Shown piece by piece: positions 1-64,000 of a DNA stretch of 64,000 nt. The notes beneath the pieces are model-generated. The model did no database searches. It was not told the DNA's origin and saw nothing but the letters and a program-made list of their open reading frames with translations. Every line of letters begins with the position of its first letter. Within the stretch, counting starts at the first letter, position 1. The translations under genes and the position numbers were made by a program. Source of the DNA: Archilochus colubris. Taxonomy: Eukaryota; Chordata; Aves; Apodiformes; Trochilidae. Location: the NCBI GenBank assembly GCA_023079485.1, contig CM041090.1, positions 32,080,874 through 32,144,873 on the forward strand, written 5' to 3'.

Positions 1-3000
1 CCTGACTCTACCTCAGGCCCAAAGCCGGACACAAAGCCTGACACAGTGTTACACTCATGATTAGTCCATGAATGGTTTGCTTCCATTAAAAATCTCCATC
101 ATTTTCTTTGAATGCATTTATTTTGGGGAACATCTCATGCTGGTGCAACTGGAGGGCATGTTGTGGTGGTGTAAACCAGGGGAAGTTTCATGCCATGTTC
201 CCACCATGCCCTCTTTTTTTGCTTCCCTTTCTCATCTCACTGACATCAGTGTCCTTGGCAAAGCTTGCCATTTATGTGGAGAATTGTAGTATTTTTCTCC
301 TGATTTCCTGATAACGTGAGAACTGTGAGATCACGTTCTCCATACAACCATAAGTGTTCATGAAGAGGATGAACATTATATATGTATTCAACAGCCTCTC
401 ACACTTCATGCTATGTTTTTAGTCTGCTTATCAGCCTCAACTACATATGCCAGAAGGTTGAAGAGCACTGAAATGTCAAATGACTGGTTTTCCTGAGAAA
501 AAGTGTTGCTACAAGGGAAACACTAACCATGTTATTAGCAGTATGTTGAATACTAGACATCAGAAAAATTGCAGGGTTTCTCTTCCATCTCCCTTCCATC
601 TATGAGAAACAATTGTATAAAAAAAAAAAAACTTCAGTCCTGCTGCTTGTTGATTTTCTTTTTTCCATAAGGCTCAGCGTAGACAAGAGTAACCTGGCTG
701 AACATCCCTTCCAGTCTTGCTTCAGTATATGGAGAACACTGACAGACAAGAACTGACTTCTGCAACCTCTGTAAGGACTGAAACACAGGGGAAATATGTC
801 AGAATGGCAATGTTTAAAACATTTTCTGCATTCAGTTTGCCAAACCTACAATGTTATGAAGGCTCAAGGTTTATACCCTTGCATATATTTTGCTTCTGTA
901 GTGTTTATCTCTCTGTTCCTACAGCTGCTCCCATACATGCTAGCAGAATCATGAACTAAAACAGGTTTCAAATGTAGATCTCCATATAGAGCAGGTCACC
1001 TGTCCATACACAGGAAACATGACTTCACTGACAGTTACTTTTTGTCTTTACTATTCAGAAAACAGTAAGAAAGGGGACCTGTTGGACCAGACAGTCAACA
1101 CTGACACATGCTAAGTAGAATATAAACCAATGATTCAATAGTATTAATAATGAGTAAAGGGGTAATTCAAAAGTAAATTAGGACCCCCACCTCATTCAGC
1201 CTGAAGCTTTAACCTGATACAGCTTCCTCTCCAGTTTGTTAAGAAGTTGTGCCCTACTAAATGCCTAAATTTCAGTAAACTAAGAATGACCTGGAAGTCA
1301 TATTATCCCACTGTCATGAAAGAAATGTCCTTGCTGCACACTGTAAATTCCGAGAAATTCCATTAATGCCAGTAGACAATATGCTTAAGTTTCACACTAT
1401 GAAAAACCCAAAAGACCAGACTGAGGGGCAATGGGCAACTTGATCCCTTTGTAAAACTGCAATTTTCTAACCTATGCGTCTGTTGCCAAACTAAATTGAT
1501 TCTGAATATAAATTTTAAAAGCACTACAAAGACTTGGTTTTTATATTCCTTACCCTGAATTTAATTTTAATCAATTCAAAATTCAATTCAAAAATTTATT
1601 TGCCGCTGGCACTAGTGATGCAATATTACAATGAATTTCCAGCTTCAACCACTATATTGCATTGAAAATATTGAAAGGAAGAAATCTTTTTGTTATGCTA
1701 GGATTCTTTTAACAGGATATGGAGTCAGTGAAATATTCTAAGTAAATACTGGTTTTATTTCTAGGTACAGATTTGGAAGACAATATTCCTACAACTTTTC
1801 ACAGAGAAATAGCTTCCCTGCAGCACAAATTGGTTTTGGTACCATGCTATTCTGACTTTACAGCTTTTGGATTAGAGCTCTGGCATATGGGTCAGCTCTG
1901 GTAGTGACTTGAACCACAGACAGAGTAAGTTGATTCTTTTGTCTAATAGATTGTTGTCCTAAAAAAGTATGGAGCTTTTTGCTCACCACCGCTGGGAGGA
2001 AGGGGAGTAGTCAGCTATTTAAATGATGTTTCCTTACTGCCTGACAGTAATATTGACTCTGGGAATTCAGAGGCAGGTAAAAACACATTTTATAGAGCAC
2101 AAGTAATCTCAGTGAAGACCTGGTTTTGAAGCACCAGCTTCAATTGGGAAGATAATGAGCTGTTGAAAAGCCTCTTCTTGATGTACCGAAATACATCTGC
2201 TAGGGAAAAAATAATAATACCATCTCACTTCCAGACATCTGAGCATTCTTCCTGAATCCTTTTCTCTTTTCTCCAAACATGTGCAGCTTTACTTCATTCG
2301 ATACAAACAGGGTAATGTCCCATTAAGGTCCATAGAGAGCCTTAAAAGAAGTCAGGCTGGCAAACAGCCCTTGTCCATACTGCATCGTTTGAAATGGTTA
2401 CTCGGCTTCTCATCTCTGACATTATTTTCACAAAATAAAACATTTTTTAATGAAAGGAGTAAACTGAAATGTCAAATACTTTAGATTTTCTTTATCCTGG
2501 GTAAGCACAACTGTAACGGGCAATAGCTCTAATAAACTGCATGGATCTGTTACAAAGACAGACTTCTTTAGGATTAAAATTAGAGAAGGTGGAGAATGGT
2601 AAAGGTAGAATAAGAGTATCAAATTTTTAGATGAGCTGAAAGCATAAAAGGGTTAAGAATGAAAGACCAAAAAAGCATGGAGGTTTTATTAGTGTGCAAT
2701 CTCATTAGAATGACTCACAGTTGAGCAATTTTGCCTTACAGGAGTTGCTTTGATTCGTGGTAAGAAATTGAGAGGCTCTGGAACAGAAGAAAACCAAGAA
2801 TTAGTGATGGAAAATACCAAAAGTTTAGAATTTCAAACTTAGGTGATTATTCTAAATATTTTAAATCTGGTAGCATCATACTGTTAAATTTCATACGAAG
2901 ATTTAGATGTGGATGATCTGTCCCGAGGCCACTGAGGTACTTTCTCCAGTGCTGAAGCAGTATGAGTTTTACTTCTTTGATTTTTCAGATTGATTTGTCT

Positions 3001-3505
3001 AACTTATTCTTAAAAATTTGCTAGGAAGAGCATTCCACACGATTGCTACAGTCTGCCCCTGTATTAAATTGCATGGTCTAATCTGGATCCCTGAAAAACA
3101 GGGGATTCTACTAACTAGATTCACATCCACCTTGGATGAAAAACTGCTACATTTCCATAGGTTTCTGACATCTACTTTTCCAACTTCGTGGGTCTCTAAA
3201 CTTACCCTTTTGGTCCCAAAGGTTGCCTTTCTGCTGTCATTGGGGCTATATAAAGCTAACAAAGGTCTATGATAACTATTAATGCTAAGTTAATAGCACT
3301 GGCACTATTTTAGTTTCTTTATTTGTGGGACTGCTGACAGCAGGAAATCAAAAATGGGAAAAAAAATTAGATAGAGTATTATGTAAACTTCAGGTGAGCA
3401 GGATTCTTTCTGGAATCAGGTATAAATAAGTGGAAAGGGAACACTTTTGCCCAAAGTTCTAAATTTTTAGAAAGTTCCTAAACTTCCTAAGTTCCTAAAA
3501 CTTTC
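1..3505. other. Gene-free stretch, no recognised repeat
   Basis: Only short open frames (under 90 codons) with no recognisable domain. There is an A run near 620-631. I see no convincing CR1, LTR, RNA gene or conserved exon here. Old, heavily decayed repeats cannot be excluded by eye. Confidence 0.5.
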
Positions 3506-3693
3506 AGGCATTGGAATGGGCTGCCCAGGGAAGTGCTGGATTCTCCGTACCTTGAGGTTTTTAAGAAGAGATTGGATGCAGCCAATGATCTAGTGCCATG
3601 ATCTAGTAACCACAGCAGCACTGGGTGAAGGATCAGACTTGATGATCTCAGGTGTCCTTTCTAATCTGGCTGATTCTATGATTCCATGATTCC
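3506..3693 (+). mobile_element. CR1 LINE, 3'-end fragment
   Basis: The stretch reads like the terminal part of avian CR1. It has 'cattggaatgggctgccc', then 'agggaagtgctggattct', a Leu/Phe-rich segment, 'gacttgatgatctcaggtg', 'cctttctaatctggc' and the terminal 'gattctatgattccatgatt'. These blocks correspond to the end of ORF2 (HWN-LP-EV-S type residues) followed by the 3' UTR hairpin and the short AT-rich tail repeats. It is 5'-truncated, as almost all CR1 copies are, and is well diverged, so it is an old copy. It has no coding capacity. Confidence 0.85.
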
Positions 3694-6600
3694 TTTCCTG
3701 CTCCAGGGAGAAGCCAGAGAGCAAGGTACAGCAAGTCTGGAATAGGTGTCAAGGGAATGTTGTAGAACAAAGTAAGGAGTCTCCAGTCCAAAACATCTTC
3801 TTTGACCACTGTTCCTAACAATACTTCAGCTTGTCCAAGGGCAAACCTACAAGATGCCCTGACAGGTGTAATGAGCAATACAGTGGAGATTTAACACTGT
3901 ACACAAACACGGGGCCATAAGAAAATTACTGCTGAATGGCATGATCTACGCAAGTGTGGTATGCCCACCAACATCCAGGCCTGAGACATCCATTTTTCAT
4001 CTTTCCAGGAAATTATTTCCAACACTTTAAAGTTTCCTGCACTTATTGGAGATTTTGGGTTTTGTGGGGTTTTATGTCCATTTACATAACTCCTGTAAAT
4101 CTGTTGCTAATTGCTGCAGTTGCTTCTTTATTCCATGCCCTTTTGTCCAGTGCCCTTTGAGTGGTTTTAATAAAATCACATATTATGACTAATATTTACT
4201 GTCCCTCATTAGAGAGTCCTTTTATGTCTCAAATAAAGAAGGTCTGCCAACTGGAGCCCAGGCCTTTATTCCTTACACACCCAAGTCTCCCGTTCTGCTC
4301 ACTGACACTGGAATTAATTCAAGATGGGGCAAGGTGATGCTCACATTGTGCAGGCTGGGAAGATATTGCATCCGCATGGTAGTCAAATTTCTCACTCAGC
4401 TGTGAAAATAACAAGGCACTGCGATCCAGTGTGCAAGACTTGCAAAGTGAATGCACTGAGAACAGACTCTACAGATAGAGTGTGTTTTGCATTCCCAATA
4501 AGTCTTCATATTTAAAGTGATGCAAGAAGTGTGTGAGAGAGGGAAAACCACGGACAGCTTACACCAGGCATTACTGCAGGGTTTATAAAGAAACTATAGA
4601 CTGTTGTGTAACTTGGCTATATCCAAGATTCTAAATCACAAAAAAACAGTATATAAGCATCTTTAGAGCTAATATTTACAAAAGCAATTTGACTGAACAG
4701 TGCAAGTTCGCTGGGACTAGAAATGGCTTTGTAATGAATTCCATGAAAAGTTAATCGACAAGTAGCTTCTCTTTTCCATTTCCTTCATTTCTCCTCTTGG
4801 GGCCAAATTTGCTTGGCATGGCAGCAGCTGGCTTCCAAGATAAAACTGTAAGATCTCACACAGGCAAGCTATCATCTCTGAATATTCACACATGTCAACA
4901 GCTTTTGTGTAATTCAGGGCTCGCTCCACATCAGACAGTGACCTGACCATGCTGTGTGCCTGCAGAGCCTCCCATAAAATAAAACCAGACTAATCATAGG
5001 AAGATCACATAGATAAATGTGGTAGATTGAAAGCCTAATGCCATCAAATACCACAGTTTCAGAAGTTCCTAGTACAATCCTGAGCAGTGAGAATATGTTG
5101 ATCCCAGAAAAAAGTTTGGGATGCTCATCCAGAATACAGTATTCTTTTTCCACATAGTAATAATGCCATATTCATATACTGATTCAAAGTCAAATTGGTA
5201 ACTTTAGTCAACAAATTATTCTTAAATATCCATTGCCAACAATTTATGTGCAACATAATTCAACATATTCATCTTCTGTGGCCAGTATCAATATTACTCA
5301 ACTAACATTTAAAAAATATCACCATTCACATTTGTATAAAGATATTTTATATAGTTATAAAAGATTAATATACTGAACAAAAGTGAAAATTTACTAAAAT
5401 ATTGGTGTTTACTTTATGATGCAACACACCTTACAATTTGGAAATATATGTTTCATAGTGTATCAAAAATAGGGAATTTGGTCCCTCAATAAGACAATTA
5501 TAACTGCTTGTCATAGGATTCTTTTGAAAGACAATGATATAAAACCCCTCATCCTGACATTTTTAAAAGCAATTTAAAAGCAAACCCCTAGGCCTCACAT
5601 TTTCAGAGATGGAAGTTCTTTTAAAACATGAATAAAACAAGGTTAAAAACAAAAAGAGAAATAAAAAACCTAAGGTATTTTTTTAAAAAAAAAAAAGTGC
5701 TCTACATTTGTGGCTTTTTTTCTTTATCTGAATGCCTGGCAACTTGGAAGAAGGTGATTTTTTTCAGAAGGAAGTTTGATGCAGAAGTGTGTCTTACTCT
5801 GCTTTATTCTCAATTTCATTGCATGTTATAGTACGTTTTGCTTTAAAAAGGTGCTCAGAGGCAATAAATAGTTCTGAAGCTAGCTAGAAGTCTGTTCTTT
5901 ACCTACTTCAGTATTTACCCTTGTGTATTCAAAAATTATAACAGTAAAAAGCAGCCCAAAGTCAGAATGTGCTAACTATGCTACAAGAAGGAATGTTAAT
6001 GAAAAGAAAATAATGCAGAAGGTAAAAAGAAATTTCTTTATCCATTGAAAACAATCTGCAAGTATCCATCATTCTATCAAATGAAATGTTCTTTGGGTAA
6101 ATAAGAAGACAGAGGAAAGAGTCAAACTTGTGTTGCTGGAGTAGAAAATAACAGGTCATCCAGAGCAGGCATTGAGGATGGCTTTGACAGCCACCTGCGT
6201 GAGAAGAAAGATGTTCTCTTGCTCTTGGCCTCATGTAAGCTGCAGAGGCTATTTAGTTAACCTCACAAGCAAGCTTAGAAATTGGAACAGCTGAAGAGCA
6301 TCTGGAGTATGATCTTATTGCTCTCTTTTTTCATAGCTTTGTTGCATAACTTTGTTGCAAATTCCACAATTGAATTTTTCACGTAAATATATTTAAATTC
6401 TGTTTAATATGAAACCAACTTTGCGTCATAGGACAGACATGGGTGAGGCCGTCTGTAAAAATCAAACTGTGCCACTCTCACTCTTGCCATGTCCTGGCCT
6501 GGGTCCAGCACGTTAAGAGAAAAAGAGAATGTCTCTGGCTGTGCTGTAAAGGCCAATATAGACATTAGCAATGTGGGTGTCTTACACTGAGGATGTCAGG

Positions 6601-9350
6601 GCCACCAGTGAGGATGTGGCACCCGTGAGTGCTCTTCCCATCTGTTATCCACTGGCTGCTCAAGGCCTCTTCGTGAAACAGGAGAAAATAGAAAGAACAG
6701 AGAAACTAGCTCCCCTGGAAGAAAGGCAGAAAAGGGGAAGAGACAGGACCTGAAGCCAACAGGGAACACAGACAATTTAGAACAGATTATGAGAGAATCA
6801 AGACAAAGATGAGGGGGACAGAAGGAAAGGACTAGCCTGCACCTTGACAGGAAGACAAGTTACAAGAGATTTTAAGGATACACGTGAGGGTCCTTCAGGA
6901 CCAAAGCATGAGTCTTGAATACAAAGCTGACAGGCATAAGAGAAAATCCCACAAAAGTGAGCAAGGTAATGAAAGAAGTGAAACTGAGGCCATCTGCAGT
7001 GGATTTCTAATTTTTTTTGCACAGAAGGATAACAGATCTTAGCATCTTTAGGGAGTTTAAGGAGTGGCAAAAAAAAAAAAAAAAAAATGTCAGTCATGAA
7101 CTTTGGGATATATTCACAGAAAGAAGACTTATCTTGCAGAGTAACTTATGAGCAACAGGGCAAATATTTTTCTGAGGTACAGCAGGGTTGCTTAGAGGAA
7201 CTTGTAACAAAAATGTGAAGGGAGATAAATGGGATAAGCTTGAATACTTTCTTAACTTGATTTCAATGTACAGGGAAATCACATGGAAAAGGCAGTTGAA
7301 ATTGATAAGGAACTAGGAGATGACAGAAGATTTCCAGCAGAAAGAAATCATTCATATTGATGAGAATTACTAGACAAGTATGCAGTCTGTCTCAGGAACT
7401 ATGTATAAGAACTTAATAAAAAAACCAAAAGAACAGAAACATTCCCATAATAAGTGCAAGTAGCTTGAACAGCAAAATTGAAGAACTTTAGCAATAGCAT
7501 GGAATAAGAAACTAAATATTACAAAAGAAAAATGGGCTAACAATCATGATGACTGCAGATGCTGGAGGATGTGCCCTATTCAGCAAGCATATGATGTGAC
7601 TGGTAAAAACAGTTGTTAGAATTTTAGGTTAATTATCTGATATTCTGCACAAGAAGTGTAACAGAGTCTTTTGGGGTCTAAATCACAGAAGGGAAGGAGG
7701 GTGAACAAGATTGTTCTGATGCATTTTGGGAATCAGCCATGGACCAGTACAGTGAGAGGGGGAACAGAGCTCTCGTTAACATTACTGAAAGCAGAAATCT
7801 GACAGGGAAAATAGGGGTTGGAAAGCAAGTACAAGTTTCTGCCAGGTGCAGTAAAAAAGTCTGGAGTAAATTTCAAGAGGCTCTAAAGAAATATAGCAAA
7901 AGCAAACACAACACAAGTTTTAAATGACCCCAGCTGAGCTCTCTCTCAGAAATTCATGAAACTGAATTAGCCACTTGGGCACTCAAGAATGAGCAAGATT
8001 TCCTCACTCACAAGCCTTAACTTTTGAAAATAAGGATTTAAAGAAACAGATATTTCTTAAATGAAAATGTGAAAACCACTAAAATGAGAACTTAGCAAAA
8101 CCCAGTAATTCATGGTACAGAGAGCTACCATCCATTTGAGAACTGTAGCAGTCACTGCCTTCAGGAATTGTCAGTTGTTGAGGCGAAGAGCCAGAAGTCC
8201 CTTCCCTTTCTTATACCCTCACTCTACTCCTGTTGTGCCAAGTCTCCATAGTAGGCACCCAAGCCTCTTACCATCAGTGCACGCAAGGCTTGGCAGAGTC
8301 TTAAAACTCATCTCAATGAAGTAAACATTTCTCTGGGCTTGGAGGCCATGATTTAGCTGCTTCCTCTAGTCAGCTACTCCAGGTAGTCTTCAGGTAGTCT
8401 TCATTTCTCACTGTTTCTGGAGCAGGACTCTACTGTCATCCCGGTGTTCAGCGCAGAAAGTCTATTTCTAAGCAAAATCATGAAGTAGCAAGACCTAAAG
8501 AAGGACTCTATTGAAGTGGAATTTTATTGATGTTCAAATAGTAATGATTATTCAAGGAAGTGTGGAGAAGGGAAGAATAGTATTTTAGCCCAGAAATCAG
8601 AAAAGGAGGCAATAAGTGAGAGGTGTCAAAATCTAGGCTCTATCTAACTTACAAAGGGTTCTAAAACTTCTAATAAAATGCTTATCTTTATAAGGAGTGC
8701 AAGGAAAGAAGAGTGTCAATACATTATGTTAAGAGTTTTCATGCTGTGAGAGAAACCTAAGTGAATAAATTGACTACCGAAGTGAAAGTAGGATGAGTGG
8801 GAATGGAAGTAAAACAAAAACTCAGAGCATAAAATGGTCCAGTTACAATATTGCATGTTCTACACTCCAGAATATATATGAAACAGAGAAATTAAATACA
8901 AACCAGTAATAAATTATCATGTAGGAGTTGCATTTTGTGAGCAGAGTATCTTCTTTTAAACTTAATATTAAAAAGTGCTTATATTTTCTAAAAATTAATC
9001 ATACCTGCCTGCCCCACTGATTGACATTTCAAGACAACAGTGGTCTTACAGTCTGGGAAGTACAAAAGTACAAACCTCCTTCTGTTATCCCCGTGGGAGA
9101 CATCCGTAGCTATACCACTGTCAAATTTCTAAAGGGTGTTGGACATCCCCTGTGGAAGAAGGATCCACAAACCTATATCAGTCAAAACCCCCATGCAAGT
9201 ATGGTGAATCTATTTGGCAACTGATAAAGCATAAGGGTAGATCACTTCAGCAGTTTTAGGAACAGAACAACATTTGGTAAGACAAAACACAAAGTTGTAT
9301 GCATAGAGGCTGTAACAGGTCCTTCTCTGCAAAGGACACATCCATTCTTG
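3694..9350. other. Gene-free stretch, no recognised gene
   Basis: Anonymous AT-rich DNA. It contains an A run at about 5687-5697, a mixed T/A run near 5678-5697 and an A run at 7070-7086. A small tandem duplication of 'caggtagtctt' lies at about 8381-8402. Open frames are all short and unsupported. Confidence 0.5.
7070..7086 (+). repeat. Poly(A) run
   Basis: Uninterrupted run of A residues on the plus strand. No retrotransposon body is recognisable upstream of it, so it is called simple sequence only. Confidence 0.8.
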
Positions 9351-9471
9351 CAGATTTTCAAGACTGGATAAATCCCTGAGCAACCTGGTCTGAAACAGTG
9401 TTGATTCTCTGAGCAGATGCTGGACTAGAGGTCCTGAGGTCTCTTTCAACCTGAATTATCCAACTGTATAC
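9351..9471 (+). mobile_element. CR1 LINE, short 3'-proximal fragment
   Basis: Diverged match to the CR1 tail. The blocks 'ccctgagcaacctggtctg', 'gagcagatgctggactaga', 'ggtcctgaggtctctttc' and 'aacctgaattatcc' follow in the usual order of the CR1 3' UTR. The terminal tail repeats are decayed or missing. Boundaries are approximate because both ends fade into unique sequence. Confidence 0.7.
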
Positions 9472-10563
9472 CAAGAAGCCAGATCAGCTATTGGTAGCAG
9501 ACATGTTCTTTGGAAACCCTCCAATATATGGCAAGCCTAACAGTGATGCTATATATGCCACAAATTCAGGTTTTGTATATCATGCATCATTAATGAAAAA
9601 CAACATAAAGCCTAATACTGAAAAGATGGGAAAAATCAAAGAGAAATGCATTTAGTAAACATTTCAGGCAGAGAGATTCAAACCACAGCATCAGAAGGGC
9701 AGTGTCTCTCTATATCCACCTAAAACGTTATTAAGGCTTTTTAAAAAGTGTTTTCAGCAAAGAAAAACATTAGCTATCATAAACCTTATATTGGTAAAAT
9801 TATTTGCAAGTTCAGACTGCAGATAAACCACAACAGAATTCACTTCTTCCTTCTTCACTTATTACTCTGGATTCTGAATAGTGCAAATGGGAGAAAAACA
9901 GTACCTTTTCTGGATGGCTGCCTTAAAACATGTTAATACTGTTATACTTTAAGATTTTATCTTTTTATTTCAGGTACATTATTGAGGAGAAGTTATTCCA
10001 AAGATACTGTAAGATTGTGAAGTTCTATCACAGATGCTGTAAGAAATGTAATGCTGCAGCTACATCTTGAGCAAGAATACAAATAAGCTGGATGAAACAT
10101 AATAGTGCCTCTATTTTGTGGGTTCCAGCACTGGTTTGACTGGTAGATACATAACCTGCTTACATGCAAAAGTGTTTATGATACATTCTAAGTACAAAAG
10201 CATTTCAACTAAAATTTCCTAAACTACACAGATATTCTGAAATGAAGGGTGTGACTAATTTAGAATAGATCATTTTCATTATAAGGGTTGTTATGATATC
10301 TCACGCCACATTTAATATTTTAATCATAATGTTTTGTAAAGTTCATGAAGCAAACTTCATTAAAAAAAAATTGAAGCAAAATTTATGGAAACAATAATGA
10401 ACAGCAAACAAAACTCTTAAAATTGCATAATGCTTTCACTGTTTTATTGGTTGAAGAAGAAAAGTGAAAATGTGGTTAGTTTTTCTTTTTCCTACCTGTT
10501 CAAAGTAAAAATTAGCTGGAATCTGTACTGAAGAAGGTTTGAGTAGAAAAAAGAGAAAAACAG

Positions 10564-10745
10564 AGACCAAAATATTTACCCACTGGTCATACTCTGTACC
10601 CTCCTGTTCTTTTGGAGACATATCTCCAAAGGCAACATAGGACCTTTTTGGAGCTGACTCATTTCCAGTTTGAGATGGTTGGTCAGTGATATCAGTGACT
10701 GGCTGTGCTCCTCTGTACCAATTACTCACCACAATCTCCATGAAA
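10564..10745 (-). CDS. Possible coding exon, unknown protein (weak)
   Basis: On the minus strand an open frame reads MEIVVSNWYRGAQPV at its start and PKEQEGTEYDQW towards its end, about 54 codons. It then meets a GTAAAT that could act as a splice donor near 10578; beyond this the frame turns into low-complexity hydrophobic sequence of the kind seen in non-coding DNA. Composition (Asp, Glu, Gln, Ser, Pro mixed evenly) is protein-like. I do not recognise a family. A second potential donor (GTGAGTAA) lies inside the frame near 10727, which weakens the single-exon reading. Frames of this length occur by chance in this window, so this is a hypothesis: an exon of an unidentified minus-strand gene, a pseudogene fragment, or chance. 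Confidence 0.2.
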
Positions 10746-10814
10746 CAAGCTGAACATCTGGATTTATCAAAGTAAAACTTTTTAAGTCACATTGGTTTCC
10801 CCTTAGAAAGGAAG

Positions 10815-10874
10815 AAAAAAAAAAAAAAAAAGAAAAAAAAAAAAAAAGAGGGGGAAAAAAAAAAAAAAAAAAAA
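10815..10874 (+). repeat. A-rich low-complexity tract
   Basis: Three A runs of roughly 15 to 20 bases separated by single G residues and by a GAGGGGG island at 10848-10854. On the minus strand it is T-rich. It resembles an expanded poly(A), but no retrotransposon end was recognised next to it. Confidence 0.85.
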
Positions 10875-11083
10875 GCCACACAGGGAAAAGCTTCATTCTT
10901 TGAAATCAGCAGGAGCTTAGTTTTTCCCTTGACCCTGGGTGGGGCCAGGCTTTTTACTCTTTCCACTGTCCCTTTTTCCTTCATTACTGTGTCTGACTCT
11001 TCAGATGTGCCACTGCTTTCTGTATCACCTTTACCATTACAATAAGCATGCAGCAACATCTGCAGGGCACTGGATTCCTACAG
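10875..11083 (-). CDS. Possible coding exon, unknown protein (weak)
   Basis: On the minus strand a strong acceptor-like sequence (pyrimidine-rich, ending 'cttctctTCTGTAG') ends near 11076. It is followed by an open frame beginning ESSALQMLLHAYCNG and continuing through SSGTSEESDTVMKEKG and RVKSLAPPRVKGKT before running into the T-rich strand of the neighbouring tract. The acidic-then-basic composition looks protein-like. There is no clear donor, although 'AATGGTAAAG' offers one 40 bases in. Family unknown. It could be an exon, an exon remnant invaded by the A/T tract, or chance. Confidence 0.18.
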
Positions 11084-13233
11084 AAGAGAAGGTATGACCT
11101 CTCCTTAAAGGAGATTACAAGTATTTTTTCAGCTGTCTTTCCCTTAGGTAAGACTCAAATTATTACCTTTCAGAACAAACACTACAACTCAGCAAAAACC
11201 TGAAAAATCAAACTGCTGTGCTCAGAAGTATACTCTGTTACTTGCCATATACTGTTAATATACCTAGGTGGAGGGTGAAACATTACATTTTTTAATTAAG
11301 CTGTCTTACTATTGGGAGAGACATCAGCAACTCGTCAGGGAAAATATGAGGGAAAGTTGGAGATGAGAAAATCAACTAAATATAAAATGAGAAGAACAAG
11401 AATTAAACCTAAATCAGTTCTGGAGGTCCCCATTTGTTTCTAAGATATTTCTAAAGGCAAATCTATACATTCCTTAGATTTCTATAGCTGATATGTGTCT
11501 GTAATGGAGGATGAGTCTTTTCATCGAGCTGAATAATGTGTGGGAATGATGTGGCTATTTTCTGTGTATTCATTTACTCTTCTGTCTTAAATCTGGGGTC
11601 TTCTGTATTGTATTTGGTCATCCCAAATGAGTGACTCAGGTGAGTTTGAAATTATACTAATAAATTCTATGTGGAAAGCCTTCCCATACTATTTATGAAA
11701 TTGTTTCTTGATCCTTTACACACAGCAGACATGCACCCAAAGGGAATGCTTTATGTTGTCTTCTGTGGTGCCCACCATATCCAGCACATTCTCACTAATT
11801 TGAAAAGTGTATACAAGCCTATTTTAGAACATACTCAGCCACTGCAGAGCCTTTAAATAACACTGTAAGTCTCCCAAATTTGGCATTGTTTTCTATATTC
11901 TAAAAATCTTTTCTCATAAAAAAATTAAATTTGAAAGAGTCTCAGGGAGTCATGGACTTCTTGGGATAGATGCAGGAGTTCTTATGTGAGGTTCAAAAGC
12001 CATATTAATTTCACAGAACCTAAAAATATTTTTAAAAAAAAGACACACTTTAACTGGATATTTTTTCACACTAGAAATTTGATCACTGCAGTAATGTATT
12101 TGCTAGTGGTGCAAAATCAGACCCTATGTTCTTGCATTTTTCTTGAGGCTTCCTGAAAAATTTATCCTTGAGCATTTGCTTGCCTCTAAGTTTGGACATT
12201 GTCTCAAGAAGTTTTTGTCTTTCTGCTTACTGCTTGGCAGAAAACAGCAATTTTGGAACAGTAAAGGTAAGAAATACTGGTTTTAATGTTTTTTATACAT
12301 CAAAGGATATTATCAAAGCATTGAACTAAGTGATACTCAGCTAGGTCAATCTATCTGAATATCCAAAATATTTATTTAATGGAACATTAAGGCCAATCAC
12401 ATCAACTGCCTTTGAGCAAGAGCTGTGGGAAACCCTGTTTTCAGTCCCAGAGAAAATTAAGAAAGACTGGAATTTGTTCCTTTCTTTGAGAAATTTCATG
12501 TGATTTTCCTACACAAATATTTCCTTCTGGCCTTAAAACAGGCCTAAAACTATGTACAAGCTGTTTGTATAGACCCAAGCCCCTTTTTTACCCAAGCATA
12601 GACATTTCTTAGGTCCAGGGCATTTATCTTATGCTGTCCCTATATTTAGGGTCTTGAGTTATTTTAACTAAAGTCCACTTGATATATATGTATGATATCA
12701 ACAAAAACTAGCTGGAGTTTCTGCTGAAATTGGGTCAGAATAATAAAATTAATTCAAATTAGTACAGCAATTAGTGCAATGAATACAAATAAGCCCTTCA
12801 GTGGAAATGTCTTGATTTCAGGAACTAAGATGTCAAAGTCATGATGGAAAACAGTATTCATTTGGATTTTTTGATCTGATTCATGCTGAAAACAACAAAA
12901 CAAAAATTTGAGAATTGTCATAAAATGGGACATCTGCAATTAATAAATTTTTCTGCTGTCATTGTCAAAATTAATAACTTTCATGATTAGGAAGGCTGGT
13001 GAATAACGTGGCATCCTATGTCTACCAAAACAGGGAGGAACAAATTCACCTCTCCAGTGGTATAGTGGTAAAACTGGGGTGACTTACAAGTTTCAGTTGT
13101 GAGTACTAAAACCAAATGGAAGGTCTTGTGCTCTCATCAAAGCTCACAACTTAGGAAGACATTAAGCTCCACCTTACTAACAATTAGGCATTTCTTACAA
13201 TTATGCTGTTGCAGAACTATCTGTGTCTCTTAT

Positions 13234-13805
13234 TGTCCTGGTTCTGGCTGGGAGTTAGCTAATTTACTTCATAGTAGTTAGTGTGGGTCTATGCTTTGGA
13301 TTTGTGTTGGAAACAGTGTTGATAATACAGGGATGTTTTAGTTATTGCTGAGCAGGGCTTTTTAGTAAAGGGTTTTTCTGCTTTTCAGACCACCCTGAAG
13401 CAAGGAGGCTCATGGTACATAAGAAATTGGGAGGGACACAGATGGGAAAGCTAACCCAAACTGACCAATATCCTATACCATATGACATCATGCTTGGCAA
13501 GAAATCTAGGGGAGAGGTTGGCAGGGGGGCTGGTGCTCAGGGACTGGTTGGGCATCAGTCATTTGGTGGTGAGCAATTGCTTTCATTTGCATCACTTGCC
13601 TTTCTTCAGTTTCCTTTCTCTAGTTTCCTTTCTCTGTGTTTGTTAATTTCTTTTATATTATTATTATTATTATTATTAAACTGATTTTATCTTGGTCCAT
13701 GTGTTTTCTCACTTTTACACATCTGAACCTCAGCCCCATCCCACCAGGGACAGGGAGTAAGTGTATGTGAGGTTCTTTCTTGCCAATTGGAGTTAAACCA
13801 GAACA
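13234..13805 (+). mobile_element. Solo LTR of an avian class III (ERVL-like) endogenous retrovirus
   Basis: Complete LTR of 572 bp, beginning TGTCCTGGTTCTGG and ending AACCAGAACA (TG...CA). It is flanked by CTTAT on the left (13229-13233) and CCTAT on the right (13806-13810), a 5-bp target duplication with one mismatch, as expected for ERV-L type integration. Internal landmarks match a very common bird LTR family: 'gataatacagggatgtttt', 'ctaacccaaactgaccaat', 'ccatatgacatcatgc', 'gggcatcagtcatttggtgg', 'tgagcaattgctttcatttg', a TTA microsatellite and a TATTAAA polyadenylation-type signal. No gag, pol or env sequence is next to it, so the provirus was reduced to a solo LTR by recombination. 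Family assignment is from memory. Confidence 0.88.
13656..13678 (+). repeat. (TTA)n microsatellite inside the LTR
   Basis: About seven TTA units inside the R/U5-like part of the solo LTR. This tract is characteristic of the LTR family and is not an independent locus. Confidence 0.85.
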
Positions 13806-13879
13806 CCTATAAAACAAGATTTCTCTTCCTTCAGTTACCCCCAATAATCCTTTTCTTCATTGTTCCTCTTCCTCTTTCT

Positions 13880-14110
13880 TGAACAAAGTTCTCCAGAATT
13901 GAACACATCATTCAAACTGATATTTCCACAGATGTTTTGTCAATGATTTTGATACTTCTCTAGCTTTTTGTGAATTCCCAGTGCACCAGTGTACATTTGT
14001 CTTTTTAGTAACTGTATTGCACTGATAGCACGTAGTCCTCTTGCACTGGACAAATAATGCTAGGTCTTTCTCAGCATTTCTGACTCTAAGCTCCTAGTTG
14101 CTACCAGATG
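13880..14110 (-). mobile_element. Old CR1 LINE scrap, antisense
   Basis: Read on the plus strand, this resembles the antisense of an old CR1 ORF2 tail. The blocks 'ctccagaattgaacacat', 'gatacttctctagctt', 'cagtgcaccagtgtac' and 'gctaggtctttctcagcat' come in the same order as in CR1 antisense copies. Divergence is high and the ends are approximate, so confidence is moderate. Confidence 0.4.
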
Positions 14111-14479
14111 TTATTGTTAGGGTTCTTTAGTTTATATTGTTTCATCCCATCTCTGCAGGTCCTCAAGGTCTACTTATTCTTTAATGTGATATCATGCTGT
14201 ATTGGTTATGCCTCAACTTTGGATGATTTGGATTCTGTTGTAGTATAAACCAAGTATTTTTCCAATGGAGAATCCAAACTGACACCTTTAAACAAGATAA
14301 ATCCCCAAACAAACAAAATTAAACCCTAAGCCATTGTCAGTAGAACTCCATTTGTAACTTTTGCAAGTTTAATAGTTAATCTTTCATATGCACATATTGT
14401 CCATCTGCAAGCCAGCTTCTCACCTGCACTACTGTTCCCACAAAGATGCTTAATCCCAAAGTGTGATAGAAGAGTAACA

Positions 14480-14625
14480 GATCTAGAACAGGTTGCCCTG
14501 AGAAGTTGTGGATACCCTCTCCCAGGAAGTGTTCAGGACGAGGTTGGATGGGATTTTGAGAAACATATTCTAGTGAAAGATTTCCCTGCCCGTGGAAGGG
14601 GAAGGAACTAGAAGATCATCCTAAA
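14480..14625 (+). mobile_element. CR1 LINE, 3'-proximal fragment
   Basis: Blocks 'agaacaggttgccctgaga', 'agttgtggataccctctc', 'aagtgttcaggacgaggttgg' and 'gaactagaagatcatcct' correspond to CR1 sequence from the HWN-like residues into the 3' UTR. The tail repeats are absent or decayed. It lies 675 bp downstream of the solo LTR and appears to be an independent, older insertion. Confidence 0.7.
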
Positions 14626-14881
14626 TTGTGTTTCATACCTCTTCCTTTTTGTTTCCATCTCTGTTAAAGTCCAAAGTCAAATCAAAAGAATTAGCCTGCT
14701 TAGATTGAAAAGCACTTTGATGCAATTGTGTTACTTTTAGAAACTGAAGAAATTTCTCGAAACATTGCTGGACTTTGCAACATGGACAGAGCGGTTCCTT
14801 AAACCTCCAGAGTGTGCATAGAGGTTTAGGCAGTTCATAGGAGAATGAGTTAGCAGTTAGGCATCTAAGTGATAATTCTGG

Positions 14882-14909
14882 AATTAATTAATTAGTTAAT
14901 TAATTAACT
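14882..14909. repeat. (ATTA)n microsatellite, palindromic
   Basis: Imperfect tetranucleotide tract AATT-AATT-AATTAG-TTAATTAATTAA, self-complementary around its centre. Confidence 0.8.
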
Positions 14910-17900
14910 CAAGTTAAACAACAATTAGATAACATGACAGAGAGTTTTTGAAACTGCACATATAATTCAGGACATCCTGCTCCCGATGGAGAGCTGCTGA
15001 CATCGCAATACAAAGGCTAATGGTGCTTTGTATCCTTCTTCTGGAGCAATGAGCCAGAACTGCTTTTCTGTTCACTTTCCTTTCCTTATACTTTCAACAA
15101 AAAATTTTCCTAGGTAGCATAATGCCATCATTTTCTTTGATTTCAAAATATGTCTTACAAGGAGCTTTTGTTTGTCCAGGGGAGTAGGGTATGGCTGATG
15201 TGAGTTTTCATCCACCGTACACAATATGTTGCTAAGTGACATTTGGCAATGAATATTGCATGCTGCTCCTGTTTCTCTGAGCCAGCAGCATTTTGTTGTT
15301 ATGTTCCAGATGTCAGTTTAGTGTGATGTCATTCCTATAAGGATATGCATTTGAACTGGAGGAGAATGAATGATTGGCACTATCTTCAACAGCTTAATTG
15401 GTATCAAAGCTGATATATTATTAGTTATGAAGCTCATTTTATCGGCAGCTTCTAAAGAGAATTTCTCAAAGCCTTTCAGGTTTTTTATATGTTTTGAATA
15501 ATGGGACAGATATAAATCTACTTTTAAAAATATATATTTTCTGAAATGAACAAAAAAGGAAACTTGTCTGTTCTTTTTTTTTATCTTCCACTTTTCTGTA
15601 GGAAAATAAGTTAGATATTTGTAAAAGACATGAACACATTGCAACACAAAAAAAGGTATTGAATATGGCTCATATTTCATAACTATACTCTGCAAATAAG
15701 CATATGAGCAGATATTTTTGTCTCACTGAAATTTTATATATGATAACTATCTCATACTGTGACTTTGGCTCCTAATCCAGATGCAAAATATTAATTTTTT
15801 CCAACTCTTAAAGGAACTTCGGGCATACATTTTATGTTGTGCAATGAGCACCTCTTAAAATATATTCAAAAACATGCCTAGAGCCCTGGGACCCAATATG
15901 TATTCTGTGATCTTAAAAATACTCTGGTGCCAACATCATAACATAAACAATATATTAAATCAATGTACTTCTCCAATGTCAGTCATTCTTGGACACCAAA
16001 AACTCTGAATAAAGACAAGCACGTAGAGAGGTTACCCAAAAACTGAAAAAGTGTTACTCAGATTCATTATTGAATCCCCAGTTTCTGTCATCATATAAGG
16101 GAAAATAATTCTAAAAAGCTTGAGTAGGTCGCTTCATCCTCCTGACTACATACTGCTAATCCTGAGTTTCCTTGCTCTTCAAGTCTACATAAATTCTGTC
16201 CTTTCAGAGGATGAGGTGTATCTTCCCTCAGGCTTTCTCATGTCATACTTCCAGTGCATATATTCCAATATTTGCTGCCTGTGTCATCCACAGGTGTGTC
16301 ACAGGTGACAAAACATTTGCTGAATTTTAAGTTCAATGTGAGTCAGGACACTCAGACAAGTCTCAACAAAGTGTTCAGGACTTCGAAGTCTAAAATGTAT
16401 GCTTAGCTTGGCACCTGGAGGGCTGACCTTGTGAAGTTCATCTCACTGTTTTGGTCATGCAGCTGAGTATATGAACATGTCACTTTTGCCAGACTGGGGC
16501 CCCTTAGCTGTAAAGTAGCCGAGAATACATAACTAGGCAGAAACGCCTTCTTGCAAAATGCACTGGGGAGTCTTCCTTTCCTTAGTGCCTCTAGATCTGT
16601 AACAGATGATAAACAAATCCATATCTCTTTGATCACTACAAAAATAAATGTGTTTGTCTAATATCTATTACAGGGCAATAAAACAGTATTTAAAATACAC
16701 TCAATCCAAAATCTTATCAGGCGGGAAAGTGGGATGAAGCATTGACTTCATGCTCTTTTTCTATAAAAAGTCTTGGTTTTGGAGAGAAACTGTCCTTAAG
16801 AGAGCAAAAAGGTACATAAATTGACCAATTTAGCAGCACTGGTCAGATTAAGGATATAGTAACAAATTTTTATACTCCAGTTTAGTGAGAGATAAAATGT
16901 TCTGTTTTCCTGGAAAAGCAAAAACATAATTAAGTGAAGAGGATACAAATTAATGGTCTAATAAGAGAATAGGGGAGGAGAGGGGGATTTCTGAAAATGT
17001 GCAACTGTTCTTACAGACCAAAAATACTTTTTAGATAAAGGTGGGTGTTTTTGTATAGTGGTCAGGGCAAACAAAAAACCAGAGGACAGAATTGCTCTCT
17101 GTTACCTCCCTCCACCCTCTCAAGCGAAGATAAAGGGGGAATAAGGAAGAGAAATTTGAAATTTTGGAAGTTAAAACTAGAACAGGTGCACCGGAACATG
17201 GAAGGAATACATGGAATGAGGAATAAATATATAGAAAACCTGATCTACGGGATCACAGATATGTGTTGGGAGTGTCCCTTGAGGATTTGAAGGAAAGAGG
17301 CCCACGGCTCTTAGTGCCTCTACATGAGTGGGTCCTTGAAAGATTTTGTTCAACTGTATGGGTTGCCTTTACACAGCAGTGGAGCAAACCATTAAATATG
17401 TGTAAATGCCTGGTAGGTGATGAACAAAGTGGGAACTTTGAGAACTTTATCTTATAATTTCATTGTGTTGCTAATTTCTCTCCATGTTGCTATTTAACAA
17501 ACAAAATGTTTCAAATTCTGTCCCTGATGTAAAGTGACTCCTGGGACCATGAAGTTAATACAGTTCTAAGTATACTGCAGGAATTTGATGGCATAAGCAA
17601 ACTGTGGATGTCCTATGGAAAAACAGCTTATCTTGTATAATTCAAATCTTAGCTCTATTAAGGCCTCAAAAAGGAAATGGTAGTCACAAACTGGCCTTTA
17701 AAATAATTTAAGGCTAGACTTAAGTGACTTTCACATCCAGAAAATTTTGCTCCCCACCCAGAAATCACATGAGTGACAAAGTCACTTTGCATCACTCAGT
17801 ACTAAGCTAAACTTGTCTAATGTTTTTTTCTAGGAATAGAACTAATCTGTCATACTATATTTGGATTTTATTAATGTAATTTAAATAACCACTGGAAGAA

Positions 17901-19747
17901 AGCACTTAAAGCTTGTAACTGCTATAAATATTAGTGCATTGTACACAAATGCCCTGTTCCTAACTAGAGACGTAAATCAAGCAAGCCCCATATGAGTCAA
18001 GGCAACAGTAGTACCTCCACCAAACTTTAGATGGTCATTATTTTTAGAATTCAAGTTTTCCATTCCTTGAGAACCTTATTCCTACATCCTAAATCAAAAT
18101 CACCAAACACATCCCAACAGTTTATTCTTTAAATATACCCTTCATTCCTTCAATACTGACAAAAAGAACATTGCTTCAAAACTGAGCCAAAAACCAAAAC
18201 AGTGCATATTCCAAAAGTGAAGTGAGGGAAATAGATTCTTGTTCAGGAATTTGTCCAAGTAGAACTGAGTTCAGTACAGCTGCAACATAATAAAAAGCAA
18301 TGCTGGAATCCATGACTAGCCGTTCCTCTGTACTACAGACCACGCCAGAGCTCTTAACTCTTCGGAGACTCCTTGGAAGACATAGCACAATGGTCAATGG
18401 GGCATTAAATCCTAGAATACTATGTATGTGGCTATGTAAATCTTATGTCGAGCAGCTTTAAAAGCAGTTCTGCAGGACTTTCAGATGAAATCCATATACT
18501 GAATTAGGTGAAATAACTCAAATAAATTCAAAGATAAGGGAGACAGTCAAAGAGAGGGGACGTGATCAAAGAGAGATGTATTCATCAATTTTGTGTCAAT
18601 TTACAGTTCTGAAAGATAACTTTTTGGCATATTTGGCCATAAGACATGTCACCACACAGAATGAAACACCACAGACATTCTCACTGTGGGTCTTCATAAT
18701 TTATTCCTCATTTGGTGAAAATTTCTTTGAATCATTTTAGTATGTAATGGTGGTCATGTTCCAAAGCATTTTGGAGGAGTAAAAGAGCAAACAGGAAAGC
18801 AAAAGTATTTGAGGTGGAACGGCATGTTGGGCTGTTTGTTCTGTTCTTTGACTGTGCCTGTTTAGCTAAGGCATCAGATCCTTTGATTTGCTTTTCTGTA
18901 GCATGCAATTATTGCAGGAAAGTTACGTCAAGTAAATAAATGTTCTCCTTTGATCAAAAAGGTGATGAAATATGTGGCCATTCTGATGTATTCTGGGGCT
19001 AAGCTCCCCAGTACAGCTGCTAATCAGACTTTCATGAGTCTCACAGATAATTCAGGCTCCTGGTACAAGATTACGCTAAGGAAAATCCATTGGTTTAATG
19101 GTTTGAATTTGTCTTAGAATTCATTTCATCTTAGTATATGCCATATCCTTAATTTAATTTAGAAAATTTTGCTGGCACCTGTAAAAAACTTTAGCCATAA
19201 TTTCAAGGTCTTGTTTTTGAAAGATTTTGTAGATTTTTTTAAATTTTACCACAAAGTCAATGGAATGGAAGAGCTTCATCATCAGGACTAAATGGTAGAA
19301 ACTACATACTTCAACAATGTGCACTGAAGAAAGAGACGTGAGAGATGTTTTTACTACATGTATTTACTGCTCAGGTATCCAATACAGAACTGTCACATAC
19401 AAGATACTGTTGAAACACATAGAACACTTTCAGATCTAGTATGTGCATATACATACATAGTCTTTGAATATGGGTTGCTGGTATCGATTGGAAAAGCAAT
19501 TGGAAATTAGTGAGATTTTTGGCAATAGCTTTCAGAAATTGGTCATGGTGCAGAGCTAAGACCATCAGCTAAGACCACACTGCCCACCTTACAGCTTTGT
19601 GCTTCAAAAGTTCTTGGCTGTTTTAGCTTCTGCTAGTTAGACTATAGACTGCTCCGTACTAGATCCCTCTCTGGGAGACTTTGTAAACTGGAACACCGTA
19701 TCTAATAACATATGGACAAGTATAGTAAGGTGTCTGTTGGGTACAAG

Positions 19748-19772
19748 GAAGTCATGGTTATGCCATGACTTC
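19748..19772. repeat. Perfect 10-bp inverted repeat with 5-base loop
   Basis: GAAGTCATGG and CCATGACTTC separated by TTATG. It is short and isolated, with no T run after it and no gene nearby. Confidence 0.8.
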
Positions 19773-22700
19773 AAGTTATGCCTGAATGCATGGTAATTCC
19801 ATGACCCAGAGTTCAGATGATAAAAAGATTTCTGCATATAGAACTCTGGTTCATGAACTTTGTTCTTTCCTAATCAGGACAGCACTTAGTCCTGACCTTA
19901 CAGTTAACACAACATAGAACATATTCTGAAGTGGATGGAATACGTGTACTGACTTGAATTGGGATACTCTTCTAAGGACAGATTCTGTGCTTCTTGTCTG
20001 AAGGAAGGACAGGCACAATAGTAAGAAGTAAATATGTTGAAGGAGTACTGTTTCTCATTTGCCAACTGTCTCTAATTGTTAAGCTTTGCCTCTGATTTAA
20101 CTGTGGTCTTGAACAATATCAAAGACTTGGTAGTAATCAACAGGTAAAGACTTCGGTCATTTGATGACAGATTTGTGGTAGATGCAAACTATAGATAAGA
20201 CAGACAAAAAAAGGTATTAAGGAAAAAAAAGAACCTTCTTTCTATTCAACTAATGCTATGCTAAACCTATTTTACTGTAGTGCTTTGTAAGCTGGTTTAA
20301 ATTAGCTATATTTATGCATTCACAGTCTACAAAATCGTTAACATATTGAACACTTTCTGTAAAGGGTGCTGCATCATTTCTCTTAAGAACACCTGAAACT
20401 GATTAAACATTTCCCTTGAGAAGCTACTTCATTTTATTTTGTATTTTAATTTATTTCACTGCATGATTAATTTGTAATCAAGACTTGTTTTGATTATTGA
20501 AACTATATTCTAAAACCAAATGTGAGGTAATAATTTGTGGATGGCTTGCAAAATAGTAAAAATGTGTTCTATTGAAAAAAAAAAAGATACATTGTGCAAA
20601 TTTATTGCACTAGAGAATTAACCAGTCTTTGGTAAGCCTCCTGAAAGAAAGTATGATCAAAGCATCCCAAGAGTCAAGTGTTGTGGGATGTTGGTAAAGC
20701 TTTAGGGCCTACGAAGTTAAGAGAATGTGAATGACTGCATGGGAGCAAAGGATCATCTTATCTTACATAATTGCCTCTTAAAATTTTTGACTGCAGATTT
20801 AATGTAGTTGTGCTCGCCAAATTTTTGAACTTTTGGCAAATGAATAACCTCCAAGAATGCATACTTCTTGCTTTGTTTTTATTAAAAATATATGTAAATC
20901 TCCTTCAATTTAAAATTATGCAATCAAATGTCATCATACTTCTCACGGCCATTGTCCTCATTAGAGCTGTGTACAGGCAGTGCCTAAAGTTAAAACCTCT
21001 TTTGAGTTAAAAATAATGTTTAATTCTTCTCATGTTAAAAAGAAACCAACAACTTTTGATTCTCATTTTTCTACAGGGCTGACTCTCACCAGAGATATTG
21101 GTAAATGAATTTCTTTCAAGAATACAAGCTCAGTGCCATTTGTCCATTAGGTTTGGTAGAACTGAGCAAATATTGAACTACTGAGTCAATGGTCCAATAG
21201 AACATTTCAAACTGCTCCAAAGAGATAATTGACGAGCTGAAAGTGTAAGGTAACACTAAAACTGAGATCACTGAGTAATGTGATCTCATTCTGAATGTGG
21301 GTGTTTTATTTGTTTGCTTTTTGGGGGTGGGTTGGAATCAAAGCCAAGATTTGATTACCAAGGACTAAGAGCAGTGAGAGGGAGTGGGGAGAGAGGCCCA
21401 AAGGATGATGTCCAAACAGAGAGGAGCCGAGATCAGCCATTTTATATGACTTCCCTGTATAGAAATTAGGAGCTTGGAAGCAGAAGAGGGAGGATAGAAA
21501 AAGGTCAAGTGCATCAGTAATATGTTTAAAACTTTTTTGTTTTCTCCCATTAAATTTGGGAAGTAGAGTGAGGGCAAAGTCTTCACTGCCTTTATTTAGG
21601 TTCTCCCTGGCTTCAAAGATTGGCAAGTTCTTACTATATTTTTACAAACCAGACTGCTTTTCAGGCAGATTTTCTCAAGTTCTTGCTTTATGAGTTTTGG
21701 AGAAAGATTCTGGCCAGAGATGTTCAGAAGAAAAAGTGTTTGCAGTCTTTGGAGGCTGTTAATTCCTGGAAAATCTTCTGGCAAACTCCAGCTCACCAAA
21801 ATTTCACAGAATATGTTTGTTAGAATTTGACCAGTTTAAATGAGTTTCTTGTGTTGGTGTCTTTACCTAGTGGAAGTTCAAATCGTGCTTGGTTTTACAC
21901 ACAAAGTCAAGCGATGCTGCCAAAATATACAGTCCTCTTCTCTCTGAAATATTTTATTTATTTACTCTGGAGTCTGAAGACAGCTTGGAGACATGTCTAT
22001 TGCCAGTGGTATTTGCAGTGGTATTCACAGAGTTGTCCTCTAATTTTTAGAGTCAGTTTGCACTTATTTCTTAGACTTTTGTAGAGATGCAATTTTTAGT
22101 AATAACTCTCCTAATCGTGTCTAAGGTTGCCACCATTGTTCTGCACAGTCATTGACCTGGCCACCAGCCTCCAAAATTATAAGATTTACTAGACTGCCAT
22201 GCAAAACCACACTATACCTAGAAAGTAAAGAGAACATGAATACTGCGAAATCCTTATTTAAAATTACAGATCAAAAATCTACTGCTTCATATTTCATAAG
22301 TTATTCTAAGGATGGAGGATGGAAAGAGGTATTTTGGAACAGCAAATCCCCATGACTGCTGCAGAGGCAAGTTGTACAAACCATGTTTTCCAGGACTATA
22401 AAACGTTCCATCATGAAACTAAATAGGCATTGTACATCGGTTGGGATGTTTTGCTTCCTACAAACCATATCTGAAAGTTCTGATCACTAGCATCTTCTTG
22501 TAGATCCCAGTTGAATTATTGTCATAACTGGCATATATTAATCTTCACTTGTGCTGAAATGGCCTAAAATATCTTCTCTACATGAGCATTGAAAGAGAGG
22601 TATGAGATCCACCCAGATTCCATTTTAATAAAATAAACATATCAATCTCATTCTTCCCATAGAGTATGCTCTCCAATACTCTATCAACCTAATAGCTTTT

Positions 22701-23720
22701 TTTGCCTGTTTCTTTTACTCTGGATGGGATTGTCATTGTATTTTCCAGCAGTGACAGATTTAGTTTCTGCTCTTGAAATTAAACCACTGGTAGATTATAT
22801 CCTGCAACAATAACTCCATAGTTATTCATTTAAGATGTCGGGAAAGAGCCTTATAGTTTGTCTCAGTCTGTGTACATGTAATACATTGCTCTAGGATGTG
22901 ATGGCAAGATGGATTATAGACAGAAAGAAGAAATGGAATTAAAATCTGGTAGTTTGCCATGACAATTTCGTAGCTAAGTTCCAGGAGACCTCTACACTTA
23001 AAAAAATATATATTCATCTGAAAAAGGACAGTACAAATTTTTTTTTCTCATGCATTTCTGTGTGTGCGGTCTAATACATGTCATATTCTGAAAAGCGTCC
23101 TTTAAGGTATACTTTGATGAAAAGTGGAACTCCAACAACATTAATTTCTGGTGGGAATATGTGAAAATTAGTGGAATTTTAAAAATCAGCTATTCTTTAA
23201 ATATTATATTAGAATTTAAAGTAATGGTCTCTGCTTTTAATTTATATAAAATACATTAGTATCATGGCAAACAGCTTCACATAAGCTTCATATTCAAAAT
23301 CGCCTTGCCAATATACAGCAGTCGAGGATCTGTCCCTTTCCTGCTCAAACACATAATACTTTTAAAAATTTATAATCCACAAGACAACAGCTCCATACCA
23401 GGAAAAAGAACTATCTACCAAGACGGAAAATAAGAAAGAAAGAAGGAAAGAAAAACAAATCTGCTTTACAAGAAGAAAATGAGACATTCCTAAAGCATTT
23501 CAAGATGACCACACACCAAGTGAAAAAAAAAGATGGCTCAAAATGCCTGCCCCACACAAAGGATAACTCCGTTTGGCAGTATACAAGACTATCTCCTTTT
23601 ACTAAGAACTACTTACCAATCAGTCAACACCAGTTTAACTACTTTAAGTATTTTTCCACCTTTCACAGAGTACATCAAAAGTTCAGCACATACTACCAGC
23701 CAAGTCGAATATCCAATAAA

Positions 23721-23760
23721 CTATATATATCCTCATATATATATCTATATATATGTACAT
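23721..23760. repeat. TA-rich microsatellite-like stretch
   Basis: Interrupted TA/CA-TA dinucleotides ('ctatatatatcc', 'catatatatatctatatatatg'). Confidence 0.75.
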
Positions 23761-24499
23761 GTATAAACACAAATGCATAAAGCATAAGGTATGCCAGTTG
23801 GAGAAAAATAAAATCCAGACATTGACAGAAGCAATATGACAGTGTCCATCCAGTAATTCATTAAGTTTATCACTTTTTATAAGTTACGTTCATAAAACTA
23901 CAGAATATTTGTCTTTCCAGTCTCATGTTGCCAGCCACATACATATACAGACACAGAATAGATTCAAGCAATCTCAGATCATCAAAATTAAATACTGTTC
24001 ACTGGTGTTTGTGTTTCTCCTATGTATTCTACTCATAATCAGAATGTAGTGAACACTGATAGAGTAAAAAGGTGCAAGGATCTATGAAAATTTACACTCC
24101 TTGTCTAGAGTAAGCACTCAAATATAATAAAAGAGGAGGAAAACCTAAGACTTCAGTACCATAATTTTAAGCTCTGTGACAATCCCTCCCTAAGGAAGGA
24201 GGGTTTTAGAGAAGCATTTGAAGTAAAGCAATGAGATTTACAGATATTTTACCTAAAAGTGCAGTCTAAAATTGGTCATCAAAAACACAAGTATCCTTGT
24301 CTGCTGAGCCAACAGGAGGTAGCGGGAGCTTATACTATGTGGCAAGTGGAAATAGTCATAAAGGGCTTTTTCTGTGAAACCAGGCAGTGCTCTTACTTGA
24401 TGAAATAAAGGACTCAACAAAAGGTTATCAAGACAGAGACACATGAAATATCCCCATACCATGAAGTAGGGCTATTTTCTTGCTGCTATTTTCTGAACT

Positions 24500-24505
24500 T
24501 TAGGG
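24500..24505 (+). repeat. Left target-site duplication TTAGGG
   Basis: The six bases directly before the TG end of the palindromic element. They are identical to the six bases directly after its CA end. Confidence 0.8.
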
Positions 24506-24768
24506 TGTAGTGAAATGAGGCAACCAGGTGCCACTAATTGCCAGGGAGTGAGCATGAGCTTGTTTCAAGCCCACCTGTGCCTAATTAGGGTGGGCTCCCA
24601 CTGCGTATGAGCAGGACCAGGGGGCCAATAAAAGGTAAGACCTAAGACACAGGCTCAGCTCACACTGGAACTCACAATCTTGGCATGCTTGACTTTAAGT
24701 GCTGCTTTCAGCACTGCACTACCTTTATTGCTCCACTAGAGCTCATCGCTGTCAGGGTGAGGCTTGAG
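24506..24768 (+). repeat. Left arm of the long inverted repeat
   Basis: Begins TGTAGTGAAATGAGGC. It pairs with 24836-25081 over nearly its full length. It carries an extra 18 bases at 24709-24726 that the right arm lacks; with the bases before it this forms AGTGCTG-CTTT-CAGCACT (24698-24715), a small perfect hairpin. Confidence 0.93.
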
Positions 24769-24843
24769 TGGCGCAGACGGCTAAGCGTGTAACAACACAA
24801 CCCGAGCAATGCTGAGGGCCGCACGTTCAAGACTCCTCAAAGC
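24762..24843 (+). other. tRNA-like domain, 82 nt, class II shape, at the hairpin tip
   Basis: Acceptor-like stem GCTTGAG (24762-24768) pairs with CTCAAAGC (24836-24843) with one bulged A. The A box TGGCGCAGACGG (24769-24780) fits TRGYNNARNNGG at every position. The D stem GCGC/GCGT encloses AGACGGCTAA, with the GG pair in the expected place. The B box GTTCAAGAC (24825-24833) fits GWTCRANNC exactly. A mini-stem AGC-AAT-GCT (24805-24813) sits where a long class II (Leu/Ser type) variable arm would be. The anticodon stem is poor and the T stem has largely lost pairing, so this is a degenerate tRNA-derived or tRNA-mimicking sequence and not a functional tRNA gene. The first T4 run downstream, a possible Pol III stop, is at 24954-24957, giving a predicted RNA of about 195 nt. 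Confidence 0.7.
24769..24833 (+). promoter_or_regulatory. Putative internal Pol III promoter (A box plus B box)
   Basis: Full-consensus A box at 24769-24780 and B box at 24825-24833, 56 bases start to start, which is normal spacing for class II tRNA genes and tRNA-derived SINEs. It is oriented to the right and has no equivalent on the other strand. Activity is inferred from sequence only. Confidence 0.6.
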
Positions 24844-25081
24844 CTCACCCTGACAGCGATGAGCTCTAGTGGAGCAATAAAGCAGCACTTAAAGTCAAGC
24901 ATGCCAAAATTGTGAGTTCCAGTGTGAGCTGAGCCTGTGTCTTAGGTCTTACCTTTTATTGGCCCCCTGGTCCTGCTCATGCACAGTGGGGGCCCACCCT
25001 AATTAGGCACAGGTGGGCTTGACACAAGCTCATGCTCACTCCCTGGCAATTAGTGGCACCTGGTTGCCTCATTTCACTACA
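24836..25081 (-). repeat. Right arm of the long inverted repeat
   Basis: Reverse complement of the left arm, ending CACTACA. It contains AATAAA at 24876-24881 on the plus strand and TTTT at 24954-24957. It lacks the 18-base segment present in the left arm. Confidence 0.93.
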
Positions 25082-25087
25082 TTAGGG
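25082..25087 (+). repeat. Right target-site duplication TTAGGG
   Basis: Exact copy of 24500-24505, directly after the CA end. The base patterns outside these hexamers do not continue the palindrome. Confidence 0.8.
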
Positions 25088-25109
25088 GAGCAAGAATGCT
25101 TTTTAGGGG

Positions 25110-25455
25110 CTTGGAAAAGGATGCTGTGTAATTTCAGAGTCAGGAAAAGAAGAATTCAAGGAGGAGACAGGCTTTTTAGTAGGGTCTGTTACAACAGGAC
25201 AAGGGACAATGGTTTTAAACTAAAAGAGGGTAGATTCAGACTAGATATAAGGAAGAATTTTTTTACAATGACAGTAGTGAAACTGGAACAGGAGAGGTGA
25301 TAAATGCCCCACCCCTGGAAACATTCAAGGTCAGGCTGGAAAGGTCTCTGAGCAACCTGATCTAGTTAAAGATGTCACTACTTATTGTAGAGGGGTAGGA
25401 CTAGGTGATCTTTCACCTAGGTCCATTCTTATCCAAATGATTATGTGACTATATA
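25110..25455 (+). mobile_element. CR1 LINE, 3'-end fragment (ORF2 C-terminus and UTR)
   Basis: The plus-strand frame contains residues FRLDIRKNFFTMTVVKL preceded by TRDNGFKLKEGR. These are the diagnostic C-terminal residues of CR1 ORF2 (family form: RTRGNGxKLxxGRFRLDIRKxFFTxxVVKHWN). The UTR follows with 'gagcaacctgatctag' and 'ggtaggactaggtgatctt'. The tail repeats are eroded. The start is approximate. It lies about 30 bp from the palindromic element, but the two are separated by unique bases and by that element's own target duplication. Confidence 0.85.
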
Positions 25456-26370
25456 ATTCTAAGAAAAGATTTTTAGCAACCTGCTTTGCTAGGAATCAGT
25501 ATGTATTGGTGATGCTATGTTTGTTAGATTTAGGCATTGCTTGGATGTGAGGATTTAGATAATAATCAGATTTTAGATAATAATCAGACTTTAGCCATGT
25601 TAAAGTATGTATTTATTGAGAAGAACATAATGAGAAGGTCAGAAAGTCTGTGATAGAAAAATTTGTGATTTAGCCAAACTAAATTAGAATGGTTAGTAAG
25701 TCATTCACAAAGATAGCAGATTGAAACCTCATTTAAAACAAAAGGAGACAGGAGATAAATATGTTGGCGCATCTGTGAATCTTCAGCAAAGAGATGAGAA
25801 GGGAATGTTTGGTTGTAGTTACAATCGCACAAAGTTAGAAGCCTTCAGTTTCCTTACCAAGAGATAGGGGATCCTCCAGAGGATGTATTAAAGAAATGAT
25901 TAGAGAAACAGCTGAGTAAAGCCAGACCTAAGGTAGCTCAGAGAGATTTCAAGGAGAGCAGAAGCAGAGAAGCCAAGAGGAGTTACGGTTATAGCAGTGA
26001 GTCTGAGATCTGGCAAAGCAAATACCATTAGATGTTGTGGAAAGAATGGTTTCATTTAAGGGGAGAGGAGGGAAGCCAGATTGGAAGAATTCTAGGAAGA
26101 AAAAGTGTAAACAGAACATTCAGAAAACTCAGAGATGAAAGTGTGACTGCAGATGGGCCAGTAGCTAGAGATGCAAGGAGTCAAAAGTGCTTTATTTATG
26201 ATGTGAGACACTTAACATATGGTATAGCAAGCAGAACAAACTAGAAATGGTGAAAACAACAAATCAGAGGAGACCAAGAGGTTAAGGAGAGGAATAAGGG
26301 AGGGGAGAATGGGCACACAGAAGATGAAGAGCTAAGAAGAGGACAAAGATCAATTCACTTGTGAAAGAAA
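25456..26370. other. Gene-free stretch
   Basis: No gene or further repeat recognised between the CR1 fragment and the microsatellite. A small local duplication, 'tagataataatcaga', recurs at about 25556-25588. Confidence 0.5.
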
Positions 26371-26480
26371 GGAAAGGAAAGGAAAGGAAAGGAAAGGAAA
26401 GGAAAGGAAAGGAAAGGAAAGGAAAGGAAAGGAAAGGAAAGGAAAGGAAAGGAAAGGAAAGGAAAGGAAAGGAAAGGAAA
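26371..26480 (+). repeat. (GGAAA)22 perfect pentanucleotide microsatellite
   Basis: Exactly 22 uninterrupted GGAAA units (110 bp), with imperfect edges (GAAAGAAA before, GGGAAAAGG after). The strand is purely purine, so H-DNA (triplex) formation is plausible. On the minus strand it reads as a PFLSF-repeating frame that is not a gene. Confidence 0.97.
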
Positions 26481-28270
26481 GGGAAAAGGTAGAACCACAG
26501 GATTAGGGTGCAGTTCAATATGAGCCAGTGCAGCTGCCCACCTAGACTTCCAGCAGAAGAAAAAGAGCGTTGTGTTAATGAAGTGGATTTAATATCCTTT
26601 TTTAGATGCAGTTAAAATTATGGTCTTCACAATCCTTAATTTCAGACCTCTCCTAGAATTAGGAAGGCCCATATTAGAAAGGGCATCCGTCAGGACAGAA
26701 TGGAGGCTTCATGATAGTTTCAGAAGAGAATTATTAAGCTTGTTAAAAGGCAATGGTATATAAGAATAAGCAGATTTATAGCAGTCAGGAAACCACAGAA
26801 AAGTCTGAAATTAGCACGTACATTTTTATTACATGCATATTTTAGTCACCAAGTTATTTTGTGTAAGCTTAGTCTGAACGAAGGAAATAGACACATTTCC
26901 AGTAAAATATTTCCAGTTGAATGCAGTGATATTTACCCACACAGAAGACACAGCCCTCTCTTTCCATAGCATGGTGTTCCTTAGCAAGGTCTGAGAGTCC
27001 TACAGCACACACGTGCAGCAGCTGCAGGGCTAATGCAAATCACAGAAGGCAGAGACTATGACCATAGAGTGAGATACAGACACCATTAGCCTTGTTGGCT
27101 GCGTTATGAACCGGACCAGGAAACCAATCCAGGCTAAAACTAATCAAGCAGAAGCTTAATTTTCAAACTGACTCATTTCCCAATCATCTTCAGTGACTAG
27201 CTGAAAGCTTGCACTTGCAGAGGAAATAGTATGGGTGGGACAGTGGCACAGGGAAAAGGAGGGGACAGTCTTCCTGCACAATACTTTTTTGTTTCTTCAT
27301 AAGGACTAAACCACCTTGCAGAGAGGGGATGAATAACTAACTTATTTAAGTCCTGTCTAATATGAATGAAATTTTGTTGTATGTAAGCTGTCCAGCATCT
27401 CCAAGCTGCACTGGTTTCTCATCATGTGATATCTTAGACCTATTCCCTGCACTAGAGACAGCATATTCCTATTACAATTGTAAGTGAATCCAAACTTAAA
27501 TAGCTTGCTCATTCTCACTCTGAGCCAATTTAAAAAAAAAAAAATCTGCTTCACTTCCTTCATGTCTTTCATTCCCTTAGCTTAATTACAGTGTTCCTTG
27601 TCATATGTCAAATAGTTCCTCTCCTATTTTGTCCACCTCTTCCAAAATTTAGATTGCAGCCATGCCCTGATGGTCTTAGCCTTGTCTAAGTACCACCACT
27701 GTTTCTTTGTACTGAAGTGGTGGCCTTACAACACAAAGGCACTCAGGAGCAAACAGTATTAGCTAGCTTGCTGCACATAAGCTCCTCTATATTTCACCTC
27801 ATCTATCATTTCTTCTTTCCAAGTATCTGCTCCCTGCTGAATCATCTCAATTTATAAGGTATTGGTTAGCCCTTGTTTGTAGGGAAAGTAAGAATTAAAA
27901 ATGATGGTTTAACTCATGACTTCCAGCAGGCTTGGAGTCAAAAGTTGTTTTAACTCCCTGCCAGTGAGAAGAGGCAGTGGGGACTGTTAACACTAGCAGC
28001 CTGAGCCACTGGAGAACATTGTCTGAAATGTGCTTTAATAGAGACTCCTTTGGAGGAATACTTAGTCTGCTAATGCTACAAAATCTGTTCAGCATGACCC
28101 TCAAAATACACTGGTTTTAATTGAAACCATCCCAGAGCCAGGGTTTCAATTTGAAGAGGCGCAAAAGAACAGTCATCCTATTGGATCCAGGACCTAGGTA
28201 ACTGAATGGTTTGACCAAGGGCTCAAACTGGTTCTCATCCTTCATACTATATCTAGACTGACTGTTTCTC

Positions 28271-28287
28271 CTTTTTTTTTTTTTTTT
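28271..28287 (+). repeat. Poly(T) run
   Basis: Uninterrupted T tract followed by AAA; no retrotransposon body recognised on either side. Confidence 0.8.
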
Positions 28288-31200
28288 AAATCAACATTGA
28301 ATTATTTACATGAACACCAATGGCTGGGGAGGAGAGATGGAAAGGTTTATTCAGTAATTCATTGGACAAGGAAGGTACTTACCAAGATCTCCTAGGACCC
28401 AGATCCAGTGATTTGTCTGGTAGGCCTTCTTGAATAGCAATTTTTCTTTAAATTATTTTCTCAGACAACAAAAATGGGGTAGTGCCATTTTTGCTCTGGC
28501 ATCAAGCAAAAATGAATGCTGGAATATCCAAATATTTCACAAAAAAAGGGGGAACTAACTGTGCTTTACAAACCCTGTCTGAAGCTCTCAATTTGGAACA
28601 TTTGAAAATGCTAATGGATGAAATTGTATCTGTTCCAGGAATCAACATCAAATGTTTCTGGTTTGGTTCTTTTTTCTAACCTGTTTAATAAACCTTTAAA
28701 AACAAGGTAATTTTGCACTTTCAGTGATCTAAAGTGAAGAATCTGAACTTTTACATGAGAAACAGCTTACATTCCCCACAATTCTTACAGATCTTGTTTC
28801 CCTTTTCAGCGTGCAGCTCCAAAATATCCAATGACTTCTCTGTGCCTTCACATATGCATTGACAAGTGAGGTGTAACTCTTTACAGACTCTGTAGAGAAG
28901 TTTGGAGAGCTCTTTTCTTAAAAAAAGACTGCAGGGAAATGATCTCTTTTATGAAATTAATGAACAGGCAGAATGATTTGTGAAAAACAACTGCTTTATA
29001 GGACCACCACCTGCAGTATGGGCTGGATCCCACAGAATGGAAGAAATCCAGAACATAGTTTCAGATTAATTTCTTGACATTTCAACCTTGTCCTGCCCCC
29101 CATCCACCAACACAGAACATATTCAAGACTAACAAAGATACTTCTGGTGACACACTGCAGCCATGGGAAATTGGAATGCAAGTCATGCCATATCTACTGA
29201 CAGCTCATAAAGCACTCCACAGCACTGCAAAAGATATAGTTTCTATGCCTGAATATCATGTAGCTTGGTCTGGGTTTTACTAAGAGTACTGAACTTTTGG
29301 CTGTTTATTCCCAACTCTGTGATGTAAGCTGGCCTCCCTGGAAGCCAGACTCCAAGTGCAGCAGCCATTCCATACCAATACACTGAATGGAAAGTTACCT
29401 AGTAATAAAAAACATATGAAGTTCTGAGATTAGTTTCCCTTTCTCCTTCCCCAGGTGTTTCTGAATGGTTACGATTTGTGCACAAGCCTATAGAAAATGA
29501 TGCATATACAAGCCAAGATATACAAAGAGTTTTTCAGGCTCCCAGTACCTATTTAAACATCTAGCTTTCGGTTTCTAAAAAAGAATGGGAGACCTAAATA
29601 CCTTTCTAGGTCTGGATTGAGGATTCAATTTGAACGTTGGGAAGGAAAAGGAATTAGGTTTCATATGGCTGCTCACCGGCCAGCACAGGCCCTTAATTTT
29701 CAGCACAAATGGTTTCTGGAATCACTTGGCACTCAGCTACCTCTGGCTTTATTACACAGATGCATACATTTGTTTCATGTATAATTAACATCTTAACACT
29801 CATAAAACTGACTGTTGGTTTTGCATGCTTGGTATTTCAGATTTTCTTATATTTCAAGATATACTCTAAAATATTTCACCCAATAACTTATTCCAGAATT
29901 CCTTTTCTTAAGCTTTCTCTTATGGTCTAAATTTTTTCTTTTGTAAAACAAAACAAACACAGTTTCAAGATCTTTAACTGGTGGTGGGCTTTGGCCTTAT
30001 TCCATTGACAACAGCGTGGCTACACTGTTATGCATCAGTTCAGGATTAAAACCATTCAACACAAATTACACATTCTTTTTGAGGTAAGGGATTCACTGCA
30101 GTGGAAACTGATCTGAGAATTAAGACTATTTACAATATTTTAGAAATTATTTCCTGAAGTCCTTACTCAGACCTCCATTTCCATTGGAAATTTATGAAAC
30201 TCTTTTTCATATTATTTCTTTTGATACCAACACACCACTGACACTCATAATACCTTCTCTCTTCATGTCACGAATAACTTTTACAAGAGTGCTATTCAAT
30301 CCTCAAATACATGTAGCATCACTCATCTTAATAAGGATATGTTACAGACTCAGTAACCTTCCAGGCTTCTGTCAGAACTGCCTCCTTATTTTGTTAACAA
30401 GCAACGAATAGTTATTTTTTTAAGCTCTATGTATGCATAGTTTATTTCCTTATTCTACTTATGACAAAATAAGGTGACCATCATCCAGTACTTCCTAAAG
30501 TCACAGCTTAACATCTCATCTACTTTTCCTTCTATCATTGGAACAGTTCTGTCAAAAAAAGATGCAGGATTGGAAAAGATGCAGGATTTGCTTTCTGATG
30601 TTCTTTTCTTATCAGTACATGCAAAGCACTTTGGTTTTGGTTTTTTACCCATATCTTACATGGGTCCTGACACAACCTGTACTTCATATGTGAAACTCCT
30701 AGCTGCAGGACTGTGCACATGGTAAAAGCCTAAAAGACTTTCAAGAGAAAACCAGACACAATAATGAAAGAAAAATTCACTAAGCACAAAAGAATACCTG
30801 AGCCACAAGTTCTTGTTGTATATAGTCTCTATTTTCATTCTCTTCCAGAGGTACCCCTTATTGGCCACTGCAACAAATCTTTGGTTTAATTCTGAAATTA
30901 CATGTCACATCCTGCCATATGTATTAGTTATTTAATGTGTCCTGATGTTTTCTAACAGACAAATTTAAGATAAGCAATCAGTGAAACAGACAATGCCTTT
31001 GCCCTTTTACAGTTTCTATTTTGCAAAAATCCTCAGAATTATCCCTGATCTTCCATAGATTGCTTTTGACAGAACTTTGAATAGTTAGAAATTAATTTTA
31101 CCAGTCTCTGCTAATTTGTACACATGTATCACATATACCTCCATAACCTGATCTCCATTATGGTCAGTTTTCTTACCCTTTCATCAAAATTCTCTTAATT

Positions 31201-31547
31201 ATCTTGCTTTCATCTACTTAAATAACTTTTCTTGATACTTTTTATGTCCTCCTCTTTAGAATTCATATTTCCCCTTAGCTATTGATCCTTTTTATTCCTA
31301 CAGCTTTTCTACATTCATACTTATTTTCTACTTCACAAACTGATTACTTTCTGACTTTCTGGTCCTCAAACTCCTCCTAGTGCTTTGTTTTCTCTCTTCA
31401 TTCCTGTTTCTTGCACTAGTTTTGGAAACCATTTTCTGATTTATTTTTCTTTGAAACCGTGGAACAATTTTATTGCTTTTTAGATTAACTGGAGATTCTC
31501 TCACTGATTTCAGAGAGCACGAGGACAGATTTGTCCTTTCTCCTTAC

Positions 31548-31573
31548 ACATGCATGTAGCATGCATGCATGCT
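31548..31573. repeat. GCAT-rich alternating purine-pyrimidine tract
   Basis: CATGCATG-TAG-CATGCATGCATGC: short, self-complementary, with Z-DNA-like alternation. No function is indicated. Confidence 0.7.
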
Positions 31574-32216
31574 TACAGAACCTGAGCTCCGTTTGGGGGA
31601 AATAAAAGTGGACTTTTGTGTCTTGGGATCATGGCTGTCACACAGCCTTGGCTAACCAAATCTACCACAGCCCTGCCAGGTCTATCTATCTGCCAGCATC
31701 TCAGAAGATTTGGTTTCACGCACTGCCTTACATCAACCGTAGCTTTCAGCAATGCTGTACCAGGCCACCAGCAAACATCTGGGTCCTATGTTATTTTAAA
31801 ACCTTTCTTCTCTAGACTACCACATTGCAGTACACTACACACCTAACAGATCAAAAAAGTTAATCAGAAAGGTGAAAAGTCATCACAAATTAATTTAAAG
31901 TAGAATTTCATAGCATAATAGGTTGAGTGTCAGTAGGTTTTTAACCATTATTTGGCTACATAAAAGCTCGTAAGGCACAGTTGTTCATAAGTACTTTGCA
32001 AGATAACTGTATCCCTCTTCACCACTTCAATGGCATTCTATGAAATTATTAGTGTCTGCAAAAGTCACTTAAAAGGTGTATGGTTATCAGTTCTGTGTGC
32101 TGTATTTTATGTATAAGAGATGAAAGATACTTCAGAGAAGTGATTTAGATTCCAATCCTAACAATTAAGCATGAGAGTGCTGCCTCTAAAATGCATGGTA
32201 GATCAAGGCCACAATG

Positions 32217-32262
32217 CAAAAAACCAAAAAACCAAAAAACAAACAAACAAGCAAACAAAATA
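32217..32262 (+). repeat. A/C-rich tract, (CAAA)n and (CCAAAAAA)n
   Basis: 'aaaccaaaaaaccaaaaaac' followed by about five CAAA/CAAG units. Confidence 0.85.
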
Positions 32263-35200
32263 AATTTTGATACATCTAAAGATGTAGGAAAAAAATCTAA
32301 TCAATTCTAAATTACCATATTTTACTGCTAATATTTTTTTCTATTGCAATGTAACTAGATACCCGTGATAAAGGAGAACAAAATATATGTCAACAAAAGG
32401 GTGGTTTTCCAGTTATTATTTATTTGTATTATGGTAGTGTTTAATAACCCCTCTGTTTAGGAATCAGTATCTGGTGTTTCACACTATACAAATAGAGAAG
32501 CAGAAGGCAGTTCCAGCCTCAGAATGTTCCTATCTTGGAAGCAGTATTTCTCTGTGGCTTCTTACACCCTAGTGAAATGAAATGCTTAGAAATATCAGAT
32601 ATCTTACAAAGATGTACCATCTGTACTGGTATTCAGTAAGGTAAAGTCAGAGGAAAAGATTTCTTAAATTTTGCCTTCCAGAACGAAAGGTTCTGAATTC
32701 TGTCACAACAGGAGTATCTTGGTCATTGCCCCGCAGCAACTGCTGGGAGAATCAAAAATCCCTGCAACTCTGATTAAAGAGGATGGTAGCTCCTCATTAC
32801 CCCTAGCAGCTTTTTGCCTCACATTCTGTCATTGAACACAAGAAAAATTGGTGGTGAAAGTATGAGACACATTCTCCATTCAAAAGCATCTAGAAGAGGT
32901 GACTCAAGACTAGGCAAATCTTACAGGTCACCCTTCTAGCTGACAGAAGATTGGAAACTCATTGCAGTGTCTCGGATGGATGGACCCCAGCAAGCAGCTG
33001 TGTGAGTGAGGGAGCCTGGGCAAAGGGATTCACTGGGATACCCTGGGCCCAGGTGGCCTGAGCAGTGATGAGGAGCCTGGGTGCTCCTGATGCCTGCCCA
33101 GAACAAATCCAGCATTTAGCCAAGATTAGTTATGCTATTTTTCAAAGCAGGAACCCAAGCCAAAGGTTTGAATGAAACATATTCAATGTTCTGTGTTTCT
33201 AATTAAAGCCTGTAGCTTTTATGATTTGTTTCCAGTGCTTATTTTTAGCCAGATGATGGCTCCTTTTATTATTAGAGAAGATAATTTTGATTAATTTCAT
33301 TTATTTATTTTTAATTCTGAGAATAAGCACAAAAGGAGGTTTCAGTGGAGCTTTGTGTTCTCAGTGAACGTGGGAGACTGTCAGGGCATGTTGCTCTTCT
33401 CCACAAATAAGTTTCAGTGTCACCAAATGTTGGCCAACATGCAGAGGAGGGAAGAGTGACATTTACAGCAACTACTGTGAGCTTTTCCAGGTTAAATATA
33501 AGGTTCTAGCCCTGGCTTTTTAAAGCCAATAAAACTTCTGTCACATACACAGAGCAGTCAAAAGACCCTATCATGTACACTTGAGATATTTTTATTTCAT
33601 GAGTCATGAAACTTGTAAAATATTTTGTTTATTTTGTGCATGAGGTTAGTCTAACACTTTAAAATAATCAGATTTACTTAAATGGAAGAAAAGTCAGCAT
33701 ACTATGTCTCAGAATGAGTTACTGTATTCTTGTGATTGCACCAAGCATATTTTCAAATCCTTTATCTCATTAATAGAAATAAACAGAATCTAAAAATCCT
33801 TGCTAGATGCAATGGTGTCAATCAGAGGTGACTCACAGTTACTACTGCTTGGGAACTACCTCTATTACTTTTCTTTCTGAGGATCCTGTTGGCCCATTTT
33901 CATGCTGATTGACAGTTCAGAAGTTGTTTCTGAATAAGCTTCTTGGAAGACTCACTGGTGCTATTTATCCAAGCTTGCAGTGCTCTACCTGGCTCTGAGT
34001 GAGCTGATTTCCTATTTCTGACTCCTGCAGTTCTTTATTACCCATTTTTTGCATTAAATATATTTGTTTTCTGAGTTATTTATCAACCTGGACATGCATT
34101 TGTGGAGGCTTTAATCACTTCTGTGTATTCTCAATGCTGTTATTTCACTAACAGTACTTGTTTCATGTCTTTATTCTTTTGTTGCAATTACGAAATAAAG
34201 GTCCAGTCTTGGAAAGGATCTGCATGGGTATGATCCCCTTCTGACTATGGAATGCCACTGAAACAGAAAGGCTGTCTTCTTAGAAATGGGGGATGGAACA
34301 ACCATATAAAATGAGAAACGTAAAAGTGAAAGGCAGTGCTTTAGAGTGTGCACAAAACTTTTTTTCCTGTCATTTATTTTGAACATTCTCAAGCATTAAA
34401 TTAAGCCCTCAAGCATAAAATTAAATTATTATACACTTGAATTTACCTTTGAAATTATGCTTATTGGTCTGTTTAATTTCCATATGTAATTGTTTTAGAT
34501 CAATTCATTAAACTCTTTGTTGTGCATGGCTTATATTAATTTCTATCTGTAGCTCAGCCACATCAGAGTCAACATCAAATAACCTGCTTATACTCTCTAT
34601 CTATAGAAGGAGAACATCTTTTTTTATTACAGATTTGAGTTAAGAAAGGAGATGTAGAACTCCAGAAGGCTTTAGTAATTGAAAGCACTTCAATGGGAAG
34701 GTAGAAAATTTAAATATTTATGTTATAATGCTCTAGAAGTATCCAAATGTGCTACATAACCTTTCTATAGACAGTTTATCATACAGATTAATCAAATTAA
34801 ACCTTTTAAGAGGTTTCAGTCTCTCAGTGATGCTTATGATTTTCAGAAAGGTCCCTTTTATTGTTTTTTCCAGAGGCAGTGGTGACAATCAAAATGTGAC
34901 ATCAGATACTTGTGAGCTTGGATACACTATTAAGTGAAACCCCTTTCTAGTTTCCTGTTATGCTCCTGTTTATTTACATTTATATTTATAAACAAAGAAC
35001 ATGGCATTTTCTTAACTTTCAATTATTGTACTCTGTTACATTTTATCATATTTAAGAATTTTTTCTACCTTATGCAAAAGCTGGTGCATTTTCAGAATTC
35101 TAACAATTGACTACAGCACACTTTTTGTACTATCAGATTAATACTTCTCAAATAAAATTCCAGAAGACAAAAGAAGAAATAAAACAATCTTTGAACAATC

Positions 35201-35654
35201 AAAGCCTGGGCATATCCTATGTGCAGTTCCTTCAGAAAAGCTGCAGCTGTTTTGCAAATGCATTTCCCACTTACCCTTTTGCATTTTAACAGTGTTTGAA
35301 ATCTTTGCCATGGAAATTACTAAAGAGTTGTAGGAGCCTTTTATTTTAAAGGTGCTGCATAAATATAAATTGGTATTACTTGAAATCACTGTCACATGCT
35401 TTTCTTTTCAGACAGGACTTGAGGAAATGAATATACTGTCAAAACAAAGAGGCTTTAAATTCAGTAACACATCACATGTCTCCTTGAGAAGTAAAATGCT
35501 ATCATATCTACATTCAATTCTACCAGTCTTTAGGTTTTTTCCTCACCTTTAGCAAATGAAAAAGAAACACAGTCTTCAAGGAGTGATCTCCATGTTGGAG
35601 CTGACAGGTTCCCATTCTAGTTTTTTGAGGCAGACCATTCTGTACAAATGGTCT

Positions 35655-36128
35655 GTACAAAAAGGATGCAGACAGACTGGAGAGGGTCCAGAGAATAGAA
35701 GAGACGGGAGGATTATTAGAGGACTGGAGCACCTCCATATGAGGAGAGGTTGAGAAGACTGGATTTGTTCAGCTTGAGAAGAGAAGGCTTATGGCATATC
35801 TTAGTACAATGCTCCAGTACTTAAAGAGCAGCTACAAAGATGGAAACTCCCTATTTACAAGGAATCACATGTAGAATACAAAGGACAATGGGCACAAGTT
35901 GCTTCTGAGGAGATTCTGTTTGAATACAAGAGGAATGTTTTTCACTCTGAGGATAATCAGACATTGGAATGATCTGCCAAGGGAAGTGGTGGATTCCCCC
36001 AGCTTGAAAAGTTTTAAGTCTCATCTCAAAGGGGTGCTGGAACATCTCATATAAACAATAATAGAAGGATTGGACCAGATGATCCTTGAGGTCCCTTCCA
36101 ACCTGACATTCTGTGATTCTAAGATTCT
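35655..36128 (+). mobile_element. CR1 LINE, 3'-end fragment, well preserved
   Basis: Degraded ORF2 C-terminus followed by an intact 3' end. Recognisable pieces are 'ctggagagggtccagaga', IIRGLEHL-like residues, 'aggagaggttgagaagactgg', 'gacaatgggcacaagttg', then RHWNDLPREVVDSP (from about 35970) and KSFKSHLKG. The UTR has 'ggattggaccagatgatcct', 'gaggtcccttccaacctg' and the tail 'attctgtgattctaagattc'. Stops and frameshifts are present, so it is inactive. A 180-codon frame on the opposite strand (35851-36393) is only the antisense of this element. Confidence 0.93.
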
Positions 36129-39100
36129 TTTCCTTCTGCTTCAAAACTGCACCCTGTCCTGCGTAAAGCCCAGAGAAAACCCGATAGCAGTACCTCCCCC
36201 TCTGCTGGGAAGCCTCTCTTATGCAACCCCCCTGGCAGCTGAGAAAATATATTGCACATCCCAGCCCTGCATGCTGTTCCTCAAAACTCTGTAATAAACA
36301 TAGCACATTCATAGGTAGACAATATTTGCCATTTACAGAGTTATTAATAAAATGTGTACAGAAATGTCCTTTCATGCTCTTGGCCTGAGTCATATGTATA
36401 AAATTAAAGATCTGACTTAATTTTATTTTTTTTTTAACAGGAGATATCTAAAATGAAGCCAAATGGATGATTTCCTATTTTGGCGGCCAGGATTTCCTAT
36501 TTGTAAGACAGTGAAATCGTCAAACAATTTAAGAAAAGATGCTGGGCTTTGAGGGAAGGAGATTTAGATAGGTTTTACTTAAAAATTAGATTTATTTTCA
36601 TTCAATCCTACAGAGAGAAACAAGCTCAATAGTAAGTTCCATTACTTGGTGTCTGCAAAGCACTGGTTTGTTGACAGCCTTTCTTTTATTCTGAAAACTA
36701 CAGAATGGATAATGTGATATCCCTTTGAAATAAAGAATTGGTGGTCCCCATGTCTGGATGTATTAACATTTTGGATTTGACATGACCAAAAGCAGCAGTC
36801 GCGAAGAAAAATGTTGAGTAAGAGATTGCACTCACCCCAACTGGCTCATTTCAGACAGAAGTCTAAACCCACTAAAAACTCCTGCAGCACAATTTTCTGC
36901 ACTAGAATGCACCTAAAAATTCATGATCTACAGAGTCAGCTTTCTACAACAGAAGCTTTGTACCTCCACTCAGCTGTAGCTCTTTAATCATGTCTCTGTT
37001 TTTTAAGGGGAAAGTTAAATTCAAAAGCAATAAAACACAAATTAAATAAAACTAAATTTTATACTATGCTGTTTGCCTGGCAAATCTTCTGAAAGAAATA
37101 TTTGAAAGTTTACCAAACAGATCAAGTAATGATATTTTCCAGACTCTGGTTTTATCATCAAGTAGTTTAAGCAATGATAAATGGCTTTTGGCCATTACTG
37201 GTCAGATAAGTACCAGTCAAAGGGCTGGGAGATTGTGGTGATGGTGTTGATATTGCTGTTGTTTTTTAGTTCTAGTCTAAGTTGGTGTGTGTATCTCAAG
37301 ATGGTTTTCAGTTGTTGAGTAACTGCTCCATTTGTCTCCCTTCTACTGGTAAAAACAGATGGGTCCAATTCTTCTCCCAGACACAAAGAATTGAAGACCA
37401 TATTTAAGGGCAAAATTAAGCCCCTGTGACCTTATAAATTAGCTTATATGTTCCTTGACATTTAAGAATGCAAGTTTTCTATTTTTTCATTAAAACATCC
37501 AAAAACTGCATTAAACATTTCAAAGTTGTAGATGTGCCAAAAAAAGAAGCTGGGATTTTGTGTCTGTCCTTTGCATATACAATGTAAGATTTCCCTTTGA
37601 ATTTTCTTATGTCCCACATTTAAAAAAAATCCAAGTGATGACACTCAATATTTTCAACAGACCTCACTGATATTTGACAGTCCTTCATAGAACACCTACA
37701 TGGCATTATTTTTTCAGAAATTTCAGTATTTGTGCTACAGTAACCCGAGTTAGTAATTATAAGAACAGAACAATGCTAGTATATGTCCTTCTCCTGCTGA
37801 AAAAAAAGAACAAAGGCCCTGGATGTGATTCCAAATAAGTCTATCTCTTGGGATTCTTTTGTATTAACTTAAAGTACAATGAACCATAATAGTATGTTTT
37901 CTTGAGAACTTGGCTGTACCCCAGGTCTCCGATAGTTCTTTCTTTTTTCTGCTTCCTTGCCCAGTAGTGATACTGAACTCCCTTTACTTTGCCATTGAAG
38001 TCAAGCATCAGTAAAGAGTTAATTTTGCTAACACATTCAGATACAAGTTTTCTTTATCAAGTACTTTCAAGCAAGATCTTCTAAGCAAAGACTCCATAAA
38101 TGAATATACTCTTGAGTTTCCGGCTCCTTCTACAATGCATAAAAAAATACAAAAAAAGACATTTTATTTAATGAAACAGCTGTAACTTATACCTAGTCAT
38201 AGTGTTCTATTAGTGTCTGTCTAAATTTCAAAATGTTGTCATTATCTTAGATTTTTATAGTGCTGAATTCAAATTCAGATTCTAGTCTTGCATTGGTTTC
38301 ATACCATGTTGTGTATTCCAGAAATAGTGTTTCCACACCCAATTTCTCTGGCTATCAATGGTGAAAACTGATATTAAAACAGGAAGAAATGGTCCTTCCA
38401 GGAATCAAGAAAGGTATGTACAAGAAGTTTAATTACTGTGTTCTAGCATCTTCCACTATTGGCAGGGGACAGTCTCCAGCTCTATGTTTGCAATGAGCTA
38501 TTGTGATGTATGTCATAGTATTTCCAAGAATCTCATCCACTTGAAGGAGATTGTTTTGAAGGAGCTATTTGGTGCCTTTGGGAGCCAAACTAATTAGCTG
38601 CTTTAGTATTCTAGCCTCATTTTCAACAATCTGAGCTCAAATTTATAAGAGAAAGACATTTTAACTAATATTGTTATCCCATTCCCTGGAAACATTAACT
38701 CATCCCTAGAGAGTAAACCTTCTAAAGTATAAACCTATTGTAGCAGATCCTCAACTGCAACATTATTCTTTCTTGGGCTGGAAAAAGGCAAAAGCATTCT
38801 TAGTTTATCTGTTTTAGAGAGCAACTAAACAATAGACATTACAAGTTCTTTTGTCTGTTCAGAAAACATTAATTCCTGTGAAAAAAGGAAATATATTTTC
38901 CTTCATTAACTAGAATGATATTTGCAGTCATGAGTACAAGTATAATTCTGGTTTTCTGTCAAAAAATAAATACATCCTGGCATAAATGAGCTCAGGCTCA
39001 TAACACTCTGAAAAAATTATATTTCTGACAAAATATGCTCTGTCAAATGGACTGCATTATTTCTGTTCTTCATTTGTTGTCCCTTCAGTGCCTAGGAAAA

Positions 39101-39496
39101 CTGATTAATTATTATATGCAGGTCCAAGTCATTTACCCATTACCTGGGGAAAATGTGTGTTTGCATTCTGTAAAAGCAATTGAAGGGATTGGATTAAGTT
39201 TTGGATCCTAATGCCATTGATACAGCTAAGACCAATATGGATACTCTGTGTATCTATTTGAAAGCAGTGTTAAGTACTAGAATCTGTGGAAACAATCTCT
39301 CGATGGTAGCTAAATCACTAACAGCAATCACAGAGTGCAGGTTTTCTATTGCATTTTTACACCGAGTTACGTATGCAGAGTATTATGAAAAGTTATTTGA
39401 CTGGTGCCCCTACCAGCTGCAAGATCAAAGCTTTGGTAGCTCACAGCCTTTGGATTCAGTCTTCACAAGTCTCAGTCTTCTCGTGCTGGAGGTGAG
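36129..39496. other. Gene-free stretch
   Basis: Nothing recognised apart from a T run ending in an acceptor-like 'aacag' (36424-36440) and a 12-base direct repeat, 'gatttcctattt', at 36469 and 36491. Confidence 0.45.
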
Positions 39497-39600
39497 AGCT
39501 GCCATCCTTACGAGTAAGGAAAACTGAGCTGTGGCATGGTTGGTTTATTTGCATAGGGCCACACAGCAAGTCAGTGATAGAGCAGCTCAGGAGCAGGAGG
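39497..39600 (+). mobile_element. Relic MIR SINE (core and 3' region)
   Basis: The order 'ccatccttacgagtaagg', 'aaaactgagctgtggca', 'agggccacacagcaagtca' and 'gtgatagagcagctcagg' follows the MIR consensus segments (about 'tacagatgaggaaactgagg', 'aggtcacacagc', 'agtggcagagc'). Birds retain few, old MIR copies, and the divergence here fits that. Ends are approximate. Confidence 0.65.
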
Positions 39601-42600
39601 TGGGGAGGTGCTGGCCCACAGGAGGCCAGGAACACACCGTGTTGCTGGGGTGGTCGGGCTCTGGGCCAGAACAAGCTGAGACGTTCTAGGATAAGTTGGC
39701 AGAACGCGCTCTGCAAAGTTTTCCTCCATTTATTTTATTATGTAGTGAGTGATACAGCAAAATACCCTATCTTAAAAGGATAAAAAAATAGCCACAGGTT
39801 CAGAGAGGCTTTATTCTGCTGAATGCCAGCCTGAAGAAATGGAAGATGGAAAAAGCTACTAAAGAAAGTAACAAGATAAATTAACACTTTGAAAAACAGG
39901 TCCTTCTGTTATAAGAAATCTTTTTAACATGTAGTTCATAATTTTCATATTTAAGGTCACTTTTGCAAAGCATTTTTAATGCGCATAATATATTTACATA
40001 AAATGTATTAAAGTGCTCAACAAAACATTTAGCTGATAGGTTGGATATTAAGTAATATTTTTTGAAGTCCCACATTGAGAGGAAGAGAATGAAGGAATTT
40101 TGACGTGGTCATTAGCTTGTAAGATTGAAGCAGTTCATTGGTATCTATTCCATGTGTTAGCCTCTGGCCCTCAGAGAGGCAATAGGACTGTTTAACTTGA
40201 AGAAAACAAGATTTTTTTTTTAAAAAAAAGAAGTACTGAAAAAAGTACTTTTCCCCGGAAAATCTGCTTAATGCTGGCAATATTAAGTCATGGGCATAGC
40301 TCTGTGGCTTAGGACTCTTGGAGCACTGAGCTAAAACTTGAAACTGGGCCCCTGGGTCCCTGGTGACAGAGTCAGTGTAATGTTACAGGAATGCTCATGT
40401 TTTTGAACACAGGGAAAATTTCAGCAGTTGATTCCTGCTCCTTTTCTCTCCCCATTCTTCTTTCCTTTGCAGAAATGTCATTTACTTAATTAGAATAAAT
40501 GGGCTACACTACGTATTTGAACCAAATCTGGGATGTAGCAATATTTGGATGTACCCTCAACCACAAACTCAGCATGCCCGTGCCTCTACAATGTTGACTT
40601 TGGACTCTTGAGAACCTAAGAACAACTGAGGCACTTGAGGCAGGACAACTGGATAAAAAGAAGAAATTTGTGGGCCGAGAAGTTTGCTAAATGCTGTGTT
40701 CTAAAAGGCAGCTCTGTACACAAAGAATAAGGGGAGGAATATTTTATTCAGGTGATTCAACACAAATGAGATAGTAAGATTTCAACAGAGCAAAAGATTG
40801 ATGGGTAATTAATGCAGGTAGGCACACTCAGGCAGGCACCTTCTGAAAACTGACACCCCAAAACTCATATGATTAATACTATGCTACCCATAGAGACTAA
40901 AACTTACAAAGTCAATTTGAATTTTTGACTATTTAAATGAAAAAGTAGTATGCTCTCAAAGGAACCTGACGTGTTTCTAAAAAAAGATTTTCTATGTTTC
41001 TAAAACATGTTTCACAGGGGGGGTTTGGGGTTTTTTTTTTTTGTTTGTTTTGGGGTTTTTGTTTGGGGTTTTTTTTACTTTCTTTAATTTTCACATCAAT
41101 ATAAAAGAAGCAGACACTTCAGTTCCTTCTGTGGGATTTTCCCACATCCAGGCAGGCTTCCTCCCCTAGGAGGGACCTTTTTCCTCTAAAGTTTAGGCAA
41201 CAAATATCTATTAATTTAATGCACTGTCCTTGTTTACACATTCCTGAGAACCACCTAAATACGTCTCTTGGGTACAGAGGAGGAAAAAGTAAACTAGTGA
41301 GCTCTAAAGAAAAAAATCAGAGGCACAACTTTGGCTTCTGATGACAGGAGTAATGACACTTTTCATTTTGTCAAATTTAGAACAAATTCTAAAATCACTT
41401 TTTTTGAAGACAGAATAGAACTCAAAACTATTTAGCCTAAATTTTCTTTTGCTTCTGGTAAAATGTAAGTTCTAGGCTGTAGTAGGTTTTTCTGTTTTGT
41501 TTTGCTATAATTTTATTCCCATGGTAATCCCAGAAGCAGGACAAGAATTAATTTCAAACAAGTATCTTTATTGTTTGCATAGCTCAGTATTCTGGTTAAT
41601 TACAAAAATATGTTTGTTGTTTTTTTCATTCAATTTTCTTTGAGAAGATGATGGTTCAAATTAAAGGAGAAAGGTTTTGCAAAACTCAACAGTTTTGTGA
41701 AACTTTAAACTATTTCTCTTTATGTTGTCTGAAGTTTTGAAAAGTTTTAAATGCCACCAGTACTTCATTATTATTTTTGAAATTATCAAAGACCTAAATC
41801 AGTCACTGAATATGGCTAATTAAGCTCAAGCAAATAATAGGGGATGAATTTTCTAATCACACCATCACTCTAATATATATTTTTTTGCATTCACTGTGGG
41901 TGAAATTGGTTCGAGAACAAAGGTCAACAAATAGACAGTTGGTCATCCAAATTCCATGAGCACCTCAGGCTTAAATATTGCAATGAACAGCATGTAGATT
42001 CTCATTGAAGAAGACAAACATCTGTTGAGCAGAGAAGGAAGGGTTAGCTAACTTTCTTTGAGAAATAAGAATGCAAATTGAAGTGGAAATAATCTTCACA
42101 TTTCGTTCACAGTCCTGAAGGTGAGGACATTTCAAAATCATTAAACATTCAGCCCAGGCTTGGGTGACACAAAAACCTTAGCATTCACCAGAAGATATCA
42201 AAAGATGCAAGCTTATTTCTTCATGATCTATGCTGCCATTCTTCCAAGATCACTGGAGAGTCTCTCACTGTATATCAGTGAAATACATTACTGTAAAACT
42301 TCAGAACAATCTTGAACTTTAACAGAAATCATGATTTGAAAAATCAGCTAATATGTTACTTCTTAGAACAGTGTAGTCTTCCAGTAATGAAAAACTAACA
42401 GCAATTTGTTATCAGCATTTTAACAGAACAAATAAGATTTTTCTCGTGTTTGTGCTAATTCCACTTCTTCCAGTGGTGGTGCATTGAAGACAAAGGTAGA
42501 GATATCCAAAGACTTAGACTGGCTTCTACTTTTTTGATTACCATACAAAAATATTCTCTTCGGATTCAGGAAGAAACGAAAACATTTGTATATACTGTAA

Positions 42601-45600
42601 TGTGGGCACATAATATATCTGATTTTTTTATAGGAACAGAAATGTCCAATAAAGCTCACCTAATTGGCACACCTCCAGTAAAGTCATTAAAAATCAGATT
42701 ATGCAGAAAATTATGCAGCTCGAATGTTGCCTTTAGGAAACATCTCCCATTTGGTCCAATTGCTTCATTCCAGAGTTTAATTTTGATATTGCCCAGCGTG
42801 TTTATATTTCCTAGAAATAAGTTGTCTCCATCTGCCATATTCTACCAGAATCCAAAGTTTAAAGTTGCCCCACTGGATACAAGAGAAGAATAAAATCTGT
42901 TAGCTGTGGTGTGTATAATCAATAATTTTATTCATTTCTACTGTGGCTTTCAAAAATAGAATGTGTACTAAATGGCACAGGAAAAAACTGAAGCAAATCT
43001 TGAAGGATATACAACACGATTAATGCAATGCAGATTTTGAAAACTTATGTGCAACTCATTATATACCACTCAGAGATTCACTGAGCATCAATCTTTTGTA
43101 CCTGAAACTATAACAGAGGTGAAATCTCAACTCTGTTGAAAGCAGTGGGATATTTCTCTTTGACTTCTAGGGGCCTGGATTTTACCCTAAGCTCATTTTC
43201 TCTCCTGAAAACCCAATTCATGGGGAATTAACTGAAAGGGCAAATTATATCAAAGTGGATTTGTTATCTGTTTCTGTCTTTAGACATGCACCACATACTG
43301 CAGACCTGAGATGATACCAAAGAGAGACTGATTTGAATTACCTTCTTGACTTGAGTCAGTGAGATAAACTCAAATCTTCTCTTTATTCATGTTTCTGGTA
43401 TTTAGGAAACTGATCACTTAGATAATTTCACTGAATAATATCCTTATACACATACATTTTATTTCAGAAACAAAATGAACCTATCCTCTATAGGAGAATT
43501 TTATTATAAGGGATATTTAAATACTTTATTTCAAAAATATCCTTGAAAGAGTATAATAAATTTTTCACAGATCTGCCAGTTATTCCTACTGAATAATTCT
43601 GACTTCTGCATTCTAGTTACTTTAACCAGAGAACAAAATACAAAGGCAAGGAATCTGTAAATTTTTTTTTTATTTATATATCTAATATTCGAGTAAGTAT
43701 ATAGCCAAGTAGCATGGAGACACCATTTCTGCAGGGCCAATATTAAGCCTGGCTCAGCTAGGTACTTCACTATATGCTTTTCCGCAAAAAGTGTGAGATA
43801 TGTCTGTCTGCAAAAGTAGCAGCATTGCTGTCAACATCAGCAACAGTTCTTGTGTCTGAAATTAGACATATCCCAAAAGTCGTGCTGAATTCTCTGTTTT
43901 ATGATTAACTGTTCGAAACCCAGTGTTTGAATTATGAGCCTCTGACATGCAGAGCATCCTTTCATTTTTTTTAACTACTCAGAGTGATCTCCAAATTCCT
44001 CCATGAGCTTCCTTTCCTTCCCTTGCTGATCTGAGATGACCTGAATTAACCATGAAGCAGTATGTGGAAAACATTCTCTCCAATACATCCTCCCCCATTT
44101 CTCACTTTTAATTTATTGGCCACTTGCTCCTATTTTTAATTTTTGTTGTTGCCCAAATTTTCCCATTTCCAGCATATGTTTTAAGATTAAAAAAATCATA
44201 TTTGGCAGATGGTATAAACACTGTATCTCAACAGATGTTTTTAGTGTCAGTGCAAAAAACGGCCACACGCTGATGCGGTTCTGCTTGGCACCATTTCTTG
44301 TCTAGAGAGACTGAAACTGCATGAATATATTCGTTCTCCTGCTGGGTTCTTTTTGTCATTTTTTTCCCCCTCCTTCCCCTTCTCAAGACACTGTGGCAAA
44401 TCTGGTGTTCCTCTGACTTTTTCCCTCTGCATATGACTTCATTTTTTAAGTCGTCTAAGTCATGTTTTTGAAGACACCGATTGACCTGAATTTACCTTTG
44501 AGAATATCACCCTCTCCCTTAGCTGTGTTACCAGAAATATGTTTTCAGGTTAACTTGTAGCCTTTACCGGTTGTTTTCATGTGTCTCAATATCACTATTT
44601 CTCTCCAAAATGCATTTCTATGCAGGCACATGTATCAAAATAGTTAGGGCCTCAGTAAGTACTATCCACAAGTTTGACAGTTTTTTCTATTTACTCAGCT
44701 GGTCATGTTCTTGTACGAGGGAGGTTTTTTATCCAAGCTGTATTTGAATCAGAGGACAGGTTATGTAAGGGCATAATAAAAATATGGCTTTTGTGAAGGC
44801 ACAAGCATGATCCAAAAGAGACTCTCTTGCTAAATCTCCTTCCATCTTCTAATCTGAACAGATTTTTCTGGCTTTCTGATGACATGGAGACTCTTCTGTG
44901 CAAATTTGTGCCAGGTCAGAGCAGAAAATAAGGACTGGAATGGTGGACAAGAGGAAAAAAAAATGAAGCTAAAGGCTATGAATTTAGAGTGCATGCTGAC
45001 CATAAAAATGTCTGCTGGCTAAGTGTTACCAAATGTTGCTATATGAGCTACCACAACATTTCCCTCAGTTTGCAAAAACCTTAATTGTGGTGCTCCAGAT
45101 AACCTCATGTGGCAACTGCTTACAAAAATTGACTCTTTAATGGAAATCTCTTTGCCATATCTTTTCCTTTATTGTCCCTCTGCAAGAAAAAGGAACACAC
45201 TTAAATGAAGAGGGTGGAAGTAAAATAGTTCAAGTGATGAGGGACTTGATTTTTTAAGAATAAGCGTATCTGCCACATCCACAGCCTCACCATGAGCACA
45301 CTCACCTGCCTGCTGAAGAACACTCTCTTTGGAGTTCAGAAAAGGGGTTAGAGAAGGCTTTCCCAGCTGATTGCTTTAGGTGGCAACAGTGATTTGCTAT
45401 TTCTTTCACTTCCAACCTTTTACCTTGCCAGCTGCTCAGAGAAGGAATAAACTCTTTCATGGCACCTTTGAGAAGATGGAATACTGGAGTGTAAGCCTAC
45501 TGAAAGTATAAGGGGAACAGTACTGTAACAGGTATTCTGCACTTTCTACCCAATGCTTTGACTGCTAAGCTACTGCACAAAGCACAGATGTGTGGTAATC

Positions 45601-48600
45601 TTTTTTTTGTTTGCTTTTTTTGTTTTAAAAGAGTGCACCCTGCTCAACAAGGCATAAATTCTTTCAGGGTCAGCCCCTGTATCACAGAGAGCAACAGGAG
45701 TCCAAATTCACCACCTCTGTTTTGCAAGATACTCCCAGAAGTGCTTGCCCCCTCCCCAGACACTGGCTGTGAGGTCCCCACTGGGCTTGGACACCTGTTT
45801 TAGGTATGGATACTTTTGTACAGTGGTCATCCCTTTGGAGCTCATTCAAGCAGACAACCAGCAAATAATGTTGCCCCAGAGATGTGTGGTGTGTCCTCTT
45901 CTTTTTCACAACTGCTTTAGGGGAAACGACATCGTTCTTTGGGCGGAGTACTACAGGTAGCAGCTCCAAGGGTCTGCCCCACTGCTCATTTTGCTTTCCA
46001 CTTGCTACAGATCACTTCTGTACTACCTGGTCCTTCCTCCTCTTTCCACTTTGTGCAAGTAGCTGAAGATATGACTTCAAAATTAGGGTGATGGAGCTCA
46101 GCCTGACCTTAGATAACACTCAGTGGATTATCACATGTCTATGGCAGCCGGCACAAATACACAAGCCTTTAGTGTCAGGGGTACATATGTCATTATTCCG
46201 GCTGCTTTTCTTGCAAACAAATATTTATTTTGGAGAAAGCAGGGGAAATCCAATTCTCTACTTGTGGTTTCGATTTCTTTTGTCTGCAACATGTTCTGCT
46301 AGGGAAGTGATGCACAGTGGTTTCTTTTTCAAATTTGCTTCTGGCTCAGTGAGAAGGTGGGTGGCAGGGCAGTTGGAAGTCATCAAGTACAAGTAATAAT
46401 GTTTGGTAACCTTTTGTATAACTGTCCCCAAACCATTGCGATGGCTTCCTTTTTCTTTTCTAACTGGGGGAAAGATCCTGGGAGGTCCTGAGTTACTTTG
46501 AAATTAGCTGAGAAATTCCAAGTCCTGAATTTAAGCTCCTAAACACAGCACAGAAAAATATCACAAAATCTTTCATACCCATGCTGCAAAAAGGGTGCCA
46601 GCCATATAAAATGGGTAAAGTGAAGCAAGTCTCCTAAGGGCATTAGAAGAAGGCAGCAACAGGGCATTTAACATAAGCAGGCCACGATAACCCCCTCATG
46701 CTAAAATTCAAATCCTAATGTCCTGGGCACCAGTGGAGTAGACAGGATCTTTCTAGAATATTTATATCCAGGATGGAGCAGGTGCCAGATTTGTCTCACC
46801 CCAGTGGCAAGCATAGCTGCCTTATTGCCACCAATTAAGCAAATGTCAGCATGAAAGACATGTTCAGAAAAAAAAATTGCCTCTAGATCCCAGTAGTTGC
46901 AACTGGTTACTTGCTAATGACAAACAGTGATGATTGGTGATATTTATTCATGTGGCAGACTTTCAAAGCAGGAAGTGGAGCTTAGCATCCCTGGCTTCTA
47001 ATGCGTCCCCAAAAGCACTATGAAGGCCCATTCAATGTGCTAATATTCAGCTGTAGTAGTATTTTTTGTGCACAAATTTTGGAAAGGGAGAGACAGTTTA
47101 CCAGCAGATGAAGTTTTTTCATATATGTGCACGAATACATTTATGCCATGGAAGAAGATGGGAAATACCTACTTTCTGACCATGTAATGTTTCCTTCTAT
47201 AGTAGTTTGCCTTCTATTCCTTTTTCTAGAGGAAAAAAATATTCTCTGTCTTCCTTAATTTCCGCTGTGAAGATAAAAGGTAAGAAATTTATATTCATAT
47301 TTTAAAGAAACTCTATTACTTTTAAGTAAGCTGTTATTCTGTTTTACAAGGGTTGCTCACATGCATATTAACATAATGTGAGCACAGATGACAGCTGTAC
47401 ATTTACTGCAGAGTGGTCAAGGAAGTTCTTCGTAACAATGAAGATTTTAAGAACACTGCCAAGTGCAGCACTATTCCCAGATGCTTCCAGGATGACCCAG
47501 GGTCTCATTAAATTGCAAAGAGCTCCACATGAAGGCTTAGCTGATAACTGGAAAGGTGACATTTCTCAGTGTTATCACCCTGCGTAGATTAAGAGCTAAT
47601 GGGATTCATTTCAATCATGGATGCAGTCTTGGTGCAGTCTCAAAGAAAGCCATGACAGTCTCTTATCTACATCAGTACTCTGCATGCACAGGTGACAATA
47701 TTTCCAGAGCACTCAGCTGTTGACAGGAAGAGTGTCAGAAAATATCTGGAATTGCTGATCCCATCAGAAATCAAAAGTAAGAAGAGAAACAGGAAATAAG
47801 GTAGAGCTTTACTGGCACTCAGGGTGTGGAGGACAGACATAATGATAGATAGAATTTAAGCTTCCAATTGAGATGGAATTCTGAGCCAGAAATAAGGATC
47901 ATTCTCAAAAGAAACTCATGAAGAATGGATATGATACATAGAAGCAAACTGTCTTACCCCACAGGAGAAAGCAACATCCAATAGTAAACATATATTCTTT
48001 GGCAGCTATATCAGTGAGGAAGTCGATGCATGTTTGCAGTGAGGATAGAAGTGAGGGTCATTAGTACCAGTTTCATGTAGAAGTCTTTAACAAAGGGAAA
48101 CAATACAAACAATTTCAGAAATTTGAGGAACAGAATCCAGAAGTTCATCTGCAAGAAACAGATGATACTGTTAATTTTATAAGCAGATTCCTCCTTCCTA
48201 TAGCTCAACAGATCCAAAAAAATATAGTAACCCAATTAATCAGATCTTCAAAGGCACACTAATCTTTTCAATAACATCTAGGGCTGGCTTTTTCCTGGAG
48301 AATGATAACAAAACAGTAACAGAAGCAGAACAAGCCAACACTGATGTCTGGAAGTATGAGTATTCATCCTGAGACTCCCCACACATTTCTAGGAATGAAT
48401 ACTGGGCAGTTATCACTGAAGGCTGAGGACTCCTTTTCTTGTGCTGTAACTCTCCGAAATCTATCAAAAGACCCAGAAGCAACCCAGAAAAGCATTGTCT
48501 CTGCTGAAGAATGTCCTCTTTCCAGCTTCCAACAGACTTTCTGCCCACCCATGGTTATTTGCATTTATTGCCTCTCATAAATACACATTTTATTCAAAGA

Positions 48601-51600
48601 GGAGAAACAAAGAAACTTCTGCTGGTACTAAAATCTTGGTTTGGATGTCAGGGCTAATGAGGGAAATGTGCTCAACTTCAGACAGCTGGTGCTGGAGATA
48701 GATGCCAAAACAACTGAGGACACTCATAGTGTCAGTGATGAAGGGCCTGTGCTGGCGTCATGTCCCAGCAATCGTGACAACCAAGAGATTCCCAAAGGAA
48801 TGGTCATCAACAGAAGTTCAATAGACTGCTTCCAACCCCTTGGCGCTATGGATACAGATCATGTTAATTGCAGTGGACTTGCTACTGTGACAAGAGTGAC
48901 ACCGCTAACCTATTTGGACCTCAGAGATCTGATGGAATAAAGCTACAGAAGATGGCAAGTACCGTTTTTTTCTTGTAATTTTTCTGGCAGCTTGAATGGG
49001 CACATGGAGTCTGAGGTTGGTGAGCTCAAAAAACAAGGAAAAGTATAAGAAATATTTTCAGGGCATTAGAACATCCTCTGAAGAACATGCAAATTTTGGT
49101 GCACAAGATCTTAATTACTGATGTATTAGAATGGCACAATCTGCCCTAGAACATGTGGTTTCTGAAGACCCAAACAAGGTCAAAGTAGGACCACTAGTAG
49201 AGATATTTCTGAAGGTTAGGTTCTCTCCTCCTTGAGGTTTGAAAGATGGACACCTTATAATAGTTTGGAATATGCCTTTCTCCTAAACAATAAGGCATCT
49301 TGTTCACCTGTAAGTGAAAGCCAGAAGGAATCCAGTTCACCTTCTTGGGGATGTTCAAATAGAACATAGAGAACTGAGATAGACATGCAGAAGCTATCCA
49401 CAACTCCACAAAAGCAATGTTCAGGCTTTACCAAAATAAATCTAAAACATGATAACACACTGTTGGGAGATGTTGAAAAGCAAACAACTCCATCACAACT
49501 GTGTCACTGAGAAGGGAGACAATATGAAGCATGTCTTATTGTACATACACTGAAGATGATGAAGGCATAAAATATTTAGTGCCAACTGACACACTTTACA
49601 TATTCCCCCTGTGTGAATGTATATCTTGATTTTCACTTAAAGCAGCAAATAATCTTATCCATTTATTCCACTCTCACTGGTGGGACTTGAAATTCTTCTC
49701 TGCAGTGCTGCAACAAAAAATCAGATTTGCCCATAAAAAGACAAGACAATTTTTAATATTCACCCTACAAAAAAAAAACAAAAAATTTGCTTTGTAAATT
49801 CTAAGAGTTTCAGCTTACATTACTGCAACTTGGAAACCTATTTTTTTGTTTTAATCATATTGGAGGTCATAATCTTTCAAATACTGAACCACTTGTTTAG
49901 AGTTTGCTGTTTAATAACTAAGTGCATCAAACACTTTCTGCTCTAAATTTACCAGTTCTTGGATCTTCACCAAACTCTACAAAGTCCTTTTCCAGGAAAA
50001 CACTATCCCAGCTCTCATGATGGATTAAATTGCTTTATATTTAAAGCAATAATAATTTGCAATATTAGTAATAAACTGAAAAGAGGTGATTATCTACTAC
50101 CATGAAGCATGAAGCAAAGACTCAGATAGGCATTAATTACTGTTGTCAAGCTAATCCCAGATTTGTGTTTCATACTTATTTCCCTCCTTTATTATCTGCT
50201 TTTAATTTAGATTTCTGGGATACACCTAACAGAGGTGTTAGATATCCATGCGCTGACAAAGCCATTCTCAGAGTGATTTGATGCATGCCAACCCATATAG
50301 ATGAAGTTATGATACTGGACTGTGGCTACCATATTCAACTGTGGATGTATTAAAACTGGGCACATGTATTCCCTTTTAGCCGTTTCATTAATATCACTTA
50401 AAAAAAAACACAAAAGGCCACTTGTTTAGGTGTCTTTAGTTAAGTGACTAAATTGAGACCCCATGTGGCATGCACATTACAAAATAACAAGAGCTTGTTC
50501 CTTAATAGGATCCCATGAAAGCCAATGGGAGTTTAGCCATGGAATTCAAAGGGGACAGACTGCACCCAACTCGTGGATTGTGTAATAGCTTTTATTTTGA
50601 TGTTAAGTTTTCGGTACTTTTCTCAGTAAAAATATTGAAAACACAAGTTAATAAATCTTCTAATTAAACCACTTACTAGTATTACAGCACTAGTGTTGGG
50701 ATAAAAACAAGCAAAAAGAAAGGCAATTATAAAAGCGGAAAAGAAACAAAGAAAAAGAAAAAGGGACAAGTAGGTGGACTCTGTCTTTGGCTGTCAGTTT
50801 GGCTCCTTCACTCCCTCAAAGAGGTCCTTGGGGGAACCAGGCTAGGCAGCAGATTTCAAAGGTGTTGACAGGCCTGGCAGACCAGCAGTTTCAATTTGTC
50901 CCTCAGCAATAATGCCAGGCAGCTGTAAATGACTCTAACGTTCCCTGATTCATGATGGTGCCAGGATTAGGGACAGGTTTTTGCTCTAAATCCAGTATGT
51001 TCTCTCAGTTAAGAGGCTCAAGCTTGCTTAGACAGTGAAGGCTTTCAGTCTGCAAGCCACAAGCCTCGTTTCTTTTTCCAGTATGAAAGGGGCAGAATCA
51101 TTAAAAGCACTTCAGGAAGTACATAAGAGAAGCATGAACAGGACCCCACTCTACCAATCGTCTTCCAAGGGGATGTTCTGAAAGCCCTTCAATAGTTTAA
51201 AATTCTTTCATCATTAATTTAGAGGACTGTTACAAATTTCGTTCTTGTGTAGAGGATAGACAGTATTATTTAATGTTGCACAAAAATTATAATTACTTAG
51301 ATTTTTAAAAAGTGGGCACATTTACCAAAATGCCTTCTTTGCAGCCTGGAGAGGCCTTTTCCAAAAAAAATTAAAACTCTCTGTCCCTTTGGTACCTGAG
51401 CTCAGTATCAGGCTATGAACAGAGTCAGCAGTAGGACGGTATCTGTGGCAACATCATGAATACCAGTTATAGGACCTCTTCCTCCAGTCAAGTAAGGTTA
51501 TAAGGCACTCTCTAAATCACTTCTGGGCTGACCAGAAACCTCCCAGGGTTGTTAAACTTTGATCTAAAGTGTGAGGAAACAGAAGGGGCAAGAACAACTG

Positions 51601-54600
51601 AAAAACAGATTACATTTTTTTGTGTCTTCATACATTAAAAAAAAAAAAGAAGGGGTGGGGTTCACCTGCATTGTCAGCATTACAAACCTGCAGAAAGAAA
51701 GATGAGGTTTTGGCTGAAAACCAAAAGTCTCACTTTGTAGTTAAGATTATTGCACACTTCACCCTGAAACACTGAAATAAATGGAGTCTCTTCATTGCCT
51801 TCATTGGAAACTGGCACAAAGCCTTCACTTGGTAATTTCAAGTCTGTTTTACAGCTGTGAGCCAATGCACAAAGCATATGGTTTCTGCTGCATTACAAAT
51901 TAGAAGTGCCTAATGAGCATCTTCTTAGAAGATCACTTTCTTTTATGTATAATTTATTATGTCTTCATCAGTGAAACCAACTCAAAGAACAAATGCAAAG
52001 CAAATATATTGGAGCCGAAGTTAGAGCTACAATAGAATACACAATGGTAAATGTGCAAAATGTATCTTTCTTCAGTAGTTCTAATGGAAGCCTTCAAAAA
52101 TCTGAAAAAGAATCTACTATAAGCAAATGCTGTGTTCTGTCAGCAGATTTTGCAATGTTAAGATAACTGTAAAATAAGTTAGTTTCTACTAATTCTTGGC
52201 TGAAAAAAAAACCAAAAATGACCCTAAAGCATGTTCACTTCCAGGCTTTTTGTTGAATAAAACCAGAATGGATGTTTATGTCAGTACATCAAGGGGGGGA
52301 AAAGTTGCTACTCTGGACAATATCAAGAAAATAAAAATTTTTATATTATTCTTTTTCACTGTCACTTTTCTGTTTTACTTGCAGATGCCAATAACAGAAA
52401 CTTCATCCAATGATCCTCAAACACAATGTGTTCTGAAACACATGTGGCTGATTGACAACAAGAAACTCTTTTTTTTTTGGCTTATTCTTTCTTTCATTGC
52501 CTAAATTATTAATTTGCAATATGCCACATATATCACAGTTTGAGCATAAAATTATCTTTGGACATGGCATTTCCTAACAACTGCCAAACTGGTCACTTAC
52601 ACTTTTTTATCATCCTGTTGTTTAATCTGAACACAGTTAAAAAGGAGCAGAAGGTTTTGTCTATGCATACTAATTAGAGGGGGTGGGGAAGGTGTTAAGG
52701 GAATAATATTATCAGAGTATTTCTTCCTAGTTACACTTCTTGTAGTCTAAGCAGCTTTTTGCCAACCTTAAAATTCATTAACACAGGAAATATTGAGTTC
52801 ATTGGCTACACCACCTCCACTGTAGAAATGAGATTACTACTATCCACTACATGTTCTGGCACAAGACCAGGTTCATTCTCTTCCTTTTCAGTCTTTTTCT
52901 ACCTCAGCCTAATTAAAGCCTCATAAAATTACTTATGGAATACCTTAGGAAAAGTCATGAAAAGGACAGTCTCCAATGTCACCACGTCACAAATCGATCC
53001 ACAGCAGGAGAGCACAGAACCTCACAGAGGCCATGGAAGCTCTGCCTTGGTGAGGACATTCCCACATGGAAGAGATTATAGAACTGGAGAATGAGGCCAA
53101 GCAATTTGTTAATCCTTCACATGATCATGTATTCTGCATATGTTGTGCAGTAACGTACCTTTCAGTGGGGACTGGTTATGTTATGCTGAAGTTCATCTTA
53201 CGTAATGGTGATCAGCTAGACCACAGATGCTGAATTAAGTGGGCCTTCAGGAGTTGGCCTTCTTGCCCCTGTATGATTACGGAACCAAGAGCAAAGTGTA
53301 CCAGGAGTAAAATAAATCAAGAACAGAAGAACAATAGTTACAACAGGGATCTACATGGCCTCTTTATCCCAACCTTCTCTTGGTTTTGTTTGCCATCTGA
53401 GCAGATTTTTGATTAGTGCAGCTTGTGTCCAGGTTTTCTTACAGTTCTGCCAGAAACAAGAGCTGGGGCATGTTTATTTCTGAGGGCAGATCCAAGAGAG
53501 GGGATAAGTTCAGCCAGCTAGCAGGCGCTAGCATCCAAGGGAGTGAAAGAGGACATGGGGAGGGTTCATAAATCCATCACTTTAGAAACAGAAATGGACT
53601 TGTTGTTAATTGTTCCTGCAGATATGCAGACTACGAGTGGGGGGAGAAGTTGACGGGATGAATGTGCAGGTGGGAAAGGATTTGAATGCAGAAAGAAATG
53701 AGGCATTTAAACAGATGAGTATCCAAGACACGATGGAAGAGAAGAAAGTTTCAGGCCATTAATCTGAGAAGTCTGGTGTGGCTTGGCAAGGAAAAACTAC
53801 AGTACTGGAGCAGACTGGTCAGGGAAGGGAAGGCCTTGATACAAAGAGGTCAGGGGAGATGTTATTGCTGTCTGGGTGGAATACAGGTTGGAGGAATATA
53901 AGGAATTGAGTACTAGGGTTCAGGAAGCAGAGGGTCATTGTGCAGTATCTCCATTTGGCAGTAAGTGTACAACCAGAGCATGATGATTTCACCGCGGTAA
54001 GACATTGTCACCCCCACTGATAGCATTCACCTCCTTCCTCCCCACCCCAAAGAGGAAGTCTTCAGACACATTTTCTGGAGATCTTTTTTTTACAACTAGA
54101 AACTGAATATTTCCAAATCACAGTCTTAAATAGAGCTTGAAACATCCAGAAACATGACAAACCACTGAATATTTTCACAGAGATGCACAGTGCCTGGGGA
54201 GAGATAGGAATCAATAAAAGAAAAGTGGTCAACATTGCAGTCATCCTCTTTACTTTCATGGTAGAGCTGAAGTATTTGATATTCCTGATACTAAGTACTG
54301 CAAAACATAACATAAAAAAGAGAACCTGAAACAGCATGGATCACTGTTGAAATGTACCTTTTAACAGTGAGAATATAAAGAAATGTGCAATGAGAGAGGA
54401 GTTTGACAGAGGTCTAAGAAATTTGTCACTCAGGGGCCAACCAGATTCCAAATGCAAGACAAAACTAAGCCTAGGCTAAAAAATTCATAATAGCATTACC
54501 GGGAAACTTAAAATGTATGCTGGATACGTGTTAAATCAAAAAACTGTGACATGTCATAAACCCACAACAGATACAATTTAGAGGTCTCACAATCCAAACT

Positions 54601-54960
54601 GGACACTGATGGTGTATGTCATAGGTATGTCTTTCATAAAAGCATTGTCCCATTTTGAAGTGGCAGTGCTTTAGGACCTTGCTCATGTTCATGTAGATGC
54701 CCACATATAGTGCATACCACACATGGACACTATAGTTAATTTATAACAGCAAAGCCTAGTTTTGGGATCTTTGAATAACCATAACTTTACGAATGGATGT
54801 AATTAAGAATACAGGCAGCCTCCCACCACCCAGACATGCTCTTCTGGGGATGTTTGATCACCAGCAACCACCTGAATATTGAATGTCCACTTGAATATTC
54901 AGCCTCTATTCATCTACTTAAGCAGATAGGTGGCAGGAGGAAAGCAGAGGGCTGCTTGCT
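39601..54960. other. Gene-free stretch, about 15.4 kb
   Basis: Apart from the G/T tract at 41017-41076, no repeat or gene was recognised. Frames of up to 119 codons (42534-42893 plus, 48641-48940 plus) show no domain I can name. Several acceptor- or donor-like sites occur (for example 52365-52384 and 47273-47282), but none pairs with a convincing exon. Confidence 0.4.
41017..41076 (+). repeat. G/T tract with four G runs, G-quadruplex potential
   Basis: G runs at 41017-41023, 41027-41030, 41052-41055 and 41065-41068, separated by T-rich loops (one long, about 21 bases). The TTTTGGGG-like phrasing resembles ciliate telomere repeats only by coincidence of composition. Confidence 0.8.
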
Positions 54961-55301
54961 CTATGGGAGGGCTTGGAGCAGCTGCTTGATTTGAATTAGC
55001 TGCTCCTGGGGTGAAGAGCTGATGCTCAGGCAGGAGGACGAAGTGATCAGCCTCTCTGGGGGTGGAATGACACATACGGCACCTGCTTGTTGGAGAGTAT
55101 CTGGAGCTTGAGAGAATGTGACTGCTGCAGGAGGAACTGAACAGTCACACTGGAAGGATGAAAGGGTGTGAGACTGCTCAGTCTGTGGTACAAAGGTACA
55201 CGGCACTAGGTTTCTTTGTGGGAGAGAACAGGTGCATTGTGCCAGTCTGGAGGAATCTGGGGACACATCCATTTGGTTCATATGAAATTTTAGTTCTCTT
55301 T
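54961..55301 (-). CDS. Possible 3'-terminal coding exon, unknown protein
   Basis: On the minus strand an acceptor-like 'TAGTTCTGCTGCAG' ends at 55302. It is followed by 113 codons ending at TAG (54961-54963). The frame begins RELKFHMNQMDVSPDSSRL, passes VPCTFVPQTEQSH and ends QEQLIQIKQLLQALP. It is rich in Ser, Pro, Gln and Cys, with little of the Phe/Ile/Lys bias of chance frames nearby, and the last 15 residues form a plausible amphipathic helix. It looks like the disordered tail of a regulatory protein, but I recognise no family. I see no AATAAA within about 200 bases after the stop. Alternatives are a processed-pseudogene remnant or chance. Confidence 0.28.
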
Positions 55302-57279
55302 CTGCAGCAGAACTAGCCAACTTCCAATATCATCTCTGTCCAACTATAGCAACCTTTGAGCCCTGTCTGCTAAACACAGTGAATGCTTGGTGCAATCAAA
55401 AAAATTAACAGTGTGTAGCTGCTATGTGCTTAGCGTTCTGCCAACATTGTACACTGGTACCATTGCAGCATGGTGGGTTGTGGGAACTCAGTGAACTTTG
55501 AAAACCTGGCGATGTTTGAGTTCGGAAAGAAATCTGTTTCTCTTCTTTTTGTTCTCTTCATTTTCAGCTAGATATAGATCTGTCTAGACAGAGTGAAGTT
55601 ACATTAATAACTTCATCATTATTATTACTATAACTAAGAAAACATTCTAAGTGCTTTAAAAATAGGTCAGTTCTCATTAGTGGGAGGAAATTTCATGTCC
55701 AAGATCTGGCTTTGCTGTCCTCCTCATCCTGGCTAAGTACAGAAAGGCAGTGACCACCCTCCCTGTCCTTGCTGGATGCCTCCTAAGAAAGCCCTTTAGG
55801 AGTTTGTGATTCACCCCTATACCATTAGGTGCAGCAAGTACTAAGTCCTTCTTCTTGCAGGCACAGGAATTTTTTGTCAGTGTTCATTTTTAGCACTGTT
55901 TTGAATTGCTTATTTTGTTTTGCTTCGGGTGAAAAAGCAAATGGCAGGCAGGGTGCAGAACAAAGCTAACTTTGGTGTGGGACAGTAGAAATACTGTGCA
56001 GGAATCATTTTTAATCAGATGAACTAGAGAATCAACATTTTTGTAGCCTGTTTTTAGGAGCTCGAAAAAGGTGTTTAACTCACACTCTGATGGGCTGGTC
56101 ATGAGTATTACATAAAGTTTAATTTTTGGTGGTGAGAGATTAGCTATTGCACATTCCCTTGAAATGTTTTACATGTTACTGTTGAGCATCCAATTTTTAA
56201 GAAATCTCTTTTATCACAGCACAAAAAATCAGAGAACAATACATTCTTTTTAATTGCACAAACAAGTTTTTATACAAACTTATCCTTAAAAAGGCCATAA
56301 GAAAACTGGAAAGCAATAAGAAGCAAACCAATTTATGCTCAGATGCAATTCCAAACTCTGAATTTCCCTTCATTCTCCATTCTTCCCTAGTTCAGTCTCC
56401 TGAAGTTTATCTTGCAGTGTAAAAAACCCAAATGTAGCAAACTCAAAGAAGTTGCAGGGAACAGAAAATTCAGCCAGATGAGCAACTCCTGCTATATGAA
56501 CTGGAATTTTCAGACAACTCTTGTTAGACATTTTTTTCTAATGGAAAATATAATACTTATATTTGATTTTATTGATATTGATATCAGCTTGAAAACTACA
56601 ATGTTTTCAAAGAACTGAAGAAGATTTGGCCCAAGAATCATTATTTGAATCTCTGAGTATTGATGACATTTGATCAAAATGAACTCCATAGGCTTAGAAT
56701 AAATCTCTCTTGTAAAGAGGGCATTGTGCAATCAGCACTAGCAGTGTTATGCGTTCAAGCATTAAGTCAAACTCAGAGATTTAAAAATGAGCTTGGTGTA
56801 GGTAGTTCTGGTAATGTGTTCTCTGACAGGAAAAAAAAAGATACCATTCAGAATATCTTTCATCTATTGCTCTGGGTATTTTACTGCAGCTCCCCAACCA
56901 AAATGTCTGAGTTAGATACCTAACAGCTACTTGTGAAGCCTTTTGTAACTGGTAAGAGACAGGTTCCTCCAGCATACTCCATGTATCTCAGATTTTTTTT
57001 TGACTGAATTCTTCCAGGAGGAATCTCTCACTCTCCAGTTTTCAGTGAAAGTTTAGTACATATTCCTTGATCTCTCTTAAAGGAAGTCCTCAAAGGGCTT
57101 TAAGTTGAAACAAGTAATCTACTTCATCCAAAATATTGACATTCCAAGGAACTTGAGGTTTTTTCCTTGAATGGAAATAAAACTCAGGTCTTCTATTTGT
57201 ATGATATTAATAACTACTAACATTCTTCATCCTAAGTGAAAATACCACTAATACTTAATGTGTTCTCACACCAGTACGG
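55302..57279. other. Gene-free stretch
   Basis: No repeat or exon recognised. If the 54961-55301 exon is real, upstream exons would lie to the right of it, but no convincing partner is seen here. Confidence 0.45.
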
Positions 57280-57774
57280 ATGGCATCAGTGAGCACACAT
57301 GCGGGAGGTGACCCCAGGAACTCCTCCACTTAGGGATGGAGTTCTGGGAAGAGGTAAGCAGGTTGAGGAGTCTCAGGGTCTGCAGGAAGAGAGATCAGCT
57401 TCTGGAATCACTCCCCTGGGACTGAACAAAGGAGGCAGACATAATGCTTGATACAGAGGATTCCCTACTCTCTCTCTCCTTGGCTGAAAACAGTGGCTTA
57501 AAGGATAGTGGAGAATGGGAACAAGTTCCTCACTGCTGCAGCAGGTGCATCTCTTCTGTGACTTCACCACCTCCCCAGGTGGGGATAAAAGTTATGAGGC
57601 TCTGCAAGTGGAACCAAACAGTAACAAGTAGGAGGGCTCATCTTGCTTAGAGCTATTACTGGGGTTAAGTCAGCCTAAGCTGCTTCCATAAAGAAAATAA
57701 GATAGGTCATTGTCACAGGAGGCTCCCTTCTGAAGGGAACAGAAAGCTCAGCATAGAGATCAGACCCACTTCTT
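57280..57774 (+). mobile_element. CR1 LINE, ORF1 fragment
   Basis: The translated pieces match bird CR1 ORF1: EEVSRLRSLR and REISFWNH near 57350-57410, SLAENSGLKDSGEWEQVP near 57475-57530, and VIVTGGSLLKGTE near 57697-57735. The last corresponds to the conserved 'V-VVGDSLLRGTE' start of the esterase-like region. In-frame stops and shifts break it. ORF1 sequence is much rarer than 3' ends among CR1 copies because of 5' truncation. The piece stops abruptly at about 57774 and continues directly into ORF2 C-terminal sequence. Confidence 0.8.
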
Positions 57775-58265
57775 CTGCACATGGGTCAGAGCAACCCCAG
57801 CCTTAAGTACAGGTTAGGCAAAGAATGGATTAAGAGCAGCCCTGAGGAGAAAGATTTGGGGGTGCTGGTTGATGAGAAGCTCAACATGAGCCATCAAAGT
57901 GCAGCCCAAAAAGTGAACCCTATCCTGGGCTACATCAAAAAACTGACCAGCAAGGCAAGGTAAGCTATTCTCCCCTTCTACTCCACTAGTGTAAGACCCC
58001 ACCTGGAGCACTGTGTCCACTTCCAGAGTGCCCAACACAGGAAGATCATGGAACTCATGGAGTGAGTCCGGAGGAGAGACATAAAGATGATTAGAGAACT
58101 AGAGTACCTATCCCACAAGGACAGGCTGAGAACTGGGGATCGTTCAACCTGGAGAAGGGAAGGCTCCAGGGAGACCCCATAGCAATCTTCCAGTACCTGA
58201 AAGGACCTACAAAAAAGCTGGAGAGGTAGTTTTCACAAGGGCAAGTAGTGACAGGACAAGGATCA
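57775..58265 (+). mobile_element. CR1 LINE, ORF2 C-terminal fragment joined to ORF1 piece
   Basis: The frame from 57781 reads [19 protein letters not shown], then [14 protein letters not shown], the well-known C-terminal part of the CR1 reverse transcriptase ORF. The join to ORF1 at 'ctgcacatgggtc' skips the endonuclease and most of the reverse transcriptase, roughly 2 kb or more of a full element. The sequence continues with 'gagcactgtgtccacttcc', then 'aggacaggctgagaactggg', and ends without its own 3' UTR where a second CR1 starts. Confidence 0.85.
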
Positions 58266-58973
58266 CAACAGCCCCAGGCACCGCTACAGGCTTGGGGTAC
58301 AGTGGCTGGAAAGCTGACCCGTGGAAAAGTACCTGGGGGTATTGATCAGCAGCTGCCTGAATATGAGCCAGAAGTGTGCCCAGGTGGCCAAGAAGGCCAA
58401 GAGCATCCTGGCTTGGATAAGAAATAGTGTGGCCAGCAGGACAAGTGATTGTCCCCCTCTACTGAGCACTGGCGAGGCTGCACCTCAAATGCTGTGTTTG
58501 GTTTGCAGCACTTCAGAACAAAAAGAACACTGAGGTGCTGGAGTAAGTCCAGAGAAGGGTAACAAAGCTGACAAAAGGCCTGGAGAACAAGTCTTATGAG
58601 GAGTGTCTGAGGGAACCGGAGTTGTTTAGCCTGGAAGAAAGGAGGCTGGGGGGAGACCTTATCACTCTCTACAACTAACTGAAAGAGGTTGCAGGATCTG
58701 TTCCCAAGTAACAACTGTCAGTATGAGAGGAAATGGCCTCAAGTTGCACCAGGGTAGGTTTAGATTGTATTTTAGGAAACATTTCTTTACCTAAAGGGTT
58801 GTCAAGCATTGGAACAAGCTGCCCAGGGAAGTGGTTGAGTCACCCTCCCTGGAGGTATTTAAAAGATGTGTAGACATGGTGCTTAGGGACATAGTTTAGT
58901 GATGGACTTGGCAGTATTAGGTTAATGGTTGGACTTGATGATCCTTTCCAACCTAAGCGATTCTCTGATTCTG
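58266..58973 (+). mobile_element. CR1 LINE, 3' 0.7 kb of a second subfamily
   Basis: Starts 'agccccaggcaccgctacagg', then YLGVLISSCLNMSQKCAQVAKKAK (RT-ORF tail of a different CR1 subfamily; compare the preceding copy's LNMSHQSA), LVCSTSEQ, 'gagaggaaatggcctcaagt', 'cattggaacaagctgccc', 'aagtggttgagtcaccctcc', 'ggttggacttgatgatcc' and the tail 'gattctctgattctg'. The C-terminal region is re-started relative to the previous fragment, so this is a separate element in the same orientation. Several in-frame stops are present. Confidence 0.92.
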
Positions 58974-61900
58974 AAACCACCAGGAGAGTGTTTTCAATCA
59001 AGGGGTTCATTTCTGTTCACAGCTGTTCTGCATTTAGCTTTTTAGTTCACATTACTCCTATCTGTTTGTCCAGGGCTAACTCAGACTGAGAAGAAGCTAT
59101 ATGTCACTCACTAAACAACAGTATAATTAAAAGCCCTAACGCTACAGCTGGTTTGAAACATTTGAGAGCTTGGGAATTGCAGGGAACTCTTATTAAAAAT
59201 AAAAAGGATGTAATCACAGTCTCCTGCACAGTTTAATGGGCAAGAGTAATTTCATGATTGCAGTTGGTTTGAATGAAGCACATTGCTCTGATTATGTCTA
59301 TCGTGTGTATACACGCAAAGACTAGAATCTATCTGTATAATCAGGGTGATTTAAAATATTCCTGACTTTCATTATAATAATTAATCTGGGCAAACTACTT
59401 ACAAATCATGAGATCATTTCATACCATGGTGTAAGACAGAATCCATCTTAAGATGGACTGCAGCCACACATTTAAACTATCCATTTTGTGTAGTGTCCGG
59501 CCTCCTGGATGGATGCAGGGAAGTACACTCATGTTTGTAGTGGTTTCTTCTTTAAACACTGAACAACTAAACCACATGTTTCATTGTTCAGCGTGCCACC
59601 GCTGAGGATGCCTACAAATGTTACTCTTTTCTGCGCCACACTATTCTTTCTGCAAAAGTCATTCCAGACTGATGTCAGTTTGGGTATATGAAGGCTGCAG
59701 ACTTGTTCTAATTGTAGTACTAAAACAAACTGTGCTTGTGCTAATACTTTCCATATTGCATTTCAGTCTACAGTAATTTTTGCTTACTTTTGAGTAAAAT
59801 CAGTTTTGTCAGTTTTTGTGTTATTAGAAGAACTCTACTTTTACCAAATTTCTTATGCCAAAATGCTGCAGATAAAGCTGAAAGTAGAAATATCAAATGC
59901 TAGCTATTTTGTAGATTACAGAAATTATTCATGAAAAAACCCAAGGCTGAACCTTATCAGCTATGTATCTCTATATAGAACTATTTTACATAAGGGTTTT
60001 CAGACTAGTAGATCTTAGAGTGATTCTTTTTATAGAAGGACTTTTGCAGATTACGACAAGGCAGGGGGTTTGGTTTGTTTTGTTTGAAAAAAGCCTGAAT
60101 TAAGAATGCTGCCATTGTGTAAGTACACTTGGAAAATGTATTTGTTAAGAAAACTTTGGTTTTCTATCTCCTTCTGTCTCTCTTCATCACTCTCAATTAT
60201 AAGAACTCTGGGCCTGAAAGAAACTGATTCTACAAAGTTTTGATTGCCTCACGCAAAGAAAAATGAATGCAAGGCAATATTGGTCAGCACCTGCATTAAC
60301 TGATTGACTTCACAAATCAAGAGAAATACTAAGAAATATTGAAAAAATCAAAGCCATAAAAAAGCTAGTAGAAAACTGGGTGTATATTTGGAGGAAAAAT
60401 TTCTCTTTTACAACTTGAGTAAAACTTTGGAACTGAGAGAGTAAATGAAAGTATTTCTTCTATATAAGTATACAGCTGAAATAGTTTCTGTTGTCTAGAA
60501 TGGGGGACATAGAGTTCCTAAGACAAGCCAGGAGTATTAGTTACACAGCAATTTGAATTATGGAAGGTATCTGAATGCTGCACTACTAACATGACCAGTA
60601 CATACCTTTGAATTTTGGGGTAATTTGGATAAGAGTACAAACAGCACTTATTCAGGCTTGTCTTTATGTTACCCTTTATCAAAACCTCTCAATACTTCTC
60701 TGATCACAAGTTTTCCAACCTGATTCCATATACAGCGTTATTTAAAATTGTGAAATTCTATTTTCATTAGTTGGGAACAGCTTTATTTGCCCTCTAGTAA
60801 TATCATTGAAATTTGTTCCATTATTCTTATTGGAATTATATGATTGATTTACAGAATATACTTTGCACTCATTTTGCTTTCTATAACTTCAAAAATTAAG
60901 TCCTAGATGTTGCTATATTCTTAAGATTTTATTTCAGTTCACACTAACATTTCATATTTCATATTTCAGTGAAGAAAATATTTCTTAGCACAAGTGAAAA
61001 CATATGATATTAATTTTTAGTATTTTTCATCTGCTTTCTCTACATCAGTTCAGGTAGCTGCTTAGCCAAATGCTTTATACAAGTATTGTGTTTAATTTAC
61101 AAAGAGCTCTATTCAATGAAGCAGCAGAATACCCTTTTGGCTTGTCCAACTGGATACATAACAGAGACATCTGGAAAAATGGTCTGATTCCACATTGTAA
61201 AATAATGCAGAAGAGTAAGAAAATCTCCTGTTCTCCTTTACTGGCTGAGAATTATATCATGTAGGAACTATAGCCCAAAAGAACATGATTCCACACACTG
61301 CTGATGTTATTTTAATTATTTTTCTGATTACTATTTAAGAACTTGGTTCTTTTTTCACTCACACCTGGCACAAACCTGTCGCTATTCTGACATGACCTCC
61401 AAATTCTCTGCCCCAAAACCAATGAGAGCCCCTCAGGTCAATTTGCAGTTGTTTATTTTGTATATATTTACAGATACAGAAAATAGATCCGTTTTGGGTT
61501 TGTTTCCTCTCAAGCTGTCCTGGGCTAATTCTTTTCCTATCATGGGGCCACTCTGTCTTTACTTAACTTGGTATAATATAACTTGGTTAAATTTAAATTT
61601 TGTCCCATAACCTATTTTTTCCTTAATAGAAAAAAGATGATGCACTATAAATGTGGCTAAAATTTCCATTTAAACAATTCTGATTTGGTGTGCTTCAATA
61701 CCTAATATATTGAGATTGCCTAATTTTTTCCCCTATCAAGACCAAAGAGAAACATATTAGTTAAATGAGCAACTTCAAGATAACAAGCTTACTGTCAGTA
61801 TTCTACTCAGCCTGTAAAGTTGGCAGCTGTTTAATGCTTATTCCCCTTTCATAATGATGGACACTGGAAAATCCAGCATTTTTCTCTCTCAGCCTTTCCT

Positions 61901-63055
61901 AATTCACTCCATATGGAAGCAGAACTTACCTCATTCACCCAGACTTGTAGCACCCCCTCCCCATGTAGGGGCAGGGTCTCCAAAGCAAATAAATAAATAT
62001 ATAAATATGACCTTGGTGGTTTGTGGTTTTTATACACACTCTTAGTCACACTTAATCAGAACCACTAAAAATCACCAACTCCCCAGAGAGCCAAGATTTA
62101 ATTTGGACCAAACGTTACAGGCCAGACTAGAGTATCTTTACAATAACAATATTTACTTATATTCATCAACAGATGGTAAAACAGCACAGGGAGAAATGCT
62201 TGAAGAAAAGTGAGCAGTTTTTCACAGAAATAAGGACCACACCAGCTACAGAGGGCCAATGAAAAACAAATCAGATATGCACAGAATATTTAATCCTTGC
62301 ATAAGTATAGCTTGGTTTTTCAAATTACATTATAGATCAGAAATTTCTTCCTTATGTGTCTAACTCACAACTCAAGTCACATTTACACTATTCCTCTGTT
62401 TCTTTGGTCAATGCCTTTTTAATATGCAAGATAGAAATCAGAAACTCTGCACTGGTAGGAGATTTGACACATGCAGCCGGAAACTGAACATTCACTTTTT
62501 AGAGAGGTTTCCAAATAGCTGAGTTCACTGGACATAGTTACATGTGGCCATGTGTAGAAATGACTGGGAAGGACACAGACACCAAAGCAGAACATAACTC
62601 CCATAACCATTCAGCCATTATTTTGTAACCATCACTATTCCTTGGAGTAGTTGCAAGACTAATATAGTTTTTACTTTAGTTCATTTCTCTCCCTGAAATA
62701 GTAAAATAGTATCTCACTATTATTCCAGATTGATATATATTTTTCTCCCTTTTTAAGAAGACTGGCTCATATTTGGTTATCCTTCTCAGTTGCACTAATG
62801 TGCTCTAGTTCCTTGAAATCCTAATGTATAATCTGGCTGTTTAAATTGGGTTCTCACTGAACTTTCATTTAATATACAAGTATCTGCCTTGAGGTAAAGA
62901 AATGAAAGTTATTCTCCTTCCACACACACGTACTTTGCAAGATAGTCCCATGAAAAAATAATTCTTTTGTAATGTAGATTTTCACAATTTCTATCAGTGT
63001 AACACAGCTCTCCTCCATGACCAGGAACATAGCTGTAGCCTCTACTACTCCTCCT

Positions 63056-63110
63056 TAAAAGAAAAAAAGTAAAAAGAAAAAAAAAAAAAAGAAAAAAAAA
63101 AGTAAAAAGG
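63056..63110 (+). repeat. A-rich low-complexity tract
   Basis: A runs interrupted by single G or GT ('gaaaaaaagtaaaaag', then A14, G, A10, GTAAAAAGG). No retrotransposon end seen beside it. Confidence 0.85.
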
Positions 63111-63788
63111 AATAATTCAGAAAGTATAATTATTTATGTAGTTTGGAGAGAGAAGTCTTCAAGAAATGGTGCTATGTGATCCATTATTCAAATAAAGGAC
63201 AATCTGCTCATTAAATTATATCAGATAACATGGAAGTGAAATCTGAGCTGCAAAAGTCACCTGGAGTTTAACCATCAGTCATTTGCTGGAATATTTCTAA
63301 ATGACACTCTCTGACACATAGACTTCTACCATTTTCCTGCTTCAGAGCATCCCTTCAGACACAGAAGACAGCCTGCTAATATGGTGGCAGAAGATTTATT
63401 GAAACCAGAATATCTTGCTAAATAAATTAATTTTTATGTATTTTACTTGCTGAAATATGATACATAAACCCATTTTTTTCCTGTGATAACTGTAACAGTA
63501 ATCTTTTTTCGTGACTCATCAGCTGCCCCTAACCATGCTACTAAAAGACAATCCAGTTCTTTTGAGTCAATGTTCCTTAGGACAATTTAGTACAGATGTG
63601 GAAGGAAACCTCAGCTCAGCATGAAAACAAAGACTTGTTTAATAATTATTTTAAGCATTCATGTGAAATTATAGTGCACATTTCTGTTTGTAAACCATGC
63701 AAAGCTTTGTTTAAAAGATATGTAAGTGTTTAAATACATGTTTTTTCTGATAGATTCCTCACTCAAATTGTCAAGTGATTAAAAATAC

Positions 63789-63804
63789 TTTTTTTTTTTT
63801 TTTT
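63789..63804 (+). repeat. Poly(T) run
   Basis: Sixteen consecutive T residues followed by ATGTAG; simple sequence. Confidence 0.85.
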
Positions 63805-64000
63805 ATGTAGAAAACTAGGACCACTGTGGTAATTTTTGCAAGTTAATGTGTATGTTTACCTGGCAGACCTGGGTGGAGAGTAAAGACTAATGCTAGCTAT
63901 AAACTGCGAATTCAGTTGCACAGTTTAGCTGCAGCAGCATGGAGTTCTGGGTAGGTTAAATGGTTAATTAAGATAAATTGTATAGCCATTTTGTAGACAT

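What the first reader, a model, noticed from the sequence alone, without database searches (positions are those of the whole stretch)
24506..25081. Palindromic 576-bp insertion: foldback arms with retroviral-style TG...CA ends
Two inverted arms of about 250 bp, about 98% identical, end exactly at TG/CA and are bounded by an identical hexamer. Seen directly: symmetry, ends, duplication, and absence of any coding frame. Known: TG...CA ends with 4-6 bp duplications are made by retroviral/LTR-type integrases and by a few DNA transposons with related integrases (Ginger-like), whereas foldback elements and MITEs have long inverted repeats. Inferred: a non-autonomous element combining both, possibly arising when an integrase joined two identical U3-type ends of an inverted duplication. 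I know no named bird family like this.
Basis: partly seen in the sequence, partly recalled or inferred. Interest (0 to 1): 0.92.

Follow-up and report, generated by a model that had tools for sequence, protein, structure and literature searches.

The report
Inverted-dimer insertions of retroviral LTR ends
A 576-base palindrome in this genome belongs to a large family of small insertions in which two outer ends of an old retrovirus's terminal repeat sit back to back, apparently inserted by a retroviral integrase, which points to an unusual way in which retroviral enzymes make non-coding mobile DNA.

Summary
The palindrome is real: arms 24506-24765 and 24840-25081, 237 of 242 aligned bases identical plus one 18-bp gap, TG...CA ends, perfect 6-bp duplication TTAGGG. 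It is not unique: the host genome has 5,757 matches to the arm end and 476 to the loop (reversed controls 0). Of 92 inverted-end elements collected, 84 have a 6-bp target duplication with at most 1 mismatch (random pairing 0.7%). The ends are the U3 end of an endogenous retrovirus LTR: they occur in solo LTRs with 6-bp duplications and beside a primer-binding site, gag and an integrase ORF of class II type. The loop has pol III-like A and B boxes but no recognisable tRNA. Inner structures vary (46 short elements fall into 25 groups), but some recur (one group of 12), so copying of whole inverted elements is also possible. Best reading: U3-started cDNA strands joined or copied head to head during reverse transcription, then inserted by a class II retroviral integrase. 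The integrase part is well supported; the joining step is inferred.

The parts
24500..24505 (.). left copy of the 6-bp target-site duplication TTAGGG
25082..25087 (.). right copy of the 6-bp target-site duplication TTAGGG
24506..24662 (+). left arm, outer 157 bp: U3 end of the LTR (shared with solo LTRs of the genome), starts TG
   Evidence: the 324-bp solo LTRs share this 157-bp part with the arms
24663..24765 (+). left arm, inner 103 bp (not shared with the 324-bp LTR)
24766..24839 (+). loop of 74 nt between the arms, with tRNA-gene-like (pol III type 2) motifs
   Evidence: no tRNA model match
24769..24779 (+). A-box-like motif (consensus TRGYNNARNNG, recalled)
   Evidence: the only A+B pair in the 64-kb window, both strands, at the spacing allowed
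24825..24833 (+). B-box-like motif (consensus GWTCRANNC, recalled)
24754..24768 (+). 5' side of an acceptor-like stem; its first base corresponds to reference position 249, the commonest unit start
   Evidence: stem seen directly
24836..24851 (+). 3' side of the acceptor-like stem
   Evidence: loop alignment; seen directly
24810..25081 (-). part that other loci carry alone as a solo-LTR-like insertion (TGCTG...CTACA) with 6-bp duplications
   Evidence: L056, L057, L077, L084, L085, L103, L111
24840..25081 (-). right arm, inverted copy of the left arm, ends CA; lacks 18 bp present in the left arm

Best explanation
The element is a non-coding retroelement derivative with two U3-type LTR ends pointing outward. 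A class II (betaretrovirus-like) endogenous retrovirus of the same genome supplied reverse transcriptase and integrase. Strands that begin at the U3 end (the start of the retroviral plus strand) were extended to a short inner terminus and then joined to, or copied back on, another such strand or themselves, giving a short linear DNA with a U3 end at each side. Integrase inserted it by both U3 ends with a 6-bp staggered cut. In the window's subfamily the inner part is a unit of about 346 nt with a pol III-like promoter at one end and the antisense U3 at the other; an acceptor-like stem lets the unit's own end pair with its interior, which gives the nearly perfect palindrome. Shown: family, ends, duplications, relation to LTR and provirus, varied inner structures. 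Inferred: this ERV's integrase as the enzyme, joining during reverse transcription, pol III transcription.
For: 92 inverted-end elements in held loci: outer 6-mers differ at 0 positions in 69, 1 in 15, 2 in 2, 4 or more in 6; random flank pairing gives 0 in 0.025% and 1 in 0.65%. 15 inverted pairs taken from the genome list without regard to interior: 12 perfect, one with 1, one with 2, one with 4 mismatches; 111-565 bp. The same U3 end in solo LTRs with 6-bp duplications (8 of 20 single-end loci). Provirus context: LTR, TC, 18-nt primer-binding site, leader, gag p24 and an integrase ORF whose best PDB matches (3jca, 5cz2, 7usf) I recall as MMTV integrase, RSV next. L066 and L071: the left piece is the whole LTR plus 18 nt of primer-binding site (19 if the following A is counted), which I recall as the end point of plus-strand strong-stop DNA; then the loop unit, all within one 6-bp duplication. 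Unit starts in 43 non-contiguous loop copies: 25 at reference 240-256, 10 at 298-305, 5 at 210-239, 3 at 257-297, 0 at 4-209. L036, L067, L082 and L104 carry a second unit starting at 249 or 250.
Against: Recurrent structures: of 46 elements under 540 bp, 29 fall into 8 groups of like structure (12, 5 and six pairs), 5 of the 15 random pairs in one group; this fits copying of whole inverted elements or favoured junctions. The repeated units of L036, L067, L082 and L104 could also be tandem duplications. L066/L071 are two cases. Seven loop copies start at 240-253 without a left piece, and none has a 6-mer matching the right flank with fewer than 2 mismatches within 30 nt. Inner arm columns differ more (up to 19%) than the duplications (19 of 516, 3.7%), though between-copy differences rise inward too. 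How a pol III transcript would get an exact U3 end is unexplained; a snap-back strand has one open end. The polypurine tract search did not complete. Ten full-length copies have 0 differences in 1,556 U3 sites, while 3 of the 9 with in-register duplications have a mismatch there: some arm identity may be later conversion. The ERV's own reverse transcriptase was not seen.
Confidence: 0.6

Rival explanations
1. Non-autonomous inverted elements that, once formed, are copied as whole units from a few masters with the help of ERV enzymes; most variants are later deletions or new masters.
For: 476 matches share a loop; full palindromes near 594 bp recur; 12 of 46 short elements form one group of 201-217 bp and 5 another of 471-479 bp; pol III-like boxes.
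Against: 17 of 46 short elements are alone in their structure; unit starts cluster at 240-256 and 298-305 instead of spreading; two U3 ends without U5, PBS or PPT give no known way to regenerate the ends from RNA (inference).
Confidence: 0.22
2. A MITE-type DNA transposon family with long terminal inverted repeats, moved by a DDE transposase related to retroviral integrases (Ginger-like), with internal deletion derivatives.
For: Inverted ends, short non-coding bodies, duplications, many length variants.
Against: The same ends are U3 ends of solo LTRs and of an LTR with primer-binding site, gag and integrase nearby; seven copies have ends TGCTG...CTACA with the same 6-bp duplications; two copies hold a primer-binding site. 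Ginger makes 4-bp duplications (recalled). No transposase was searched for.
Confidence: 0.09
3. Ordinary LTR insertions rearranged after insertion: one LTR inserted in the opposite orientation in or beside another, followed by deletion and arm-to-arm gene conversion.
For: Solo LTRs are common; some arms look converted; complex copies exist (L080, L105, L124).
Against: 84 of 92 elements have one duplication around the outer ends with at most one mismatch, and 18 of 18 close pairs among the 100 listed ends have the same TGTAG...CTACA arrangement; later rearrangement would not restore this in most copies.
Confidence: 0.07

Closest known systems
Class II (betaretrovirus-like) endogenous retrovirus solo LTRs
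   Same: Same U3 end, TG/CA, 6-bp duplication, same genome; integrase ORF beside the LTR is closest to entries recalled as MMTV integrase
   Different: A solo LTR has a U3 and a U5 end in one orientation; here both ends are U3 ends in inverted orientation
Helenus / TRIMp3 elements (Kojima 2024, PMC10886601; abstract, passages and sections 3.3, 3.5 and 4 read)
   Same: Small non-autonomous LTR-type elements with tRNA-gene-like A and B boxes, thought to be moved by an autonomous LTR element
   Different: Helenus has two LTRs with PBS and PPT between them and makes 4- or 5-bp duplications; the words 'bird', 'avian', 'inverted' and 'palindrom' do not occur in its main text
DIRS-1 type retrotransposons (PMC5633606, passages read)
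   Same: Inverted LTR-type ends
   Different: DIRS-1 encodes a tyrosine recombinase and is thought to insert from circles; here 6-bp duplications and TG/CA ends
MITE / foldback DNA elements
   Same: Long inverted repeats, no coding capacity
   Different: Ends belong to a retroviral LTR

Membership tests
LTR retroelement insertion (retroviral integrase) | TG...CA ends | tested here: met
LTR retroelement insertion (retroviral integrase) | fixed-length target duplication | tested here: met
   84 of 92 elements 6 bp with at most 1 mismatch
LTR retroelement insertion (retroviral integrase) | one U3 and one U5 end, LTRs in direct orientation | tested here: not met
   both ends are U3 ends
Class II ERV as donor of ends and enzymes | gag p24 and class II type integrase next to the same LTR | tested here: met
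   one broken locus only, reverse transcriptase of this ERV not seen
Helenus / TRIMp3 | pol III promoter motifs in the element | tested here: met
   A and B boxes; no transcription data
Helenus / TRIMp3 | direct LTRs with PBS and PPT between them | tested here: not met
   window copy has inverted ends and no PBS (one search found it in 5 held loci only)
DNA transposon (MITE) | autonomous partner with transposase and the same ends | not tested
   no transposase search was made; the same ends were found on an ERV LTR
DIRS | no target duplication (recalled), tyrosine recombinase | tested here: not met
   6-bp duplications; recombinase not searched
tRNA-derived SINE | head recognised as tRNA | tested here: not met
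   no Rfam tRNA match in 20 loci at E up to 5; ARAGORN 0 in 39 loci

The most novel reading that the evidence does not exclude
A new class of retroelement in which a small pol III-type RNA carrying an antisense U3 captures the helper retrovirus's nascent plus strand (which supplies the exact U3 end), is copied to its own 5' end, folds back on its acceptor-like stem to make the second strand, and is inserted as a U3-U3 inverted dimer by the helper's integrase.
Probability: 0.18. Interest if true: 0.9.

Novelty: new variant of a known kind. Interest (0 to 1): 0.7.

Why it matters
Integrase normally acts on one U3 and one U5 end. A family of perhaps more than a thousand chromosomal insertions (rough estimate and 24 fetched loci) with two U3 ends would be a natural record that a retroviral integrase can use two U3 ends in vivo, would expose end points of unfinished reverse transcription in the genome, and would add a source of unstable palindromes that repeat searches built on direct LTRs could mislabel.

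Tried and rejected
tRNA identity of the loop: no support (a relaxed ARAGORN run gave only poor fits). Copies elsewhere: no match in phages and plasmids; one 19-mer from the arm has no match in GTDB contigs and one in viral contigs, where the likeness ends after 26 bp. Long upstream partner for five copies without a left piece: none within about 9.4 kb (L089-L093). The gamma-type provirus near L091 is on the other strand, 3.5 kb away. The reverse transcriptase in L149 is LINE-like, not of the ERV. I first took to show that short elements have unlike arms; with equal columns 1-58 the two classes are alike (39 of 2,187 and 64 of 2,809), so this was dropped; in columns 1-125 they still differ (2.6% and 5.1%), which junctions inside that range may cause. 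Literature: ten searches of the held library, listings seen; none listed an inverted-LTR bird family.

Full report
Observation. The window element spans 24506-25081. Searches confirm two inverted arms (260 and 242 bp, 5 mismatches in 242 aligned columns, one 18-bp gap), TG/CA ends and TTAGGG on both sides. The extra 18 bp lie between two CTTT in the left arm, so the right arm probably lost them (inference).

Family. The search of the window's own genome (G000, 1.1 Gb, 182 contigs) scored 40 of 2,502 first-look candidates. Of 40 copies examined (39 fetched loci plus the window copy), 31 are full-length palindromes. The loop pattern has 476 matches with up to 3 mismatches and the arm-end pattern 5,757; the reversed control patterns have none. 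Among the first 100 exact end matches listed, 36 fall in 18 close pairs by my reading, all as TGTAG...CTACA. Of 24 other listed ends that I fetched (20, 4), 8 have an inverted partner with mismatches (L117, L118, L126, L127, L129, L132, L150, L152). Extrapolated, about 57% of ends would sit in inverted elements, or some 1,600 elements; this rests on one part of one contig and is crude.

Target duplications. In 92 inverted-end elements gathered from the held loci the outer 6-mers differ at 0 positions in 69, 1 in 15, 2 in 2, and 4 or more in 6; where several right ends lay within 720 bp the one with fewest mismatches was taken, which favours agreement slightly; random pairing gives 0 mismatches in 0.025% and 1 in 0.65%. 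The duplicated 6-mers differ from copy to copy, so TTAGGG is not a shared target.

What the ends are. Eight of the 20 single-end loci are solo LTRs of 251-325 bp with 6-bp duplications of at most one mismatch (L116, L120, L121, L123, L125, L128, L130, L133; L116 and L128 do not keep the exact CA at the U5 end). The arms share with the 324-bp LTRs the outer 157 bp. In L114, L122, L124, L066 and L071, and in no other held locus at that time, the other end of this LTR is followed by TC and an 18-nt primer-binding site, which fixes the orientation: the palindrome's outer ends are U3 ends. Downstream of L122, in L154, Pfam finds gag p24 (the zinc knuckle is just under its cut-off) and, in another frame, an integrase zinc-binding and core domain; the best PDB matches, 3jca, 5cz2 and 7usf, are entries that I recall as MMTV integrase, followed by entries of which several are named RSV or avian sarcoma virus integrase. 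A search with leader and gag of this locus scored 40 of 285 candidates, 35 of the 40 on contig C32, perhaps the W chromosome (inference). The same primer-binding site is followed by several different leaders in this genome, so it does not name the helper by itself.

Interior. The loop has matches to the A- and B-box consensus, 56 bp from start to start, the only such pair in the window; one chance pair in 64 kb would not be very rare, but the loop alignment shows both boxes in many of the 30 other full-length copies (not counted). No tRNA model matches. In 60 loop-selected loci the loop-bearing unit is contiguous with a left arm in 17; in the other 43 its start lies at reference 240-256 in 25, at 298-305 in 10, at 210-239 in 5 and at 257-297 in 3 (reference is copy L018). 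Position 249 is 15 nt before the A box. Seven copies start at 305 with TG and a perfect 6-bp duplication, thus as LTR-like insertions (L056, L057, L077, L084, L085, L103, L111). Seven copies start at 240-253 with no left piece, and no 6-mer with fewer than 2 mismatches to the right flank lies within 30 nt (L053, L065, L083, L086, L088, L094, L098); five of these were followed about 9.4 kb upstream without finding a left end.

Junctions. Copies with a left piece, down to 16 nt (L081), keep the TGTAG end and, with few exceptions, the 6-bp duplication. L066 and L071 have the whole LTR plus 18 nt of primer-binding site as left piece; the next base is A in both, so 19 nt cannot be excluded. L036, L067, L082 and L104 contain a second unit that starts at 249 or 250; deletion cannot make this, tandem duplication could. 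The 15 pairs include elements made of U3 pieces only. Of 46 elements under 540 bp, 17 are alone in their structure and 29 fall into 8 groups, the largest of 12 (201-217 bp) and 5 (471-479 bp); the grouping is by single linkage and may lump near-by junctions. So the structures are many, but not all are independent.

Arm identity. In columns 1-58 the two arms of a copy differ at about 2% of sites, arms of different copies at 5-6%. The duplications of the 86 elements with at most 2 mismatches differ at 19 of 516 positions. So the outer U3 parts are no more diverged than the duplications and were alike at insertion. In 43 full-length copies the within-copy difference rises inward (1.7% in columns 1-40, 5.0% in 121-157, 9.7% in 158-200, 18.9% in 241-248, 4.7% in 249-260), but so does the between-copy difference (5.4, 13.5, 20.1, 29.2 and 5.5%); the ratio is 0.31-0.48 in five of eight zones, 0.60 in 81-120, 0.65 in 241-248 and 0.85 in the stem 249-260. 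Some copies have very unequal inner arms (L030, L074, L106), as if two templates were used. Ten copies have 0 differences in 1,556 U3 sites, yet 3 of the 9 with in-register duplications have a mismatch there, which suggests later arm-to-arm conversion in some. The window copy differs at 4 of 157 U3 sites and 1 of 65 inner sites.

Mechanism. I infer that class II retroviral reverse transcription produced U3-started strands with different inner ends, that two such strands (or one folded on itself) became one linear DNA with U3 ends at both sides, and that integrase inserted it. For the window's subfamily the acceptor-like stem (24754-24768 with 24836-24851) would guide the pairing. The step that gives the pol III-type unit its exact U3 end is unexplained, and re-copying of finished inverted elements is not excluded.

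Relation to known kinds. It works like an LTR insertion but fails the rule of one U3 and one U5 end. It resembles Helenus/TRIMp3 (PMC10886601) in size and pol III-like boxes but lacks direct LTRs with PBS and PPT. It resembles DIRS only in inverted ends. No bird family like it was listed in ten searches of the open-licence library; most subscription papers and Repbase/Dfam could not be searched, so a repeat library may already hold it under another name.

Noticed in passing
window 26363-26482: GAAAG microsatellite, about 24 units, 99% matches.
   Followed up: no
window about 25160-25480: Sequence just right of the element looks like a CR1 LINE 3' part (recalled motif, not tested).
   Followed up: no
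L091 640-5935: Long open frames with Gag_p30, protease, reverse transcriptase, RNase H and MLV-type integrase C-terminus, opposite strand, about 3.5 kb from a loop-bearing unit.
   Followed up: partly
G000 contig C32: 35 of 40 scored matches to the ERV leader/gag lie on this 32-Mb contig, perhaps the W chromosome.
   Followed up: no
G000, pattern: The primer-binding site TGGTGGAGAATGCGGGCA is followed by several different recurrent leaders, so several ERV families may share one primer; some listed matches are followed by unique sequence.
   Followed up: no
L117, L118, L126, L129, L132, L134, L137, L140, L144, L148, L150, L152: A recurrent short inverted class of 201-217 bp; an amplified lineage or favoured junctions.
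   Followed up: partly
L114 with L155: Two LTRs with primer-binding sites in inverted orientation; the 6-mer of the right flank occurs one base off beside the left end.
   Followed up: partly
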